From an uncultured Clostridia bacterium (lineage in GTDB: Bacteria; Bacillota; Clostridia; Christensenellales; CAG-917), in the NCBI GenBank assembly GCA_944363035.1, contig CALVTS010000007.1, forward strand, positions 25,101 to 89,100: a stretch of 64,000 nucleotides of DNA, written 5' to 3'. Of this stretch, positions 1 through 64,000 are shown one piece after another. The notes under the pieces were generated by a model. That model worked only from the letters and a program-made list of their open reading frames with translations, did not search any database and had not been told where the DNA came from. The position numbers and the translations under genes are program-made. Every line of letters begins with the position of its first letter. Within the stretch, counting starts at the first letter, position 1.

Positions 1-1
1 T

Positions 2-2860
2 GTACAGGTGAGCGAAAACGCAATGTACAGCGTCACCGAGACAAAATCCGATGGCACGATCGGCAGATACGATTATGCTATATTCACGGAAGGAGGCGTG
101 GCTTTCAGTATCGGAACCAGCGGGACGGAGGTGGATGAAAGAGAAAAGGACCTCCTGAGCAACATAGATCCTCTCGCTCTTGCAGAGCCTCATATCGATC
201 CGTTATACAATTTATTGACGGAGGAAAACGGGAAGATCGTTCTGAACCCCGAGGTCACGACATATTATACAGATTTGTATCTGCGCCTGGAAGGGGATAG
301 GCTCGTCATCGGATACACCGATGTATATGATAACGAAAATGGAACCATTGAGCTGGTGTACAGCAAGGTCAACGCGACGGGCGTCATCGTGCCCGAGGAG
401 CTGAGAGAGCTCGCTTATGAAGCAGAGTGGTCTGACAGCGTTTCATACAACGGAGTGGATTATCGGAAATCAGATGACGGGACATACTATTATGTGAGTT
501 ACAACTACACCGGTGTTGAGCCCGAAAGCTACATCAACACTCTGCCCGTGAGGGAAGAGGGCGAAGACCCCGACAGCCCGCAGGAGCCGACAGGACCGTT
601 TGTTGACGGGATGTCCCTTCAGGATATAGAAAACGCCCTTACGGAAGCAGGAAATTTCACGTTTTGGTACGCGTATTCTTATACCGATGAAGACGGAACA
701 TATCATTATAGCGAAGCGGAATTACAATGTTGGGATGGCGGATGGATCGCAAGAGTCGTTGACAACTATCCCGAGGGAGTGGCTGTAAGTGAAAACTTTC
801 AGTTCGCGAAAGGCGGCATATATTTTGACGTTGAATTTTCCAACCTCGATTTGGAGAACGGGGAGTTCGTATACACCGAAAACGGAGAGCTGGTGTGTCG
901 GCACAACAGGAAAAATTTGTTGAAAAACAGCTACTTTGATGCAAGCGAAGTGTTTGATCCAAGGAATCTTTTCCTTACCGAAGATGAGTTAGGCGATGTG
1001 GTATTTGATGGGTATGCCGGGAGTGTAGCCGACCCCGACATTGCTGTAAGATCGTACATAATGTTCGAGGGAGATGAATTGCGTTTCGGAGAGGAGTATA
1101 CGGACGCCAACGGCGCGCAAATACAACTCTTGGAACATAGGATATATGCTTTGGGGCAGACGGACACGACTTTGCCCGGGTACGTTGAAGATATCCTTCC
1201 CGAAGCCGAGTGGGATAACTTTGTTGATTACAATGGAGTGAGCTATCGGAAAGAGGAGGATGAATACGGCGAGTATTACCGCGTTTATTCCGTCGAAGAA
1301 GGAGCAATGCCGGAGGAGACGATAAACACTCTGCCCGTGAGGGAGCGGGGCGAAGATCCCGACAGCCCGCAGGAGCCGACAGGACCGTTTGTTGACGGGA
1401 TGTCCCTTCAGGATATAGTAAACGCGCTTACGGAGGCGGGAAATTACACGGCTTGGTATGCGGATTCTTCTACCGATGAAGACGGAACATATTCTTATAG
1501 CGAAGCGGAAAATCGATATTCGGATGGCAGAGTGATCGCCAGAATCGTTGACAACTATCCCGACAGAGTGGCTGTAAGTGAACACTTTCAGTTCGTGAAA
1601 GACGGCGTATATTTTGACATTGGATTTGCAAATTCCTATTGGGAGAACGGGGAGTTCATATACACCGAAAACGGAGAATTGGTGTGTCGGTACAGCAGAA
1701 AAAATTTGTTGAAAAACAGCTACTTTTTTGCAACCGAAGATATTGACATTAGCAATTCTTACCTAATTGAAGATGAGTTCGGCAATGTGGTGTTTGATGG
1801 GTATGCCGGGAGTGTAGCCGACCCCGACATTACTGTAAGATCGTACATAATGTTTGAGGGAGACGAATTGCGTTTCGGAGCGGAATGTACGGACGCCAAC
1901 GGCATACAAATAAGCGCCTTAGACTTTCGCATATATGCTTTGGGGCAGACGGACACGACTTTGCCCGGGTACGTTGAAGATATCCTTCCCGAAGTCGAGT
2001 GGGATGACCTTGTTGATTACAATGGCGTAAGTTACCACAAAGCGGAGGATGAATACGGCGAATACTATTATGTTTATTCCGTTCAAGAGGGGGCAGTCCC
2101 GGAGGAGACGATAAACACTCTGCCGGTGAGGGAAGAGGGCGAAGCCCCCGCCGTTCCCGAGGGAGATGTCATATTCACGGAGGACGCTTCCTTGGCAGAG
2201 ATCCTAGCCGCGCTCGAGAATGCGGAGAGTTTCACGTGTGAGGCGAATTCGATCAACTCAACGGTATCCGACGGTGCGATCGTTTCAGAGATAAACAATA
2301 TTATACAGGTGAGCGAAAACGCAATGTACATTAAAAGCACGACAAAATCCGATGGTACGATCGGCGTATACGAATGTGCGGCATTTACGGAGGAAGGAGT
2401 GTTTTATATAATAGCCGATGACGGGACGGAGATGTCCAAAGAAAAGAATCTTGTGAGCAATTCCGATCCCGTCGCGGATGAATATATTTTCCTATTGTCC
2501 GATTTCTTGACGGAGGAAAACGGGAAGATCGTTCTGAACCCCGAGGTCGCGGAAGGAGAGTACGACATCTATCTGCGCCTCGAGGGTGACAGGCTCGTCA
2601 TCGGATTATCCAGAATATACAATAACGAAAAGGAAACTGTTGAGTATGTGTGGAGCAAGGTCAACGCGACGGATGTCGTCATCCCCGAGGAGGTGAAAGC
2701 TCTTGCCGCCGACGCCGAGTGGGATAACTATGTTTCCTACAACGGCGTGGGTTACCAAAAAGCGGAGGACGCAACCGGCGAATACTATTATGTTTCTTCC
2801 GTTCAAGAGGGAGCAGTCCCGGAGGAGACCATAAACACTCTGCCCGTGAGGGAGAGGTGA
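2..2860 (+). CDS. Large modular repeat protein, 3' part (5' end outside window)
   Basis: The frame is open from the first base, and the sequence around nt 8 matches an internal stretch of the same protein near nt 2309, so the gene begins left of the window and the GTG at nt 8 is not a credible start. Four homologous modules of about 240-263 residues follow one another, each closing with a conserved ETINTLPVRE segment (ends near nt 560, 1350, 2135 and 2855). The two central modules are close to identical over long stretches (linker PDSPQEPTGPFVDGMSLQDI), pointing to recent duplication. Module starts such as SLAEILAALENAESFT resemble the helix that opens lipoprotein-like beta-sandwich domains, but I do not recognise a named family. 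The composition is acidic and Tyr/Asn/Asp-rich with no membrane segment, consistent with a secreted or surface protein; this is inference because the N terminus is missing. Confidence 0.8.
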   Translation, partial: VQVSENAMYSVTETKSDGTIGRYDYAIFTEGGVAFSIGTSGTEVDEREKDLLSNIDPLALAEPHIDPLYNLLTEENGKIVLNPEVTTYYTDLYLRLEGDRLVIGYTDVYDNENGTIELVYSKVNATGVIVPEELRELAYEAEWSDSVSYNGVDYRKSDDGTYYYVSYNYTGVEPESYINTLPVREEGEDPDSPQEPTGPFVDGMSLQDIENALTEAGNFTFWYAYSYTDEDGTYHYSEAELQCWDGGWIARVVDNYPEGVAVSENFQFAKGGIYFDVEFSNLDLENGEFVYTENGELVCRHNRKNLLKNSYFDASEVFDPRNLFLTEDELGDVVFDGYAGSVADPDIAVRSYIMFEGDELRFGEEYTDANGAQIQLLEHRIYALGQTDTTLPGYVEDILPEAEWDNFVDYNGVSYRKEEDEYGEYYRVYSVEEGAMPEETINTLPVRERGEDPDSPQEPTGPFVDGMSLQDIVNALTEAGNYTAWYADSSTDEDGTYSYSEAENRYSDGRVIARIVDNYPDRVAVSEHFQFVKDGVYFDIGFANSYWENGEFIYTENGELVCRYSRKNLLKNSYFFATEDIDISNSYLIEDEFGNVVFDGYAGSVADPDITVRSYIMFEGDELRFGAECTDANGIQISALDFRIYALGQTDTTLPGYVEDILPEVEWDDLVDYNGVSYHKAEDEYGEYYYVYSVQEGAVPEETINTLPVREEGEAPAVPEGDVIFTEDASLAEILAALENAESFTCEANSINSTVSDGAIVSEINNIIQVSENAMYIKSTTKSDGTIGVYECAAFTEEGVFYIIADDGTEMSKEKNLVSNSDPVADEYIFLLSDFLTEENGKIVLNPEVAEGEYDIYLRLEGDRLVIGLSRIYNNEKETVEYVWSKVNATDVVIPEEVKALAADAEWDNYVSYNGVGYQKAEDATGEYYYVSSVQEGAVPEETINTLPVRER

Positions 2861-2880
2861 CGGAGGGGAAATGCAAAAAG

Positions 2881-2907
2881 AAAAGAGCGTCAAAAGGCGC
2901 TCTTTTT
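2881..2907 (+). terminator. Rho-independent terminator of the repeat-protein gene
   Basis: A 9-bp perfect stem (AAAAGAGCG / CGCTCTTTT) with an 8-nt loop begins 20 nt after the stop codon and runs into a T tract. Confidence 0.8.
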
Positions 2908-2955
2908 ATCTCCGCTCCTCCCGGTAAAAGAGGGGCGGGGAGGGAGTACCGAGTT

Positions 2956-4179
2956 TCAGTTGAAGTAGCGGGCGAGGAGTCCTGCGAAGGCTTTGCCGTG
3001 GCGCGCCTCGTCGCGAGCCATCTCGTGCACGGTGTCGTGGATGGCGTCCAGACCCTCTTCCTTGGCGCGTTTTGCGAGGTCGAATTTGCCCTGGGTCGCG
3101 CCGTTTTCGGCTTCCACTCTCTTTTCGAGGTTGACCTTGGTGGAGGGGGAGACCACTTCGCCTATGAGTTCGGCGAATTTGGCGGCGTGCTCGGCTTCCT
3201 CATAAGCCGCTTTTTCCCAGTAGAGCCCGATCTCGGGATAGCCCTCACGGTGAGCCGCTCTTGCCATGGCGAGATACATACCCACCTCGGTGCATTCGCC
3301 CTCGAAGTTGGCTTTGAGCCCTTCCATGATGTCGGCGGGGACGCCCTGCGCGACGCCGATGACGTGCTCGGCAGCCCAGTTCATCGCGCCTTCCTTGATC
3401 TCGACAAACTTGTCCTTGCCCGCCTTGCAAACGGGGCACTGAGCGGGAGCCTCCGCTCCTTCGTAGACATAACCGCAAACGCTGCATCTGAATTTTGCCA
3501 TAATTTTTTCTCCTTTTGAAACAACCGTATTGTTTTTGTTTATTTTGTCGGCAGAAGCGCCGCCGATAACCGATGTGTCAGTTCTTTCGAAGTCCTGCGC
3601 GCCGTGTTTGCATATCGGGCACACGAAGTCGCGTGGCAGGGGACCTTTGTGGACGTATCCGCATATCCTGCACACCCAGGTCTCGCCCTCCGAGGCGGGC
3701 GCGGGTGCGGGTTTTGGTTTCACGAAGGCGTGATAGTGAGCGTAAGTGAGCTCCTTTGCGTTTTCATCCAGCGCCTTGCTTTCGGTGACAGAGCAGAGGA
3801 ACATGGTGTGAGTGCCCATATCCAGGCTCTTTTCCACCTTCATGCCGAAGTAGCCCATCACCCCCGCGACGGGCATCTTGCACCCGTTCTTTGCCGTGAC
3901 GCACTCCACTCCCGCGAACTTGTCCGCGTCCCTTCCGCTCCTCATCCCGAAGCCCTTGATGAGCTCGAACGAGACGTCCTCCGAAAGCACGCCGACGGCG
4001 AACTTCCCGCTCTTTGCGATGAGGTCGTGAGTGTGGTTGAGCTTGTTGACGGTGACCGAAAGTCTCTCGGGCTCTGAGGTCTGTTGGGCGAGAGTGTTGA
4101 TGACGCACCCGCCGTGTTCCCCTCCGTGTTCCGCCGTCAGGATGTACAGCCCGTAGCTTATCTTGAAGAGCAGATTCAT
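2956..4179 (-). CDS. Flavin reductase-rubredoxin (Hrb-like) fused in frame to reverse rubrerythrin
   Basis: The 407-residue reading frame has four parts: an FMN-binding flavin reductase domain (about 1-155), a rubredoxin (CRICGY...CPICKHG, about 168-195), a second rubredoxin (CSVCGY...CPVCKAG, about 229-252) and a ferritin-like diiron domain (about 265-407, with repeated ExxH motifs such as EEAEHAAK and DEARHGKA). The first half matches high-molecular-weight rubredoxin, the second half a complete 181-residue reverse rubrerythrin; together they would pass NAD(P)H electrons to peroxide or O2. The start codon overlaps the stop of the upstream regulator gene (ATGA), so the pair is translationally coupled. 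The join is odd: an AT-rich linker with a good ribosome binding site precedes Met227, and a +/-1 shift would stop the first half at TGA 3578-3580. It may be a true fusion, or two genes joined by an indel. Confidence 0.85.
3499..3515 (-). promoter_or_regulatory. Internal ribosome binding site and ATG for a stand-alone rubrerythrin
   Basis: On the minus strand AAAAGGAG lies 6-8 nt before ATG (3501-3499), which begins [15 protein letters not shown], the normal N terminus of a reverse rubrerythrin. This would give a separate 181-residue product (2956-3501) in addition to, or instead of, the fusion. Confidence 0.6.
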
Positions 4180-4580
4180 GGTTTTACCCCCTTACAATCA
4201 GCACATAAACCCTTGAAAAGGATCTCTGCTTCATCGATCTCATCCCCGATGCAACGCTCTTTGGCGTGGCGGAGGAAGGAGCCTTCGTCCACCTCGACGT
4301 CGTGAAGTTCCCCGCAGACGGTGCACACGAAATGCGCGTGAGTGCGCGTCGTCTTGTCAAATCGGGAGGGCGCGTCGGGCACGGATATCTCCCGCACGAC
4401 TCCCTCTTTCACCAGCATATTGAGCACTCTGTACACCGTGCCCAGGCTCAGCCCCGGCACCATGTCCTTGGCGCGCTCGCACACCGTGAGCGCGGTGGGA
4501 TGGTCGGAGGAGGAAAGCACGACGCTTTCTATGGCGCTCTTCTGGCGGGTGTTGCGTTTCAAGACGTTGTCCGCTTGCAT
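4176..4580 (-). CDS. Fur-family peroxide/metal-responsive repressor (PerR-like)
   Basis: This 134-residue protein has the Fur-family winged helix ([22 protein letters not shown]) and a dimerisation domain with the two CxxC zinc-site pairs (CTVCGELHD and CADCKG). The [14 protein letters not shown] segment carries the Asp and His-x-His metal ligands that PerR uses to sense peroxide, so PerR is favoured over Fur, also because the cotranscribed gene is a rubredoxin/rubrerythrin. A strong Shine-Dalgarno (AAGGAGGAGAA) sits before the ATG. The gene probably represses its own operon through the operator overlapping its promoter. The exact metal specificity cannot be told from sequence. Confidence 0.9.
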
Positions 4581-4594
4581 TTCTCCTCCTTAAC

Positions 4595-4639
4595 GATAAT
4601 CGTTATCATTATCATAACGCAGTATTCGGGCATTGTCAA
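4595..4639 (-). promoter_or_regulatory. Promoter and Fur-box operator of the fur/perR operon
   Basis: The minus strand reads TTGACA (4639-4634), a 17-nt spacer and TATGAT (4616-4611). Starting inside the -10 element is GATAATGATAACGATTATC (4613-4595), 16 of 19 bases identical to the classical Fur box. The overlap predicts direct autorepression. Confidence 0.8.
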
Positions 4640-4730
4640 CAAAAAAACGGGGAAGGGGGAAACTTTTTTCGCGGACGGGAAAACGGAAAATTAAAATCAT
4701 AAACAATTAAACTAATTTTCGGTTTTGGTA

Positions 4731-4759
4731 TTGACACTTCAATCGGAGTAAAGTATCAT
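4731..4759 (+). promoter_or_regulatory. SigA-type promoter for the SCP2-like/aminotransferase pair
   Basis: TTGACA (4731-4736), 17-nt spacer, TATCAT (4754-4759), followed by an 84-nt leader and a TAAAGGAGG ribosome binding site. Confidence 0.75.
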
Positions 4760-4843
4760 ATAAAACAGAACAAGTCTATTTTAAAGCGGTTTCGGAGGGG
4801 GAGAGCGAGCTTTTTTCCTTCGCGCTGCGGTAAAGGAGGAATT

Positions 4844-5638
4844 ATGGACAATGTCACAAGAGCAAAGATAAATCTGTTCGCGGTGCTCCGCAACATCGAG
4901 GATCTTTGCACTATGGATCCCGTTTCCAAGGATCTCATCAAGGGCGTCGATCTCGGCGTGGAATTCAACGTGCCGGAAGTCGGCTCTGCGGTGCTGACCT
5001 TCAAAGACGGCAAGTGCACCTTTACGAGAGGCAAAGGGAAGTCCGCTCTCAAGCTGTATTTCACCTCTCCCGAGCACTTCAACAACCTCATCGCGCCGCC
5101 CGTCGATCCCAAGACCGGCAAACCCAAGATGGTCATCCCCATCTTCTACAACGTGTTCAAAGTGGGATTCCTGCTCGACACCTTCACCAAGCTCGCGGAC
5201 AGACTGAGCCATTATCTCCAGCCCGCTCCCGACAAGAAGGATGAGCTCCTGAAAGATCCCGCCTACTTCGAGGCGAACACCATCCTCACCGCTTACACCG
5301 CTTTCTATGCCATGAGCGAGATCGCCAACAGCGACTTCGTGGGCAAGGCGATCGCCCGTCGTATGCCCGACGGCGTCATCGCGTGCGAAGTCGGCGGCAC
5401 CGATCTTGCGATGAACATCACCATCAAGAATCACGTCTTCGTCACCAACAAGGGCAAGGTCAAAGAGCCTCGCGCCACGATGGTGTTCGGCGATCTGCAG
5501 TTTGCGCACGATCTTCTGAACGGCAAGACTTCCAGCTTCACCGGCATGGGTACCGGGCAGTTCCAGGTCAAGGGCTTCGTCGAGATGCTCGAACAGATGG
5601 CGAAACTGCTCTCGCAAGTCAGCATCTATCTCGGTTAA
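4844..5638 (+). CDS. SCP-2-like lipid-binding domain protein (tentative)
   Basis: This 264-residue soluble protein has no signal peptide or membrane segment. A central stretch with alternating strands (GSAVLTFKDGKCTFTRGKGK, then LKLYFTSPEHFNNLI) and the later pattern DLAMNITIKNHVFVTNKG / ATMVFGDLQFAHDLLNGKTS / GTGQFQVKGFVEMLEQM resembles the SCP-2 sterol-carrier fold, in which a beta-sheet and helices enclose a lipid pocket. That assignment is by pattern only. It is the first gene of a two-gene operon with a class III aminotransferase 10 nt downstream, implying that the two act on the same, unknown, compound. The start is set by TAAAGGAGGAATT directly before ATG. Confidence 0.75.
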   Translation: MDNVTRAKINLFAVLRNIEDLCTMDPVSKDLIKGVDLGVEFNVPEVGSAVLTFKDGKCTFTRGKGKSALKLYFTSPEHFNNLIAPPVDPKTGKPKMVIPIFYNVFKVGFLLDTFTKLADRLSHYLQPAPDKKDELLKDPAYFEANTILTAYTAFYAMSEIANSDFVGKAIARRMPDGVIACEVGGTDLAMNITIKNHVFVTNKGKVKEPRATMVFGDLQFAHDLLNGKTSSFTGMGTGQFQVKGFVEMLEQMAKLLSQVSIYLG

Positions 5639-5648
5639 GGAGGAAATT

Positions 5649-6935
5649 ATGAATCTCAACTACACACCCAAGAAAATATACGACGTATCAAAAAGCCAGG
5701 AGGCTTTCAAGCGCGCGCTCAAAGTCGTGCCCGCAGGCATCTACGGTCACCTCGGACCTTCCGAAGGGTGCATGATCCCCGTCAGTTCCTATCCGCTCTT
5801 CATGTCCAAGGCACAGGGCGCGTATTTCTGGGACCTCGACGGCAACAAGTTCATCGACTATATGTGCGCCTACGGCCCCAACTTCCTCGGCTACAACGAC
5901 CCCGACGTTGACGCGGCGGCGCTGGAACAGCTCAAAAAGGGCAACTGCGTCACTCTCGCCTCCGATCTGCTCATCGAGTTTGCCGAAGAGATGGTCAACA
6001 CCATCAATATGGCGGACTGGGCGTTCTTTGCCAAAAACGGCGGCGACGCCACCAGCTTCGCGGTCATGATCGCCCGTGCGTATACCAACCGCAAGAAGGT
6101 CGTCCTGGTCAGCGGCTACTATCACGGCGTCGCTCCCTGGATGCAGAAGCTGGGCTATGCCGGCGTGACCGAAGAGGACATCGCCAACAACCTCTACATC
6201 GATTGGAACGCTCCCGACCAGTTCGAGAAGCTCATCAAGAAGTATCCCGGTCAGATCGCGGCGCTCATCGCCACGCCTTACTATCATCCCACTTTCGTGG
6301 ACAACCAGCTTCCCCCCGAGGGCTATTGGCAGAAGATGCGCAAGCTCTGCGACGACAACGGCATCATCCTCATATTTGACGACGTGCGCGCGGGATTCCG
6401 CATCGACGAGAAGGGCAGCGACTATCACTACGGCATCAAGTCCGACCTCTCCTGCTTCTGCAAAGCCATCGCGAACGGCTACAACGTCTCTGCGGTCTGC
6501 GGCGTCGAGAAGCTCAAAAACGCCACTTCCGACATCATGTACACCGGCAGCTACTGGCTCTCCGCCGTCCCCTTCGCCGCAGGTATCGCCACCATCAGGA
6601 AAGCGAAAGCCACCCATGCGGTCGAGGAGAACGCAAAGAAGGGCAAGAAGCTCACCGACGGGCTCATCGAAGTCGCCAAGGACAACGGTTTCGACCTCCG
6701 CGTGACGGGCGAACCCGCAATGTTCTATATGCGCCTCGGCAACGACTATCCCTCCACCATCCTGCATCAGGAATGGGTCGCGGAGTGCGTCAAGCGCGGA
6801 GTGTTCTTCACCTCCCACCACAACCACTTCATCAACTCGGCTCTCACCGACGCGGATATGCAGTACACCTGGGAAGTCGCCGACGAAGCGTACAAGGTGG
6901 TCAAGGCGGCGCACCCCGACGCCAAGTACATCTGA
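5649..6935 (+). CDS. Class III PLP-dependent aminotransferase/aminomutase (glutamate-1-semialdehyde aminomutase-like)
   Basis: The 428-residue length is that of the glutamate-1-semialdehyde 2,1-aminomutase subgroup of class III aminotransferases. Visible family features are DLDGNKFIDYMCAYGPNFLGY near the N terminus, NGGDATSFAVMIARAYT for cofactor phosphate binding, IFDDVRAGFR (PLP-ring Asp) and CFCKAIANGY, whose Lys should form the Schiff base. No haem-biosynthesis gene is nearby, and the partner is a lipid-binding-like protein, so a true HemL role is unlikely; an amino-group transfer or shift on a hydrophobic substrate is one possibility. The ribosome binding site AAGGAGG lies 7 nt before ATG. 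Confidence 0.88.
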   Translation: MNLNYTPKKIYDVSKSQEAFKRALKVVPAGIYGHLGPSEGCMIPVSSYPLFMSKAQGAYFWDLDGNKFIDYMCAYGPNFLGYNDPDVDAAALEQLKKGNCVTLASDLLIEFAEEMVNTINMADWAFFAKNGGDATSFAVMIARAYTNRKKVVLVSGYYHGVAPWMQKLGYAGVTEEDIANNLYIDWNAPDQFEKLIKKYPGQIAALIATPYYHPTFVDNQLPPEGYWQKMRKLCDDNGIILIFDDVRAGFRIDEKGSDYHYGIKSDLSCFCKAIANGYNVSAVCGVEKLKNATSDIMYTGSYWLSAVPFAAGIATIRKAKATHAVEENAKKGKKLTDGLIEVAKDNGFDLRVTGEPAMFYMRLGNDYPSTILHQEWVAECVKRGVFFTSHHNHFINSALTDADMQYTWEVADEAYKVVKAAHPDAKYI

Positions 6936-6955
6936 AAAGAGTAAACCAAACCTAA

Positions 6956-6981
6956 AAAAGCCGCTCTTCGGAGCGGCTTTT
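6956..6981 (+). terminator. Rho-independent terminator, probably bidirectional
   Basis: An 11-bp stem (AAAAGCCGCTC / GAGCGGCTTTT) closes on a TTCG tetraloop between two converging genes, so it can serve both. Confidence 0.85.
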
Positions 6982-6999
6982 CCTTTTGACGGAAAGAGG

Positions 7000-8496
7000 T
7001 TAGACAGTCCTCCCTTCCGTGAACGCCTTTATCACGGGGAGGACCTCCATGCCCGCGCGGGCGAAGGAGGAGGCAAGAGCTTCGGCGTCCGCGATCCCGA
7101 ACGCGTTGGAGGAAAAGTAGTCTTGCAGGGCGGCGTTCATCCTCTCCCTCCCCGAAAGGGAGAGCAGGGCGTCAAAAAGAAGCAACCCTTTGCAGTAGGT
7201 CACGGCAACGTATTCGCCGTTGGTGAGATAGGAGGAGAGGGGGCGGTCCATCCTGCCGTCGAACCCGACGTCGGCGGGGAGGGAGGAGTATCGGGCGTAA
7301 TAGGAGGAGGCGGAACGCACCGAGGAAAGATATACATCCCTTTCCCCTCGGCACAGGAAGAAATATGCGGCGGAAAATTCCGTGAGCCCCTCGTCCAGCC
7401 AGGGGGAGTTGAGCTGATCTGAGCCTACGACCCCGAACCACCACTGGTGCGCTATCTCGTGCACGAGAGTGAGGCGGAACTCCTCCTCGTCCGTGACGGA
7501 CGTGTCCACCGCCGCCAGCGCTCCGTATTCCATCCCGCCCGCGCCTACGGGCGCTTGCACCAGGGTGAGGACGGGATAGGGATAATCCCCGAACGTCTCA
7601 GAGAAAAACTCCACCGCTTCGGCGGCGAGAGAGAGCGTGTCCGCAGGGGCGGAGTCTGAGAGGAAAAAGTATTCGAGCCTGATCTTTCCCGTTTCGGTCT
7701 CCGAAAAGGAGGTCGCGTTTTCAAAGTCCTCCGAAAGGAAGAGGGCGAAGTCCCGCACCCTTTCGGCGGCGATCTCTGTCACCGTCGTCTCCCCCTTTCC
7801 CGAAGAGGAGAGTATCTCTCCCGAACAGGCGACCGCGTATCCCGAAGGCGCGGTGAGAGTGAGAAAGAAGTCCGATGTTTCAGAGAAAAAGGGGTCGCCC
7901 ACGGGGGAGTATCCCTCCGTGCGCCATCCTCCGTCCTCCCGCACGCACAGCACGGGATAGAACCCCGTGAAGTTCACCGAAGTCTCCGTCACCCCGAAGC
8001 GCGCGTTGCACTCGGGCAGAGTCAGCTCCGCCGAAAAGGAGACTGTCACCGTGTCTCCGACGGGGAGGTCGTGCTTCGCCGTCAAAAGCTCGCCGTCCTC
8101 GCTCAATTCAAAATCGGAGGTTTTCCCGTCTATTCTGACGGATGAGACCTCGATACCGCCAAAACTCTCGCCGTTGTAATAAAATTCCTCTCTCTCTTCC
8201 TCGGGACAGGGCGGCGCGTCCGCGTCCTTTGAAAAGGCGTTGGGATAGAGGTGGAACGCAAGCTCGTCAAGGTGCTCTCCCGTGTCGTTTGTGAAGAGCA
8301 CCTCCTCTTTTAGGGTCGCCGTCCGCTCTCCGTCGAAGGTCAGCGTCATGTCGTAGACGGAGCGGGGGGAGAGGGGGGAGGGCAGTCCGTCGTCGCAGGC
8401 GCAAAGGAGGACGAGACAAACTCCCAGCGCGAGCAGTACGGGGAGAAGAAGAACTTTGCGGGAAATGCGGCGGGGGTGTGCGGGATGTCTTTTCAT
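7000..8496 (-). CDS. M1-family zinc metallopeptidase, lipoprotein
   Basis: This 498-residue protein starts with a positively charged, hydrophobic lipoprotein signal (VLLLPVLLALGVCLVLLCAC), so the enzyme should be tethered to the outer face of the membrane. The gluzincin motif HEIAHQWWF (near 345) and the third ligand in WLDEGLTEF (near 365) define the M1 aminopeptidase active site; GGMEYGAL upstream is the substrate-binding GxMEN-like motif. It lacks most of the C-terminal helical domain of full-length M1 enzymes, which are usually above 600 residues. Its start overlaps the stop of the PRC-barrel gene, so the two form an operon. Likely role: trimming peptides outside the cell. Confidence 0.88.
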   Translation of the reverse strand: MKRHPAHPRRISRKVLLLPVLLALGVCLVLLCACDDGLPSPLSPRSVYDMTLTFDGERTATLKEEVLFTNDTGEHLDELAFHLYPNAFSKDADAPPCPEEEREEFYYNGESFGGIEVSSVRIDGKTSDFELSEDGELLTAKHDLPVGDTVTVSFSAELTLPECNARFGVTETSVNFTGFYPVLCVREDGGWRTEGYSPVGDPFFSETSDFFLTLTAPSGYAVACSGEILSSSGKGETTVTEIAAERVRDFALFLSEDFENATSFSETETGKIRLEYFFLSDSAPADTLSLAAEAVEFFSETFGDYPYPVLTLVQAPVGAGGMEYGALAAVDTSVTDEEEFRLTLVHEIAHQWWFGVVGSDQLNSPWLDEGLTEFSAAYFFLCRGERDVYLSSVRSASSYYARYSSLPADVGFDGRMDRPLSSYLTNGEYVAVTYCKGLLLFDALLSLSGRERMNAALQDYFSSNAFGIADAEALASSFARAGMEVLPVIKAFTEGRTV

Positions 8497-9311
8497 TTCG
8501 AGGATAAAGTCAGCTCCATCAGCTTGCCGTGTCTGCGGACGGTCTCCACCGTCTCCACGGTGACGCGCTCTCCCTTGGAGGCGAGCTTTTCGCCGGAATA
8601 GGAGGAGATGTCTGCGGTGAGGGTCCTGCCCAGCAGAAAATTGTAGTCCGCGATTATGCGGTGCGGGGTGAAATCCTCTCCTCCCGCCGAAACGGGCGTT
8701 TTCATCGCCTCCGCGACGGGGTAAAACCCTTCCTCCTCATCCCCGCTTGCGGGAAAGACGGGGAGGGCGACATATCCCGTCGGGTCTCCTCCCTTTGACG
8801 GGTCGGGGCGGCGGGACGGGGGAGGGGCGAGCGCACGGACGGGATAATCGGACTCCGCTTTCGGGAAGGACGCGGGCTTTTTTCTGCCGTTCGCGCCCTC
8901 TTTCAGTATCAGCACATCCCCGAACGCGAGAAAGGAGGAGGGGGAGTACGCCGTGCCTTCCGCCGTGAGACTGCGCACCTTTCCCGTTCGGGAGAAGAGC
9001 ACGTCCTCCACCTCTCCCTTTTTCTTCCCCCCCGCCGTATACACCCTTTTCCCGACGAGGGAGTAGAGGAGAGGGGTGAGATCGGCGTCCTGAGGGGAGA
9101 TGAGGGCAAACTCGTCGTCCGCCATCACCGCGTCCTTCACCGAGGATGCGGCGGAGTAGGGCAACAGCGCGTCGCCCTCATCGCGGGAGATCCCGAAATA
9201 TACAATATTCCGACAATTTTCGTCAAAATATACATTGCTCACGGAGCCGAGCAGGGCGCAACCGCGCTTGCAAATGACGTCGCTATTCATCAAAGAGGAA
9301 AGGGCGGGCAT
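8493..9311 (-). CDS. PRC-barrel domain protein
   Basis: The 272-residue protein contains two PRC-barrel-like segments: ICKRGCALLGSVSNVYFDEN near the N terminus and LVGKRVYTAGGKKKGEVEDV about 75 residues later. The C-terminal third (YNFLLGRTLTADISSYSGE) looks like a further barrel. PRC barrels in sporulating Firmicutes (YlmC/YmxH type) often bind other proteins or RNA. The middle is Pro/Arg/Lys-rich and probably unstructured. I chose ATG at 9311 because GGAGGTG lies 4 nt before it; an upstream in-frame ATG at 9380 has no such site. The stop overlaps the start of the M1 peptidase gene. Confidence 0.75.
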   Translation of the reverse strand: MPALSSLMNSDVICKRGCALLGSVSNVYFDENCRNIVYFGISRDEGDALLPYSAASSVKDAVMADDEFALISPQDADLTPLLYSLVGKRVYTAGGKKKGEVEDVLFSRTGKVRSLTAEGTAYSPSSFLAFGDVLILKEGANGRKKPASFPKAESDYPVRALAPPPSRRPDPSKGGDPTGYVALPVFPASGDEEEGFYPVAEAMKTPVSAGGEDFTPHRIIADYNFLLGRTLTADISSYSGEKLASKGERVTVETVETVRRHGKLMELTLSSK

Positions 9312-9455
9312 GATACACCTCCGCATCAGGATATGTGCCTCGGCGAGAGCATATGAGCGGTTTTTTGCGAAAATGCGCATTTTGCGCGCCGAAACCGTAG
9401 ATCATATACCCTTTTGATACGCCGAAAGCAAGAAAAGATGACGTGAAAACTCAAG

Positions 9456-9511
9456 TTATTCACCGAGTTGTCCACAATTTTAAGTCGAAATGTGCACAAC
9501 TCGGTGGACAA
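9456..9511. promoter_or_regulatory. 21-bp inverted repeat of DnaA-box-like motifs
   Basis: The left arm 9456-9476 and the reverse complement of the right arm 9491-9511 agree at 18 of 21 positions, around a 14-nt spacer. Each arm holds two 9-mers close to the DnaA box TTATCCACA: TTATTCACC and TTGTCCACA on the left, TTGTCCACC and TTGTGCACA on the right. It lies between two divergent transcription units, so it could be an operator for either or a DnaA-binding site. Confidence 0.55.
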
Positions 9512-9557
9512 GGGCGTATTTTTATGCTTTCGTGCATATGTTCAAAACTGAAACGAT

Positions 9558-10271
9558 ATGCAAAATTCGGCAGGCGGAAAAAGTGCAACGGCGATGAAAT
9601 GGGCGATCGCGGGATTCGCGATCATTTTCGCCCTCCTCTCCGCTCCCGCCGCCGCGCTTGCCGTCTCCGCGCTCGAGCCCGCCCGCACCGTGGTCGTGGA
9701 CGCGGGACACGGCGGGATGGACGGCGGTGTGACGGGGGTGAACACGGGGGTGAAGGAGAGCGACCTCAATCTCGTCATGGCGAAATTGCTGGGCGAGTAT
9801 CTGGAAAGCGGCGGCTTTGACGTGGTGTACACGCGCAGGACTTCGGGCGGATTGTATAAGGAGGGGGACGTCAACAAGAAGTCGGCGGATATGCACCGCC
9901 GCGCCGAGATCATCTCCCGCGCGGATCCCGTCGCCGTCGTCAGCATACACATGAACACCTTTTTCCAAAAGTCCAGGAGGGGAGCGCAGGTGTTTTTCGA
10001 CCCCTCTTCCGCAAAAGGGGAGTCCCTTGCCCTGGCGGTGCAGGAGGAACTCAACCGCACATTCAATCTCCCGGACGCGGGGAGGGGCTTTTCCCCTCTC
10101 GGCGCGGACAAGTTCATCCTGCAACAGAGCTCTGCGCCCTCCGTCATCGTGGAGTGCGGCTTTTTGTCCAATCCCTCGGACGAGGCGCATCTTCTCGACG
10201 CCGATTACAGGGCGAGATTCGCTTACTCTATCTTTGTCGCCATCGCCGCCTATCTTTCCTCCGAAGCGTGA
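9558..10271 (+). CDS. cwlD: N-acetylmuramoyl-L-alanine amidase CwlD
   Basis: The 237-residue protein has an N-terminal membrane/signal segment (about 14-37) followed by an Amidase_3 zinc domain. Ligands and the catalytic residue are all present: His in VDAGHGGMDGG (near 51), Glu in GVKESDLNL, His in VSIHMN and Glu in VIVECGFLSN. Size and architecture match CwlD, which removes peptide side chains from muramic acid on the way to the muramic-delta-lactam of spore cortex. The start is uncertain: ATG 9558 lacks a good ribosome binding site, and ATG 9594 (MKWAIAGF) would still keep the whole signal segment. Confidence 0.88.
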   Translation: MQNSAGGKSATAMKWAIAGFAIIFALLSAPAAALAVSALEPARTVVVDAGHGGMDGGVTGVNTGVKESDLNLVMAKLLGEYLESGGFDVVYTRRTSGGLYKEGDVNKKSADMHRRAEIISRADPVAVVSIHMNTFFQKSRRGAQVFFDPSSAKGESLALAVQEELNRTFNLPDAGRGFSPLGADKFILQQSSAPSVIVECGFLSNPSDEAHLLDADYRARFAYSIFVAIAAYLSSEA

Positions 10272-10463
10272 GGCATCGCCCGTTATCCGAAAAGGTCAGG
10301 ATCCCGAAAGCAATGTTGAGAGAGTGAAAATTCTCCGAAAAACACGGCTTACTGCGGTTTGCGTGGAGGGTTTGCTCCCTTTCGTCATGCGCGGGCTACG
10401 ACGGGGATGATGCGTCCTCGGCGTCCGCTCGGGCTTAACGGACGGTTTTGGAGGGGGAATCTG

Positions 10464-10492
10464 TTGATTTTGTTTGGTGGATAAGTTATAAT
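10464..10492 (+). promoter_or_regulatory. Promoter of radC
   Basis: TTGATT (10464-10469), 17-nt spacer, perfect TATAAT (10487-10492), 49 nt before the chosen radC start. Confidence 0.65.
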
Positions 10493-10540
10493 TTTTCAGT
10501 ATCTTACTTACGGCGCGCACGCGCGCGGTGCGGAGGAAGT

Positions 10541-11215
10541 ATGGGCACACACGACGGGCACAGGATGCGGGTGCGGGAAAAGATCTCCGCAACCGGGACG
10601 GCATCCCTTCCCGACCACGAAGTTTTGGAATATATCCTCTTTGCCTTTGTCCCGCGCAGGAACACCAACGAGATAGCGCACGCGCTCACGGAAAAGTTCG
10701 GTGATTTCGCGGATGTGCTCAATGCGGACGAGGAGGCGTTGAGGAGCGTCCCCGGCATGACGGAAAACGCGGCGTTGTTCCTCTCCGTCCTGCCCGAGCT
10801 CTTTCGCCGTTACGCGGTCTGTTCCTCCCGAAAGCGTCCCGTCGTCTCGGGCAGAAAGGCGGTGAGGGAATATATCGCCAAGGAGATGTTCGGTATGCCC
10901 GTGGAAGTGGCGGGACTTGCCGCGCTCAACGTGCATGACGGGCTCATCCGATTTGAAAGACCCGCCTACGGCACGGGGGACGGCGTCGCGCTTTCGGCAA
11001 GGGACGCGGTGGAGTTCGCTCTGCGCACCAAGGCGGTGTCCGTGGTCATCGCGCACAATCATCCGGGCGGCGATCCCCGCCCCTCCCAACAGGACTACGA
11101 CCTCACCTGCGAGATATCTCGGGTGCTTGGGAGCATAGGGGTCAGGCTTGCGGATCACATCATTTATACGGATACGGATAGCTTTTCTTTCAAGGACAAC
11201 GGACTGCTCGAGTAG
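10541..11215 (+). CDS. radC: RadC/MPN-domain (JAMM) DNA-repair-family protein
   Basis: The 224-residue protein has a UPF0758 N-terminal helix-hairpin-helix part (LLRSVPGMTENAALFLSVLPEL-type segment) and a C-terminal JAMM metalloprotease-like domain with HNHPGGDPRPSQQD, the His-x-His...Asp zinc motif of RadC. The family is widespread, but its link to recombination repair is not firmly established. The start at 10541 is supported by CGGAGGAAGT directly upstream and leaves room for the promoter at 10464-10492; a longer frame upstream would overlap that promoter. It is followed closely by gltX. Confidence 0.88.
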   Translation: MGTHDGHRMRVREKISATGTASLPDHEVLEYILFAFVPRRNTNEIAHALTEKFGDFADVLNADEEALRSVPGMTENAALFLSVLPELFRRYAVCSSRKRPVVSGRKAVREYIAKEMFGMPVEVAGLAALNVHDGLIRFERPAYGTGDGVALSARDAVEFALRTKAVSVVIAHNHPGGDPRPSQQDYDLTCEISRVLGSIGVRLADHIIYTDTDSFSFKDNGLLE

Positions 11216-11233
11216 CGGTCGCACGAGGTGAAA

Positions 11234-12676
11234 ATGGACGGTACTGTCAGGACAAGATTCGCCCCCTCTCCCACGGGGTTCATGCACATAGGCAACCTGC
11301 GCACGGGGCTTTACGCCTATCTTTTCGCGAGGCACAACGGCGGGAGATTCATCCTGCGCATAGAGGATACAGACCGCGAACGTATGGTGGAGGGCGCCGA
11401 GGATATGGTATATCGCACCCTCGCCACGGCGGGTATGGACTATGACGAAGGTCCCGACAAGGGGGGAGAGTACGGTCCGTACGTGCAGAGCGAGCGCGCG
11501 GGCATATACCGCGAATACGCCGAAAAGCTGGTGGAGCTGGGCGGCGCGTACTATTGCTTCTGCACCAAGGAGAGGCTGGAAAGTCTGCACGGCGAAAACG
11601 GCACTCACACCTACGACCGCCATTGCCGCGATCTTTCTCGGGAGGAGGTGCGCGCGAGGCTCGCGGCGGGGGAACCTTACGTCATCCGCCAAAAGGTGCC
11701 CGACGGAGTGGTGTCCTCCTATCGCGACATGGTGTTCGGCGAGATCTCGGTGGCGTCGGAGGACATCGAGGACGGCGTACTTCTGAAATCGGACGGGATG
11801 CCCACCTACAATTTTGCCAACGTGGTGGACGACCATCTCATGGGCATCACCCACGTGATACGCGGCACGGAATATCTGAGCTCCACTCCCAAATACAATC
11901 TCATCTACGACGCGTTCGGCTGGGAGCGTCCGCAGTATATGCACCTGCCCCCCATCATGAAGGACGCGAGCAGGAAACTCTCCAAGCGTTACGGCGACGC
12001 CAACTTCGAGGATTTCGTCTCGAAGGGATATCTTCCCGAAGCCGTGGTCAATTACGTTGCGCTCCTCGGCTGGTGTCCCAAAAACAACGCCGAAAAGATG
12101 ACCATGAAAGAGATGATCGAGCAGTTCGACGTGGACGGCATCTCGGTGTCGAGCTCCATCTTCGACGAGGCGAAGATGAGATGGCTCAACGGGGAGTATC
12201 TCAAAGCCATGAGCGAGGAGGAGTTCTTTTCGGTGTCCGCGCCCTGGATCGCGAAAGCGGACCCCGACGGCAGATTTGACCAAAGGGAGATATCCCGCCT
12301 CATGCAGACCCGCGCGGACGTCCTCGGCGACATCCCGGAAAAGATAGCCTTCCTCAACGAGTTCGGCAGATACGACCTCGGGATGTACGAGCACAAAAAG
12401 ATGAAAATGGACGTTGAAGTCGCAAAACGCGCCGTTAAAGTGGCGATAAGCGCAGTAGAAGGGCTTGACGTCTGGACGGAAGACAGCATCCGTACGGCGG
12501 TGTGTCTCGCCGCCGAGAAGGAGGGGATGAAGAGCGGTCAGGTGATGTTCGGGATGCGCGTCGCGTTGACGGGACAGCCTTCGACGCCCGGCGGCGCCAT
12601 GGAGATGGCGGTCGTTTTGGGCAAAGACGAAAGCCTGAGGAGACTGCGTTTTTCAGACGCGTTGCTCAGAGAGTAA
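11234..12676 (+). CDS. gltX: Glutamyl-tRNA synthetase
   Basis: A class I aminoacyl-tRNA synthetase of about 480 residues, the usual bacterial GltX length. The signature PSPTGFMHIGNLRTGLYAY (HIGH-type motif) lies at the N terminus and RKLSKRYGD (KMSKS-type motif) near residue 245. It charges tRNA-Glu (and in many Firmicutes also tRNA-Gln for later amidation) in the cytosol. GAGGTG overlaps a possible GTG start at 11228; I prefer ATG 11234 because that hexamer then acts as its ribosome binding site. Confidence 0.95.
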   Translation: MDGTVRTRFAPSPTGFMHIGNLRTGLYAYLFARHNGGRFILRIEDTDRERMVEGAEDMVYRTLATAGMDYDEGPDKGGEYGPYVQSERAGIYREYAEKLVELGGAYYCFCTKERLESLHGENGTHTYDRHCRDLSREEVRARLAAGEPYVIRQKVPDGVVSSYRDMVFGEISVASEDIEDGVLLKSDGMPTYNFANVVDDHLMGITHVIRGTEYLSSTPKYNLIYDAFGWERPQYMHLPPIMKDASRKLSKRYGDANFEDFVSKGYLPEAVVNYVALLGWCPKNNAEKMTMKEMIEQFDVDGISVSSSIFDEAKMRWLNGEYLKAMSEEEFFSVSAPWIAKADPDGRFDQREISRLMQTRADVLGDIPEKIAFLNEFGRYDLGMYEHKKMKMDVEVAKRAVKVAISAVEGLDVWTEDSIRTAVCLAAEKEGMKSGQVMFGMRVALTGQPSTPGGAMEMAVVLGKDESLRRLRFSDALLRE

Positions 12677-12710
12677 GGGGACCGAAAGCAAATTTTACGG
12701 GGAAGAGAAG

Positions 12711-14756
12711 ATGACCGAAAGGAAGAGATGGACAATTTTTATCGCATTATTCGCGGCGTGTCTTTTTGCCGTCTGCGCCTTTATGCCCGCGCTCTCGGCG
12801 GGTGGAGAGGTCGCGCACGCGGCGGGGGACGCGGACGCGTTGACCGCAGGGACGTACGGCAACATCGATACGGATACGGACCTGTGGTATTTTGCCGAAG
12901 GGGAACTCGATCTTCCCGCCGTACGGGAGTATGTCAAAAATTCCGTGCTTCCCGTCCTTGAAGCGAACGACGCCGATCCCGTCGTCATCGCGGTGATAGA
13001 CACGGGGCTGGACCTCGGCAACAGCGTGTTCGGCAACGTGCTCATGCGCGGCGAAGACAACACTCTGCTCGGCTACAATTCCTTTTACGCTTCCAGAGGT
13101 GAGACGGACAAGGTCTCGAATTTCAACGACGAGTCCGCAGACCTCCACGGCACGGCGATGGCGTCCGTCATCGCTACTTTGATAGAAGAGACGGGGCTTT
13201 CGGACTACATCAAGATATATCCCATCAAAGCCTCCTATCCCAAGGAGTATGTCGATTCGGCGGCGGATGGCGCCGTCACCGTCAACGCCTTTGACCGCAC
13301 CACGGTGAGGGTGGGGATAGAACGCGCCGTCGAGATAGGCGCCGAGGTCATCAATCTCTCCCTCTGTTCCACGACGGACAGAGAGAGCGAGTGGCGCACG
13401 GACAAGGATATGCAGGCGGCGATAGAGGTCGCTTCGCAGAGCGCGACGATAGTCGCCGCGGCGGGCAACAACGGGACGGCGAGCAGTTCTCACTATTTCT
13501 ATCCCGCGGCGTACAACGGCGTGATAGGGGTCATGTCGCATGACTCCGAGGGCTATCATTCCACCACCAACTACGGCTCCGCCTACGACATCTTCGCCCC
13601 CGGTACGGGAGTGATGGTGTCCACCGAGGACGGGGTGTACAGGACGACGGGCAGCGCGACCTCGGGCACGAGCGTGGCGGCGCCTTTCGTGTCTTTCGCG
13701 TCCGCGCTCCTCAGGCTCAGCCTCAAAGCGGAAGAGCTTGCCGACGACGCTTTCACCATGCCCCGCAACGCGGTCATCAACCGCATGATCACGAATTTTG
13801 CGGAGGATGACGCCTCCGTCACCGCAAAGGACGGCGCGGCGTACAAAAAGCTCGACATCCTGAAACTCATCTCAGAGGACATCCTGGACATAGACTACGG
13901 CTGGGCGCCCGTCACGGGTATCACCGCGGTCGCTACGATGAACGGCAAGACCGTGACGACGGGTTCCGAGATCACGGTGCAGACCCTGCGCGAGACGGGC
14001 AAGGGCAGGAGCTATCTGGAATTCAGCGCGGTCACTTCGCCCGCAGGGGACACCGATCCATCCGCGGCGGACAGGGTGGAGTGGACTTTGACGGAATACG
14101 AAGACGAGGATAAGGAAGAGGAGGTCTCCTCCGAAGTCATAGGCAGGGGAGGGAGCATCGGACATCTCTTCGACCACGCGGGATATTACGTCCTGCGCGC
14201 CTCCCTCGAAGTCGCAGAGGGCGCCGAACCTCTGACCGCCGAGCTCACGTTCACCGTCGTCGCTCCGGCATGGAAGGGGAGCGAGGCGTTCATCGTGCCC
14301 GAGGAATATCTCTCCTCCGCCGCATACATCAAGGGTAAGGACGGCGCGGTGCCGCAGGAGACGGATCTTTACGGCGCGGGCGCGACGATGACCTTCGGCG
14401 TGACCACGCTCGAAGACGTGGAGTATGAGTCCGTCTACTGGTATGTGGACGGCACGATCGCGGGCACGGGCAGGATGTTCACCTATTCCCCCTCGGGGCT
14501 CCCGTCCGGCGACCACAAGATAACGGTGCGGGTCACTTTCGAGAATGACACGACTGCTTATGTATCTAGCGTATTTATAGTGCACCACAAGTCCTGGGCG
14601 GCGCATCCCCTCTTCGCCATCCTTTGGACCGCTCTCGGGATAGGAGTTATAGCGGCGGTGGTGATAGTCGTGAAAAAGAGCGCGCGAAAGAAAGCTCCCG
14701 CCGAGGCCGCTTCCGAGGAGGGCGACGACAGGCAGTCTCCCATCCGCAAGCAATGA
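12711..14756 (+). CDS. Subtilisin-like serine protease (S8), membrane-anchored
   Basis: The 681-residue protein has a Sec signal peptide (about 7-30), an S8 peptidase domain with Asp in VIAVIDTGLDL (near 96), His in DLHGTAMASV (near 146) and Ser in GTSVAAPFVS (near 320), and then two beta-rich extracellular domains (about 400-620; the second ends SGLPSGDHKITVRV, PKD/Ig-like). A final hydrophobic helix (about 632-652) followed by KKSARKK anchors it with the catalytic part outside. The transmembrane C terminus in place of a sortase motif fits a monoderm surface protease. Substrate unknown. Confidence 0.9.
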   Translation: MTERKRWTIFIALFAACLFAVCAFMPALSAGGEVAHAAGDADALTAGTYGNIDTDTDLWYFAEGELDLPAVREYVKNSVLPVLEANDADPVVIAVIDTGLDLGNSVFGNVLMRGEDNTLLGYNSFYASRGETDKVSNFNDESADLHGTAMASVIATLIEETGLSDYIKIYPIKASYPKEYVDSAADGAVTVNAFDRTTVRVGIERAVEIGAEVINLSLCSTTDRESEWRTDKDMQAAIEVASQSATIVAAAGNNGTASSSHYFYPAAYNGVIGVMSHDSEGYHSTTNYGSAYDIFAPGTGVMVSTEDGVYRTTGSATSGTSVAAPFVSFASALLRLSLKAEELADDAFTMPRNAVINRMITNFAEDDASVTAKDGAAYKKLDILKLISEDILDIDYGWAPVTGITAVATMNGKTVTTGSEITVQTLRETGKGRSYLEFSAVTSPAGDTDPSAADRVEWTLTEYEDEDKEEEVSSEVIGRGGSIGHLFDHAGYYVLRASLEVAEGAEPLTAELTFTVVAPAWKGSEAFIVPEEYLSSAAYIKGKDGAVPQETDLYGAGATMTFGVTTLEDVEYESVYWYVDGTIAGTGRMFTYSPSGLPSGDHKITVRVTFENDTTAYVSSVFIVHHKSWAAHPLFAILWTALGIGVIAAVVIVVKKSARKKAPAEAASEEGDDRQSPIRKQ

Positions 14757-14811
14757 GGATGAGGAGGCGCGTTTCGCAAAAAAACGCTCTTGAACCAATG
14801 AAAACGAAAAG

Positions 14812-14836
14812 AAAAACCGCCGTTTCGGCGGTTTTT
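14812..14836. terminator. Bidirectional terminator between the protease gene and veg
   Basis: An 11-bp stem (AAAAACCGCCG / CGGCGGTTTTT) with a TTT loop has A and T tracts on the two sides and lies between converging genes. Confidence 0.85.
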
Positions 14837-15081
14837 CAAACTTCGGGAGGCAGTTCTTTCAAAAACATCACTCCTCTTGTATGCACGTCGGAATAGGAGA
14901 AAGTGCGCACCTCGCCGCTTTCAAGTCTCACCGTGAAAACGGCGGGGAACACCGCGACTATGCTCCCTTTCAGCAACGTGCTTTTCCCCCGTCCTTCGCT
15001 CACTTTCATGATGAGGGAAAGTCCTCTCAGTTTTTCCACCCTCTGTTTTGCTTCGCCTATCCCTTTGCCTATCTCTCGCAT
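14836..15081 (-). CDS. veg: Veg family protein
   Basis: This 81-residue protein aligns over its whole length with Bacillus Veg: a short helical N terminus, the basic GRGKSTLLKGSIVAVFPAVF core (corresponding to NGGRRKTIERSG...YPSVF) and a terminal strand VRTFSYSDVHTRGV. Veg is an abundant Firmicutes protein associated with biofilm-gene induction and spore outgrowth; its mechanism is not settled. The start has no strong Shine-Dalgarno but full-length homology supports it. It is transcribed away from the SipL-like gene. Confidence 0.85.
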   Translation of the reverse strand: MREIGKGIGEAKQRVEKLRGLSLIMKVSEGRGKSTLLKGSIVAVFPAVFTVRLESGEVRTFSYSDVHTRGVMFLKELPPEV

Positions 15082-15201
15082 GAAGGGAGCATTACCATGC
15101 GCGCGCGTTTTTATACGGGACGCGCGAGCCTTCCTCCGAAGAGAACGAGAGGAATATCCCGCTCCTCCCGCGCATATGGTGTTGAGGAATTGGAGGCGAC
15201 T

Positions 15202-16674
15202 ATGTTCAGATACGAAAAGTTCAACGCAAGCAACATCGTGAGCGCCCCTCCCGTGGAAAGGGTGGTGGAATTTTCTCCCTCCGCGCCGGACGCGGGCGAC
15301 GTGGCGCGCGTGCTCTCCCTCGCCGTGGACGGCAAGGCAGTCTCCGCCGAGGCGAACGACGGCTTCTGTTCGGTGGCGGGCAGGGTGAATTTCCGCCTTG
15401 TCTATCAGACCCGCGACGGAGCGGTCAAGGGAGTGGACTACAATGCGGATTTCAGTCTCAAAGCGGAGGGCGGTTTCCTCGCCGACGACAACCCGAGCGC
15501 GGAGGTCTCCGTCGTGGAGGCGGATGTTGACGTGGCGGATGCGGTCACTCTTTCCGCCGTCGTGAGCGTGCGCGCTCTTGCGGTGCGCAGCACAGAGGAA
15601 GAGTGTCTGGTGGACGCCGAAAAGTGTTATAAGACGGTGGAAGAGAGGGTTTTTCCCTGTCCCGTCGCGGCAAAGACAACTTCATTTTCGGTGAGCGAAG
15701 AGGCGGACGCGGGGGACATCGACGAGGTGTTGCTCGTGGACGCGCAGGCGGTCGTCACTTCGGCGACGGCGTCGGAGGGTATCATCGCGGTGGAGGGCAG
15801 GGTGCGCGCCGCCGTGACTTTCACCGAGGACGGCGACATCCGCACCCGCGATATGCTGATACCTTTCAGGGAGGAGATCCCCGCGGACGGAGTCGCCGAG
15901 GGGGACGAAGTATCGGCGGTCGCATGGGTGCGTTCCTCCAAAGTGGTGCTCGCCGGGGTGCCGGGAGCCAACATCATACGCTTCGAAGGAGATATCGCGG
16001 TGAGGTCGAATGCGGTGAGGATGCGCACCGAGGAGGTCATAGCGGATATGTTCATGCTCACCAACGAGGTGGAACTCGGGCGTGAGCACAAGAGGTTCAC
16101 ATTTTTCGGCGGCATGAAATATTCCTCCGAGAAGGTGTCCGGCACCGCGCCGTTGGAGGACAGAGCTCCCGCAGAGAGCGTGGTCGCCGTGCCATACGCC
16201 CGCTGTTATGCCGCCAAGGCGGAAGCCGTCGAGGGAGGCGCGCTGGTGGAGGGCGTGCTCGCCGCCGATGTGGTGTACCGCGACGAAAACGGTCTCAATT
16301 CCGTGCGCGCCGAAGTGCCATATTCCGTGGAGATAGACGGCGATTTCGGGGAGGGTGTCAAAGCCGTCTGCTTTGTGGAGGACGTCCGCGTCAAGGCGAG
16401 GAGGGGAGAGCTGGAATTGGAAGCCTCTGTCGGCATCCTGCTCACCCGCTGTGTGTGCGTGGATGCGGAATATATCTCCTCAGTGACGGTGGGAGAGGAA
16501 AAGGAGCTCAACACCTCGGCGCTGTCTTTGTATATCGTCTCGGAGGGGGACGGGATGTGGGATGTGTGCAAGGCGCTCACCGCCACGCCCGAGGACATAA
16601 TGAAGCAGAATCCCTCCCTCGAACTCCCCCTTTCGGCAGGAGACAGAGTGGTGTACTTCCGCTCGCTCGCCTAA
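15202..16674 (+). CDS. SipL/SpoVID-like spore-coat protein: DUF3794 repeats plus LysM
   Basis: The 490-residue protein has three DUF3794-type beta-rich repeats (about 20-150, 160-290 and 300-430, each opening with a VVEFSPSAP- or VPCARCYAAKAEA-like strand) and a C-terminal LysM (about 440-489: LYIVSEGDGMWDVCKAL...NPSLELPLSAGDRV). This is the layout of clostridial SipL, which ties the coat to the forespore surface through SpoIVA. The LysM has Asp-Gly-Met where a typical domain has DTL. ATG 15202 is chosen for the TGGAGG 5 nt upstream; the frame is open further upstream but would overlap veg. With spo0A, cwlD and sigH it argues for sporulation. Confidence 0.85.
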   Translation: MFRYEKFNASNIVSAPPVERVVEFSPSAPDAGDVARVLSLAVDGKAVSAEANDGFCSVAGRVNFRLVYQTRDGAVKGVDYNADFSLKAEGGFLADDNPSAEVSVVEADVDVADAVTLSAVVSVRALAVRSTEEECLVDAEKCYKTVEERVFPCPVAAKTTSFSVSEEADAGDIDEVLLVDAQAVVTSATASEGIIAVEGRVRAAVTFTEDGDIRTRDMLIPFREEIPADGVAEGDEVSAVAWVRSSKVVLAGVPGANIIRFEGDIAVRSNAVRMRTEEVIADMFMLTNEVELGREHKRFTFFGGMKYSSEKVSGTAPLEDRAPAESVVAVPYARCYAAKAEAVEGGALVEGVLAADVVYRDENGLNSVRAEVPYSVEIDGDFGEGVKAVCFVEDVRVKARRGELELEASVGILLTRCVCVDAEYISSVTVGEEKELNTSALSLYIVSEGDGMWDVCKALTATPEDIMKQNPSLELPLSAGDRVVYFRSLA

Positions 16675-16826
16675 AGGGTCCGGCGTACGACGGGACTATC
16701 GTCGCGTACGGTGAAGAGGGGAGAGGGAAATCCTCCCCCTTTTTGCGCCGCGAGCGCGCACACGGCGGCGCACAACGCAATTACCGCGCCCGTCCAAACG
16801 CCCAAAAGCTTAACTTTTTCTCTCAT
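16671..16826 (-). CDS. Possible 51-residue membrane or secreted miniprotein
   Basis: An ATG-initiated minus-strand frame encodes a basic start, one hydrophobic helix (LLGVWTGAVIALCAAVCALA) and a short polar tail, the form of a signal peptide or one-pass miniprotein. Its stop overlaps the last bases of the SipL-like gene on the other strand, and its ribosome binding site is weak (AAGGG 1 nt before ATG). I have no family match; it may be spurious. Confidence 0.3.
   Translation of the reverse strand: MREKVKLLGVWTGAVIALCAAVCALAAQKGGGFPSPLFTVRDDSPVVRRTL
16716..16745 (+). terminator. Terminator after the SipL-like gene
   Basis: An imperfect stem AGGGGAGA / TCCTCCCCCT is followed by TTTTT, 42 nt after the stop codon. 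Confidence 0.55.
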
Positions 16827-16861
16827 GCCCTTAGTATGTTCGCAGTCGGTTTAATTATTTT

Positions 16862-17045
16862 GCAGGGGCGCCGCCCCTGCACCCCAGCGGGGATGTCATC
16901 CCCGCACCCCTTGCTTTTATATAATATTGCGCCGAGTGTTGCAGGCTGCGCCCGCAACACTCGGCGCACTTTTTATAAGAAAGTATGGGAGCGCGAGGGT
17001 GTAACACCCTCGCAAGGTGGGGTGTTGGGGGGTACCCCCACTACG
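16862..17045. repeat. Dispersed repeat A, copy 1
   Basis: About 184 bp: a GC-rich palindrome (GCAGGGGCGCCGCCCCTGC), a CCCCAGCGGGG-type segment, then a 15-bp perfect hairpin (arms 16928-16942 and 16954-16968), an AT spacer and GGGAGCGCGAGGGTG. The same order is seen at 21730-21912, and more distantly near 50085 and 63469. A partial copy of its tail lies at 17206-17268. The rest of the 16.75-17.39 kb interval holds no gene I can support. Confidence 0.8.
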
Positions 17046-17205
17046 CGGAGTGAAAATGAGCGAGAGCGCGGATAGTTTTCATTAAAAACGCGGAGCGAAC
17101 GAGTGCCGCCGCATTTTCACGACGTGATAAGGAGTGACCGCGCGACAGGCGAGCCGCCCGCCGTGGAACGGCGCACGGCGACGAACACGCGCGGATCGCG
17201 ACGCG

Positions 17206-17268
17206 GGAGCGCGAGGGTGTAACACCCTCGCAGGGGTGTGGGGGAATAATTCCCCCGCAGGGTGTAAA
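17206..17268. repeat. Dispersed repeat A, tail fragment
   Basis: GGGAGCGCGAGGGTGTAACA and the following CCCTCGCAGGGGTGTGGGGG repeat the end of copies 1 and 2; the fragment lies 125 nt before pstS. Confidence 0.7.
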
Positions 17269-17391
17269 AAATTTGTCAATGACATTTTTGTGAAGAAATC
17301 GGGGAAAATAAAAGACAAGTTGTTGCTATGTTGATCGTAGCGGTCGGATCGGCTTGCGGCAGCGAGCAGCGAGGACCGGGAGGAAAAAGAA

Positions 17392-18276
17392 ATGAAGAAA
17401 TTTTGGACGATAGCCATTTGTGCAATGCTGCTCGGCGCAGTCGCTTTCGCGGCGGTCGGGTGCAACAAGGGTGCGGCTGACACCATCAATGTGTTCTCGC
17501 GCGAGGACGGCTCGGGCACGCGCTCCGCGTTCACCGAACTCACGGGCGTGTTGGTCGAAAACGAGGACGGCACCGAGACGGACATGACCTTCTCGGGCGC
17601 GAGCTTCCAGAACTCCACCAACGCCATCATGACCGCGGTAGCGCAGGACAAAAACGCCATCGGTTATGTCTCCTTCGGCTCGCTGAACGACACCGTCAAG
17701 GCAGTCGCCGTGAACGGAGTCGCTCCTTCCGTGGACACCATCAAGGACAAGAGCTACGAGTTGCAGCGCCCCTTCAACATCGCTTACAAGCAGTCTAACA
17801 TCGACAGCAAGCCCTTGGCTGCCGACTTCCTCGGTTTCCTCGGCTCTGCCGAGGCGCAGGAGGTCATCGCCGCGGAGAAGTATATCGTCACCGACGACAA
17901 TGCTCCCGCCTATGCGAAAGGCTCCGACCTCACGGGCAGCATCACCATCGGAGGCTCCTCTTCCGTGAGCCCGCTCATGGAGAAGCTCATTGAGAAGTAT
18001 TGCGCGCTCTCCGGCGTCGCGAAGAACAGCATCGAACTGCAGACCATCGACTCTACCGCGGGCATGAACGGCGCCATAAGCGGCACCTTCGACATCGGCA
18101 TGGCGTCCAGGGAAGTCAAAGACTCTGAGCTTGAGCAGGGCATCACCGCAGAGGTGCTCGCCTATGACGGCATCGCGGTCATCGTCCACAACGACAACGC
18201 TGTCGAGGACCTTTCTATGGAGCAGATCCGTCAGATCTTCACCGGCGCGGTGCGCGAGTGGTCCGCCCTTGCATAA
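17392..18276 (+). CDS. pstS: Phosphate ABC transporter substrate-binding lipoprotein, circularly permuted
   Basis: The 294-residue protein has a lipoprotein signal ending at the Cys of AAVGCNKG (near 24). The two halves of PstS are in swapped order. The phosphate loop SREDGSGTRSAF and the lobe that follows, normally the C-terminal half, come first (about 33-175). The normal N-terminal half comes second: SITIGGSSSVSPLMEKL (near 187), DSTAGMNGAISGTFDIGMAS (near 222) and finally QIRQIFTGAVREW, which in ordinary PstS sits just before the SREDGSGT loop. All binding loops are present, so phosphate binding should be kept. A GGGAGGA ribosome binding site precedes ATG. First gene of pstSCAB-phoU. Confidence 0.92.
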   Translation: MKKFWTIAICAMLLGAVAFAAVGCNKGAADTINVFSREDGSGTRSAFTELTGVLVENEDGTETDMTFSGASFQNSTNAIMTAVAQDKNAIGYVSFGSLNDTVKAVAVNGVAPSVDTIKDKSYELQRPFNIAYKQSNIDSKPLAADFLGFLGSAEAQEVIAAEKYIVTDDNAPAYAKGSDLTGSITIGGSSSVSPLMEKLIEKYCALSGVAKNSIELQTIDSTAGMNGAISGTFDIGMASREVKDSELEQGITAEVLAYDGIAVIVHNDNAVEDLSMEQIRQIFTGAVREWSALA

Positions 18277-18336
18277 TTGATAAACGTAGGGTTTAAGCAT
18301 TGTAAAAACCCATAAAAACACCGTATTTTGCCGAAA

Positions 18337-18364
18337 CCGCGGGAGATCGCTTTTTCTCCCGCGG
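18337..18364 (+). promoter_or_regulatory. Intercistronic hairpin between pstS and pstC
   Basis: A 10-bp perfect stem (CCGCGGGAGA / TCTCCCGCGG) with an 8-nt T-rich loop lies in the 108-nt gap after pstS and has no T tract behind it. It could protect the pstS message or reduce read-through, giving more PstS than permease. Confidence 0.6.
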
Positions 18365-18384
18365 CGACGGCACGAAAGAGAGAG

Positions 18385-19251
18385 ATGACATTTTCAGCTT
18401 TCAAAGAGACCACGATGAAGGTCGTGTTCGCCGTCACGGCGGCGGTCTTCATCCTGTGCGTCATCGTGATCTGCGTCTTCATCTTCGCAAGGTCTGTCCC
18501 CGCGATAGGGGAGATCGGGTTGTTTGAATTTTTGTTCTCCACCGAGTGGGCACCGAACAACACCCCGGCGAGCTACGGCATAGGCACGATGATCGTAGGC
18601 ACGTGTTTCGTCACGGCGGGCGCGCTCGTCATAGGAGTCCCCATCGGGCTGCTCATGGCGGCGTTCATGGCAAGATATTGCCCCAAGCCCCTTTACAAGG
18701 TGATGAAGCCCATGACCAACATCCTTGCGGGCATCCCGTCCATCGTGTACGGCTATTTCGGCATGATGGTCATCGCGCCCCTCATCCGCGACAATTTCGG
18801 CGGCACGGGATACAGCATCCTCACCGCGTCCATAGTGCTGGGCATCATGATCCTGCCCACCGTCATCGGCGTGTCGGAGTCCGCGCTGCGCGCTCTGCCG
18901 AACACCTACTACGAGGGTGCTCTCGCGCTCGGCGCCACGCATGAACACGCCGTGTTCATGACGGAGTTCCCCGCAGCCAGGTCCGGCATCCTGACTTCCG
19001 TGGTGCTGGGGCTGGGGAGAGTGGTCGGCGAGACGATGGCTGTGGTCATGATCGTCGGCAACAGCACCGCGCTCCCCGACAGTCTGCTCGACGGCGTGCG
19101 CACCATGACTTCGCACATAGTGCTCGAGCTCGGTTACGCGACGGATCTTCACCGCGGCGCGCTCATCGCGACTGCGGCGGTGCTATTCGTCTTCATCCTG
19201 TTCATAAATCTGCTCATCGCGGCGATCCGCAGGAAAGGGAGGGCAAAATGA
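18385..19251 (+). CDS. pstC: Phosphate ABC transporter permease PstC
   Basis: The 288-residue membrane protein has about six transmembrane helices and the binding-protein-dependent permease EAA loop near ALRALPNTYYEGALALGATHEH..., which contacts Pst[19 protein letters not shown] and VVGETMAVVMIVGN are typical PstC segments. ATG 18385 is chosen because GAAAGAGAGAG precedes it and it gives the usual short cytosolic N terminus; 57 nt more are open upstream. Its stop overlaps the pstA start (ATGA). Confidence 0.93.
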   Translation: MTFSAFKETTMKVVFAVTAAVFILCVIVICVFIFARSVPAIGEIGLFEFLFSTEWAPNNTPASYGIGTMIVGTCFVTAGALVIGVPIGLLMAAFMARYCPKPLYKVMKPMTNILAGIPSIVYGYFGMMVIAPLIRDNFGGTGYSILTASIVLGIMILPTVIGVSESALRALPNTYYEGALALGATHEHAVFMTEFPAARSGILTSVVLGLGRVVGETMAVVMIVGNSTALPDSLLDGVRTMTSHIVLELGYATDLHRGALIATAAVLFVFILFINLLIAAIRRKGRAK

Positions 19252-20183
19252 AAAGTGCGGCGGCTCTCCTCAAACAAAAATTCGCCCCTCTGCCTTCCTG
19301 CGATCTGAAGGGCAGACCCTTTGTCAACAAGCCCTCCCTCGGGAAAAAACTCGCGGAATACAAGCGGCATCCTTTTTCTCTCGTCATGATGGTGCTGGTC
19401 ATCCTGTCCGCTCTCGCCACGGCGGCGGTCGTGCTGTGGATCGTCATCCACGTCATCATGCAGGGCGCGCCCAACCTCAAAGCGTCGCTTTTCGAGCTTG
19501 AGTATGACAGCGAGAACCTGTCGCTCATGCCCGCGTTTTTCAACACTCTCATCATCGCGGGGATGTCCCTGCTCATTGCCGTGCCCGTCGGCGTTGCGGC
19601 GGCGATATTCCTCACGGAATACACCTCCTCCGCCAACAAATTCGTTGCCGTTGTCAGGATGGCGGCGGAGACCCTTGCGGGCATCCCGTCCATCGTGTAC
19701 GGCATCTTCGGGATGATCCTCTTTGTGGAGATGCTCTTCAAAGGTTTCAGCCTCATCGCGGGCATACTCACGATGGCGATCATGATCCTCCCCCTCGTCA
19801 TGCGCACGACAGAGGAGGCTTTGCGCGCCGTGCCCGATTCCTTCCGCGAAGGCTCGTTCGCGCTCGGCGCGGGCAAACTGCGCACCATATTCCGCGTCGT
19901 GCTGCCCTCCGCCATGCCCGGCATCATCGCGGGCGTCATCCTCGCGCTCGGCAGAGTGGTGGGGGAGACCGCGGCGCTCATCTACACTTCGGGCACGGTG
20001 AAAGCCGTCCCGGACAGTCTGTTCGGCAGCGGCGAGACGCTAGCCATCCATATGTACACCCTGTCAAGCGAGGGATTGCACGTTGACGAAGCATGGGCGA
20101 CTGCCATCGTGCTCATCCTCCTCGTGCTCGTCATCAACGGCGCGGCGGAGTTCATATCCAACAAATTCAGAAAGAGGTATTGA
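19248..20183 (+). CDS. pstA: Phosphate ABC transporter permease PstA
   Basis: The 311-residue membrane protein pairs with PstC. A cytosolic N terminus of about 40 residues is followed by six predicted helices; [18 protein letters not shown], the EAA-type loop [21 protein letters not shown] and [13 protein letters not shown] identify PstA. It overlaps pstC by 4 nt and pstB by 1 nt, so translation is coupled along the operon. Confidence 0.93.
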
Positions 20184-20986
20184 TGATGAGACCTGAACTC
20201 AGAGAAAATGTTTACATCAGAGGAGGCGCCGAATCTCCCAAATTCCGTGTGCGGGAGCTCGACCTCTTTTACGGCACTTTTCAGGCGTTGAAGAGTGTGG
20301 ATATGGACATCGAGGCGAACGAGATCACCGCGCTCATCGGTCCTTCCGGCTGCGGCAAGTCCACCTTCCTCAAGACCCTCGACCGCATGAACGACATCAT
20401 CCCCGGCTGCCGCATCTCGGGCAAGGTGGAGCTGGACGGCGCGGACATCTACGCAGGAGGCATGGACGTCAATCTCCTGCGCAAGCGTGTGGGCATGGTC
20501 TTCCAAAAGCCCAACCCCTTCCCCGCAAGTGTCTACGACAACATCGCCTACGGTCCCAAGACCCACGGCGTGAGGAAAAAGTCGGAGCTCGATGACATTG
20601 TCGAAAGCTCCCTCCGCCGAGCCGCCATATGGGATGAACTCAAGGATCGCTTGAAAAAGAGCGCTCTCGGGCTCTCGGGCGGGCAGCAGCAGAGGCTGTG
20701 CATAGCCCGCGCCCTTGCCGTCAGACCCGACGTCCTTCTCATGGATGAGCCGACTTCCGCGCTCGATCCCATCTCCACGGGCAAGATCGAGGAGCTTGCG
20801 CAGGAACTTAAAAATGATTACACCATCGTCATCGTCACTCACAATATGCAACAGGCGGCGAGGATCTCGGACAAAACGGGTTTCTTCCTCCTTGGCGAAC
20901 TGATCGAGTTCGGCGACACGGATGAGGTGTTCGAATCTCCGCGCGACAAGCGCACGGAGGATTACATCACAGGGAGGTTCGGCTGA
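20183..20986 (+). CDS. pstB: Phosphate ABC transporter ATPase PstB
   Basis: The 267-residue ABC ATPase has Walker [11 protein letters not shown] (near 50), Q-loop [15 protein letters not shown], signature LSGGQQQRL, Walker [13 protein letters not shown] and a switch His in [11 protein letters not shown]. The NPFP motif after the Q-loop is typical of PstB. The start at 20183 uses AAAGAGG upstream and overlaps the pstA stop. It powers high-affinity phosphate uptake at the membrane. Confidence 0.95.
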
Positions 20987-21615
20987 TGCGCAAACAATAC
21001 GATGAGCAACTTCTGCAAATCAAAGATATGTTAAAGGAAATGTGCGAGGTGGATGCCGAGGCGATGTGCCTCATCGAACGTGCTTTGCTCTCGCACGAGG
21101 ATGTCTCTGTTGCCGTCCGCGAATGCGAAAGAGCGGCGGACGAGAAAGAGCGCGAGATAGAACGGCTGTGCATGCGCATCATAGTGCGCCAGCAGCCCGT
21201 CGCTCACGATCTTGCCCTCATCACTTCCGCAGTCAAAATGGTCACCGATCTCGAGCGCATCACCGATCAGGCGGCGGACATCGCCGATATCCTTAAAGGC
21301 GCCGCCTACTGCGACGTTCCCAACAGTCTCAGCGAAATGATGACTGCCGCCCGTAAAATGGTGGAAAGATGCGTTTGCGCCCTCGACACTTTCTCCCTCG
21401 ACGAGGCGCGTGCGATACGCCGCGCCGACGATGTGGTGGACGGATTGTTTGTCGCTGTCAAGCGCGAACTCGCGGGTATGGTAGACGAAGGGGGAGAGGG
21501 CGGAGAGTGCGCAATGGATATGCTCATGATCGCAAAATATCTCGAACGCATCGGCGACCACGCCGTCAATGTCGCGGAGTGGATAGTTTTCGCCGCCCGC
21601 GCCGAGCAGGAATAA
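20986..21615 (+). CDS. phoU: Phosphate transport regulator PhoU
   Basis: The 209-residue all-helical protein carries the two PhoU metal-binding signatures, VTDLERITDQAADIAD and KYLERIGDHAVNVAEW, one in each three-helix bundle. PhoU damps Pst uptake and PhoR signalling when phosphate is plentiful; no phoPR pair is in the window. The start shares a base with the pstB stop. Confidence 0.93.
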   Translation: MRKQYDEQLLQIKDMLKEMCEVDAEAMCLIERALLSHEDVSVAVRECERAADEKEREIERLCMRIIVRQQPVAHDLALITSAVKMVTDLERITDQAADIADILKGAAYCDVPNSLSEMMTAARKMVERCVCALDTFSLDEARAIRRADDVVDGLFVAVKRELAGMVDEGGEGGECAMDMLMIAKYLERIGDHAVNVAEWIVFAARAEQE

Positions 21616-21672
21616 GCTCTCATCGCAAACGGCAGTGTTTACGCACTGCACGGTGTTTATATCTCTTTTTCG

Positions 21673-21711
21673 GCACAGTGAACAGCCAATCCGGCTGTTC
21701 ACTGTGCTTTT
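21673..21711 (+). terminator. Terminator of the pst-phoU operon
   Basis: A 15-bp perfect stem (GCACAGTGAACAGCC / GGCTGTTCACTGTGC), 5-nt loop and TTTTT follow phoU by 58 nt. Confidence 0.85.
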
Positions 21712-21729
21712 TAGGGCAGAAAAGGTCGG

Positions 21730-21912
21730 GCAGGGGCGCTGCCCCTGCACCCCGGCGGGGATGACATCCCCGCACCCCTTGCTTTTATATAATATTGCGC
21801 CGAGCGTTGCGGCTTTGCCCGCAACACTCGGCGCATTCTTATTATAAAAAAATATGGGAGCGCGAGGGTGTAACACCCTCGCAGGGGGCGTGGGGGATCC
21901 CCCACAAGGGAT
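21730..21912. repeat. Dispersed repeat A, copy 2
   Basis: The same succession as copy 1: GCAGGGGCGCTGCCCCTGC, a CCCCGGCGGGG segment, a hairpin of GCGCCGAGCGTTGC against GCAACACTCGGCGC, then GGGAGCGCGAGGGTG. Base differences in the hairpin arms partly compensate. Confidence 0.8.
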
Positions 21913-22153
21913 CAGCCTCCCAAGCCTACTGTGGTATTGTCGCGGGTGCGGCAGGAGAGTTCGGGGACGGGGTTGGGCGCGGTCTCGAAGCGGAAGTCCT
22001 CGCCGTGGGCGGAGAGATAGCGTTCGATGACGGCGTGGGCGGGTTCGTCCGAGGCTTTGCCGTTGACGCGCTTGTATCAAGACCGTCAAACCATTCAAAT
22101 TCCGAGAGATAATACTTTCGGAATTCCGAGAACTTGGAAACATCTGTTTTCAT
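21912..22153 (-). pseudogene. Small frameshifted gene or gene remnant
   Basis: A strong ribosome binding site (GGAGGTAACTCT) precedes ATG 22153, and the first ~27 residues (MKTDVSKFSEFRKYYLSEFE) look genuine. Near nt 22070 the good coding frame changes: the original frame becomes Pro/Ser/Thr-rich nonsense, while another frame continues as KRVNGKASDEPAHAVIERYL...PVPELSCRTRDN and stops at 21912. This fits a single-nucleotide indel in a gene of about 80 codons. I see no slippery heptamer. The family is unknown. Repeat A begins right after its 3' end. Confidence 0.45.
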
Positions 22154-22304
22154 AGAGTTACCTCCAAATTTTATTTTGCCTTTCGGCGGAGGCGGAGTAG
22201 CACCGATTGAGCAGAGGTCCGTTCATTGCGTTTTGACCTCACGGAAGTCAATGACAAACGAAAAAATATTGCGTTCCTGTCCGAGTGTTTCAGGGCAAAA
22301 GAAA

Positions 22305-22332
22305 AAGCCGAGAAGGAAATCCTTCCCGGCTT
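22305..22332. terminator. Hairpin terminator
   Basis: The stem AAGCCGAGAAGGA / TCCTTCCCGGCTT (one mismatch) with an AA loop lies in a gene-free stretch. It would end transcription entering 22.15-22.6 kb from either side. Confidence 0.5.
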
Positions 22333-22432
22333 CACCGTTATGATTTATTCAATTTTTCAGCGATAATTTTTCGCATTGACTTCCGCGAAAGCTGTGCTAC
22401 GCTGAGCCTCCCGAAACGGCAAAATTTGGAGA

Positions 22433-22460
22433 AAAATAGGCGGCACTTACCGCCTATTTT
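22433..22460. terminator. Hairpin terminator
   Basis: An 11-bp stem (AAAATAGGCGG / CCGCCTATTTT) with A/T ends and a 6-nt loop. No gene is visible between it and the tRNA-Ser terminator. Confidence 0.5.
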
Positions 22461-22570
22461 GTATAGTTGCCGTGGGCATCTCTTTTCTGTGTCAAGTAGA
22501 AGTCTGATAATTGCGGGACATAAACTTCGGTGTCGATTATGATGCCGGCAACACCCTTGATACAAAAATA

Positions 22571-22600
22571 ACAGAGCCGCGGGTTCAAACGCGACTCTGT
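22571..22600 (-). terminator. Terminator of tRNA-Ser
   Basis: On the minus strand ACAGAGTCGCG pairs with CGCGGCTCTGT (one mismatch) and is followed by TATTTTTGT, directly after the tRNA. Confidence 0.75.
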
Positions 22601-22601
22601 T

Positions 22602-22693
22602 TGGCGGAGAAGCAGGGATTTGAACCCTGGCTACGATTCACTCGTACTACTCCCTTAGCAGGGGAGCCCCTTCGGCCTCTTGGGTACTTCTCC
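22602..22693 (-). tRNA. tRNA-Ser(GCU)
   Basis: The 92-nt gene with encoded CCA has acceptor stem GGAGAAG / CTTCTCC, the long variable arm of class II tRNAs, GGTTCAAATCC in the T arm, and an anticodon loop reading CTGCTAA, so anticodon GCT (serine AGC/AGU). Confidence 0.95.
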
Positions 22694-22715
22694 GTGCCGA
22701 ATATTTTGCTTGGAT

Positions 22716-22744
22716 ATGATAGCACAGTACGAGCGGGATGTCAA
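22716..22744 (-). promoter_or_regulatory. Promoter of tRNA-Ser
   Basis: TTGACA (22744-22739), 17-nt spacer, TATCAT (22721-22716), 23 nt before the tRNA. Confidence 0.85.
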
Positions 22745-22798
22745 ACACTTTGATGTTCCGTTCAGATATGCGGCACGTGAGATGCGGGAAGGGGAGGG

Positions 22799-24241
22799 TC
22801 AGTCGTCGTTGCGTGCGAGCGAGACGGAGAGTTCCTCTTCATCCGTTTTGTTGAGCTGTTCTTTCATTGCCTCGACTTCCTTTTTGCCGAGGTTGTAGAT
22901 GAGCATGAAGGAGACGAACATCACCACCGCGCCTATCATCATCAAGCCTATGCTCATCCTGACCATCGCGTCCGAGACGCCGGGGGTCTGGGCGATTATG
23001 GGTTTGCGGTCGGGGTCGAAGCCCACCGCCTGCATACAGAGCAGGGGGAGGGAGAGCGCGACGCCCTGAGCTATCTTTCTGAAAAGGCTGTACATGGCGT
23101 AGACGGAGCCCTCCTCGCGCATACCCGTCTTCAACTGTTGATAGTCTATGCAGTCGTTGACCATAGCCCAGGTGATGAGGTTGAACATTCCGCCGCCCGT
23201 CTGGATGAACATCAAGCCCACGATGAAGGTCACTATGCCCGTGGTGTTGCCGGGGATGGGGAGGCACATCAGGACGACGGAGGAGACGATGCTGAGCAGG
23301 AAGGGCATCCCGACCGCCACCTTTTTGCCGAATCTCGTCACTATCTTGGAGGTGAATGGCAGGAAAAACACCATTGGCAGATAGGAGATGATGGTGCAGA
23401 CTGTGATGAGGTCGGTGTTCATGAAGTGGACCTGGAAGAGCCACTTCGTGGTCTGCGAGCTCGACATAAAGAAGACAATGGAGGCAAACGACGCAAGGCA
23501 CAACGCCAAGAGAGGTCTGTTTTTCAGGAAGCCTTTCAGGGTCTTCCAGTAATTTATCTTCTCCCGTCTTTCGACGGGCACGACGACGCGTTCAGTCGTC
23601 ATCTTTATGCAAAGGATATATGCGACGAAAGCGATGACCCCCAGCGCCAGCGCCACCCACACCAGAAGGTCGCCGATGAGGTTCTCCTGATCGTCATAGA
23701 GGATGAGGGGGAGGAGTATGCTTATCCCGCCGCCCGCCGCCGCGCCGATGGAACGCCATGTGGAAAGGGAAGTCCTCTCCACGGAGTCCGCGGTTATCGC
23801 CGCCGAGAGGGAGCCGTACGGCACGTTCATCAGGGTGTAGCAGACGTCCCAAAGGAGGTAGGTCACCACGCATACGGTGACTTTGAGCCACAGTTCGGCG
23901 TCGGGTATGGGCAGGAACACCAGCGCGCCCGTGACAGTCAGCCCGACTGCGGCGATGGACATCCACGGTTTGAACTTTGAGCCGCTCCTGCCTATCTTTA
24001 CGGAGTCCATTATGCCGCCCATTATCGGGTCGTTGATGCCGTCCCAGACCTTGGTGAAGATGATTATCGCCGCCCATATCTCCCCCGGGATCCCGATGAA
24101 TTGGGTGTAGAAGTCGATCATGAACGCCGAGATGAGCGCAAAACTCAGATTGCACCCGAAATCCCCCAGAGCGTATCCTATCTTGTCCCGCATCCCGAAA
24201 GGACGCACGTTCTGTTTTACCTCATATCCTGTTTCCGACAC
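22799..24241 (-). CDS. GPH-family sugar:cation symporter (MFS superfamily)
   Basis: The 480-residue protein has about 12 membrane helices. The N-terminal segment RDKIGYALGDFGCNLSFALISAFMIDFYTQ and KVWDGINDPIMGGIMDS are hallmarks of the glycoside-pentoside-hexuronide (MelB-like) symporters; the Asp residues in the second helix region normally bind the coupling cation. It lies 66 nt behind the GH2 glycosidase gene in the same direction, so it probably imports that enzyme's glycoside or glucuronide. The C-terminal tail is acidic and cytosolic. Confidence 0.92.
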   Translation of the reverse strand: MSETGYEVKQNVRPFGMRDKIGYALGDFGCNLSFALISAFMIDFYTQFIGIPGEIWAAIIIFTKVWDGINDPIMGGIMDSVKIGRSGSKFKPWMSIAAVGLTVTGALVFLPIPDAELWLKVTVCVVTYLLWDVCYTLMNVPYGSLSAAITADSVERTSLSTWRSIGAAAGGGISILLPLILYDDQENLIGDLLVWVALALGVIAFVAYILCIKMTTERVVVPVERREKINYWKTLKGFLKNRPLLALCLASFASIVFFMSSSQTTKWLFQVHFMNTDLITVCTIISYLPMVFFLPFTSKIVTRFGKKVAVGMPFLLSIVSSVVLMCLPIPGNTTGIVTFIVGLMFIQTGGGMFNLITWAMVNDCIDYQQLKTGMREEGSVYAMYSLFRKIAQGVALSLPLLCMQAVGFDPDRKPIIAQTPGVSDAMVRMSIGLMMIGAVVMFVSFMLIYNLGKKEVEAMKEQLNKTDEEELSVSLARNDD

Positions 24242-24307
24242 TGTGTTTCCCCCTTTTTTCGCAGTGTTAGTTTTAGGTGCGCGGCGGGAGTTCCCCGTCC
24301 GCCGATG

Positions 24308-26452
24308 TCATTTTTTTATGGTCTGCAAGTATCTGTCTATCATCGAGACCATCTGTTCGTCCAGTTTGACGAAGGGCAGTTTCAAAAGCGTCCTCACCCT
24401 GAACGGCTTGACGAGGACAAGGAGAAATTTCGGGATCTTGTTCCCGACAAATTTCTTGATGAGCGCCTGCACCTCGGCGTTTTTAAGGAGGTCGCCCACC
24501 TTGTCCGCCGTGCTGAAACGGGTGGGATCTATCTCGTCCGTGTCCGAAGCGAACCAGTTGCGCACGAAACTCTCCGCGCCCGCGGGGAGGGTATATTCGG
24601 CGGGTTCCTCGGCGACCCCCTCGATCTCGAGGACGTCCTCAAGCCCGTCCGCAGTCGCTCTCAGGACGTTTTTTCCCTCCGAGATCGGCACGTTGCCGAA
24701 CTTGAAGACGTGCGCGCCCTCCGCCTCTGCCGAATATTCTCCGACTTCCAGCCTTATCTTTGCCGCGTTGGAGTACACCTTTATCTCCGAAACGCCGATC
24801 TTCCGTTTGAGATATCTCTCTCCCGCGATCTTTATAAAGGGCTCGTCCGACCACCATGCCTTGTAGAGGTAGAAGGAGTCTTTCTTTATCTTGCGGTCAA
24901 AAGTCACAAGCCCTTTGTTGTTCCTGCCTCTGACTCCGCCCTCGTTCCTCGCCGCAGAGCCGAAATCGAACATATTCCAGACATAGCTGCCCCACATCCA
25001 GTCGGCGGCGGCTATCCTTTCCATATAGTTCTCGTGATACACCGCCTGATAGGATTCCGAGTAATCGCCGGGGACGGGGTGGGAGTTCTGATATCGCGTT
25101 ATCCCTTCCGCGCCGTATTCCGAAAGGCAGAGTTTTTTGTCGGGAGCGGTCTTTCTCCACTTTTCCAGCCAGTTGTCCAGATCGCGGTAAGTCCCGACGT
25201 ACCACCCGAAATAGTGGTTGTATCCGATGATGTCCGTGACGGAATTGAGCTCCGAAGTCACGGGGCACATCGTCACCGCCGCCATCACGGTGGGACGGGA
25301 GTCGTCCAGACTCTTCGCGAGTGCGTCGAGCTCGCTAAGAGCCTTTTTCAACCCCTTGCTTTCTCCCGCGATGGTGATCTCGTTGGCGATGCTCCAAGTG
25401 AATATGGAGGGATGGTTTTTTGCCTGTAAAATGAGTTCTTTCAGTTGAGACAGCGCGTTAAACTGCCGTTTCGGTGAAAATCGCGAGATGACGGGCACTT
25501 CCGCCCATACCAGAAGTCCCTCTCTGTCGCAGAGGGTGTAGAAGTAGTCGGAGTGCTGATAGTGGGCGAGCCTTACGGAGTTTGCGCCCACCTCTTTTAT
25601 GAGTTTTATATCCTCTTCGTGCATCGCAGGGGTGAGTGCGTTGCCCACTCCCTCTCTGTCCTGATGTCGGGAGACGCCCTTTATTTTGAGGTGCCGTCCG
25701 TTCAGGAAAAAGCCCTTGTCCGCGTCAAAGGAAAAATATCTGAACGCAGTCTCGATCTCAGCCGAATCTCCTCCCTCTATGCTGCCGACCAGCGTATAGA
25801 GATATGGGTCGTCAACATCCCAAAGACGGGGGGAGCCCACCTTTATCACGGCGCGTCCCGCCCCTCCTTTCGCCTTTGCGGAGCCGACTTCCTTGCCGTC
25901 GCGGTCCTTCAAAATGAAAGAGACCTCATCGCCTTTCGCGCTTGCCGAGGTCTCGAATGTGATGACGAGTTCCCAACCGTCATCCCTTTTGTATGCCGTT
26001 GCCCAAATGCCGACGCCGTTGGAGGTGGGCAGAAAATGTTTTTCGGGGCAAACGAGCAGGTTGACCCCTCTGTAAAGCCCGCCGTAAAAGGTGAAATCCG
26101 CCATCGTCGGATATACGGCTTCGTTGGGGGAGTTGTCCACGCTTATCTCCAGTTTGCCGCCCTTTTCCGACATCCCCGTCAGGTCTGTCCAAAAAGCGGA
26201 GTATCCGCCCTCATGCGTGCAAAGTTTTGCACCGTCGAGGAATACCTCCGCCACGGAATTTGCCGCAAGCACTTCGAGATAGCACACTCCCGCCCGAGGC
26301 GCAAGAGTCTTGGAATATACGGCTTTGGTGCGGAGATATCCATCCTTGCCGTCCTGTCCGTCAATGTTGTTCCAGGTGTGCGGCAAATCCACCTCGAAAG
26401 TTTTCCCCTCCAGCGTCAGCCGCCATTTGTCGTTGAGAGATATCCTCTGCAT
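24308..26452 (-). CDS. Glycoside hydrolase family 2 (beta-galactosidase/beta-glucuronidase type)
   Basis: The 714-residue protein has the three-domain GH2 core: jelly-roll sugar-binding domain (about 1-165), Ig-like domain (about 170-265) and TIM barrel (from about 270, starting at the conserved GVSRHQDREGVGNAL). The acid/base Glu is in TWSIANEI (near 365) and the nucleophile Glu in CLSEYGAEG (near 443). A further Ig-like domain follows. No signal peptide, so it acts in the cytosol on glycosides imported by the neighbouring GPH transporter. Whether the substrate is a galactoside, glucuronide or mannoside is not decided. ATG 26452 follows GGGGGAAGGTC; a start at 26488 is possible but less supported. 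Confidence 0.9.
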   Translation of the reverse strand: MQRISLNDKWRLTLEGKTFEVDLPHTWNNIDGQDGKDGYLRTKAVYSKTLAPRAGVCYLEVLAANSVAEVFLDGAKLCTHEGGYSAFWTDLTGMSEKGGKLEISVDNSPNEAVYPTMADFTFYGGLYRGVNLLVCPEKHFLPTSNGVGIWATAYKRDDGWELVITFETSASAKGDEVSFILKDRDGKEVGSAKAKGGAGRAVIKVGSPRLWDVDDPYLYTLVGSIEGGDSAEIETAFRYFSFDADKGFFLNGRHLKIKGVSRHQDREGVGNALTPAMHEEDIKLIKEVGANSVRLAHYQHSDYFYTLCDREGLLVWAEVPVISRFSPKRQFNALSQLKELILQAKNHPSIFTWSIANEITIAGESKGLKKALSELDALAKSLDDSRPTVMAAVTMCPVTSELNSVTDIIGYNHYFGWYVGTYRDLDNWLEKWRKTAPDKKLCLSEYGAEGITRYQNSHPVPGDYSESYQAVYHENYMERIAAADWMWGSYVWNMFDFGSAARNEGGVRGRNNKGLVTFDRKIKKDSFYLYKAWWSDEPFIKIAGERYLKRKIGVSEIKVYSNAAKIRLEVGEYSAEAEGAHVFKFGNVPISEGKNVLRATADGLEDVLEIEGVAEEPAEYTLPAGAESFVRNWFASDTDEIDPTRFSTADKVGDLLKNAEVQALIKKFVGNKIPKFLLVLVKPFRVRTLLKLPFVKLDEQMVSMIDRYLQTIKK

Positions 26453-26844
26453 GACCTTCCCCCTATGTTGAAATAAAACGATACGCAAAAATTGCTTATA
26501 TTGCTTATATAACGATTATAAAGAACAAAATAGAGCATTACAATAGCAAATGTTGCTGTTCGGCGGGCGAAGTCCCGTCGGACGGCGCGACGCGTCAGCC
26601 ACAGGGAGAGGATCCCGCCGTGAGAAATGGGACGGCGGGAAGTTCGCCGCTTAGGGAAGGATGCTTCAATGAGAGTTCGTTTCCGACTGACAGCGGAGCC
26701 TTGAACGGGGAGCCGTTTTGCGGCGAAAGCGTCTTGCCGAAGGCAAGCCGCCGCACCTGCGCCGAAAAGGTATGGAAGCTCAAAAGAGCGCATTAGAACA
26801 GCGGTTTTCAAAAAGCGGACGTTATCGTCGCGGGGTGCTTTCCT

Positions 26845-27091
26845 ATGCCGGACCGAAATAATACAAACCAGCCTCAGAGCAATTCTTTTCGGCGCTTTTG
26901 CACAGCCGAAACTTGCCAATATGTATACTATTGCCTGCGTTCCGCCCGTGCAACATCATCCGAAAATCTTTTGCTCTGAGGTGCGAGCAGTTCCGCGCCA
27001 GCCGATCATTGGCTGAGAGATAAAGCGAATGACGCGGTTCAGGCGGAAATCGGCGGCGCGGGACCCGGTTCGTATTATTTCGGTCCGGCAT
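26845..27091. repeat. 247-bp element with 20-bp perfect terminal inverted repeats
   Basis: The ends ATGCCGGACCGAAATAATAC (26845-26864) and its exact complement (27072-27091) enclose a second, imperfect inverted pair (26873-26892 with 26960-26980) and a hairpin around GCCAGCCGATCATTGGCTG. It has no coding frame. It looks like a MITE or a multi-stem RNA. The neighbouring 26.5-26.84 kb stretch has no gene I can support; one plus frame is open without a start codon. Confidence 0.65.
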
Positions 27092-27099
27092 GCCGAGCA

Positions 27100-27142
27100 C
27101 CAAAAGCAACAGCCGCCCTCATAGAGCGGCTGTTGCTTTTGG
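27100..27142 (-). terminator. Terminator of tRNA-Arg
   Basis: A 16-bp perfect stem (CCAAAAGCAACAGCCG / CGGCTGTTGCTTTTGG) with an 11-nt loop lies immediately 3' of the tRNA. Confidence 0.75.
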
Positions 27143-27216
27143 CGTTCCCGGCGGGATTTGAACCCACGACCTTCCGCTTAGGAGGCGGACGCTCTATCCT
27201 ACTGAGCTACGGAAAC
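27143..27216 (-). tRNA. tRNA-Arg(CCU)
   Basis: The 74-nt gene has acceptor GTTTCCG / CGGGAAC, D arm TAGCTCAGTAGGATAGAGC, anticodon stem TCCGC / GCGGA with loop CTCCTAA (anticodon CCT) and T arm GTGGGTTCAAATCCC. CCA is not encoded, unlike the tRNA-Ser in this window. Confidence 0.95.
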
Positions 27217-27233
27217 ATCTCCGACGCTGTATT

Positions 27234-27262
27234 ATTGTAGACACAAGAGCGCGCTTTGTCAA
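27234..27262 (-). promoter_or_regulatory. Promoter of tRNA-Arg
   Basis: TTGACA (27262-27257), 17-nt spacer, TACAAT (27239-27234), 18 nt before the tRNA. Confidence 0.85.
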
Positions 27263-27350
27263 GCGGTGCCGAAGGACTGCGGCGCGGGAGGGGGCGTCCG
27301 CGTCCGCGGGGAGTGCGCGGACGCGGACGAAAGAGGGTCGCGCCGACGTT

Positions 27351-28115
27351 TCACGCGCCTTCCAGGAGCATTTTGTCGGCGACGAGGGCGATGAACTCCC
27401 CGTTGGTGGGTTTTTCGTTGGCCGAATATATCTTCATACCGAAGATGTTGTTGATGTTTTCTATCTTGCCGCGGTTCCATGCCACTTCTATGGCGTGGCG
27501 GATGGCGCGTTCCACCTTGGAGGGAGTGGTGTTGAACACGGCGGCGATGGAAGGATAGAGTCTTTTCGTGATGGAGTTGATGATCTCGGGGTCGTCCACG
27601 GTTATCTTTATGGCTTCCCTCAGGAACTGATATCCCTTTATATGCGCGGGGATGCCCACCGAGATGAAGAGATTGGCTATCTTCTCGTCGAGGGAGCGGT
27701 TGCGGCGCGCGGCTGGACGTACGGGCTGGGGAGGGGGAAGGGGAGGCGCGTCGTTTTCCTCAGAGAACTCGTCCAGCGTTTTCAGGAGCACGTCGAAGTT
27801 GAAGGGCTTCGCCAGGAAATATTTCGCGCCGTAGCGCAAGGCTTTTTGCACGAAAGCGTCCGTATTGAGCTGACTCATCATGATGACTGCGGGGCGGGCG
27901 GATCTCAGGGCGGAGAGCACGCCGAATCCGTCCAGCTCGGGCATCACGATGTCCAACAGCAGAAAATCGGGGTCGAAGCGTTCCACGGCGATGAGAGCTT
28001 GCGTGCCGTTTTCCGCGACGGCTACGACTTCGTAATCGGATTTGTCTTCGAAAAATTCTTTCAGACCGGCGACCAGACCGGCGTTGTCATCGGCAATAAT
28101 GATCGATTTTTTCAT
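27351..28115 (-). CDS. spo0A: Stage 0 sporulation protein A, response regulator
   Basis: The 254-residue protein has a receiver domain (1-120) with the acidic pocket IIIADDN, phospho-acceptor Asp in LLLDIVMPELDG (near 55) and Lys in FLAKPFN, a Pro-rich linker and the Spo0A effector domain. The latter contains TTPSKVERAIRHAIEVAWNRG, the recognition helix that is nearly invariant in Spo0A and reads TGTCGAA boxes. It is the master switch for sporulation. The start is fixed by TTTTGGAGG 6 nt upstream. A near-match to a 0A box (TGTCGAG, 28201-28207) lies 86 nt upstream of the start and might give autoregulation. An extended -10 (TGCTAGAAT) is at about 28142-28150. Confidence 0.96.
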   Translation of the reverse strand: MKKSIIIADDNAGLVAGLKEFFEDKSDYEVVAVAENGTQALIAVERFDPDFLLLDIVMPELDGFGVLSALRSARPAVIMMSQLNTDAFVQKALRYGAKYFLAKPFNFDVLLKTLDEFSEENDAPPLPPPQPVRPAARRNRSLDEKIANLFISVGIPAHIKGYQFLREAIKITVDDPEIINSITKRLYPSIAAVFNTTPSKVERAIRHAIEVAWNRGKIENINNIFGMKIYSANEKPTNGEFIALVADKMLLEGA

Positions 28116-28587
28116 TTTTTCCTCCAAAAAGTCGTAAGATAATTCTAGCACGGACAAAATTCGTAAGGGAAAAGCGAAAAGCGCGGCTTTTCCGTGATTT
28201 TGTCGAGTTTTGCGCGATGTTGTCATACGGGGGGACGTCCCCGCAGAAAGGCTCGTTTGCGTGGACATATTACAAAAGTCCGACGATGTTTTCAACAATT
28301 ATTTTCACCGATTTTTCGCAAGGCGTATATATAGTCGTGCGCAAGGCATAATACAACCATATCTTGAATTTTTGAGGTGTAAAAAATGGTGAAAAAGGTC
28401 GAAAGAAAACAGCGACGGCGAGGCGCTCGTTTGTTCTCTTCTCCTTTTGCGGCGCGTTTGGGAGAGGAGAGGGCTCGGTACAAAAAGGGAGGAGGGACGA
28501 TGAGTCGGTTTTCCGTCTTTTGCAACGGGAGGGGGGAGAGCGCGGAGTTTGCCGAAAATATTTGTTGAAGAAATTTCACCCGAACGG

Positions 28588-28616
28588 TTTACATATGCGC
28601 GTTGTATAAATATAAT
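28588..28616 (+). promoter_or_regulatory. Promoter of the zinc-ribbon gene
   Basis: TTTACA (28588-28593), 17-nt spacer, TATAAT (28611-28616), then AGGAG before the ATG. The rest of the 28.12-28.59 kb interval between divergent genes holds nothing I can name. Confidence 0.8.
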
Positions 28617-28649
28617 AAATGAAAATTCCGAAATAACGCGAGGAGTGGA

Positions 28650-29129
28650 ATGGCAAAATACAAAAAGTGCCCGCGCTGCGAGCTGAATTGGATCCCTGTC
28701 GAAGAGGAACTGTGCGAAGTGTGCAAGGCGGAGCTCGGCAAAGCCAGCTCTATAAGCCTCATCGAGGACGATGACGAGAGCTCTTACGAAGAGGAGAGGA
28801 TATGCCCCGTCTGCAAGGTGAACTATCTTTCCGACGACGAGGACATCTGCGCCGAGTGCAAGCTCAAACAGAAAACCGAAAAGGCGGAAAAGTCTGAGGA
28901 AGAGGACGATTCCTGGAAGGAGTTCGTCGAAGAGGACGCCGACTCCTCCCTCGACGACGAGGACGCCGAGATCTCCCTCTCCCTGTTGCAGGAGGAGGAA
29001 GAGCAGGAGGATGAAGAGGAAGAGGAATCCGTCTCAGACGAGCCGGACGACTTTGACGAATCCATCACGGAGTTTGACGAAAACGATTACGACGAAGACG
29101 AAGAGGACGAGGAGGACGAGGATATCTGA
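28650..29129 (+). CDS. Acidic double zinc-ribbon protein of unknown function
   Basis: The 159-residue protein opens with two CxxC-CxxC zinc ribbons (CPRC...CEVC, about 8-26; CPVC...CAEC, about 52-70). The remaining ~90 residues are almost all Glu, Asp and Ser, ending in a run of EDEED-type repeats, so that part is strongly negative and disordered. Such a tail can mimic nucleic acid or bind basic proteins. It sits 14 nt before proS and is probably cotranscribed. I know no named homologue. Confidence 0.8.
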   Translation: MAKYKKCPRCELNWIPVEEELCEVCKAELGKASSISLIEDDDESSYEEERICPVCKVNYLSDDEDICAECKLKQKTEKAEKSEEEDDSWKEFVEEDADSSLDDEDAEISLSLLQEEEEQEDEEEEESVSDEPDDFDESITEFDENDYDEDEEDEEDEDI

Positions 29130-29143
29130 CCTCGTGAACGGAT

Positions 29144-30580
29144 ATGCAAAAGGATAACAAGTTCGTAAAAGAGATCGCGGACATGAAAGAGGATTTTCCT
29201 CAGTGGTACACCGACGTCATCTTAAAGACGGAGCTCGTCGATTACGGCCCCGTCAAAGGCACGATGGTCATCCGTCCCTACGGCTACGAGATCTGGGAGC
29301 ACATTCGGGAGGAACTTGACCGCCGCTTCAAGGCGACGGGGCACAAGAACGCCTACTTCCCGATGTTCATCCCCCTGAGCTACCTCATGAAGGAGGCGGA
29401 GCACGTGGAGGGATTCGCGCCCGAAGTCGCGCTGGTCACCCATGTCGGCAACACCGAACTCGAAGAAAAACTCGTGGTGCGCCCCACCTCGGAGACCATC
29501 ATCTGCGATATGTACTCCAAATGGGTGCAGAGCTATCGCGACCTCCCTCTTCTCATCAACCAGTGGGCGAACGTCGTCAGGTGGGAAAAGACCACCCGTC
29601 CCTTCCTCAGGACCAGCGAGTTCCTTTGGCAGGAAGGGCACACCCTCCACGCCACCGAGGAGGAGGCGAGAGAGGAGACCCTCAAAATGCTGGAAGTCTA
29701 CCGTGAGTTCATGCAGAACGTCCTCGCCATCGAGGTGCTTACGGGCATCAAGACGGAAAAGGAGAAGTTCGCGGGAGCGGTGGAGACCTACACCATGGAA
29801 GCCATGATGCTGGACGGCAAATCCCTGCAATCCGGCACCTCGCACTTCCTCGGCAAAAACTTTGCTTCCGCATTCGAGATCAAATATCTCGACCGCGACG
29901 GCAAACTCAAAAATCCCTATCAGACGAGCTGGGGAGTGTCCACCCGCCTCATCGGCGCACTCATCATGGCGCACGGCGATCAGCGCGGGCTCAAACTTCC
30001 TCCCCGCGTCGCGCCCGTCCAGGTCGTCGTCATCCCCGTCGCCCAACACAAGGAGGGCGTGCTAGAAAAGGCGCGCGAGATAGCCGAGCTCCTCCGCAAA
30101 GCGGGCGTGCGCGTGGAAGTGGACGAAAGAGATCAGTCCGTGGGCTGGAAGTTCAACGAATGGGAGATGAAGGGCGCCCCCCTCCGTCTCGAAATAGGTC
30201 CCCGCGATATAGAAAACGGCGTCGCCGCGTTCTCCCGCCGCGACACCCACGAGAAGGGTGCCCTCGCTCTTTCCGACCTCGCGTCAAGCGTTCCCGCTCT
30301 CCTCGACGACATCCACGAGACCATGTACCGTCAGTCCTCCGAGTTCCTGCACTCCCACATCGTGACCTGTCACGACATGGCAGAGTTCAACGAGGCTCTC
30401 GACAAGCAATGCTTCGTCAAAGCCATGTGGTGCGGCTGCCGCGAGTGCGAGGACGCCATCAAAGCCGAGACCGCCGCTTCCGCCCGCGCCCTTCCCTTCG
30501 ATCAGACCCCCGTCGGCGACACCTGCGTGTATTGCGGGAGGCCTGCGAGGCACACCGTGGTCTTTGCCAAAAGCTACTGA
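29144..30580 (+). CDS. proS: Prolyl-tRNA synthetase, archaeal/eukaryotic-like type (ProS type 3)
   Basis: The 478-residue class II synthetase lacks the editing insertion of the long bacterial form and has a C-terminal zinc-binding extension (Cys at HIVTCHD, MWCGCREC and CVYCGRPA), as in the archaeal/eukaryotic type common in Clostridia. Class II motifs are visible: VKGTMVIRPYGYEIWE (motif 1), RTSEFLWQEGHTLHAT (motif 2) and SWGVSTRLIGALIMAHGD (motif 3). It charges tRNA-Pro. The ribosome binding site is weak, suggesting coupling to the zinc-ribbon gene. A long structured hairpin begins at the base after the stop codon. Confidence 0.95.
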   Translation: MQKDNKFVKEIADMKEDFPQWYTDVILKTELVDYGPVKGTMVIRPYGYEIWEHIREELDRRFKATGHKNAYFPMFIPLSYLMKEAEHVEGFAPEVALVTHVGNTELEEKLVVRPTSETIICDMYSKWVQSYRDLPLLINQWANVVRWEKTTRPFLRTSEFLWQEGHTLHATEEEAREETLKMLEVYREFMQNVLAIEVLTGIKTEKEKFAGAVETYTMEAMMLDGKSLQSGTSHFLGKNFASAFEIKYLDRDGKLKNPYQTSWGVSTRLIGALIMAHGDQRGLKLPPRVAPVQVVVIPVAQHKEGVLEKAREIAELLRKAGVRVEVDERDQSVGWKFNEWEMKGAPLRLEIGPRDIENGVAAFSRRDTHEKGALALSDLASSVPALLDDIHETMYRQSSEFLHSHIVTCHDMAEFNEALDKQCFVKAMWCGCRECEDAIKAETAASARALPFDQTPVGDTCVYCGRPARHTVVFAKSY

Positions 30581-30712
30581 ACGCCGCCATTTGGCGAACT
30601 GCTGTGTCAAGCGCCTGCGGTCTGAACAGTCACGTACGACCAAGTACGCTCCTGTCCATCCCGCAGGCACTTTCCTTGCATTTCATCCAAATGGCGACGT
30701 TTTCAACAAGCG
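30581..30712 (+). repeat. Long double-stem hairpin (repeat D), copy behind proS
   Basis: It begins right after the TGA. Outer stem CGCCATTTGG (30585-30594) pairs with CCAAATGGCG (30687-30696), with AACG/CGTT continuing it; inner stem GCCTGCGG (30613-30620) pairs with CCGCAGGC (30661-30668). The core contains CACGTACGACCAAGTACGCT. The same plan with different stem bases follows rpsR. There is no T tract, so it is not an ordinary terminator. Confidence 0.7.
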
Positions 30713-30861
30713 TTAGGAATGGGCGCAGAACTTTGTCAGCGCCCTTGTCGTGGATGCTCACGTACGTCTTAGTACGCTCCCGCGTCGCGGTACGCGCCGA
30801 ACTTCGCAAAAGCCGCTCATATGAGCGGCTTTCACTTTGCCCTTGCGCGCCCGCTCCTTTT

Positions 30862-30907
30862 CCCCACAAAGTGTCCTCACTTTGTTGCGGTACTTTGCGG
30901 GGACCCC
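30862..30907. repeat. Small palindromic repeat E, copy 1
   Basis: Starts CCCCACAAAGT and ends ACTTTGCGGGGACCCC, so the arms pair; copies 2 (30916-30961), 3 (36707-36744, opposite orientation) and 4 (39681-39711) share the CCCCAC / GGGGACCCC ends but have different inner arms. Confidence 0.65.
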
Positions 30908-30915
30908 GAATATTA

Positions 30916-30961
30916 CCCCACAAAGTGTCCTCGCTACGCTGTGGTACTTTGCGGGGACCCC
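30916..30961. repeat. Small palindromic repeat E, copy 2
   Basis: Same ends as copy 1, 8 nt after it, with changes only in the loop region. Confidence 0.65.
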
Positions 30962-31184
30962 GTAAGCAGGGGCGCTTTCGCGTTCTGCATCCAAATGGCG
31001 CCTTTCAGCGTATAGGCGTTGGAGCGGGCGAATAGCGTGTCAAACGCCTGCGGTTTGAACAGTCACGTACGGCCAAGTACGCTCCCGCGTCGCGGTGCGC
31101 GCCGAACATTGCAAAAGCCGCTCATCTGAGCGGCTTTCACTTTGCCCTTGCGCGCCCGCTCCTTTTCCCCACTCTCACGTACAC

Positions 31185-32225
31185 TTGTTTGTAGCGTGCT
31201 TGAATCCCACGTGAACTTATTCGAAGACGGTTTCACGCGCCGCTCACCCAAACTTGCACAGCGGGCGTTTGCGCCCGCTCTTGCAAGTCGCGGCGCGTAT
31301 CTGCGATCTCGCAAGCTAGACGAAAAATTAAGTAGACACGGGCTCGGTGCGCGTCGAGTCGCCCTCCTCGCCCCGCGAGCGACGTTCAGTTGATACTGGT
31401 ATCCGCTTGATTATGTGAGTGCGAGACTCAAACCTTTTTCAAGAGGTGTTTTCATAAAGGCGCGGTTTGCGCCTTTATGAAAAAGTATATCCCGCATTTT
31501 AGGAGGAGCGAACTCTATTCCGAGTGGGGGAGGAGTCCCGAAGGGAGGAGGGGGCACAATATTACCATGTTAGGGGACGTAAACCAAAAAAATTAGCCCC
31601 GAGTACGACTACAGCTTTATTCGAAGGAAAGTACCCTGTCCACGGGTGCGTAGCGTAATTATTTTTACCCCACGCGAAGTAGAGGTGTGTCTTAATCCAA
31701 AAACAAAGAAATATTATTGCCCCGTACTGTGGGTTTTCGTCGTTTTCAAGCGCACTCTCTCATGCTGTACGTCTCGCGGGTGAATGTTGGCTCCCCCTCC
31801 TTCCCTGCGGGCTTTCCTCCCCCGTGTCCGAACGAGTTCAGTCCCCGCATCATGCGGGACTGACTTCGCATTCCTACAAAAGTTTTTTATATCGCACTCA
31901 CATAATCAAGCGGAGACCTGCACTTGCTGATGACCCGGCACGGGAGGAGGAATTCGGCGCTCGCAAGTTAAAGCCCGTGTCTTTTTAGGTTTACGGCGTT
32001 GCTCGGCACTCAGGAGAACGCGCCGCGACTTGCAAGAGCGGGCGCAAACGCCCGCTGTGCAAGTTTGGCTGAGCGGCGCGTAGTTCCGTCTTTGAATAAG
32101 TTCACATGGGGTTCAAGCTCCACCCCGAATGAGTGCACGTGGGAGTCAAGCTCCACTTCGAACAAGTGCACAGCGGCAGTCAAATATACCCCCGAACAAG
32201 TGTGCGGCGGGGGTTCGCAAACATA
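31185..32225. mobile_element. Non-coding ~1 kb element C, copy 1, with long inverted ends
   Basis: The left end carries minus-oriented and the right end plus-oriented units of a degenerate 32-bp repeat (core GAATAAGTTCACGTGGGA). Inside these, GCCGCTCACCCAAACTTGCA plus a GCGGGCG hairpin (31228-31300) recurs inverted at 32024-32075, and CCGCTTGATTATGTGAGTGC (31407-31426) recurs inverted near 31896-31915. The arms are thus about 230 bp, around 450 bp of unique sequence. No transposase frame is present. Homologues lie at 36800-37832 and 39020-40255. Confidence 0.7.
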
Positions 32226-32315
32226 AACTGCCCATTGTTTTAATATCAAATTAACACACAAAAACGCACTTTAACGTGCGTTTTTGTGTTTATCAACCAT
32301 ATTTTTTGCGTGAAA

Positions 32316-33536
32316 TTACTTTTTCTTGGCTTCGTCAATCTCTTCGTCCGTCCAGCCGTCGCCGTTGACGGTCTGGTCCGCTTCGCGTTCCGTGGTGAAG
32401 GTCATCTCGCCGTTTTCGTCCACGGTGAGGAGGATGTTGCCGTTGTTGTCCGTGCGGTAGATGGTCATCCCGTCCTCGATGAGGCGGTCGAGAGTGTTCT
32501 GGCGGGGGTGATAGAATGTGTTGCCCTCTGCGTTACAACTTATTATGGCGTATTCGCAGTCCACCGCGTCCAGGAATTCCTCGGTGGAGGAGGTCTCGCT
32601 GCCGTGGTGTCCCACTTTGAGGACGTCGCAGTCTATGTATCCCGCGCGCTCGACAAAGAGGGGCTCGTTGATCTCGTTGCTGTCACCCGTCAGCACGACG
32701 CGCACGCCGTTGTATTCCAGAATACCTATGGGGGAGATGGCGTTTTTGTATTCAGCTTCAGAAAAACCGTTCGCGGCGTTAAACCCCGTTTCTTCGTAAT
32801 ATTCCTCGGTGGGGCAGTAGAATGTGAGCATATAAGTCGCGTCCGCGTATGAACCGTCCGCCTGTTTCGTGCCGTCCGTTATCACTATGGAATTGGTGTC
32901 CTCGTCGGGATCGACGGTGAGGATCACCTCGCAATCGGGCTCCGAAAGCGCGGCGATGAAGAACTCGGCGTATGCGTTACTGTCCACCGTATCCTCATCC
33001 GTGAACATCCCCACTTTGCTTTGGTCGAGGGCGTCTATCTCCGCCTGCAATCTGTCGCTGGATTGCGTGCCGCTCGGCTCGGCAAGCACGTTGGGCATGA
33101 AGACGGTGTCCACGTCATATTTTTCCAGCACCTCATCCATGAAATAAACATGGTCGCCGTCACAGTGCGTGAGCATGAGGTAGTCAAGTTGCCCGTCCGT
33201 AACATAGTTGTCTATGTAGGCGAGGATTTTCGTGCGGTATGAGGAGGCATTGTTGTAATTCGCGCAGTCGATGAGCATATCCTTGCCGTCGGGGAAGAGG
33301 ATGAGGATGCTGTCGCCCTGTCCCACGTCCATGAAATGCACCTGCAATTCGCCCTCGCCCGCAACGAGAGGAGGTCCGTCATCGGCGGACGTGTCTCCGC
33401 CGGGGGAGGAGGCGAGTTTCCCGAAGATGTCGGGCGCGACGAAGTAGACTATGACTGCCGCTATCGCCAATATCGCGATGACGGCGATGATGAATATTGC
33501 CGATCTCTTGTTAGATTTTTTGGATCTTCCTGCCAT
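32316..33536 (-). CDS. MBL-fold hydrolase of the ComEC C-terminal type, membrane-anchored
   Basis: The 406-residue protein has one N-terminal transmembrane helix (about 12-34) and a metallo-beta-lactamase fold domain outside: VHFMDVGQGDSILILFP, then LMLTHCDGDHVYFM (the HxxxDH-type metal motif) and VLKVGHHGSETSS. This arrangement is that of the ComEC-like competence domain found as separate secreted proteins. An insertion of about 100 residues interrupts the domain after the metal motif. It may cut extracellular nucleic acid or another phosphodiester; no comEC or comEA is in the window. ATG 33536 has no ribosome binding site and lies 6 nt after TATAAT, suggesting a leaderless message. Confidence 0.85.
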   Translation of the reverse strand: MAGRSKKSNKRSAIFIIAVIAILAIAAVIVYFVAPDIFGKLASSPGGDTSADDGPPLVAGEGELQVHFMDVGQGDSILILFPDGKDMLIDCANYNNASSYRTKILAYIDNYVTDGQLDYLMLTHCDGDHVYFMDEVLEKYDVDTVFMPNVLAEPSGTQSSDRLQAEIDALDQSKVGMFTDEDTVDSNAYAEFFIAALSEPDCEVILTVDPDEDTNSIVITDGTKQADGSYADATYMLTFYCPTEEYYEETGFNAANGFSEAEYKNAISPIGILEYNGVRVVLTGDSNEINEPLFVERAGYIDCDVLKVGHHGSETSSTEEFLDAVDCEYAIISCNAEGNTFYHPRQNTLDRLIEDGMTIYRTDNNGNILLTVDENGEMTFTTEREADQTVNGDGWTDEEIDEAKKK

Positions 33537-33542
33537 ATTTTC

Positions 33543-33610
33543 ATTATACCTCATTATCCGTTTTCGCGCAACGCCGTATTCTTTTGCGCTCGCGCGCAAA
33601 GTGTGGTATA
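33543..33610. promoter_or_regulatory. Divergent promoters of the MBL gene and mrnC, both apparently leaderless
   Basis: Minus strand: TTGCGC, 17 nt, TATAAT (33548-33543), ATG 6 nt later. Plus strand: TTGCGC (33582-33587), 17 nt, TATAGT (33605-33610), ATG 8 nt later. The distances leave almost no 5' leader and no room for a Shine-Dalgarno on either side. Confidence 0.55.
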
Positions 33611-33618
33611 GTGGTCTC

Positions 33619-34050
33619 ATGAAGGATTTTCGACACGCCGTATTTTCATTGTCGGCTCCCGTCGCGGAGGAGGAGGCATACGCCATGCACCCGATGTCTT
33701 TGGCATTTGTGGGCGACGCGGTGCAGTCTCTTTTCATGCGCACGGCGGTGGCGGAGGCAAACGGCGGCAAGACGGGCGCCCAGCACCGCGAGGTGACGGG
33801 AGTGGTCAACGCGGTGGCGCAGGCGGCGGCGAGCGCGCGCATATCCCCCCTCTTCGACGAGAGGGAGGCGGACATCTTCCGCAGGGCGCGCAACTGTCAC
33901 ATCCAGACCTCCGCCAAGCACGCCGAAAGGGCGGAATACAGGCGCGCCAGCGGGCTTGAGGCGGTGCTCGGTTATCTTTTCCTCACGGGCAAGACCGAGA
34001 GACTGACCCGCTTTTTGACCATGGCGGCAGAGGAGGACGAGGGATGCTGA
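33619..34050 (+). CDS. mrnC: Mini-ribonuclease 3
   Basis: The 143-residue protein is a lone RNase III catalytic domain without a dsRNA-binding domain. MHPMSLAFVGDAVQSLFMRT near the N terminus corresponds to the signature helix with the catalytic Asp, and EYRRASGLEAVLGYLFLTGK carries the second acidic group (E...ALE-type). MrnC matures the ends of 23S rRNA. It begins the mrnC-rlmB-sigH run typical of Firmicutes; cysS, the usual upstream gene, is missing here. The stop overlaps the rlmB start. Confidence 0.9.
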   Translation: MKDFRHAVFSLSAPVAEEEAYAMHPMSLAFVGDAVQSLFMRTAVAEANGGKTGAQHREVTGVVNAVAQAAASARISPLFDEREADIFRRARNCHIQTSAKHAERAEYRRASGLEAVLGYLFLTGKTERLTRFLTMAAEEDEGC

Positions 34051-34766
34051 TATATGGCAGGAATCCCGTGCGCGAAGCCTTTCGCGCCGGCAAGACGGCA
34101 GAAAAGATATTTTTCCTCAAAGGGGAGAGGGACGCAAGACTTTCCGCGCTCTTTTCGGAGGCAAAGGAAAAGGGCGTGCCCGTCGAGTATGTCGAGCGCG
34201 GGGTGCTGGACCGCATGACGGAGGGCGGCAATCATCAGGGCGTCGCGGCTCGGGTGACGGACTTTGCCTACTCCTCGTTGGAGGACATCTTCGCGTGCGC
34301 CGAAGAGAGAGGGGAGAAACTGCTCATAGTCTTGCTGGACGGCATCACCGACCCTCACAATTTCGGCGCGATAGTGCGCAGTGCGGAGTGTTTCGGCGCG
34401 CACGGCATAGTCATCCCCTCCCGCAGGAGCGTGGGCGTGACAGAGACGGTCGTCAAGGTGGCTAGCGGCGCCACAGAGCATATGCGCATCGCGAAAGTCA
34501 CCAACATCAACGATACGATAAGAGAGCTTAAAGAGCGCAATGTGTGGGTTTATGCGTGCGATTTCGGCGGTAAACCTCCGAAATGCGCGGATCTCAAGGA
34601 TAACACAGCGCTCGTCGTAGGCAGCGAGGGCACGGGGGTGCACCGCCTTACGAGGGAGCTTTGCGACGGCGTCGTCACCATCCCCGAATACGGCAAGATC
34701 AATTCTCTCAACGCTTCCGTGGCGGCGGGGATAGTGCTTTACGAGACGGCGAGGCAGAGGGGATGA
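34044..34766 (+). CDS. rlmB: 23S rRNA (guanosine-2'-O)-methyltransferase, SpoU/TrmH family
   Basis: The 240-residue protein joins a short substrate-binding N domain (MLIYGRNPVREAF) to the SPOUT knot domain with the three family motifs: LDGITDPHNFGAIVRSAECFGAHG, LVVGSEGTGV and IPEYGKINSLNASVAAGI. It uses S-adenosylmethionine to 2'-O-methylate rRNA. It overlaps mrnC by 7 nt and sigH by 4 nt. Confidence 0.93.
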   Translation: MLIYGRNPVREAFRAGKTAEKIFFLKGERDARLSALFSEAKEKGVPVEYVERGVLDRMTEGGNHQGVAARVTDFAYSSLEDIFACAEERGEKLLIVLLDGITDPHNFGAIVRSAECFGAHGIVIPSRRSVGVTETVVKVASGATEHMRIAKVTNINDTIRELKERNVWVYACDFGGKPPKCADLKDNTALVVGSEGTGVHRLTRELCDGVVTIPEYGKINSLNASVAAGIVLYETARQRG

Positions 34767-35374
34767 AAGCATACGATTCTTTCACGGATGCGGAGCTCGC
34801 TTCGGCGGCGCAGAGGGGGGACGCCCTTGCAGAGAGCGCGCTCGTCAGGCGTTACGCCGCGCTTGCCGAGGGGTTGTCCCGCTCCTATTTTTTGGCGGGC
34901 GGAGACAGCGACGACCTCAGGCAGATCGCTCTCATCGCCCTGCTCGAAGCGGTGCGGAGCTATTCCGCCGATAGGGGAGCGGAGTTCAAGACCTATGCTT
35001 CCGCGTGCGTGCGCAACCGTATCTCGGACGCGATAAGGAGCGCTTCCGCCGTCAAAAATTCCGCTCTCAACAACAGTCTCCGTCTGGACGACGAAAGAGC
35101 GAAGGAGGGAGGCGTCGCGGTGGAGGACATCGTGTCTCCCGAGCTTTCGCCCGAACAGCAGTACATCATGAAAGAGGCGGAGGAGGCTTTTTTCGACGCG
35201 CTGGGCGAGACTTTGGGGGAAAAGGATCTCGCCGTCATCAAGCTGTACCTCGCGTGTATGCCCTATAAGGAGATATCCAAAAAGCTCGGGATGACCGCAA
35301 AGCAGGTGGACAACACTCTCTATTACGCAAAAAAGAAGATCGCAAAACTGCTTTCCGACGTCAAAGAGCCGTAG
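34763..35374 (+). CDS. sigH: RNA polymerase sigma factor SigH
   Basis: The 203-residue sigma-70 family factor has region 2 (DDLRQIALIALLEAVRSYSADRGAEFKTYASACVRNRI) and region 4 (LACMPYKEISKKLGMTAKQVDNTLYYAKKKIAKLL). The context downstream of mrnC-rlmB is that of SigH, which drives early stationary and sporulation genes. It is slightly shorter than the 218-residue Bacillus protein. It overlaps rlmB by 4 nt (ATGA). Confidence 0.92.
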   Translation: MKAYDSFTDAELASAAQRGDALAESALVRRYAALAEGLSRSYFLAGGDSDDLRQIALIALLEAVRSYSADRGAEFKTYASACVRNRISDAIRSASAVKNSALNNSLRLDDERAKEGGVAVEDIVSPELSPEQQYIMKEAEEAFFDALGETLGEKDLAVIKLYLACMPYKEISKKLGMTAKQVDNTLYYAKKKIAKLLSDVKEP

Positions 35375-35454
35375 ATATCCCTCGGTTTTTCTTTTTCAAG
35401 AGCCGCGAGTTTCCGCATCTTTTCGAGATCGCGAAAAAAATTGTTGAAAAGTCT

Positions 35455-35483
35455 TTGACTTTAATTAGTTTATATATTATCAT
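35455..35483 (+). promoter_or_regulatory. Promoter of rpsF-ssb-rpsR
   Basis: TTGACT (35455-35460), 17-nt spacer, TATCAT (35478-35483). Confidence 0.8.
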
Positions 35484-35488
35484 TATCA

Positions 35489-35552
35489 AGCGATTCCGCA
35501 GGAGCGGGATCTTAGTCCTTCCCCGCAAGGGGCATCAAGTCCAAAAGGAGGT
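35489..35552 (+). promoter_or_regulatory. Structured rpsF leader, possible S6:S18 autoregulatory element
   Basis: The 74-nt leader can form GATTCCGC / GCGGGATC and CCCCGC / AGGGG stems before AAAAGGAGG. Leaders at this place in many bacteria bind the S6:S18 complex; the assignment here is by position and general form only. Confidence 0.4.
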
Positions 35553-35557
35553 AAGCT

Positions 35558-35836
35558 ATGAATAAGTACGAGATCCTGTACATTATTCGTTGCGACATCG
35601 AAGATGACCGCAAGACTCAGGTCGTCGAGAAGTACAATGCGCTCGCCGAGAAACTCGGAACTTTGGAAGCCACGGACATCTGGGGCATGAAAAAGTTCGC
35701 CTACGAGATCGACAAGCAGACGGAAGGCTACTACGTTCTCATGAACGTGGAGTGCGACGCCGCGGCGCAGGCTGAGATCGACAGACAAATGGGCATCGAC
35801 GACAATGTCGTAAGAAGAATGATAGTCAAAAAGTGA
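35558..35836 (+). CDS. rpsF: 30S ribosomal protein S6
   Basis: The 92-residue protein begins MNKYEILYIIRCDIEDD and contains IWGMKKFAYEIDKQTEGYYVLMNVECD, the standard S6 pattern (GxRxLAYxIxKxxxGxY), with W-G-M-K-K-F variation. It binds S18 on the 30S platform. Strong AAAAGGAGG ribosome binding site; first gene of rpsF-ssb-rpsR. Confidence 0.96.
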   Translation: MNKYEILYIIRCDIEDDRKTQVVEKYNALAEKLGTLEATDIWGMKKFAYEIDKQTEGYYVLMNVECDAAAQAEIDRQMGIDDNVVRRMIVKK

Positions 35837-35869
35837 CCATCGCAATCCAGGCAATTTAAGGAGTCAGAT

Positions 35870-36253
35870 ATGAACAAGGTGTTTTTGATTGGCAATCTCA
35901 CGAGAGACCCCGAGCTGTCCACCACCTCCGGCGGCGTCAAGTTCTGCCGCTTCACCCTCGCCGTTTCCAGGTCCTACGCCAAGGACGGCAAGCGTGAGAC
36001 GGACTTCCTGCCCGTCATCGTTTGGAGAGCTCAGGCGGACAACTGCGCCCGCTATCTCAAAAAGGGTAGCAAGGCGGCAGTCAGCGGTTCCGTGCAGACC
36101 AGGACCTACGACACCCAGGACGGGACCCGTCGCTATGTGACCGAGATCGCCGCCGACGAAGTGCAGTTCCTCTCCACCCGCAGCGAGGAAGCGAGAGAAA
36201 ACGACGCCGAGTTTGACGACCTCACTCCCATCGACGACGACCTGCCTTTCTAA
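35870..36253 (+). CDS. ssb: Single-stranded DNA-binding protein
   Basis: The 127-residue OB-fold protein starts MNKVFLIGNLTRDPELSTT and has FLPVIVWRAQADNCARYLKKG and the conserved aromatic positions of bacterial SSB. The C-terminal tip FDDLTPIDDDLPF is the acidic peptide that recruits replication and repair enzymes. The linker is unusually short. Confidence 0.96.
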   Translation: MNKVFLIGNLTRDPELSTTSGGVKFCRFTLAVSRSYAKDGKRETDFLPVIVWRAQADNCARYLKKGSKAAVSGSVQTRTYDTQDGTRRYVTEIAADEVQFLSTRSEEARENDAEFDDLTPIDDDLPF

Positions 36254-36271
36254 AATCAAGGAGAATTGAAA

Positions 36272-36520
36272 ATGAGTGAAGAAGTAAAAGCTCCGCGCCC
36301 TCTGAAGAGAGCGCCCAAAAAGAAAGTTTGCACCTTCTGCGTCGAACACGCAGAATCCATCGACTATAAGGATGCCGCCAAGCTCCGCCGTTTCACCACC
36401 GAAAAAGGCAAGATCCTCCCCCGCAGGATGAGCGGCGTCTGCGCCAAGCATCAGCGCCTGCTCGCGACCGCCATCAAGAGGGCGAGGGTGATGGCGTTGC
36501 TTCCTTACAAAGCCGACTGA
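36272..36520 (+). CDS. rpsR: 30S ribosomal protein S18
   Basis: The 82-residue basic protein has [62 protein letters not shown], the S18 core, including Cys residues of the zinc-binding (C+) form (CxxC and later CxxH). ATG 36272 is preceded by CAAGGAGAA. A long double-stem hairpin (repeat D) begins at the stop codon. Confidence 0.96.
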
Positions 36521-36640
36521 AAGGCGCTATTTCGCGAATAACTGCGTCAACGCCTCCCATACGACCGTTTACGTACGGAAAGTACGCTGCGCGCCCGTAT
36601 GGGAGGCGTTTCCTTGTTCTTCATCGAAATATCGCCTTTC
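36519..36640 (+). repeat. Long double-stem hairpin (repeat D), copy behind rpsR
   Basis: Outer stem GAAAGGCGCTATTTCG (36519-36534, starting inside the TGA) pairs with CGAAATATCGCCTTTC (36625-36640), one mismatch; inner stem AACGCCTCCCATACG (36549-36563) pairs perfectly with 36596-36610. The core ACGTACGGAAAGTACGCT matches that behind proS, while the stems differ and compensate. Confidence 0.75.
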
Positions 36641-36800
36641 AGCGTATAGGGGTAGGAGCGGGCGAATAACTGCGTCAACGCCTCCCATACGACCGCTTAC
36701 GCACACGGGGTCCCCGCGTGAAAATCTTTGATTTTCGCGTGGGGCAAAAAGTACGCCGCGCGTCCGCAGAAGCGGGGCTTTCGCGCTCTTCATCAAGGAG
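36641..36800. repeat. Degenerate repeat D copy interrupted by E hairpin 3
   Basis: GGAGCGGGCGAATAACTGCG and CAACGCCTCCCATACGACCG repeat the left half of the D element; then E copy 3 (36707-36744) interrupts the core, after which AAGTACGCCGCGCG resumes it. This suggests that E inserted into D. Confidence 0.55.
36707..36744. repeat. Small palindromic repeat E, copy 3
   Basis: GGGGTCCCCGCGTGAAAATC with the pairing arm GATTTTCGCGTGGGG; opposite orientation to copies 1 and 2, with different inner arms. Confidence 0.65.
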
Positions 36801-37832
36801 CGTGCTTGAACTCCCACGTGAACTTATTCGGGGTGTACTCGAATACCACGTGCACTTATTCGAAGACGGAACTACGCGCCGCTCAGCCAAACTTGCACAG
36901 CGGGCGTTTGCGCCCGCTCTTGCAAGTCGCGGCGCGTATCTGCGATCTCGCAAGCTAGACGGCTATTAAGTAGACACGGGCTCGGTGCGCGTCGAGTCGC
37001 CCTCCTCGCCCCGCGAGCGACGTTCAGTAATTACTGGTCGCCGCTTGATTATGTGAGCGCGAGACTCAAACTTTTTTCAAGAGGTGTTTTCATAAAGGCG
37101 CAGTTCGCGCCTTTATGAAAAAGTAAGTCCCGCATTTTAGGAGGACAGTCCTCTATCCCGAGTGGGGGAGGAGTCCCGAAGGGGAGGAGGGGGAGCAATA
37201 CTTCCATTTCAGGGGACGTAAACTCCATTAAACTAGCTTGGGCACGACGTGAACTTAGTCAGAGCGTCCCCGAACACGACGAATAAGTGTGCGTGGGGTT
37301 CAAGCTGATTTAATTTGGGTTTACGTTCTCTAACAGGGAAATATTGTTGCCCCCTTCCTGCGGGTTTCCCCCAAAATCGTTCCCCCTTGAAAGGGAACCC
37401 ACCATTTTGGGGGAAACCTTCGGCGCTCGGGCATAAGGGCTACCGAGGACGGCGCCTCTGCGGCGCCGCCATGTTATGCCGCTTGCAATGCGCCCGCTTC
37501 GCGAAGAGAGTGGCGCATTGCCGACGCACTTTGCGTCTCGCCCTCGGCACTCACTTCGTCGCCGCCGACTTGCAAGAGGGCTACGCCCTGTGCAAGTTTG
37601 GCTAGGCGGCTCCACTCCGAATGAGTGTACGTGGAAATCCAGCACACCCCGAAAAAGTGCACGTCGTGTTCAAACACGCTTCGAATGAGTATGCGTGGGA
37701 GTCAGGCACACCCCGAAAAAGAAACGTAAAGTTCAGGCTTCACTCCTAATAAGTATACGTGGGGTTCAAACACGTCTCCGAATGAGTTCACGTAAAGTTC
37801 AAACACTCTCCAAATAAGTTCACGTGGGAGTC
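36800..37832. mobile_element. Non-coding ~1 kb element C, copy 2
   Basis: The left 430 bp closely match copy 1 (GCCGCTCAGCCAAACTTGCA at 36880, AAGTAGACACGGGCTCGGTG at 36969, hairpin TTCATAAAGGCGC...GCGCCTTTATGAA at 37091-37120). The right part carries GACTTGCAAGAGGGCTACGC and then six or seven plus-oriented 32-bp units up to the acyltransferase 3' end. The middle differs from copy 1 but matches copy 3. No coding frame is supported. Confidence 0.7.
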
Positions 37833-37854
37833 ATTCCCCCCCCCTCCGCCATGT

Positions 37855-38982
37855 TCACGGAGCGGGGCAGTTCTCTTTTGTTTTCGCTCGGGTGACGATG
37901 CGTCTGAATATGTCTGCGGCAAACGTCGTAAGGGCACGGCGCAGGAATTCGAATGCGGCGCATACCGCGAATGTTATGACGGCGAATGAGATAATGATGA
38001 GGAATGAGGCGGGCAGGTCGTACAACTGCGAACAGTGGAAGATGTTTTCGTACATGAAAGAGCGCATTTCGGGGCTGTCGTGGATGAGATAGACGCCGAA
38101 TGTCAGCGGAGAGACAAAGCAGATGATTTTTGAGAGACGTTCGTTTTTTATGTTGAGATGTTTGAACGCGAGGAAAACGTAGACTGCCGAGAGGCAGACA
38201 GGGGCGGAAGAGTATTTGAAGGAGACGAACTGTCCCGCAACTATTGTTGCGGCATAAATGATGCCGCCTATCACGACCTTTGTACGGGTGAGGCGCACGT
38301 CGCGCAGTCGCAGATATGCCGCGATCACGTACAGACAGCAGAACCACACCGCATTATAGCCGCTGGAGATGCCCGTCGTATTGAATATATGTGCGTCTGC
38401 GGCGAGTTCTGCGGCGACCAGGATGAGCAGACAGAGGACGAGGTGACTGCGGCGGGATATGTTGCGCAACATAGCGTTCAGAAATGGGGACAACACCAGC
38501 ATGACGATGTACGCGCTGAAAAACCAATATTTTTCTTTCAACGTGGGAAAGAGAGTATTCAACAGACCGTCATCGGTATAAGGGATGGTGTCGGTCGCGG
38601 CAAACACCGTAAAAAGCAATACGCTGTAAAAAAAGACCTGCCCCCACAGTTTTGCCACTTTGCGCACATTGACGCGTTCGGATGTCGAGGTGCAGAGGAA
38701 GTAGGCGCTGATCATCACGAAAAGATTGACGGACGGCAGAAAAAATGCGCTGAACAGACCGATGAACACCGCATTGACTTCGTTGGTCACACCGCTTTCC
38801 CACCCGCCGTGACCGATGAAATGATGCCCTACGATGAAGAACATACATACGATGCGCAGGAGCTCAAAGGATGCATTGCGCCGCGGTTTTGCGGGAGAGG
38901 GCAATGGCGGGTTGATCACGATCCCATCTTCTCGCTCGGCAGAGATAGCAGTATTATTATCCATATAAAACTTATATACCAT
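37855..38982 (-). CDS. Acyltransferase family 3 membrane protein
   Basis: The 375-residue protein has about ten transmembrane helices and the acyltransferase-3 start NASFELLRIVCMFFIVGHHFIGHGG, whose His pair is the likely active site; LHNTLFPTLKEKYWFFSAYIVMLVLSPFLNAML-type sequence follows. Such enzymes O-acylate cell-surface sugars using a cytosolic acyl donor. It stands alone, its 3' end meets the right end of element C copy 2, and its 5' side meets the left end of copy 3, with no partner genes. ATG 38982 and ATG 38964 are both possible; neither has a clear ribosome binding site. Confidence 0.87.
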   Translation of the reverse strand: MVYKFYMDNNTAISAEREDGIVINPPLPSPAKPRRNASFELLRIVCMFFIVGHHFIGHGGWESGVTNEVNAVFIGLFSAFFLPSVNLFVMISAYFLCTSTSERVNVRKVAKLWGQVFFYSVLLFTVFAATDTIPYTDDGLLNTLFPTLKEKYWFFSAYIVMLVLSPFLNAMLRNISRRSHLVLCLLILVAAELAADAHIFNTTGISSGYNAVWFCCLYVIAAYLRLRDVRLTRTKVVIGGIIYAATIVAGQFVSFKYSSAPVCLSAVYVFLAFKHLNIKNERLSKIICFVSPLTFGVYLIHDSPEMRSFMYENIFHCSQLYDLPASFLIIISFAVITFAVCAAFEFLRRALTTFAADIFRRIVTRAKTKENCPAP

Positions 38983-39680
38983 CTAATAAAATAATGCAAT
39001 ACATTCGCAGAAATAATAAGCCGAATGATATAGTGTCCCCGAACACGACGTAAACTTATTCGGCGCGCGCCTGATTCCCACGAATACTTATTCGGAGAGT
39101 GCTTGAATCCCACGAACACTTATTCGGAGCGTCTTTGAACACGACGTGCACTTATTCGAAGACGGAACCACGCGCCGCTCACACAAACTTGCACAGCGGG
39201 CGTTTGCGCCCGCTCTTGCAAGTCGCGGCGCGTATCTGCGATCTCGCAAGCTAGACGGCTATTAAGTAGACACGGGCTCGGTGCGCGTCGAGTCGCCCTC
39301 CTCGCCCCGCGAGCGACGTTCAGTCTATACTGGTATCCGCTTGATTATGCAAGAGCGAGACTCAAACTTTTTTCAAGAGGTGTTTTCATAAAGGCGCGGT
39401 TTGCGCCTTTATGAAAAAGTAAGTTCCGCATTTTAGGAGGAGCGAACTCTATCCCGAGTGGGGGAGGAGTCCCGAAGGGGAGGAGGGGGAGCAATACTTC
39501 CATGTTAGGGGACGTAAACTCCATTAAACTAGCTTGGGCACGACGTGAACTTATTCAGAGCGTCCCCGAAAACGACGTATAAGTGTGCGTGGGGTTCAAT
39601 CTTATTTAATTTGGGGGGGGTTACGTTCCCGCGACAGGGAAGTATTGTTGCCCCCTTCCTGCGGGTTTCCCCCCAATTTA

Positions 39681-39711
39681 CCCCACCGAAAATACTTTCG
39701 GCGGGGACCCC
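39681..39711. repeat. Small palindromic repeat E, copy 4
   Basis: CCCCACCGAAA-ATAC-TTTCGGCGGGGACCCC with self-complementary inner arms; inserted in element C copy 3 relative to copy 2. Confidence 0.6.
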
Positions 39712-39763
39712 GCTCGTTCCCCCTTAAAAGGGGACCCACCATTTTGGGGGAAACCTTCGGCGC

Positions 39764-39842
39764 GACGCGATTGACACTTCGCGTAACAATCGCTGGACCT
39801 GATGAGACGCGATTGACACTTCGCGTAACAATCGCTGGACCT
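39764..39842. repeat. Two direct copies of a 37-bp sequence, period 42
   Basis: GACGCGATTGACACTTCGCG and the following 17 bases occur at 39764-39800 and again at 39806-39842. Each copy can fold GCGATTG with CAATCGC. Copy 2 of element C lacks both. Confidence 0.75.
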
Positions 39843-40039
39843 TCGGTTCGGGCATGAGGGCTACCGAGGACGGCGCCTCTGCGGCGCCGCCATGTTATGC
39901 CGCTTGCAATGCGCCCGCTTCGCGAAGAGAGTGGCGCATTGCCGACGCACTTTTCGTCTCGCCCTCGGCACTCACTTCGTCGCCGCCGACTTGCAAGAGG
40001 GCTACGCCCTGTGCAAGTTTGGCTGGGCGGCTCCACTCC

Positions 40040-40253
40040 GAATAAGTTCACGTCGTGTTCAAGGACGCCCCGAATAAGTATACGTGGGAGTCAAGCACGC
40101 CCCGAAAAGGAAACGTAAAGTTCAGGCTTCACTCCTAATAAGTATACGTGGGAATCAAACACTCTCCGAATAAGTGTTCGTGGGAATCAAGCACTCTCCA
40201 AATAAGTTCACGTGGGAATTAGGCTTCGCTCCAAATGAGTGAACGTGGAGTTG
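40040..40253 (+). repeat. Tandem array of degenerate 32-bp repeats
   Basis: About six head-to-tail units, for example around CGAATAAGTATACGTGGGAG, CTAATAAGTATACGTGGGAA and CGAATAAGTGTTCGTGGGAA, without spacers between them. The inverted counterpart is at 39045-39165. Confidence 0.7.
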
Positions 40254-40267
40254 ATGCGTTTATAATG

Positions 40268-40298
40268 ACAAAACCGCGCTATGATGGCGCGGTTTTGT
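40268..40298. terminator. Terminator of the second GPH transporter gene
   Basis: A 12-bp stem (ACAAAACCGCGC / GCGCGGTTTTGT) with A/T ends, 27 nt beyond the minus-strand stop codon. Confidence 0.8.
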
Positions 40299-40324
40299 GT
40301 GGTTTAACTTTGGATCGTGCGACG

Positions 40325-41929
40325 TTATAGTTTCGCTTTTATGCGCATGAGGGCTTCTTCGCGGGTGATGTCGCCGGCGTTGCAACGCATCATGATCTTG
40401 ACGTCGCGGTCTTTCAGGCGGTAGAGTTGCAGGATGAGGAAGGCGATGAAGTTGCCTACAAGAGGCACCACTATGCAGGTGAACCACAAGCCGTCTATCG
40501 CGGCGGGGGTCTGAGTCACTCCTTTTTCGGCGAGCTCTTTGAAGCTGGCGGCTCCGCCTTCTATCTCATGCCATCCGAAGAGACCGATGAGGAAGAGCCC
40601 CAGCGAGCCTTGGAGGGCGCCCGTGATCTTTGCCATCAGGGTTTGCAGGGAGAAGGTGATGCCCTTGGCGTCTATGCCCGTTTTGAACCTGCCGTATTCG
40701 GCGCAGTCGGGGGTGAACATGAACAGCAGGACGCTGGTGACGCCCGTGGATATTGCGTTTGCGACCGAGAGCCCGATGTATGCGCCCACATTGCCTTTTG
40801 CGAAGAGGAATATGAGCAGATTTATCCCCACCGTGATGAGCAGACAGGTCTTGTAGAGGGTGATCTTGCTGATGCGTCTCAGAAGATAGGGCACCGCGAA
40901 GGACGCCACCGCGAAGGGGACGGTGGTGATGAGCCCCACGTAGAACACGACGAGTTCGTTGTTGAAGACGTAGAAGGACATGAAGAGTTGCAAAGACCCC
41001 AGCACACTGCATCCCGACGAGAAGAGGAAGGCTATGTAGTAGATGAGCAGATATTTGTTGGAGAACAGATATTTGAACATCCTGCGCAGGGTGAATTTCT
41101 CCTCCGACGGGGGAGGCAGAGTGCGCTCCTTGCCCAGGAAGCAGAAGGGCACCATGAATACGAATGCGATCACGGAGCCGAGTATCGCGACGTAGAAATA
41201 GCTCATGCCCACGGACTGACTGACAAGCACCATGGCGAGGAGGCCTGCGATGCCGCCGCCGGCGGTGCCGCACAGACCTTTGACAGAGAGCATCTTCTCG
41301 CGCTCCCCGAAATTGTTGGAGAGCACGGTGACCACGCCGTGTATGGGCGCGTCGCAGAGGGTGTAGGCGCAGTCGTGGATGAGATAGGCGATGGCGAGCC
41401 AGGCAAGCTGCGCCGCCTCGGGGATGTTTGCGGGTATGGCGTACAGCAGGATGACGGAGATCGGGATCGCGACCACGGACATCCTCAGCCACGGCATGAA
41501 TTTGCCGCCCTTTAATTTCAGTTTGTCGAACAGCGCGCCGAATATGGCGTCGTTGAAGGCGTCCCAGATCTTGACCAGCAGGAGCACGAGAGCGACTTTG
41601 TCCCCGTCCATGCCCTGCAAGATCGCAAAGGTGGTGAGATAGACCGAGACGAGAGAGTAGATGAGGTTCTGTCCCGCGAAATAAGTGTAATAGCTTATCT
41701 TTTCCTTGCCCGGGACCTCATTCCCCTTTTGCCCCAGCCCGAGCAGATCCATCACGCCTTTTACGGCGCCTTTGCCCGCGCGCACGAGCGCGTTGCCCGT
41801 CTCGGGAGGAGCCTCTCCCTCATACGTCCACGCGCTGTCCGCGAAATCGAAATCCTCTCCGCCGCCCGTTGCGTGGAGTTCGGTCTGCCCCGCCTCGGCG
41901 GGAGACACGATCAAATCTTTGTCATCCAT
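40325..41929 (-). CDS. GPH-family sugar transporter (MFS superfamily), second copy
   Basis: The 534-residue protein has 12 predicted helices preceded by an ~80-residue cytosolic N-terminal extension, acidic at first, not found in the first transporter. The family segments are KISYYTYFAGQNLIYSLVSVYLTTFA, KIWDAFNDAIFGALFDK and LIHDCAYTLCDAPIHGVV; the DAFND motif matches the WDGINDP motif of the other one. Percent similarity between the two is low. No glycosidase is adjacent, so the substrate is open. Monocistronic, with its own terminator. Confidence 0.9.
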   Translation of the reverse strand: MDDKDLIVSPAEAGQTELHATGGGEDFDFADSAWTYEGEAPPETGNALVRAGKGAVKGVMDLLGLGQKGNEVPGKEKISYYTYFAGQNLIYSLVSVYLTTFAILQGMDGDKVALVLLLVKIWDAFNDAIFGALFDKLKLKGGKFMPWLRMSVVAIPISVILLYAIPANIPEAAQLAWLAIAYLIHDCAYTLCDAPIHGVVTVLSNNFGEREKMLSVKGLCGTAGGGIAGLLAMVLVSQSVGMSYFYVAILGSVIAFVFMVPFCFLGKERTLPPPSEEKFTLRRMFKYLFSNKYLLIYYIAFLFSSGCSVLGSLQLFMSFYVFNNELVVFYVGLITTVPFAVASFAVPYLLRRISKITLYKTCLLITVGINLLIFLFAKGNVGAYIGLSVANAISTGVTSVLLFMFTPDCAEYGRFKTGIDAKGITFSLQTLMAKITGALQGSLGLFLIGLFGWHEIEGGAASFKELAEKGVTQTPAAIDGLWFTCIVVPLVGNFIAFLILQLYRLKDRDVKIMMRCNAGDITREEALMRIKAKL

Positions 41930-42033
41930 ATGATCCCCCTATGAAAAAAGTATAATCCAAAAATCGCCTCGACACAATACCGAATTTATCCGCGGGCGGA
42001 CGCGTGCGCGTATGCGTGCATAAAAAGCGGATT

Positions 42034-42131
42034 ATGCATAAAATATTGCATAAAAGCCCCTCAAATCGGTATAACTATGAATTTTTTGCAAATTATATGC
42101 AAAAAATGCGAAACAATATGCAAAAATGTTT
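42034..42131 (+). promoter_or_regulatory. Array of ArgR-type operator (ARG) boxes
   Basis: Imperfect palindromes TATGCATAAAATATTGCA (42034-42051), TATGAATTTTTTGCA (42076-42090), TATGCAAAAAATGCG (42096-42110) and TATGCAAAAATGTTT (42117-42131). The last three are spaced 20-21 bp, the helical spacing of ArgR/AhrC boxes, and the last one overlaps the -35 element. Predicts arginine-dependent repression; argR is not in the window. Confidence 0.75.
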
Positions 42132-42158
42132 GACTTTTGGACGGGGCGGCAATATAAT
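42130..42158 (+). promoter_or_regulatory. Promoter of the arg operon
   Basis: TTGACT (42130-42135), 17-nt spacer, TATAAT (42153-42158), 33 nt before argG. Confidence 0.85.
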
Positions 42159-42190
42159 CGTGTCAAATACGCTATACGGAAGGTATTTTT

Positions 42191-43426
42191 ATGGACAAGA
42201 GCAAGATAAAGAAAGTCGTGCTGGCATACTCCGGCGGGCTGGACACTTCCATCATCATCCCCTGGCTCAAAGAGAACTACAACAACTGCGAAGTCATCGC
42301 CGTTTCCGGCAACGTGGGGCAGGCGGACGAGCTCGAAGGGCTTGAGGAGAAGGCGCTGAAAACGGGCGCGTCCAAGCTCTACATCGAGGACCTCACCGAC
42401 GAATTCGTCGACGAGTATATCATCCCCACCGTCAAGGCGGGAGCGAAGTACGAAGAATATATGCTGGGCACCTCCTTTGCGCGTCCCATCATCGCGAAGC
42501 GCATTGTGGAGATCGCCAAGGCGGAGCACGCCGACGCCATCTGCCACGGGTGCACGGGCAAGGGCAACGATCAGGTGCGTTTCGAGCTGGCGATAAAGGC
42601 GTTCGCGCCCGATATGCCCGTCATCGCGCCTTGGAGGGAGTGGGACATCAAGTCCCGCGAGGAGGAGATAGATTACGCCGAGGCGCACGGCGTCCCCCTC
42701 AAAATAAACCGCGAGACCAACTATTCCAAGGACAAGAACCTCTGGCACCTCTCCCATGAAGGGCTGGACCTCGAGGACGCGGGCAACGAGCCGCTCTACG
42801 ACAAAGAGGGTTTCCTCGAAATGGGGGTTTCCCCGATGAAGGCGCCCGACAAGGCGACGTACATCACTCTGGATTTCGAAAAGGGAGTCCCCGTGGCGCT
42901 GGACGGCAAGAAGATGTCCGCAAAGGAGATCATCCTCGCGCTCAACAAGGTGGGCGGCGAAAACGGGATAGGCTTGCTCGACATCGTGGAAAACAGGCTG
43001 GTGGGCATCAAGTGCCGCGGCGTATACGAGACTCCGGGCGGCGCCATCCTCTATTTCGCGCATGAGTATCTCGAGACCCTTTGCCTTGACAAATACACCG
43101 CGCACAAGAAGCAGGAGCTCGCCATCACTTTTGCCGAGCTGGTGTACAACGGACAGTGGTACACTCCCTTGCGCGAAGCGCTCTCCGCTTTCGTGGACAA
43201 GACCCAGGAGAGGGTGACGGGCAAGGTGAAGATCAAGCTCTACAAGGGCAATATGATAAAGGCGGGCGCGTGGAGCGAATACTCCCTCTACAACGAGGAG
43301 ATCGCCACCTTCGGCGAGGACAACGTGTACAACCAGGCGGACGCGGCGGGGTTCATCAATCTGTTCGGACTGCCCATCAAGGTGCAGGCGCAGGTGGACG
43401 CGGCAATCGCGAAAAAGAAAAGCTGA
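42191..43426 (+). CDS. argG: Argininosuccinate synthase
   Basis: The 411-residue protein has the N-type ATP pyrophosphatase P-loop [19 protein letters not shown] near its start, and [17 protein letters not shown] and [14 protein letters not shown] for citrulline and aspartate binding. It joins citrulline and aspartate with ATP. It leads the operon argG-H-C-J-B-D-F, the complete route from glutamate to arginine by the recycling (ArgJ) form. A GC-rich palindrome (43434-43453) and CCGGCGTAAAGCCGG in the gap before argH could modulate read-through. Confidence 0.97.
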
Positions 43427-43530
43427 CGGCGTTCTCCTCCCCTCGGGGAGGAGGCGTTTGTTCCGCAACAGACAGTTTATCATCCCGAAAGCCGGCGTAA
43501 AGCCGGTTTTGGAATTAAACGGAGGATGTT

Positions 43531-44904
43531 ATGGCAAAGATGTGGGCGGGGCGTTCCGCAGGCGGGACCGCAAAAGCCGCTGACGATTTCAACAGCTCCA
43601 TAGCGGTGGACGGCAGGATGTACGAGGAGGACATCCTGGGGTCTTTGGCGCACGCCGAGATGCTTGCGGGCTGCGGGGTGATATCCTATGCCGAGTTCGG
43701 CGAGATAGCCGAGGGGCTGAAAGGGATACTTGCCGACATAAAGGAGGGCAGGCTCCCTCTCGATCCCGATGCCGAGGACGTGCATATGTTCGTGGAGGCG
43801 GAACTCACCTCCCGCATAGGCGACGCGGGCAGGAAGCTCCACACCGCGAGAAGCCGCAACGATCAGGTGGCGACGGATATGCGTCTCTATCTCAGGAAGG
43901 AGAGCGGGGAGGTCATTTCCCTCATCAAGGAGCTCATGCGCGCCGTCCTCTCGCAGGCGAAAGCCACCAAGGACTACATCCTCCCGGGCTACACTCATTT
44001 GCAGAGGGCGCAACCCGTGGTGTTCGCGCATCATCTGCTGGCATACGCCATGATGCTGGCAAGGGACGCGGGCAGGATATCCGACGCCGTCAGGCGCATG
44101 AACGTCAGTCCTCTCGGCTCCTGCGCGCTCGCGGGCACGACTTACGACACGGACAGGATCTTCACCGCCAAGAAGCTGGGCTTCGACGGCGTATGTCTCA
44201 ACAGTATGGACGGGGTGTCGGACAGGGACTTTTGCGTGGAACTGATAAGCGCGTTCGCCCTGGTCATGACGCATCTGTCCAGATTTGCGGAGGAAGTGGT
44301 GCTCTGGACCTCTTCGGAGTTCGGTTTCGCGGAGCTGGACGACGCGTACACCACGGGGTCCAGCATCATGCCTCAAAAGAAAAATTCGGACATGGCTGAG
44401 CTCGTCAGGGGCAAGACGGGCAGGGTGTACGGCGATCTGATGGCGATGCTCACCGTGCTCAAAGGGCTCCCGCTCGCGTACAACAAGGATATGCAGGAGG
44501 ACAAGGAATGCGTCTTTGACGCGCTCGATACCGTGAAAGCCTGCCTCGGCATCTTCGCGCCCATGATCGCGACCATGCGCCCGAACAAGGAAAATATGTA
44601 CCGCGCCGCGGGCAAGGGGTTCATCAACGCCACCGACCTTGCGGACTATCTCGTGGGCAAGGGGATACCCTTCCGCACCGCGTACAAGACGGTGGGAGAG
44701 ATAGTGGCTTACGGCATAAAGACGGACAAGACTCTGGAAGAACTCTCCCTCGAAGAGTACAAAAAATTCTCGGACCTTTTCGACGAGGATCTTTACGACG
44801 CCATATCCCTCGCGTCCTGCGTGCGCAGGCGTACCTCGGAGGGTGGCACGGGAGCGGCTTCGGTGGAGAGGCAGATAAAATTCGTGGAGGGATTCGTCAA
44901 GTGA
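43531..44904 (+). CDS. argH: Argininosuccinate lyase
   Basis: The 457-residue fumarase/aspartase-superfamily enzyme has the signature GSSIMPQKKNSDMAEL near residue 275, with the catalytic flexible loop. It splits argininosuccinate to arginine and fumarate. ACGGAGG precedes the ATG; the stop overlaps the GTG start of argC. Confidence 0.96.
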   Translation: MAKMWAGRSAGGTAKAADDFNSSIAVDGRMYEEDILGSLAHAEMLAGCGVISYAEFGEIAEGLKGILADIKEGRLPLDPDAEDVHMFVEAELTSRIGDAGRKLHTARSRNDQVATDMRLYLRKESGEVISLIKELMRAVLSQAKATKDYILPGYTHLQRAQPVVFAHHLLAYAMMLARDAGRISDAVRRMNVSPLGSCALAGTTYDTDRIFTAKKLGFDGVCLNSMDGVSDRDFCVELISAFALVMTHLSRFAEEVVLWTSSEFGFAELDDAYTTGSSIMPQKKNSDMAELVRGKTGRVYGDLMAMLTVLKGLPLAYNKDMQEDKECVFDALDTVKACLGIFAPMIATMRPNKENMYRAAGKGFINATDLADYLVGKGIPFRTAYKTVGEIVAYGIKTDKTLEELSLEEYKKFSDLFDEDLYDAISLASCVRRRTSEGGTGAASVERQIKFVEGFVK

Positions 44905-45833
44905 TCAGGGTCTTCGTGGACGGAAGAGAGGGCACCACAGGGCTCAGGATATGCGAGAGGTTGGAGAGTTTCGATGACATCGAACTCATCCGTCTCCCCG
45001 ACGCCGAAAGGAAATCTCCCGAGGCGAGAAGGGAGGCGATCTTTGCCTCGGACGTCACCTTCCTCTGCCTCCCCGACGGGGCGGCGAGAGAGTCCGTCGC
45101 GCTCGCCGAGGGCTCCTCGGCGGTGATAATAGACGCGTCCACGGCGCACCGCACCTCGGCGGGATGGGAATACGGTTTCCCCGAGCTCGGCGAGGGCAGG
45201 GCGGAGCGCATAGCCTCCTCCTCCCGCATAGCGGTGCCCGGCTGTCATGCCTCGGGGTTCATCGCATTGGTGCGTCCTCTCGTGGCGGCGGGCATACTTT
45301 CCCGCGAAGCGGCGCTTTCCTGCCTTTCGCTCACCGGTTACAGCGGGGGAGGGAAGAAGATGATCGCGGAGTACGAAGGAGGGCAAAGGAGCGCTCTGCT
45401 CTCGGCGCCGAGGCAATACGGCATCGCGCAGGCGCACAAGCACCTGCCCGAAATGACTGCGGTGACGGGGCTCTCGACTCCCCCCGCATTCTGCCCCGTG
45501 GTGGGGGATTTTTATTCGGGGATGGAGGTCACGGTGCCTCTGTTCGCCCGCGACCTCGAAGGTGGCGCGAGCGCGGAGGACGTCAAAGACGTCTACCGCG
45601 CGCTGTATGACGGCAGGATAGTGTTCTACCGCGAAGGGTGCGACGAGGGAGGATTCCTCTCTGCGGCGGCTTACTCCGGCAAGGACGGCATGGAGATCTC
45701 CGTGCACGGCAACGGGGACAGGATACTTCTCGTCGCCCGCTACGACAACCTCGGCAAGGGGGCGTCGGGCGCGGCGGTGGAGTGCATGAACATATCTCTC
45801 GGATCCCCTCCCGAAAGAGGGCTCGAACTTTGA
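44901..45833 (+). CDS. argC: N-acetyl-gamma-glutamyl-phosphate reductase, short (type 2) form
   Basis: At 310 residues it is the short AgpR class. The NADP-binding start is MIRVFVDGREGTTGLRICER; the catalytic Cys lies in VPGCHASGFIALVRPL, followed by LTGYSGGGKKMI. It reduces N-acetylglutamyl phosphate to the semialdehyde. GTG start overlapping the argH stop. Confidence 0.94.
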   Translation: MIRVFVDGREGTTGLRICERLESFDDIELIRLPDAERKSPEARREAIFASDVTFLCLPDGAARESVALAEGSSAVIIDASTAHRTSAGWEYGFPELGEGRAERIASSSRIAVPGCHASGFIALVRPLVAAGILSREAALSCLSLTGYSGGGKKMIAEYEGGQRSALLSAPRQYGIAQAHKHLPEMTAVTGLSTPPAFCPVVGDFYSGMEVTVPLFARDLEGGASAEDVKDVYRALYDGRIVFYREGCDEGGFLSAAAYSGKDGMEISVHGNGDRILLVARYDNLGKGASGAAVECMNISLGSPPERGLEL

Positions 45834-45844
45834 ACGGAAAGTAT

Positions 45845-47071
45845 ATGAAGACAGAAGACATCATCAAAGTCAACGGCGGCGTATGCGCCGCAAAAGGGTA
45901 TCTCGCCGCAGGAGTGTATTGCGGCATAAGGCGCAACCGCACCAAGAAGGATCTCGCGCTGGTTTTCAGCAAGACTCCCGCAAACGCGGCGGCGGTGTAC
46001 ACCCGCAACAGGGTGAAAGGCGCGCCTCTTGCCGTCACCAAAGCGCACGTTGACGGGGGGAAGATATCCGCCGTCATCTGCAACAGCGGCATCGCCAACA
46101 CCTGCTCCGCAGGAGGGAAGGAGCTCGCCGCAGAGATGTGCAAGCTGGCGGGAGACGCGCTGGGAGTTGCGGCGGAGAGCGTCGTGGTGGCGTCCACGGG
46201 GGTCATCGGACAACCCCTCTCCATCTCCCCCATCGCGTACGGAGTGCCCGAACTTGTGAAGACCCTCTCCCGCGACGGCACGGACGCGGCGCGCGCCATC
46301 ATGACCACGGACACCGTCGTCAAGCAGACGGCGGTGGAGTTCACCCTCGGGGGCAAGAGGGTGAGGCTCGGGGGTATGGCAAAGGGCTCGGGGATGATAC
46401 ATCCCGACATGGCGACCATGCTCGTCTTCCTCACCACGGACGCGGCGGTGTCCAAGGAGATGTTGCAGCAGGCTCTCTCGGGAGACGTCGAGAGCACGTT
46501 CAACATGATGAGCGTGGACGGGGACACCTCCACCAACGACATGGTGCTCCTCCTCGCCAACGGCGAGGCGGGGAATGAGGAGATAACCTGCGAAAACGAC
46601 GATTTCCGCACTTTTATGTGCGCTTTGAACACCGTAAACATCGAGTTGTGCAGGATGCTCGCGGGCGACGGCGAGGGCGCGACCAAACTTTTGGACTGCG
46701 TGGTCACGGGCGCGGGCACTCTTCGTGACGCGAGAAAGGCGGCGAAATCCGTGATATGTTCCTCCCTCGTCAAGGCGGCGATGTTCGGCGCGGACGCGAA
46801 CTGGGGGAGGGTGCTCTGCGCCATGGGTTACAGTGGCGCGGAGTTCGACCCCGAAAAGGTGGACGTCTCCTTCCGTTCTGCGGCGGGAGAGGTGGAAGTG
46901 TGCAAGGCGGGGTCTCCCGTTGACTTTTCGGAGGAGAAGGCAAAAGCCGTCCTTTCCGAAAACGAGATACTCATCTCCGTCTCTTTGGGGGAGGGCGGAT
47001 ATTCCGCCGAGGCGTGGGGGTGCGACCTCACCTACGATTATGTCAGGATCAACGGCGATTACAGGACTTAG
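45845..47071 (+). CDS. argJ: Glutamate N-acetyltransferase / N-acetylglutamate synthase
   Basis: The 408-residue protein carries the self-cleavage site KGSGMIHPDMATMLVFL, where the Thr of MATML becomes the N-terminal nucleophile of the beta chain, and GGVCAAKGYLAAGVYCGI at the front. It moves the acetyl group from N-acetylornithine to glutamate, closing the cycle. ATG 45845 is listed; TTG 45830, which overlaps the argC stop, is an alternative and would add five residues. Confidence 0.95.
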   Translation: MKTEDIIKVNGGVCAAKGYLAAGVYCGIRRNRTKKDLALVFSKTPANAAAVYTRNRVKGAPLAVTKAHVDGGKISAVICNSGIANTCSAGGKELAAEMCKLAGDALGVAAESVVVASTGVIGQPLSISPIAYGVPELVKTLSRDGTDAARAIMTTDTVVKQTAVEFTLGGKRVRLGGMAKGSGMIHPDMATMLVFLTTDAAVSKEMLQQALSGDVESTFNMMSVDGDTSTNDMVLLLANGEAGNEEITCENDDFRTFMCALNTVNIELCRMLAGDGEGATKLLDCVVTGAGTLRDARKAAKSVICSSLVKAAMFGADANWGRVLCAMGYSGAEFDPEKVDVSFRSAAGEVEVCKAGSPVDFSEEKAKAVLSENEILISVSLGEGGYSAEAWGCDLTYDYVRINGDYRT

Positions 47072-47080
47072 GAGGACATC

Positions 47081-47947
47081 ATGCGCATAGACAACAAACA
47101 ACGGGCGGAGGTGCTCATCGAGGCTCTGCCTTACATCAAGAATTACAGCGGCAAGATACTTTTGGTCAAGTACGGCGGGAGCGCGATGCGCGATGAGGGG
47201 CTCAAACGCGCCGTCATGAGGGATCTCGTGTTGCTTTCCCTCATCGGGGTCAAGGTAGTGCTGGTGCACGGCGGCGGCCCCGAGATCACCGAGATGCTGG
47301 ACAGGCTCGGCAAAAAGACTGAGTTCGTGGACGGGCTCCGCGTCACGGACAAGGAGACCGCCGACGTGGTTCAGATGGTGCTCGCGGGCAAGGTCAACAA
47401 GGATCTTGTCAATCTGGTGCAGTCTCTCGGCGGCAAAGCCATCGGGCTCAGCGGCGCGGACGGCGGGCTCATCGAGGCGAAACAACTCGATCCCCGTCTC
47501 GGATACGTGGGGGAGATAGAGTCCCTCAACGTCAAGCCCCTTCTCGACGTGCTGGACGCGGGCTATATCCCCGTGGTCTCCACCGTCGGATGCGACAGGG
47601 AGGGCAACGTCTACAACATCAACGCGGACACCGCCGCCGCCAGGATCGCGGGTATGCTGAAAGCGGAGAGCTTCATCAACATGACGGATACCCCCGGGCT
47701 CTTGGAGGACGAAAAGGACGAAAGCACCCTCATCGGCAAGATCTTTGTGAGCGAGGCGCAACGCATGATAAATCAGGGACAGCTCTCGGGAGGGATGATC
47801 CCCAAAGTGAGCTGTTGCGTGGAAGCCATCCGCCGCGGCGTCAAAAAGGTGTTCATCATAGACGGCAGGGTGCCTCACTCCATCCTCATCGAGACGCTCA
47901 CGGACGAGGGCATGGGCACGATGTTCGTGTCAGGCGAGAGCATATGA
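47081..47947 (+). CDS. argB: N-acetylglutamate kinase
   Basis: The 288-residue amino-acid-kinase-fold enzyme has KILLVKYGGSAM (ATP phosphate grip), VLVHGGGPEITEML, and NINADTAAARIAGMLKAE. The N-terminal extension NKQRAEVLIEALPYIKNYSG is the helix found in arginine-inhibited hexameric kinases, so feedback inhibition by arginine is likely. AGGAGG lies 5 nt before the ATG. Confidence 0.96.
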   Translation: MRIDNKQRAEVLIEALPYIKNYSGKILLVKYGGSAMRDEGLKRAVMRDLVLLSLIGVKVVLVHGGGPEITEMLDRLGKKTEFVDGLRVTDKETADVVQMVLAGKVNKDLVNLVQSLGGKAIGLSGADGGLIEAKQLDPRLGYVGEIESLNVKPLLDVLDAGYIPVVSTVGCDREGNVYNINADTAAARIAGMLKAESFINMTDTPGLLEDEKDESTLIGKIFVSEAQRMINQGQLSGGMIPKVSCCVEAIRRGVKKVFIIDGRVPHSILIETLTDEGMGTMFVSGESI

Positions 47948-49107
47948 ACGTAAAGGAAAAGGACAAGGCATATATCGCGGGGACGTATTCCCGCTTCCCC
48001 GTCGTGCTCACTCACGGCAAGGGGAGTTATGTGTGGGACGAGGACGGCAGACGCTATCTCGACCTCGGCAGCGGCATAGGCGTCAACATATTCGGCTATG
48101 CGGACGAGGAATGGACGGCGGCGGTCACCGCCGAGCTCGGAAAGCTCGCGCACACCTCCAATCTGTATCACACCTCTCCCTGCGCTGAGCTTGCGGAAGC
48201 GCTCGTCCGCGCCACCGGACTCAAAAAGGTGTTCTTCTGCAATTCGGGGGCGGAAGCCAACGAGTGCGCGATAAAGACCGCCCGTAAATGGGGGGAGGAG
48301 CACAAGAGCCCCGAATATTACAACATAATCACGTTGAAGGGAGGGTTCCACGGCAGGACTCTCGCCGCGCTCGCCGCCACCGGTCAGGAGGAGTATCACA
48401 AGGATTTTCTGCCTCTCACGCCGGGGTTCGTCACCGTGGACCCCGAGGACGCCGAGGGGTTGGAGTGCGCCGCGTCGGAGCACAAATGCGCCGCCGTCAT
48501 GCTCGAGACCATACAGGGCGAAGGGGGAGTGGTCCCTCTTTCGGAGAGGTTTCTTCTTGCGGCGGCGGACGTCGCAAAGAGACACGAGCTTCTGCTCATC
48601 GTGGACGAGGTGCAGACGGGCATGGGAAGGACGGGCGCGTTTTATTCCTATATGCCATTCGGACTTTCCCCCGATATCGTGACTTCGGCAAAGGGGCTGG
48701 GCGGCGGTCTGCCCATAGGAGCGACTCTTTTCGGCGAGAGGACGGCGGAAGTGCTCACTCCGGGCACGCACGGCTCCACTTTCGGAGGCAATCCCGCCGT
48801 ATGCGCGGGCGCGCTCAACGTGGTCGGACGGCTCACGCCCGAGTTTCTTGCCGAGGTCTCGCGAAAAGGTGAGAAACTTGCCTCTGCGCTTCGCGGCGCG
48901 GAGGGGATAAGATCGGTCACGGGGAGGGGACTCATGCTCGGCGTGCTCACCGAAAAGCCCGCAGGCGACGTGCTCTCCGCTCTGAGAGGGGAGGGAGTGC
49001 TCGCCCTGAAAGCAAAGGACAAAGTGCGGCTCCTCCCGCCGCTCACCATATCCGACGAGGAGATATCCCTCGCCGCAGACGTCATAAGGAAGGTGTGTGC
49101 AAAATGA
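47944..49107 (+). CDS. argD: Acetylornithine aminotransferase
   Basis: The 387-residue class III PLP enzyme has FCNSGAEANECAIKTARKW, LLIVDEVQTGMGRTG (PLP-ring Asp) and TSAKGLGGGLPIGA (Schiff-base Lys). It forms N-acetylornithine from the semialdehyde using glutamate. Overlaps argB and argF by 4 nt each. Confidence 0.95.
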   Translation: MNVKEKDKAYIAGTYSRFPVVLTHGKGSYVWDEDGRRYLDLGSGIGVNIFGYADEEWTAAVTAELGKLAHTSNLYHTSPCAELAEALVRATGLKKVFFCNSGAEANECAIKTARKWGEEHKSPEYYNIITLKGGFHGRTLAALAATGQEEYHKDFLPLTPGFVTVDPEDAEGLECAASEHKCAAVMLETIQGEGGVVPLSERFLLAAADVAKRHELLLIVDEVQTGMGRTGAFYSYMPFGLSPDIVTSAKGLGGGLPIGATLFGERTAEVLTPGTHGSTFGGNPAVCAGALNVVGRLTPEFLAEVSRKGEKLASALRGAEGIRSVTGRGLMLGVLTEKPAGDVLSALRGEGVLALKAKDKVRLLPPLTISDEEISLAADVIRKVCAK

Positions 49108-50006
49108 AAAATCTTCTGAAACTCATGGACCTCTCCGAAAAGGAGATCGTGGAGATCCTCAACACCGCGGATCAGCTCAAATTCGAAAAGAAAAACGGCA
49201 TCCCGCACCGCCTGTTGGAGGGCAAGACGCTGGGGCTCATCTTTGCGAAGTCCTCCACGCGCACCCGCGTTTCATTCGAAGTCGGGATGTTCGACCTCGG
49301 CGGTATGTCCCTGTTTTTGAGCTCCCGCGACCTGCAGATAGGAAGAGGGGAGATAGTCCAGGACACCGCGCGCGTGCTCTCGCGCTATCTCGACGGCATC
49401 ATGATCCGCACCTTCGATCAGAGGGAGGTGGAGGCGCTCGCCGAGTTCGGCACCATCCCCATCATCAACGGGCTCACGGACTACTGCCACCCCTGTCAGG
49501 TGCTCGCAGACCTCATGACCATCCGCGAATACAAGGGCAACTTCAAGGGCAGGAAACTGTGCTATGTCGGGGACGGCAACAACATGACCAACTCCCTCAT
49601 CGTGGGCGGCATAAAGCTCGGGATGGAGGTCTCGGTCGCCTGCCCCGAGGGCTACGAACCCGACGCCGACATCATGAAATGGGCTTATGCAAACGGGAAA
49701 TTCTCCTGTTCTCCCGACGTCCTCGAAATGGCGAAAAATTCCGACGTCCTCTACACCGACGTGTGGGCGTCCATGGGACAGGAGGGCGAAGCCGAACAGC
49801 GCAAAAAGGTGTTCAAGAGCTATCAAATCAACGATAAAGTGCTGGAAGTGTCAAGATCCGACGCCATGGTGCTCCATTGCCTTCCTGCCCACCGCGAGGA
49901 AGAGATCACCTCAAAGGTGTTTGAAGCGCATTCCCGCGAGATATTCGACGAGGCGGAAAACCGCCTCCACGCTCAAAAAGCCGTGCTCGTGAAGTGCCTG
50001 CTGTGA
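49104..50006 (+). CDS. argF: Ornithine carbamoyltransferase
   Basis: The 300-residue enzyme has the carbamoyl phosphate site SSTRTRVSFEVGMFDLGG and the ornithine-side motif MVLHCLPAHREEE. It makes citrulline and ends the operon. ATG 49104 overlaps the argD stop; a GTG at 49095 is possible. The last 18 codons, together with ~470 bp downstream, are repeated at 63337-63865. Confidence 0.96.
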   Translation: MKNLLKLMDLSEKEIVEILNTADQLKFEKKNGIPHRLLEGKTLGLIFAKSSTRTRVSFEVGMFDLGGMSLFLSSRDLQIGRGEIVQDTARVLSRYLDGIMIRTFDQREVEALAEFGTIPIINGLTDYCHPCQVLADLMTIREYKGNFKGRKLCYVGDGNNMTNSLIVGGIKLGMEVSVACPEGYEPDADIMKWAYANGKFSCSPDVLEMAKNSDVLYTDVWASMGQEGEAEQRKKVFKSYQINDKVLEVSRSDAMVLHCLPAHREEEITSKVFEAHSREIFDEAENRLHAQKAVLVKCLL

Positions 50007-50479
50007 GCATAGTCTTTCCCTTTTTTGCTCGGCAGGGATGAGCAATGGGTCCCGCCCCCTGACCATTCGCCGCCAAGCGGTCCCAACAGGGGCTCCGTCC
50101 CTTGCCCCCGCGAGGAGCGTCACGCCCCTCTACCCCAAACTTTCATACGACATTGCGCCGAAGCGCGCGGACACAGCCGCGCACTTCGGCGCACTTTTAT
50201 AATAAAAAGTATGGCGGCGCGCAACTCGCGTCAGCTAAGAGTGAGATACCCTCGCGGTGGAGACGAGGGGAGCTTCGCCATAAGGACGGGGCAACGAAGG
50301 TGTTGTACGTTTGAGAGAAAGGCTCCGACACGTCACGGGCGGTCGGGAAATGGCGAAAGCGTCGGCTGTGCCGCCGCCGAACCTGCGCGCACGGAAGGTT
50401 TGCTCGCTTTTGCGGAAGAGAAGGGGAGAGAGAAACGTCACGCGCATGATGAGATGTTGCGCGCAAGTTCGCGCTCCTT
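49953..50479 (+). repeat. Long direct repeat B, left copy (argF 3' end plus flank)
   Basis: About 527 bp nearly identical to 63337-63865. It begins inside argF (GGCGGAAAACCGCCTCCA) and includes a repeat A-like hairpin (TGCGCCGAAGCGCGCGG, 50153 onward) and the core GAGAGAAAGGCTCCGACACG. A partial third copy (51920-52155) contains only the core. No gene is present between argF and the NERD gene. Confidence 0.9.
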
Positions 50480-50490
50480 GACGGCGTCAT

Positions 50491-50538
50491 CACCATAAGC
50501 AAACGGCACCGCTTTCGCGATGCCGTTTGCTTATGGTG
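50491..50538. repeat. 18-bp perfect hairpin
   Basis: CACCATAAGCAAACGGCA (50491-50508) pairs with 50521-50538. It is followed by GGTGGAGACGAGGGGA, as are other hairpins here. The 50.54-50.71 kb remainder repeats fragments of repeat B (CAACTCGCGTCAGCCAAG). Confidence 0.75.
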
Positions 50539-50716
50539 GTGGAGACGAGGGGACTCGTAAGGAGCGAAGCGACGGAATAGCGAGGATGAGAGGTGAAACG
50601 TAAGCGGAGCGGGACTATTGTCGTGGTGCCGTGGATCAACGAGAGATGTGCGAGGAGAGAGATGTCACCGAGCAACTCGCGTCAGCCAAGGGTGAGAGGC
50701 CCCTCGCTCAAAAGAG

Positions 50717-50743
50717 AAAAGCACTTGCATCGCAAGTGCTTTT
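50717..50743 (-). terminator. Terminator of the NERD gene
   Basis: A 12-bp perfect stem (AAAAGCACTTGC / GCAAGTGCTTTT), 33 nt after the minus-strand stop codon, with T-rich ends. Confidence 0.8.
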
Positions 50744-50775
50744 TGTGGTGGAACGATAGTAACGTAAAACGAATT

Positions 50776-51522
50776 TTATTCAATGCGCTTTTTGAATTTG
50801 CAGTTTGGAAAATTAGAACAACCATAAAACTGCCCATATTTCCCATTGCGCAACACAAGTTTTCCACCACATCTTGGGCAAATTCCTTGTTGTATTTGTT
50901 GTTGTATTTTATAAATATTTTCTATATGCTCATTTTTTGTTATGGTCGCATTGTTTTTTAACTCTAAAAGTTTATTATAATAATATTCCATTTTATCAAT
51001 AGATAAAGTTATATTGGTTGTTTGATTTTTAATTGTAGGTAATTCATATATTGAATAGACATTGTTAGACACTATATTTGTTATGTCAGCGTGCGATAAA
51101 AAAACAACCACATTTATAAACACATTTTTAACTTTTAAGTAATTTGATAAATGATATATATGAGTAGCATTTTGTTTGATGGGATTATAGAATTTGTTTT
51201 TTTCATTTCCATACGCTAAAACTTGCGTCCATTCACGTTGATCTTCTTGCCCATAAATATTGCCAGTATAATTTTTTGTTTCAATTACCCATATCCCGAA
51301 TTTATTGATAAAAATATGGTCTATTTGACACGATTGACCATTTTCATTTTGAAACAATAAATCGTTTATTACATATTGTTCGCCACTAATAGTATCACCT
51401 AATATTTTGGCAACACGATTTTCACCACGTTCCCCCTTTGACTCGGGAGAATATGTTTTTTTGCCAATAATAATGGCTATAACTATAATCGTAATTACAA
51501 TTGCAATAACCGCAAAAATCAT
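50776..51522 (-). CDS. NERD-domain protein with N-terminal membrane helix and topoisomerase-type zinc finger
   Basis: The 248-residue protein has one N-terminal transmembrane helix (about 2-22), a NERD (nuclease-related) domain (GERGENRVAKILG, CQIDHIFINKFGIWVIETKNYTGNIYG with the D...E-x-K catalytic pattern) and a C-terminal zinc finger (CPRCGGKLVLRNGKYGQFYGCSNFPNCKFKK) like those of topoisomerase I. It is probably a membrane-held nuclease or DNA-binding protein. ATG 51522 is fixed by AGGAG 8 nt upstream and by a promoter that excludes the longer frame. It is strongly AT-rich compared with the arg operon, a sign of transfer. Confidence 0.88.
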   Translation of the reverse strand: MIFAVIAIVITIIVIAIIIGKKTYSPESKGERGENRVAKILGDTISGEQYVINDLLFQNENGQSCQIDHIFINKFGIWVIETKNYTGNIYGQEDQREWTQVLAYGNEKNKFYNPIKQNATHIYHLSNYLKVKNVFINVVVFLSHADITNIVSNNVYSIYELPTIKNQTTNITLSIDKMEYYYNKLLELKNNATITKNEHIENIYKIQQQIQQGICPRCGGKLVLRNGKYGQFYGCSNFPNCKFKKRIE

Positions 51523-51550
51523 TGAAAAGACTCCTAAATCAGTTGCAAAT

Positions 51551-51579
51551 ATTATAGCACTTAATAAATCAAAAGTCAA
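51551..51579 (-). promoter_or_regulatory. Promoter of the NERD gene
   Basis: TTGACT (51579-51574), 17-nt spacer, TATAAT (51556-51551), 29 nt before the chosen ATG. Confidence 0.85.
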
Positions 51580-51618
51580 ATTGTGTAGATTTTAGTCGAT
51601 TAGATATTTTATGGCACC

Positions 51619-51786
51619 ATGGCGGGTGCTTGAATAAACGAGCGGCTCGGCTGCGCCTCGCCGTTCAAGCACCCGCCATATGGGCAGACGGAATAAGGCG
51701 AAACTCAAAGCGCACGGGAACGGGCGTTCGCCGCTGAACCGCTTGGCGATCCGCCCTTATCTCCCGTGCGACTGTATTTGAGTTGT
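51619..51786. repeat. Two adjacent inverted repeats
   Basis: ATGGCGGGTGCTTGAA (51619-51634) pairs perfectly with 51664-51679. CGCACGGGA (51711-51719) pairs with 51762-51770, extended by ACTCAAA / TTTGAGT. No gene is visible in 51.58-52.25 kb. Confidence 0.65.
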
Positions 51787-51870
51787 AACGCCATTTTGTA
51801 TGAGCTCTTTATTTGGAATTGGCAGCGTTTTCTTGACGCTTTGAAAAGAATACGATGAAATGAGAAAAGA

Positions 51871-51916
51871 AAAACCTAAAACTACTTTCACTCGATAGTG
51901 GTTCGTTTTAGGTTTT
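51871..51916. terminator. Hairpin before the partial repeat B copy
   Basis: AAAACCTAAAAC (51871-51882) pairs perfectly with GTTTTAGGTTTT (51905-51916); it is followed at once by TTGGTGGAGACGAGGGG. Confidence 0.55.
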
Positions 51917-51919
51917 GAT

Positions 51920-52155
51920 TGGTGGAGACGAGGGGAGCTTCGCCATAAGGACGGGGCAACGAAGGTGTTGTACGTTTGAGAGAAAGGCTCCGACACGTCA
52001 CGGGCGGTCGGGAAATGGCGAAAGCGTCGGCTGTGCCGCCGCCGAACCTGCGCGCACGGAAGGTTTGCTCGCTTTTGCGGAAGAGAAGGGGGAGAGAGAA
52101 CCGTCACGTGCATGATAAGATGTTGCGCGCAAGTTCGCGCTCCCTTTATTCCTGT
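51920..52155 (+). repeat. Repeat B, partial third copy
   Basis: GGTGGAGACGAGGGGAGCTT through GCGCAAGTTCGCGCTCCCT repeats the second half of the long direct repeats, near-identically. Thus the core recurs at both island ends and once inside. Confidence 0.85.
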
Positions 52156-52169
52156 CTGGCATACTCTAC

Positions 52170-52211
52170 AAAAAACGAAGGACATCGACTTTGCGGTGTC
52201 CTTCGTTTTTT
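52170..52211 (-). terminator. Terminator of the minus-strand polysaccharide unit
   Basis: A 15-bp perfect stem (AAAAAACGAAGGACA / TGTCCTTCGTTTTTT). The same hairpin is repeated at 63877-63918. Confidence 0.8.
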
Positions 52212-52249
52212 GGTGGAGAAGTAGCAACGTAAAACAAATAATGAATGTT

Positions 52250-53134
52250 TTAAGCTCTGTCGCGCAGGGTTCTTTCTATCATGTCCGTAATCATCGCCTC
52301 GTCGTTGCAGGACGGACTCCACCCGGTGTCGGCACAAATTGCGGAAATGTCCACGGGCGAATATTCCGCAACCTCTCTCTCCGCATACTCCAGGACGGGA
52401 TAAGCGTAACCGAATTTTTTATGTACGATGTCTGCGGTAAGCAAGGCGAGTTGTTCTACCGTGGTGTGTCTGCCGGTGCCCAGGTTGTATGCTTTTTGCC
52501 ATTTCGCGGGCAGAGAGTCTATCAAGGCGATAAGTCCGTTTGCAGCGTCGCGGGCGTCCATCAGCGACACTTTCTGCTTGCTGCCCATGATTTTCACGGG
52601 CGTGCCGTTCAGAGCGTTGTTGACGAAATATTGTGTGAAGCGTTGAGGCATATTCAGAGAAGAGAGCCTGACGTTCGTATAATTTGTGTTTTCGCCGAAA
52701 ATGCTGTCCATAAGCAATTCCGTGGCAAGCTTGGTGACACCGTAAGCGTCGCGGGGAGCAATCGGTGCGGATTCTTTCAGGAACTCCGTTTGTCCGGGCT
52801 GCTTGTACAATCCTTGAGAGGAGACGTTTATAATGTTATCGAGACCGTTGCACTTGAAACAGTCGAAAATGTTTTTGGTAAAAATCAGTCCTTCTGCCAG
52901 AGCCTGGGGACTGTTGTCTCTGGAAAAGGCACAGTGAATCACCGCATTTACGTCGCTCAAATCGGCAGTACCCGCAAAAATTTCGTCGTTGGTGACGGAA
53001 GTAACGTTTTGAGCGTCGGTTTGCAGAGGATTTCTGCTTGCGGCAACGACGTGCCATCTGTCGGAGTTTTTCAGCTTTTCCACGATGTGCGAGCCGAGCA
53101 ACCCGCCCGCACCGGTTATCAGAACCTTTTTCAT
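52250..53134 (-). CDS. NAD-dependent epimerase/dehydratase (extended SDR)
   Basis: The 294-residue protein has the Rossmann motif LITGAGGLLGSHIVEKL, the catalytic pair in DAYGVTKLATELL (YxxxK) and a Ser in NVSSQGLYK. It is a nucleotide-sugar modifying or 4-reductase-like SDR; the precise reaction is not evident. It is the last gene of the minus-strand unit (1-nt gap from the ATP-grasp gene). Confidence 0.88.
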   Translation of the reverse strand: MKKVLITGAGGLLGSHIVEKLKNSDRWHVVAASRNPLQTDAQNVTSVTNDEIFAGTADLSDVNAVIHCAFSRDNSPQALAEGLIFTKNIFDCFKCNGLDNIINVSSQGLYKQPGQTEFLKESAPIAPRDAYGVTKLATELLMDSIFGENTNYTNVRLSSLNMPQRFTQYFVNNALNGTPVKIMGSKQKVSLMDARDAANGLIALIDSLPAKWQKAYNLGTGRHTTVEQLALLTADIVHKKFGYAYPVLEYAEREVAEYSPVDISAICADTGWSPSCNDEAMITDMIERTLRDRA

Positions 53135-53135
53135 A

Positions 53136-54422
53136 TTACCTCAAATAAATTTCTTTAGTATCGAAAACGGGCAGAAGCATTGATTCCCCATTCTCGTTTG
53201 TCATATCGTAAACATTTTTGATTTCTTCGACGATTCGCCAAATGTCGTTTTTCTCCTTGCATACGCAAAAGACTCTCATAACGACTTGATTAAGAGTGCC
53301 GAGTGATTCTTCTGGAATAACTTCGCCGGGTTTATGATTATTCCTGAAAGTCACGACCCCGTCTATACCGGATAGCTTATCGCGACCTGTTTCATTCTGA
53401 ATTTTTCCTGGTTTTGAAAGGATAGTGATGTTGAATGCGTAATTTGGCCAATTTGCGGTTAAATTGGTTTGATTTACACCGTTAGGAAACATTTTTCCGT
53501 AAAGCGCAAAATTTATCATGGCTTTGATTGCGTTTACGTTTACTACTTTTTCGGAAAGAATGAATTCCAAAGATCCGGTCAAGCGGTATCCTATGTCATA
53601 AACCCTGCAGACGTTATCTTTTCCAATCAGACACTGCATAAACAGCATCCCGTTTTGTAGTCCCATTGCCTTGTACATGTTTTTGACATGAGGATAAATA
53701 TCTTTTTCATAGTATGGCAGCAAATCGGACGGGAAAGAGTATCCCACCGGCAGTTTGATTACGCCGGTCTGTTGTGCGCCGATTAATCTGTTTGCCAATC
53801 CCGATAAATAGACCTCACCATTATCGAATAAATAGAATGCCGTTACTTCTCTTCCTTCGATGAACTGTTCACTTAGTACTGTTTCAGACGGGGAATAAAC
53901 CTTTGCTTTTTCATAACAAGCAGAAAACTCTTCGGGAGAGCGGCAAATAGTTACGCCTCTTCCGCCACTGTTGTCTGCAGGTTTGAGCAACAGGGGAAAA
54001 TCTGCAGAGTGTAGATATGTGGCATCATTTAATAGCTTTTCCGTATCATATTCTTCAATGGTAGGCACGCCGAATTCTCGACACTTTGCTTTGAACTTAT
54101 CTTTATTGCAAAGTATGTCGAATTGTTCAGAGGTGCCGTAGCAGGGAAGCCCTGCGCGGGAGCATATTTCCGCATAGTATTTTAGGTATGAATCGGCAAA
54201 GCCAGTGATGACGCCGTCAATGTTTTCGGTTCTTATCAACTCAAGTATGCCGTCAATGTCCGCAAGACTTATTTCGTAATGTTTGTCCGCGATAAGCTTT
54301 GCGGGAGCGTTTTCCACTGAATTCCAGTCTGTGACTATTGTCGAAACGCCCATTTCTTTTGACGCATAAATTATTTCGCAACAAAGATGGTTGCTACCCA
54401 GAATCAACAGTTTTTTTCCCAT
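53136..54422 (-). CDS. ATP-grasp carboxylate-amine ligase
   Basis: The 428-residue protein has a PurK/CarB-like N domain (KKLLILGSNHLCCEIIYASKEMG), FPLLLKPADNSGGRGVTIC for ATP phosphate binding and the EQFIEGREVTAFYLF strand; it ends with the usual ATP-grasp C domain. ATP-grasp ligases join an acyl phosphate to an amine. In a sugar gene cluster it could load an amino acid on an amino sugar (inference). The gap to the WecF-like gene is 5 nt. A second, distant ATP-grasp gene is in the divergent unit. Confidence 0.87.
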   Translation of the reverse strand: MGKKLLILGSNHLCCEIIYASKEMGVSTIVTDWNSVENAPAKLIADKHYEISLADIDGILELIRTENIDGVITGFADSYLKYYAEICSRAGLPCYGTSEQFDILCNKDKFKAKCREFGVPTIEEYDTEKLLNDATYLHSADFPLLLKPADNSGGRGVTICRSPEEFSACYEKAKVYSPSETVLSEQFIEGREVTAFYLFDNGEVYLSGLANRLIGAQQTGVIKLPVGYSFPSDLLPYYEKDIYPHVKNMYKAMGLQNGMLFMQCLIGKDNVCRVYDIGYRLTGSLEFILSEKVVNVNAIKAMINFALYGKMFPNGVNQTNLTANWPNYAFNITILSKPGKIQNETGRDKLSGIDGVVTFRNNHKPGEVIPEESLGTLNQVVMRVFCVCKEKNDIWRIVEEIKNVYDMTNENGESMLLPVFDTKEIYLR

Positions 54423-54427
54423 AGTGT

Positions 54428-55573
54428 TTATTTAGATAATTCTTCGAAGAAAATCTTCCAGTATTTCATTTCTTCGTAGGGTTTGAATTTTTGCTCGAGA
54501 ATCGGGGGCAATTTCATATCAGGATTATTTGGGTCGTACAAAGGTTTTAAGTCATTTGACACAAATTCTTCGAATGACATTTTAGATATGTCTTCCGTTG
54601 CAAAAATTCTCATACCCTGGTCGATGAAGAAAGAGTATTGAGGCGATTTTCTCGGAACAAATATTTTTTTGCCCAAGAAATACAAATAGTATATGTTTGC
54701 AAGAGCAATAGGTCTGTCACAGTCGAATACGGCAATATCTATATTCCACAAATAGCGCAGATAATATTTAAGTGCAATGCCTTTGCTCATAAAAGTAATA
54801 TTTTCCGGGAACATGTTTTTGGCACATATTTGAACGTTTCTTTTATATGTTAGCCCCGCAAATTTTCCTCCGATGCCGAACGTGCCGTAGCTTATCGGCA
54901 TAATAATTCTTATGTTTTTGAATTTGAACTTCTCGAGTTTTTCCAATATGGAAAGATGATTGTTTATAGGTAATATGTTGTGTGCAACCTGAATGCGAAC
55001 GGGGCCATCAGTTCTTTTATGATGCGTACAAACTTCTTTAAGTAAATCCATTCTGTCTGTCCCAAAGGGCAGGGGTGTGAAATAGATTCTTTTGTCTCCG
55101 AAATCTCTCTTTATGGCTATATTATCGTATTCGAAAGTAGTACCCACAACAGGTATTTCGGCTCTAATTTTGTGATTCAAATAGTTAAGAACACGGCTTT
55201 TCAAGTCAGTTTCTTCTCTCTTCCAGTTGTAGAGATCGCCGCCCCATTCAATCCAAACGGACTTTTTTAGGAATTTTTTCAGAACGGCAAAGAAGAGCAA
55301 AAATTTATTTGAGTTAAATATCAACGAATGGAAAATTATTTTGTCCGCATCCGCCATGCGTTTATACAAACAGGCAATTTTCTTGAGCCTTCCTTTTGCA
55401 GGTAAATACTCAAAGTTATACAGAGAATGGAACTCCGGGAAAAGCTTTTTTACTTTTTCTTCGCTGTTCAACACCAAAAAAACGTGGTTAGTAAGGTCAA
55501 CGGTTGCTTTCAACTGTCTTATCAAATTGGCGCTATTGCGTTCGTTTGCGTTTAATATGTGTAGAAATCTCAT
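54428..55573 (-). CDS. WecF-like 4-acetamido-4,6-dideoxyhexosyltransferase (GT56 type)
   Basis: The 381-residue protein shows the Glyco_transf_56 pattern: MRFLHILNANERNSANLI, KSVWIEWGGDLYNWK (WGGDLY signature near 115) and LPFGTDR...VQVAHN-type segments, with DIAVFDCDRPIALANIYYLYFLGKK near the end. WecF transfers Fuc4NAc from dTDP-Fuc4NAc to a lipid-linked sugar on the cytosolic face. This agrees with the dTDP-4-amino-sugar genes in the divergent unit. Confidence 0.85.
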   Translation of the reverse strand: MRFLHILNANERNSANLIRQLKATVDLTNHVFLVLNSEEKVKKLFPEFHSLYNFEYLPAKGRLKKIACLYKRMADADKIIFHSLIFNSNKFLLFFAVLKKFLKKSVWIEWGGDLYNWKREETDLKSRVLNYLNHKIRAEIPVVGTTFEYDNIAIKRDFGDKRIYFTPLPFGTDRMDLLKEVCTHHKRTDGPVRIQVAHNILPINNHLSILEKLEKFKFKNIRIIMPISYGTFGIGGKFAGLTYKRNVQICAKNMFPENITFMSKGIALKYYLRYLWNIDIAVFDCDRPIALANIYYLYFLGKKIFVPRKSPQYSFFIDQGMRIFATEDISKMSFEEFVSNDLKPLYDPNNPDMKLPPILEQKFKPYEEMKYWKIFFEELSK

Positions 55574-55607
55574 ATTTTATCTCCGTATTATCTCCGTAAA
55601 ATGCCAA

Positions 55608-56762
55608 TCACTTCGTTTTTTTTATCAAATTATTGTAGTAGGCGTTCCATATCAAAGCGTTTTTTTCCGATATGAGTTGTTGTTCAATCCAAAAATATAC
55701 CTTTTTGTTGTATTCGGCAGGTTTAATAAAATCGTAATAATCCATTGTAGGAATATCTTCCGTTCTGAAAACAGGGAAGCCAACCGACAACAAATACTTA
55801 TAAAGGGACGATTTTTCGGAAAGGAAAACCTTTTTTCTGAAAAACCCTAACATAACGATAAGATTATATGCCATCCATTCCGAAAAGTTAAATACAGCAA
55901 TATCGACCGTCGAAACATAATCTATATATTGGTTATTGCTTATTTTGGCATTCAAAATGCAGTTATCGTCGATACCGTACTGCATCATTTTCATTCTCAT
56001 AAGCAATTCGGGAATGCCGGTTTTGTATTTCGGCAGATAATACATTCCGAAATTTACGGGAATGTTTAAGTCAATATTATCAAAAAAACCGGAAATCAAA
56101 TCCATCGCGACAAAGCCGTTATCCGTAATTTTGTGATTTAACATGACCAGCGGCTTTTTTTCGGTGGAAACGTTTAACGAATCGTAAACGGTTTTGAGGT
56201 ACAGAGACGTATCGTAGTTCGGAGGATAGAACATCTCGGTTATATCTTTCTTTTTTGAAGGAACGATGTTGAACTGTATCTTAAGCTGTTGACTTTGAGC
56301 CGCGGAAGAACAGATTATATGCTGAATGTTATGCCGTAATACTATCAGTTGATTGTTTGCTTTCTTAAATTTTTTATCTTTGGCAGCTTTAATTTTTAAA
56401 GCATTTGCAATCTTGAAATCTTCGTCAAATACAATCCAAACCGATTTTTTCAACACGTTTTTTTCTTTTAGTATCAGAGAAATTAGGGCAGTGGGCATGC
56501 ATAACAAACCGTGCCAATATATGTTTTTTGCATCTTTGATATAGCCCAGAATTTCTTCTTTGCGTTTTTTTACGGTTTTGTTGGAATTGAAATCCATGTG
56601 TACAACATTTTTGAATGCCAACAGCATAGGAGCATTCAACAATACTTGTGTGTCTCCGGCGCACAATATTATTTTGTGTTCTTCTTTATCTTTGAAATTG
56701 GTAATTTCTTTTAGAAACGGATAATTGATTTTTGTATTGTTGATTATAAAATGTAGTACCAC
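55608..56762 (-). CDS. Diverged WecF-like glycosyltransferase paralogue
   Basis: The 384-residue protein aligns with the previous gene: LKKSVWIVFDEDFKIAN replaces LKKSVWIEWGGDLYNWK, and DIAVFNFSEWMAYNLIVMLGFFRKKVF matches its C-terminal half. The WGGD signature is lost (FDED), so donor or acceptor may differ. I chose GTG 56762: GGGAGGG lies about 10 nt upstream, the length then equals the paralogue's, and the gap to the upstream gene is 2 nt. An ATG at 56852 would overlap that gene by 88 nt. Confidence 0.78.
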   Translation of the reverse strand: MVLHFIINNTKINYPFLKEITNFKDKEEHKIILCAGDTQVLLNAPMLLAFKNVVHMDFNSNKTVKKRKEEILGYIKDAKNIYWHGLLCMPTALISLILKEKNVLKKSVWIVFDEDFKIANALKIKAAKDKKFKKANNQLIVLRHNIQHIICSSAAQSQQLKIQFNIVPSKKKDITEMFYPPNYDTSLYLKTVYDSLNVSTEKKPLVMLNHKITDNGFVAMDLISGFFDNIDLNIPVNFGMYYLPKYKTGIPELLMRMKMMQYGIDDNCILNAKISNNQYIDYVSTVDIAVFNFSEWMAYNLIVMLGFFRKKVFLSEKSSLYKYLLSVGFPVFRTEDIPTMDYYDFIKPAEYNKKVYFWIEQQLISEKNALIWNAYYNNLIKKTK

Positions 56763-56764
56763 AG

Positions 56765-57754
56765 TTAATCCCTCCCGATAAACATAACTCTTGTACCGAC
56801 ATGCAACGTTGCTTTGCGTATAATATATAACACAGAGAAAACGTATTGCCACTTTGGCAGAGCACCATCGCTTGTCAAAAGACGCATTACGTTTTTAGCT
56901 TCTTTGTTTTTTCTTGTTTTTTGAATGATACATTCCGCCATGAGCATAAGCCGTCTGGTACGGAAAGATGCTTTCTTTGACGTTAATCTGTAGAATAATT
57001 CTTCAAGCGCTATGTTGTATTCGTATTCGCGCATTAACTCGATTGAGTTTTTGCCGTAAACCTTTTGTGTTGCGCTGTTTTGAGAACCTTCGGCATATGC
57101 GACACGATAGCTTGACATTTTTTCTCCGAAAAGATAAAAGTTGCCTTTTGTGAGGTACAGCAACATCAATGTTCTGTCAAGTATCATCGGATGGAAATCG
57201 GCAATGTTTTTCAATGAATTGTCCAGAGTAAGGAAGATGTTTCTTCTGACATAGGAACTCGGTTGTCCCGGCAAAAATATTCCTTTGAAATTTTTGATGC
57301 CGAATTTTTTTCTGTATTTAATCCAAATCGGTTTCGGAAAATTTATTCTGTTTGAGTTCTTGTCTATAAAATCTACTTTGGTTGCACAACCGATATAATT
57401 ATCGTTATTTTCAAGGAAATCGACTTGTTTTTGAAGTTTAGACGGGGTGTTCCAGATATCGTCACCTTCAAGCGTAGCCAGATATTTTCCCCGAGCCGTT
57501 TTCAACAATTCAATGCAGTTTTTCGCGGCACCGAGATTGGTTTCACGCAGGAACAGTTTTATGCATTCATGCCGTGCTGCGTAGTCGAGAAGAATTTGCG
57601 GAGTACCGTCCGTGGAAGCATCGTCGCCTATGAGTATTTCATAAGAAAAATCGCATTCCTGCATGAGAATGCTGTCAAGCGCTTGTTTTATATAGCCCTC
57701 GCAATTGTACGTCGGAACTATTATGCTTACCAGAGGTGCACGGTCGTTTGGCAT
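56765..57754 (-). CDS. Family 2 glycosyltransferase
   Basis: The 329-residue GT-A enzyme has VSIIVPTYNCEGYIKQALDS, IGDDASTDGT and the metal-binding EGDDIW (DxD). GQPSSYVRRNIF and DRTLMLLYLTKG are typical of polysaccharide GT2 enzymes of the E. coli WcaA/epsilon kind. It leads the minus-strand unit GT2-WecF-like-WecF-like-ATP-grasp-SDR. Confidence 0.92.
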   Translation of the reverse strand: MPNDRAPLVSIIVPTYNCEGYIKQALDSILMQECDFSYEILIGDDASTDGTPQILLDYAARHECIKLFLRETNLGAAKNCIELLKTARGKYLATLEGDDIWNTPSKLQKQVDFLENNDNYIGCATKVDFIDKNSNRINFPKPIWIKYRKKFGIKNFKGIFLPGQPSSYVRRNIFLTLDNSLKNIADFHPMILDRTLMLLYLTKGNFYLFGEKMSSYRVAYAEGSQNSATQKVYGKNSIELMREYEYNIALEELFYRLTSKKASFRTRRLMLMAECIIQKTRKNKEAKNVMRLLTSDGALPKWQYVFSVLYIIRKATLHVGTRVMFIGRD

Positions 57755-57788
57755 ATTATCGTTTGTTAGTTTCGGTTTTACCTACTTT

Positions 57789-57817
57789 ATTATGAGTAAT
57801 TTAGTTTTTTTTGTCAA
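57789..57817 (-). promoter_or_regulatory. Promoter of the minus-strand polysaccharide unit
   Basis: TTGACA (57817-57812), 17-nt spacer, CATAAT (57794-57789). The 57.76-58.08 kb interval is AT-rich and holds only the two divergent promoters. Confidence 0.75.
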
Positions 57818-57980
57818 GAAAACGTATCTATATAAAAAATATATTATCGTTTTTCGATGATTTTATTTTTAATGTCGTAAATGTCAAGAGTAAATGCGAA
57901 AACAGACCACCCGCAGGGGAAAATCTATTTTCGCATTTAATGATAAACTATAAATTTTGTTTTTAATGTTCTCTGTCGGC

Positions 57981-58009
57981 TTGCGTCGGGTATGCATATA
58001 TGATATAAT
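57981..58009 (+). promoter_or_regulatory. Promoter of the plus-strand polysaccharide unit
   Basis: TTGCGT (57981-57986), 17-nt spacer, TATAAT (58004-58009), 69 nt before rfbB. Confidence 0.6.
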
Positions 58010-58078
58010 TTTCCGAAGGTGAGTTATACTATACTGACCGAATGTCAAAACATTCAGGAAATACGGAAGTCAAGGGTT

Positions 58079-59098
58079 ATGAAGATTCTGGTAACAGGCG
58101 GAGCGGGGTTTATCGGCGGGAATTTCGTTCATTATTTGATTGACCGCCATCCCGAGGATGAAGTGATTTGCGTGGATTGTCTGACGTACGCGGGGAATAT
58201 GGACACTCTCGCGGACGTTGCCGACAATGCAAGATTTTCTTTCCACAAAATCGATATTACGGACGAAAAGGCAATTGACGCGTTGTTTTCGTCGGTTAAA
58301 CCCGATATTGTGGTAAATTTTGCCGCGGAGAGTCACGTCGACAGGTCCATCGAAAATCCGGGCGCTTTTTTGAAAACGAACATTCTCGGAGTTCAGGTTC
58401 TTATGGACGCTTGCAGAAAGTACGGCGTGGGAAGATATCATCAGGTATCCACCGACGAGGTTTACGGCGATTTGCCTTTGGACAGACCCGACCTTATGTT
58501 TACGGAAGAGACCCCGTTGCACACGTCCAGCCCGTATTCGGCGTCCAAGGCGTCGGCGGATTTGCTTGTCTCGGCATATTTCAGAACGTACGGTCTGCCC
58601 GTGACGATTTCGCGTTGCTCCAACAATTACGGTCCCTATCATTTCCCCGAAAAGCTTATTCCTCTCATGATAATCAACGCTTTGCACGACAAGCCGTTGC
58701 CCGTCTACGGCAAGGGTGAGAACGTGCGCGACTGGCTGTATGTGGAAGACCATTGTTCGGCAATCGATTTGATTATCCGCAACGGCAAGCCGGGTGAGGT
58801 TTACAACGTCGGCGGACACAACGAAAAGAAGAACATCGATATCGTGAAAACCATAGTGCGCAAACTCGGCAAGAGCGAGGACCTCATTACCTATGTCAAA
58901 GACCGCGCGGGACACGATTTGCGCTATGCCATAAATCCCGAAAAGATACACCGTGAGCTCGGGTGGCTTCCGGCGACGTCGTTTGAAGTCGGCATCGAAA
59001 AAACCATTCGTTGGTATCTCGACAACAAGGCGTGGTGGGAGAAAATAATCAGCGGCGAATACCGTGACTATTACAAAAAAATGTACGAAAACAGGTAG
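58079..59098 (+). CDS. rfbB: dTDP-glucose 4,6-dehydratase
   Basis: The 339-residue extended SDR has VTGGAGFIGGNFVHYL, the active-site STDEVYGDL (Asp-Glu) and SPYSASKASADLLV (YxxxK), and CSNNYGPYHFPEKLIPLMI, all typical of RmlB/RffG. It makes dTDP-4-keto-6-deoxyglucose from the RmlA product. ATG 58079 gives the normal N terminus; the ribosome binding site is weak (AAGG). Confidence 0.95.
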   Translation: MKILVTGGAGFIGGNFVHYLIDRHPEDEVICVDCLTYAGNMDTLADVADNARFSFHKIDITDEKAIDALFSSVKPDIVVNFAAESHVDRSIENPGAFLKTNILGVQVLMDACRKYGVGRYHQVSTDEVYGDLPLDRPDLMFTEETPLHTSSPYSASKASADLLVSAYFRTYGLPVTISRCSNNYGPYHFPEKLIPLMIINALHDKPLPVYGKGENVRDWLYVEDHCSAIDLIIRNGKPGEVYNVGGHNEKKNIDIVKTIVRKLGKSEDLITYVKDRAGHDLRYAINPEKIHRELGWLPATSFEVGIEKTIRWYLDNKAWWEKIISGEYRDYYKKMYENR

Positions 59099-59106
59099 GA
59101 AGCCTT

Positions 59107-60234
59107 ATGACAAAAGACAAACCGATTCTGGTAACGCAATCGTCGTTGCCGCCGTTCGAAGAATATTGCAAAGAAATCGCCGGCATTTGGGAAACACGTC
59201 ATCTCACAAATATGGGTCCCAAGCACAACGAACTGGAAGTCGGACTGGGAAAGTATCTCGGCGTTGACAATGTGACGCTTTACACCAACGGCCACCTTGC
59301 GTTGGAAAATATGCTGGAAGCCTACGGCGTGACGGGCGAGATAATCACGACGCCGTTCACGTTCGTTTCGACCACAAACGCAATCTTGCGGAGCGGACTC
59401 ATGCCCGTGTTCTGCGACGTTAAAGAAGACGACTACACCATAAACCCCGAAAAAATCGAAGACTTAATCACCGACAGAACGTCCGCCATTCTTGCCGTGC
59501 ACGTCTACGGCAACGTCTGCGACGACGATGTTGTTTCGAAAATCGCGAAAAAGCACAACCTGAAAGTTTTTTACGACGCGGCGCATGCTTTCGGCGTCAG
59601 AAAAAACGGCGTGAGTGTGGCAACTTACGGCGATTGTTCGATGTTCAGTTTTCACGCAACGAAAGTTTTCAACACGGTTGAGGGCGGCGCTCTCTGCTAT
59701 AAAGACGGAGCGATGAAACCCGTGCTGGACAGCTATAAGAATTTCGGCCTTGACGCTTCGAAGGACTATTCCGTCATGGGCGGCAACGCAAAGATGAGCG
59801 AGTTTCACGCCGCTATGGGAATCTGCAATCTGCGTCACCTTGATGGCGAAATTCTGAAACGCAAGAGAGTGTTCGGCATATACGCTTCCGCATTCGATGG
59901 CGTCGAGGGAATAAAAGTCTGTGTGCCGCCCGCCGACGTCGAACACAATTACGCATATATGCCGGTGTTGTTCACGGGAGCATTCAACCGTGACGATGTT
60001 TTCGACGCTTTGGCGAAGGAAAACGTGTTTGCCCGCAAATATTTTTATCCGCTTACCAACCGCACGACCTGGTTCAGAAAGAATTTTGTCACCACGCAAC
60101 CGACGCCCGTTGCCGAGTTCGTCTCCGACAACGTGCTTTGTCTGCCGATGTATGCGGGATTGTCGGACGGCGACGCGGAAAGAATAGCGGATATCGTGTT
60201 GAAATCCGCAAAGCACAGGAGGGAAGTTTTATGA
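59107..60234 (+). CDS. DegT/DnrJ/EryC1-type sugar aminotransferase
   Basis: The 375-residue PLP enzyme has [57 protein letters not shown] with the Schiff-base Lys in ATKVF, and the C-terminal substrate lobe. Next to rfbB it most likely aminates the 4-keto group of dTDP-4-keto-6-deoxyglucose, giving a 4-amino-4,6-dideoxy sugar (galacto as in WecE, or gluco as in VioA/DesI). Sequence alone does not fix the stereochemistry. Confidence 0.9.
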
Positions 60235-61097
60235 AAGGGATTATTCTTGCCGGCGGCAAGGGAACGAGACTGTATCCGATGACGTTTTCCGTGTCGAAAC
60301 AGCTTTTGCCCGTTTATGACAAACCGATGATTTACTATCCTTTGTCCATTCTTTTGTTGGCTGGCATCAGGGAAATTGCCTTGATTTCCACACCTTACGA
60401 CATTGACGATTACCGTAATCTTCTGGGCGACGGAAGCAAGTTCGGAATCTCAATCACCTACGTCGTTCAGCCCGAGCCGAAAGGCCTTGCGGAAGCTTTT
60501 GTGCTTTGCGAGGATTTCATAGGCAACGACAGCGTTTGTCTTATTCTCGGAGACAACGTTTTTTACGGGCAGACGCTTTCGGTTCTTCTTCGAAAAGCCG
60601 TGGACATCAAGGAAGGCGCAACCGTGTTCGGCTATCCCGTAATGAATCCGTGTTCGTTCGGCGTTGTGGAGTTCGATGCCGACGGCAAAGTCATTTCCAT
60701 TGAAGAAAAACCGGCGCAACCGAAATCCAATTATGCCGTGCCGGGGCTTTATTTCTACGACAACAGCGTCGTTGAGATTGCAAAGAGCGTCAAGCCTTCT
60801 CCCCGTGGAGAACTGGAGATAACTTCCGTCAACGACGTATATTTGAAGCAGGGGAAACTGAATGTCATTCTGATGGGCAGAGGAGTCGCCTGGCTGGATA
60901 CGGGTTCGCCTGAAGGACTGCTGGGCGCGGCGGAATTCGTGGAAGCCATTCAGGCAAGACAGGGCTATTACGTGTGTTGCCCCGAAGAGATTGCCTGGCG
61001 AAACAAGTACATCGATACCGAACAGCTTCTCAAATCAGGAAAAGCGCTCAAAGGCACGGAGTACGGCAAATATCTGATTTCTTTGGCAAAGGAATGA
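60231..61097 (+). CDS. rfbA: Glucose-1-phosphate thymidylyltransferase
   Basis: The 288-residue nucleotidyltransferase begins [20 protein letters not shown] and has [30 protein letters not shown] and [15 protein letters not shown], the RmlA pattern. It makes dTDP-glucose. AGGAGGG is 8 nt before ATG; it overlaps the aminotransferase gene by 4 nt. rmlC and rmlD are absent, so the pathway does not go to rhamnose here. Confidence 0.96.
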
Positions 61098-61121
61098 CGA
61101 CTGAAAACCATTGAGGCAAAA

Positions 61122-62321
61122 ATGAAAAAGATTCTTATGTTGGGCGGTATTCGCTATTTGCTTCCCGTCATAAAGGCCGCTCACGACAAAGGTTGTTACG
61201 TCATCACGTGCGATTATCTGCCGAACAACGTCGCTCACCGTTATTCGGACGAATTTTGCAATGTCAGCATAACCGACAAGGAGAGGGTTCTTGCCGCCGC
61301 CAGCGAACTCGGCGTAGACGGCATTATGTCCTTCGGCACGGACCCGGGGGTGGAAACGGCCGCATACGTTGCCGAAAAACTTTCATTGCCTTCCTGCGGC
61401 TCTTACGAAGCAGTCCGGGTGCTGCAACAGAAATCTTTGTTCAGAAAATTTCTGAAAGACAACGGCTTCAACGTGCCGTTTTTCAAGTCTTTTTCCAGCC
61501 TCGAAGATTGTCTCGACGAAATAGGCGAGGAGGATATGCCCGTCATAGTCAAGCCCACGGATTCGGCAGGCAGCAAAGGCGTTTCCAAGGCGTCCTCCCG
61601 CAACGAGATGGCGGCGGCTGTTGCGAACGCGTTGCGATTCTCCCGCAACGGTCAGTTCATCGTTGAAGAATACATCGAGCCGCAGGGTTTTGCTTCGGAT
61701 TCCGAATGTTTTTCCGTGGACGGTAAACTTGTTTTTGCGTCTTTTTCCAATCAGCATTTCGACAAAAAAGCCGTCAATCCTTACGTACCTTCGGCGTACA
61801 GCTGGCCGTCGTCCATGGAAGAGAGCAGCCGACGTTTTCTCGAAAGCGAAATCCAAAGGCTTGTTTCTTTGCTGGGACTCGGGACTTCCATTTACAACGT
61901 GGAAACGCGCGTCGGCAAAAACGGCAAGCCTTATATCATGGAGTGCTCACCGCGCGGCGGCGGGAACAGATTGGCGGAAATCGTGTCCCGCGCAACCGGA
62001 GTTGACCTCATAGGAAACGCCGTTGCCGCGGCAATCGGAGAAAGCGTGAACATTCCCGCAAATTATTGCTATGACGGATACTGGGCGGAGTGTATACTCC
62101 ACGCCTACGAGAGCGGAAGCTATCGCGGTATCGAAATAGACGAAAGGCTGTTGCCGTTTGTCAATGAAAAAGACGAGTGGCTTTCCGAGGGAGACGGAGT
62201 GGACGCATTCGAGGGAGCAAACGCTTCGGCGGGAACGGTGGTGTTCCGTTTTGACGATAAAAAAACGTCGGACGAATATATGTCGCGAATGTTCGATTTG
62301 GTAAAGGTGAAAGTGCAATGA
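61122..62321 (+). CDS. ATP-grasp ligase
   Basis: The 399-residue protein has a Rossmann-like N domain (ILMLGGIRYLLPVIKAAHDKG), ATP-grasp strands MPVIVKPTDSAGSKGVSKA and FIVEEYIEPQGFASDSECF, and the metal-site YIMECSPRGGGNRLAEIV. It resembles carbamoyl-phosphate-synthase-like ligases of surface sugar clusters. It probably forms an amide on the amino sugar or on another precursor (inference). It overlaps the next gene by 4 nt. Confidence 0.87.
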   Translation: MKKILMLGGIRYLLPVIKAAHDKGCYVITCDYLPNNVAHRYSDEFCNVSITDKERVLAAASELGVDGIMSFGTDPGVETAAYVAEKLSLPSCGSYEAVRVLQQKSLFRKFLKDNGFNVPFFKSFSSLEDCLDEIGEEDMPVIVKPTDSAGSKGVSKASSRNEMAAAVANALRFSRNGQFIVEEYIEPQGFASDSECFSVDGKLVFASFSNQHFDKKAVNPYVPSAYSWPSSMEESSRRFLESEIQRLVSLLGLGTSIYNVETRVGKNGKPYIMECSPRGGGNRLAEIVSRATGVDLIGNAVAAAIGESVNIPANYCYDGYWAECILHAYESGSYRGIEIDERLLPFVNEKDEWLSEGDGVDAFEGANASAGTVVFRFDDKKTSDEYMSRMFDLVKVKVQ

Positions 62322-63262
62322 AGGAAATCGGAGGGTATCAGGCGTTCGGTTACAATCCGGACGGAGAGTTCTATTCAGACGCGGCAAAGTTCAACCTTGC
62401 GCGCACAGCTTTGAAATACCTGATACGAGCCAAAGGTATAAAAAAAATATATATACCTTATTTCATGTGTGACAGCGTTATAAATGCGTGCAAAGACGAA
62501 AGCTGTCGGGTGGAATTCTATCACATAGGAAAAGACTTCCGTCCTATGTTTGATAAACACGTCTGTGAAGGCGAGGTGCTGTATCTCGCCAATTATTACG
62601 GTCAGATTTCCGAAGAAGAGATTGCGACGTTTTACGGCAAGTTCGGGGAGCGTTTAATAGTGGACAACGCGCAGGCTTTTTTTTCACGACCCTGCGGAGC
62701 CGACACCGTATATACGTGCAGAAAGTTTTTCCCCGTGGCGGACGGAGCGTATCTGTTTTCGTCCCTGCCTCGTCCGGAAGACCTCGTTAAAGACCGTTCG
62801 TCGGACAGAATGAGACACGTTTTGACAAGGTGCGAGGACACCGCTTCTGCGCATTACGGAGAGTTTATTGATACGGAACGTGCGTTTGAAACGGCGGATG
62901 TGCTTGAAATGTCGGAGTTGACACAGGCATTGATGTCCGTATTCGATTATGCTTTCGTCAAAGCGACGCGCGAAAGGAATTTCGGAGTGTTGGCAGATGC
63001 GTTGTCCGGCGTAAACGGAATCGACGTAGTGAGACCCGAAGGCCCGTTTTGTTATCCGTTGTATGTCGAAAATGCTCAGCAAATCAAAAGCAGACTGTTG
63101 GAAAACAAGATTTACGTGCCAACGCTGTGGCCAAACGTGCTATCGTTGCCCCAAGATTTTTACGAGCATTCTCTTGCCGCGAACGTGTTGCCGTTGCCTT
63201 GCGACCAGCGTTATACTGTGGACGATATGAAGCTTGTCGCAGCATTGTGCGCAGGAAAGTAA
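62318..63262 (+). CDS. DegT-like PLP enzyme, short form
   Basis: The 314-residue protein is about 50-60 residues shorter than standard DegT enzymes. FYSDAAKFNLARTALKYLIRAKGIKKIYIPYFMCDSVI matches the domain start, LIVDNAQAFFSR the PLP-ring Asp strand, and YTCRKFFPVADGAYL the Lys-containing loop (K in place of the TK). It may be a sugar aminotransferase or a PLP dehydratase-like relative. It ends the plus-strand unit. Confidence 0.8.
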   Translation: MKEIGGYQAFGYNPDGEFYSDAAKFNLARTALKYLIRAKGIKKIYIPYFMCDSVINACKDESCRVEFYHIGKDFRPMFDKHVCEGEVLYLANYYGQISEEEIATFYGKFGERLIVDNAQAFFSRPCGADTVYTCRKFFPVADGAYLFSSLPRPEDLVKDRSSDRMRHVLTRCEDTASAHYGEFIDTERAFETADVLEMSELTQALMSVFDYAFVKATRERNFGVLADALSGVNGIDVVRPEGPFCYPLYVENAQQIKSRLLENKIYVPTLWPNVLSLPQDFYEHSLAANVLPLPCDQRYTVDDMKLVAALCAGK

Positions 63263-63336
63263 ATCCGCGAGGTTTGCAAAAGAACCGCGCGCATTAGGTT
63301 GCGGTTCGAATGGACGGAACAGAGTTTTTTCAGCTG

Positions 63337-63865
63337 GGCGGAAAACCGCCTCCATGCTCAAAAAGCCGTGCTCGTGAAGTGCCTGCTTTGAGCAGAGTCT
63401 TTTCCTTTTTTGCTCGGCAGGGATGAGCAATGGGTCCCGCCCCATGACCATTCGCCGCCAAGCGGTCCCGACAGGGGCTCCGCCCCTTGCCCCCGCGAGG
63501 AGCGTCACGCCCCTCTACCCCAAACTTTCATACGACATTGCGCCGAAGCGCGCGGACACAGCCGCGCACTTCGGCGCACTTTTATAATAAAAAGTATGGC
63601 GGCGCGCAACTCGCGTCAGCTAAGAGTGAGATACCCTCGCGGTGGAGACGAGGGGAGCTTCGCCATAAGGACGGGGCAACGAAGGTGTTGTACGTTTGAG
63701 AGAAAGGCTCCGACACGTCACGGGCGGTCGGGAAATGGCGAAAGCGTCGGCTGTGCCGCCGCCGAACCTGCGCGCACGGAAGGTTTGCTCGCTTTTGCGG
63801 AAGAGAAGGGGGAGAGAGAAACGTCACGCGCATGATAAGATGTTGCGCGCAAGTTCGCGCTCCCT
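63337..63865 (+). repeat. Long direct repeat B, right copy, with argF 3' remnant
   Basis: Near-identical to 49953-50479. The first 55 bp retain the last 18 codons of argF, including its stop (63389-63391), without the rest of the gene. After the repeat come the 63877-63918 hairpin and GGTGGAG. Confidence 0.9.
63338..63391 (+). pseudogene. argF 3'-end remnant
   Basis: The frame reads AENRLHAQKAVLVKCLL and TGA, identical in protein to the real argF C terminus; preceding sequence is unrelated. It marks the right edge of the island. Confidence 0.8.
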
Positions 63866-63876
63866 CTATACTCTAC

Positions 63877-63918
63877 AAAAAACGAAGGACATCGACTTTG
63901 CGGTGTCCTTCGTTTTTT
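63877..63918 (-). terminator. Terminator hairpin, duplicate of that at 52170-52211
   Basis: The 15-bp stem AAAAAACGAAGGACA / TGTCCTTCGTTTTTT and its 12-nt loop are identical to the earlier copy. It would end the minus-strand gene that enters from the right edge. Confidence 0.75.
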
Positions 63919-63947
63919 GGTGGAGCGTGTCCGACCTAAAACGAATT

Positions 63948-64000
63948 TCAGTCCATATTATCAATGATTTTCAGATATTGTTTTTGAGTAAGCACATCAT
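63948..64000 (-). CDS. 3' end of a minus-strand gene (start outside window)
   Basis: One minus frame is open from the window edge to TGA 63950-63948 and reads DVLTQKQYLKIIDNMD, a plausible helical C terminus. Position and spacing to the terminator copy those of the SDR and NERD genes. Too short to assign. Confidence 0.4.
   Translation of the reverse strand, partial: DVLTQKQYLKIIDNMD

What the first reader, a model, noticed from the sequence alone, without database searches (positions are those of the whole stretch)
31185..40255. Three copies of a ~1-kb non-coding element with inverted arrays of a 32-bp repeat
Copies at 31185-32225, 36800-37832 and 39020-40255 share a ~430-bp left block and carry degenerate 32-bp units (core GAATAAGTTCACGTGGGA) in opposite orientation at their two ends. 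Arrays of short sites at both ends resemble multiple transposase-binding sites (as in Tn7-like ends), and no coding frame is present, so a non-autonomous mobile element is one explanation; a large structured RNA or a recombination-target family is another.
Basis: seen in the sequence. Interest (0 to 1): 0.7.

Follow-up and report, generated by a model that had tools for sequence, protein, structure and literature searches.

The report
Multi-copy folded-RNA repeat elements
The three blocks belong to a repeat family, with about forty copies found in this bacterial genome and relatives in a sister genus, whose compensating base changes keep the same base pairing in copy after copy; it is predicted to be transcribed into a large structured RNA and likely spreads as a mobile element that would depend on a helper protein not yet identified.

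Summary
Three roughly 1-kb non-coding blocks carry 32-bp arrays pointing outwards from both ends. Each is a tail-to-tail pair of ~0.4-kb half-elements: X with Z (copy 1) or X with Y (copies 2 and 3). Fetched stretches of the genome hold 41 X blocks, the window's three included. A conserved 29-bp motif occurs in 7 of 10 genomes of the genus and 7 of 20 of a sister genus.

Alignments show compensatory changes in a hairpin and in a long-range helix with a tandem G·A step. A covariance model built only from the sister genus finds the window's half-elements on the predicted strands (X and Z clearly, Y weakly). X copies follow replication direction, judged by GC skew (39 of 49), not gene direction. 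In most genomes copies resemble each other more than those of other species. Of 11 testable sites, 6 are also filled in a relative and 5 are not.

I read it as a structured-RNA-encoding, probably non-autonomous mobile repeat. Transcription, ends and helper are unproven; RAYT, reverse transcriptase, TnpB, IscB and IS110 do not track the carriers. Closest known kind: the multi-copy "supermotifs" of Lactobacillus plantarum.

The parts
31166..31226 (-). copy 1, left array: two 32-bp units pointing left
31227..31585 (+). copy 1, half-element X (hairpin A, B, T hairpin, C motif)
   Evidence: model R1 match 31282-31552 (+), E 0.0063
31236..31297 (+). copy 1, hairpin A of X
   Evidence: alignment offsets read on the sequence
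31364..31380 (+). copy 1, 5' strand of long-range helix H3
   Evidence: sequence, pairing
31520..31535 (+). copy 1, 3' strand of H3
   Evidence: sequence, pairing
31449..31483 (.). copy 1, T hairpin (15-bp stem)
31754..32090 (-). copy 1, half-element Z, tail to tail with X
   Evidence: model R1 match 31796-32034 (-), E 1.4e-10
32090..32220 (+). copy 1, right array pointing right, two clear units then degenerate ones
36812..36865 (-). copy 2, left array, two units
36866..37224 (+). copy 2, half-element X
   Evidence: model R1 36921-37190 (+), E 0.0012
37002..37018 (+). copy 2, 5' strand of H3
   Evidence: sequence, pairing
37158..37173 (+). copy 2, 3' strand of H3
   Evidence: sequence, pairing
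37237..37305 (.). copy 2, central back-to-back pair of units
37340..37615 (-). copy 2, half-element Y
   Evidence: weak model R1 match 37350-37487 (-), E 0.064
37615..37836 (+). copy 2, right array, six or seven units
39044..39161 (-). copy 3, left array, four units
39162..39520 (+). copy 3, half-element X
   Evidence: model R1 39217-39486 (+), E 0.0012
39171..39232 (+). copy 3, hairpin A
39298..39314 (+). copy 3, 5' strand of H3, with the G-A of the tandem G.A/A.G step
39454..39469 (+). copy 3, 3' strand of H3; the conserved purine-rich C motif continues to about 39489
   Evidence: sequence
39383..39417 (.). copy 3, T hairpin
39533..39601 (.). copy 3, central back-to-back pair of units
39640..40036 (-). 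copy 3, half-element Y
   Evidence: weak model R1 match 39651-39827 (-), E 0.053
40036..40257 (+). copy 3, right array, six or seven units

Best explanation
Each block is a tail-to-tail pair of half-elements (X with Y, or X with Z) of one repeat family whose base pairing is kept by compensatory changes, and each half-element likely works as a gene for a 270-400-nt structured RNA that would be spread as a non-autonomous mobile repeat by a helper encoded elsewhere. Shown: the repeats and their layout, the compensatory changes in hairpin A and in the long-range helix H3, the same helix in a sister genus, the bias of X orientation with GC skew, and homogenisation within most genomes. Inferred: that the folding strand is RNA rather than single-stranded DNA, that it is transcribed, that GC skew marks replication direction here, and that copies move. 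Proposed steps, all untested: the A-to-C strand is transcribed along the replication fork; the RNA folds around H3 with its tandem G·A step and binds a protein; that protein, or one it recruits, recognises the outward-facing 32-bp repeats in DNA and copies or moves the unit into other intergenic sites; recombination between copies then builds the X-Y, X-Z and tandem X-X mosaics and keeps copies of one genome alike.
For: Covariation, own genus: 45 copies, 96.9% of 1570 cells paired, 14 pairs changed on both sides; 0 of 500 shuffles as high for paired cells, two-sided changes or covariation score; slid controls 37-57% paired. Sister genus: 16 copies, 95.6% of 365 cells, 11 pairs changed on both sides (6 of 500 shuffles reach that, 0 of 500 for paired cells and score); slid controls 38-55%. 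H3 pair 199-353 is GU 20, AU 13, GC 12 of 45; the same pair in an 85-copy alignment is standard in 85 of 85. Tandem G·A/A·G in 35 and 34 of 45; the other rows, the ten Z-type ones among them, have G-C at the first (10) and C-G (7) or C·A (4) at the second place. In the sister genus the four positions of two such steps hold G·A or A·G in 13-15 of 16. Wobble sense: GU 39 against AC 6; GU 14 against AC 0.
Cross-genus test: model R1, built from the sister genus only, finds window Z (E 1.4e-10) and the three X (0.0012, 0.0012, 0.0063) on the predicted strands, Y weakly (0.053, 0.064); E-values are rough.
Orientation: 39 of 49 X copies have A-to-C on the G-rich strand (p 4e-5); both flanking genes co-oriented 9, one 21, none 12 of 42.
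Mobility: dozens of copies; median identity within G000 0.89, G008 0.90, G007 0.91, G009 0.86 against 0.63-0.81 between these and other genomes; of 11 own sites whose flanking genes map within 2 kb of each other in G005, 6 filled and 5 without a family hit.
Against: No transcript data. The structures were read off the same alignments on which they were counted, which favours them in the slid controls; only one search is a cross-test. Further pair types do not exceed the shuffles (259 of 500 in A2, 500 of 500 in A1). The minus strand of a window copy folds with a better z-score (-6.2) than the plus strand (-4.8). In the T hairpin the mismatches are AC 11 against GU 1 (nine of the 11 at one position), which favours the other strand there. 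Promoter- and terminator-like sites in 30900-40400 are near expectation (7 against 5.0, 13 against 11.2). No target duplication and no precise outer end. No mobiliser: RAYT in 7 of the 12 motif carriers searched, RT in 2 of 14, TnpB over cut-off in 0 of 14, IscB over cut-off 0 of 43, IS110 0 of 43. Six of 11 sites are shared with G005, so much of the pattern is inherited. In G005 copies are not more alike (median 0.778) than to G008 or G000 (0.789, 0.799), and in G004 hardly (0.755 against at most 0.750). Y is the weakest member; its fold was not tested by covariation.
Confidence: 0.6

Rival explanations
1. The folding strand acts as single-stranded DNA: X, Y and Z are giant REP-like elements moved by an HUH (Y1) transposase such as the RAYT of this genome, which acts on the lagging-strand template.
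For: Orientation bias with GC skew; stem A nearly all Watson-Crick (1872 of 1946 cells); RAYT in 6 of the 7 motif carriers and none of the 3 others of the genus; in the own genome the RAYT gene lies between two X copies; GGGGACG occurs at many C ends and in the palindromes beside the RAYT.
Against: RAYT not found in G007, whose copies are 91% alike, nor in carriers G020, G024, G026, G031. In G005, G009, G002, G004 and G008 no X match in the 5-8-kb stretches fetched around the RAYT gene; in G000, G005, G002 and G009 its flanks hold palindromes of their own. Tandem G.A steps and long-range helices are more usual in RNA (general knowledge).
Confidence: 0.17
2. A resident, beneficial family of RNA or DNA elements (for example chromosome-organising or termination elements) kept at inherited sites and homogenised by gene conversion; not mobile.
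For: 6 of 11 testable sites are filled in G005 too, some with another subfamily; copies of most genomes resemble each other; orientation follows GC skew.
Against: 5 of 11 sites without a family hit in G005; G001, G003 and G006 of the same genus have no motif, G003 and G006 no X match; tandem X-X and nested mosaics.
Confidence: 0.2
3. Drifted satellites and chance hairpins without function.
For: Array units vary in number and sequence, and one copy lacks them at its A end.
Against: Compensatory changes across 45 and 16 copies; cross-genus model match.
Confidence: 0.03

Closest known systems
Lactobacillus plantarum supermotifs (LPSMs; Wels et al. 2009, seen only as cited in passages of PMC5643018)
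   Same: Long (800-1000 nt) intergenic units, many copies, lineage-restricted, described there as stable, transcribed and cruciform.
   Different: Other bacteria; no sequence link tested. The passages mention no 32-bp outward arrays and no replication-linked orientation, and call LPSMs specific to one species, whereas this family spans two genera. Transcription is reported for LPSMs, not shown here.
REPINs / BIMEs with RAYT transposases
   Same: Dispersed intergenic mosaics with inverted pairs and palindromes; a RAYT gene is present in the own genome.
   Different: Half-elements are about 0.4 kb rather than 20-40-bp REPs; the fold includes a long-range helix; the RAYT does not track the carriers and has palindromes of its own.
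HEARO / omega-RNA elements and IS110 bridge-RNA elements (recalled)
   Same: Structured non-coding RNA in mobile elements, many ORF-less copies in some genomes (recalled).
   Different: No Rfam match at the gathering score and none credible below it; no IscB or IS110 in the carriers and no TnpB over the cut-off.
Tn7-like or Mu transposon ends (recalled)
   Same: Several site-like repeats, inverted at the two ends.
   Different: 0-8 units of 32 bp per end, no cargo gene between them in the window, no fixed outer end found.
Beta-proteobacterial repeat element BRE (PMC3110155, passages)
   Same: A repeat family linked to expressed small RNAs.
   Different: About 90 bp, and reported there as not co-oriented with the replication fork.

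Membership tests
L. plantarum supermotifs | multi-copy, large, structured intergenic unit | tested here: met
L. plantarum supermotifs | sequence homology to LPSMs | not tested
   LPSM sequences were not fetched; a title search found only the citing paper
L. plantarum supermotifs | transcribed, stable RNA | not testable with these tools
   no transcriptomes available
REPIN/RAYT | RAYT gene present in carrier genomes | tested here: not met
   7 of the 12 motif carriers included; not found in G007, G020, G024, G026, G031
REPIN/RAYT | RAYT gene flanked by the repeat | tested here: not met
   X flanks the RAYT only in the own genome; no X match in the fetched stretches of G005, G009, G004, G002, G008
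Transposon (DDE-type, Tn7-like) | precise ends and target-site duplication | tested here: inconclusive
   four filled/empty pairs with G005 read, too diverged to place ends; flanks vary
Transposon (DDE-type, Tn7-like) | transposase with the same end arrays | not tested
HEARO / omega-RNA | match to an Rfam family, or IscB/TnpB in carriers | tested here: not met
   75, 78
IS110 bridge RNA | IS110 transposase in carriers | tested here: not met
   0 of 43 genomes
Group II intron or other retroelement | reverse transcriptase in carriers | tested here: not met
   RVT_1 in 2 of 14 carriers
Structured RNA | compensatory base changes beyond column make-up and slid controls | tested here: met
   the measure 'further pair types' is not above the shuffles
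Structured RNA | transcript | not testable with these tools
   no RNA-seq; promoter scan near expectation

The most novel reading that the evidence does not exclude
An RNA-only transposon: a protein-less mobile element whose own folded transcript is the working part, guiding an as yet unknown host or helper enzyme to the outward-facing 32-bp end repeats and inserting copies in step with the replication fork, a mobile class apart from REPINs, MITEs, introns and omega-RNA elements.
Probability: 0.15. Interest if true: 0.92.

Novelty: new variant of a known kind. Interest (0 to 1): 0.68.

Why it matters
Large structured RNAs in tens of copies per genome are known in very few bacteria (to my knowledge), and what they do is not known. 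This family adds one with compensatory-change evidence in two genera, without an Rfam 15 match, with an orientation tied to GC skew, and with carriers and non-carriers inside one genus. That makes the question whether such repeats are selfish or useful directly testable by transcriptomics and strain comparison.

Tried and rejected
RAYT as the mobiliser looked good at first: six of the seven motif carriers of the genus have it, the other three genomes do not, and it lies between two X copies in the own genome. It fell because five of 12 carriers searched lack it and because it has palindromes of its own.

Reverse transcriptase, TnpB, IscB and IS110 were each searched in 43 family genomes and do not track the 14 carriers; weak sub-cut-off hits were one IscB-type (G003) and two TnpB-type (G035, G066). 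DDE transposases and other recombinases were not searched (cap reached).

Empty-site analysis for ends and target duplications: 5 sites without a hit in G005; four were read and none aligns at the junction. Only the outer end at L079 could be guessed, inside a 32-bp unit. In two of these (L054, L069) G005 has other sequence of 1.5-1.9 kb between the genes, so 'empty' means no family hit.

Known RNA: Rfam at gathering score gave only two tRNAs in the window. At E up to 10 over 31100-40300 the best was Leu_leader, 29.4 bits against a gathering score of 50. The sister-genus loci gave only a cobalamin riboswitch at the edge of L240. No match in viral contigs (exact C-motif pattern), plasmids or phages (X of copy 3).

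Paper searches: no listing described this family; only that open-licence library was searched. Seen as passages: PMC3733652, PMC5643018, PMC3110155; all others only as listing.

The automatic compensatory-pair screen gave many pairs that mirror the X/Z split; only pair 148-319 was kept because it fits H3. The pattern-based helix counts failed for H2 and were replaced; searches used faulty patterns and were redone. A1: 18 distinct sister-genus copies matched my full-length patterns, 16 were aligned (L224 and L249 left out for inserts); copies that are truncated, interrupted or of another subtype (among them L223, L227, L237, L240, L250, L252, L254) were not in it, though R1 finds L223, L227 and L237. 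A2: 45 of the 63 references, which are themselves a pick of 85; the 85-copy counts drop none of these 85.
Full report

HOW MANY AND WHERE. The own genome (1.6 Mb, 30 contigs) gave 240 matching pieces to copy 3. In the stretches fetched, with the window, I count 41 X blocks of 120 bp or more, or 38 by HMM in a later, partly different set of stretches; they occur singly, in direct tandem, or paired with Y or Z. In one search, 11 of 60 genomes match the X block, the own one included; G001, G020, G032 and G057 only weakly (best E between 1e-3 and 3e-6). The C motif with up to 3 mismatches finds 14 of 43 family genomes, 7 of 10 in the own genus and 7 of 20 in a second genus (g4), up to 66 sites in one genome, with no control hit in the 43. 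In 396 genomes of the order it finds 13 (one control hit in all); the one outside the family (G356, a single site with 3 mismatches) is probably chance. Two carriers have public names, both uncultured Clostridia (CALVKQ, CASDRL); that these are G005 and G002 is inferred from equal contig lengths.

THE FOLD. Hairpin A over 85 copies: 1872 Watson-Crick, 28 G·T, 11 A·C, 35 other cells. A long-range helix H3 joins the pyrimidine tract of B with the purine tract of C. In the own genus (A2, 45 copies of six genomes) hairpin A plus H3 give 96.9% paired cells and 14 pairs changed on both sides; no shuffle of 500 reaches the observed paired cells, two-sided changes or covariation score, though further pair types are not above the shuffles (259 of 500); slid partners give 37-57%. 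In the sister genus (A1, 16 copies) H3 has the same layout with other letters (TCTCCC with GGGAGA in one subtype, CCCCTCCCG with CGGGAGGGG in another), and a second hairpin H2 has 7 of 9 pairs changed on both sides; there too further pair types do not exceed the shuffles (500 of 500). Tandem G·A/A·G steps sit in H2 and H3 of the sister genus and in H3 of the own genus. I drew these structures from the same alignments, so the counts lean towards them. The cross-test is a model built from A1 alone: it finds the window half-elements on the predicted strands, X and Z clearly and Y weakly, with rough E-values. One other window match (14964-15084, E 0.12) is probably chance.

WHICH STRAND. Wobble pairs favour the A-to-C strand (39 G·U against 6 A·C in A2; 14 against 0 in A1). 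Against it: the T hairpin shows 11 A·C against 1 G·T, nine of the 11 at one position, and the minus strand folds better by energy z-score (-6.2 against -4.8). I take RNA of the A-to-C strand as likely, not shown.

EVOLUTION. Median identity of copies within a genome is 0.89 (own), 0.91 (G007), 0.90 (G008), 0.86 (G009), 0.83 (G002), against 0.63-0.81 between genomes. G005 (0.778) is an exception and G004 (0.755) nearly so. Of 11 own sites whose two flanking genes map within 2 kb of each other on G005 contig 1, 6 hold a family member there and 5 do not. Beside the acyltransferase of copy 2, G005 has X, G008 a Z-like match and G002 none, though in G002 the next gene differs. So sites are partly inherited and contents turn over.

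MECHANISM. I commit to a mobile, protein-less repeat whose product is a folded RNA; the helper is unknown. Why mobile: copy number, restricted host range, unoccupied sites, mosaics. Why RNA: long-range compensatory pairing with G·U and tandem G·A. What is missing: a transcript, ends, a helper. The RAYT idea was the best single candidate and is now a rival at 0.17.

NOVELTY. No Rfam family matches credibly. The L. plantarum supermotifs are the nearest kind (passages of PMC5643018; original paper not read). The listings of seven paper searches showed no description of this family in the open library.

Noticed in passing
window 30560-30700, 36526-36640, 36660-36800; also L097, L107, L127: A second repeat family of about 120-130-bp hairpins (ends such as GGCGTCATTTGG / CCAAATGACGCC, inner ACGTACGG..AAGTACGC) whose arms seem to co-vary between copies; the 32-bp arrays often abut pieces of it.
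   Followed up: partly
L136 3394-4161 (own genome C1:192893-193660): A RAYT-like Y1 transposase (PF01797) with a C-terminal HTH; in the own genome, G005, G002 and G009 its flanks carry GGGGACG(T/G)G...-type palindromes.
   Followed up: partly
L106, L114, L091, L087 and others: Palindromes of the type GGGGACGGGG...CCCCGTCCCC that often follow the C end of X or Z copies in G005 and G009.
   Followed up: no
window 30758-30867 and 31063-31172: Two 94% identical stretches with a terminator-like AAAAGCCGCTCAT..ATGAGCGGCTTT; copy 1 starts where the second one breaks off, and L072 and L082 have a similar junction.
   Followed up: partly
contig ends of G000 (C5, C13, C18, C19, C20, C22, C23): Several contigs of this assembly end inside these elements, so copy numbers are probably lower bounds.
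   Followed up: no
L240 1-124 (-): A cobalamin riboswitch (Rfam RF00174, cut at the edge) near a sister-genus copy.
   Followed up: no
L267 (G003 C11): A 1334-aa open frame with a weak, sub-cut-off RRXRR match, perhaps Cas9 by length, in a genome without the family.
   Followed up: no
window 14964-15084 (-): Weak match to the sister-genus RNA model (E 0.12), probably chance.
   Followed up: no
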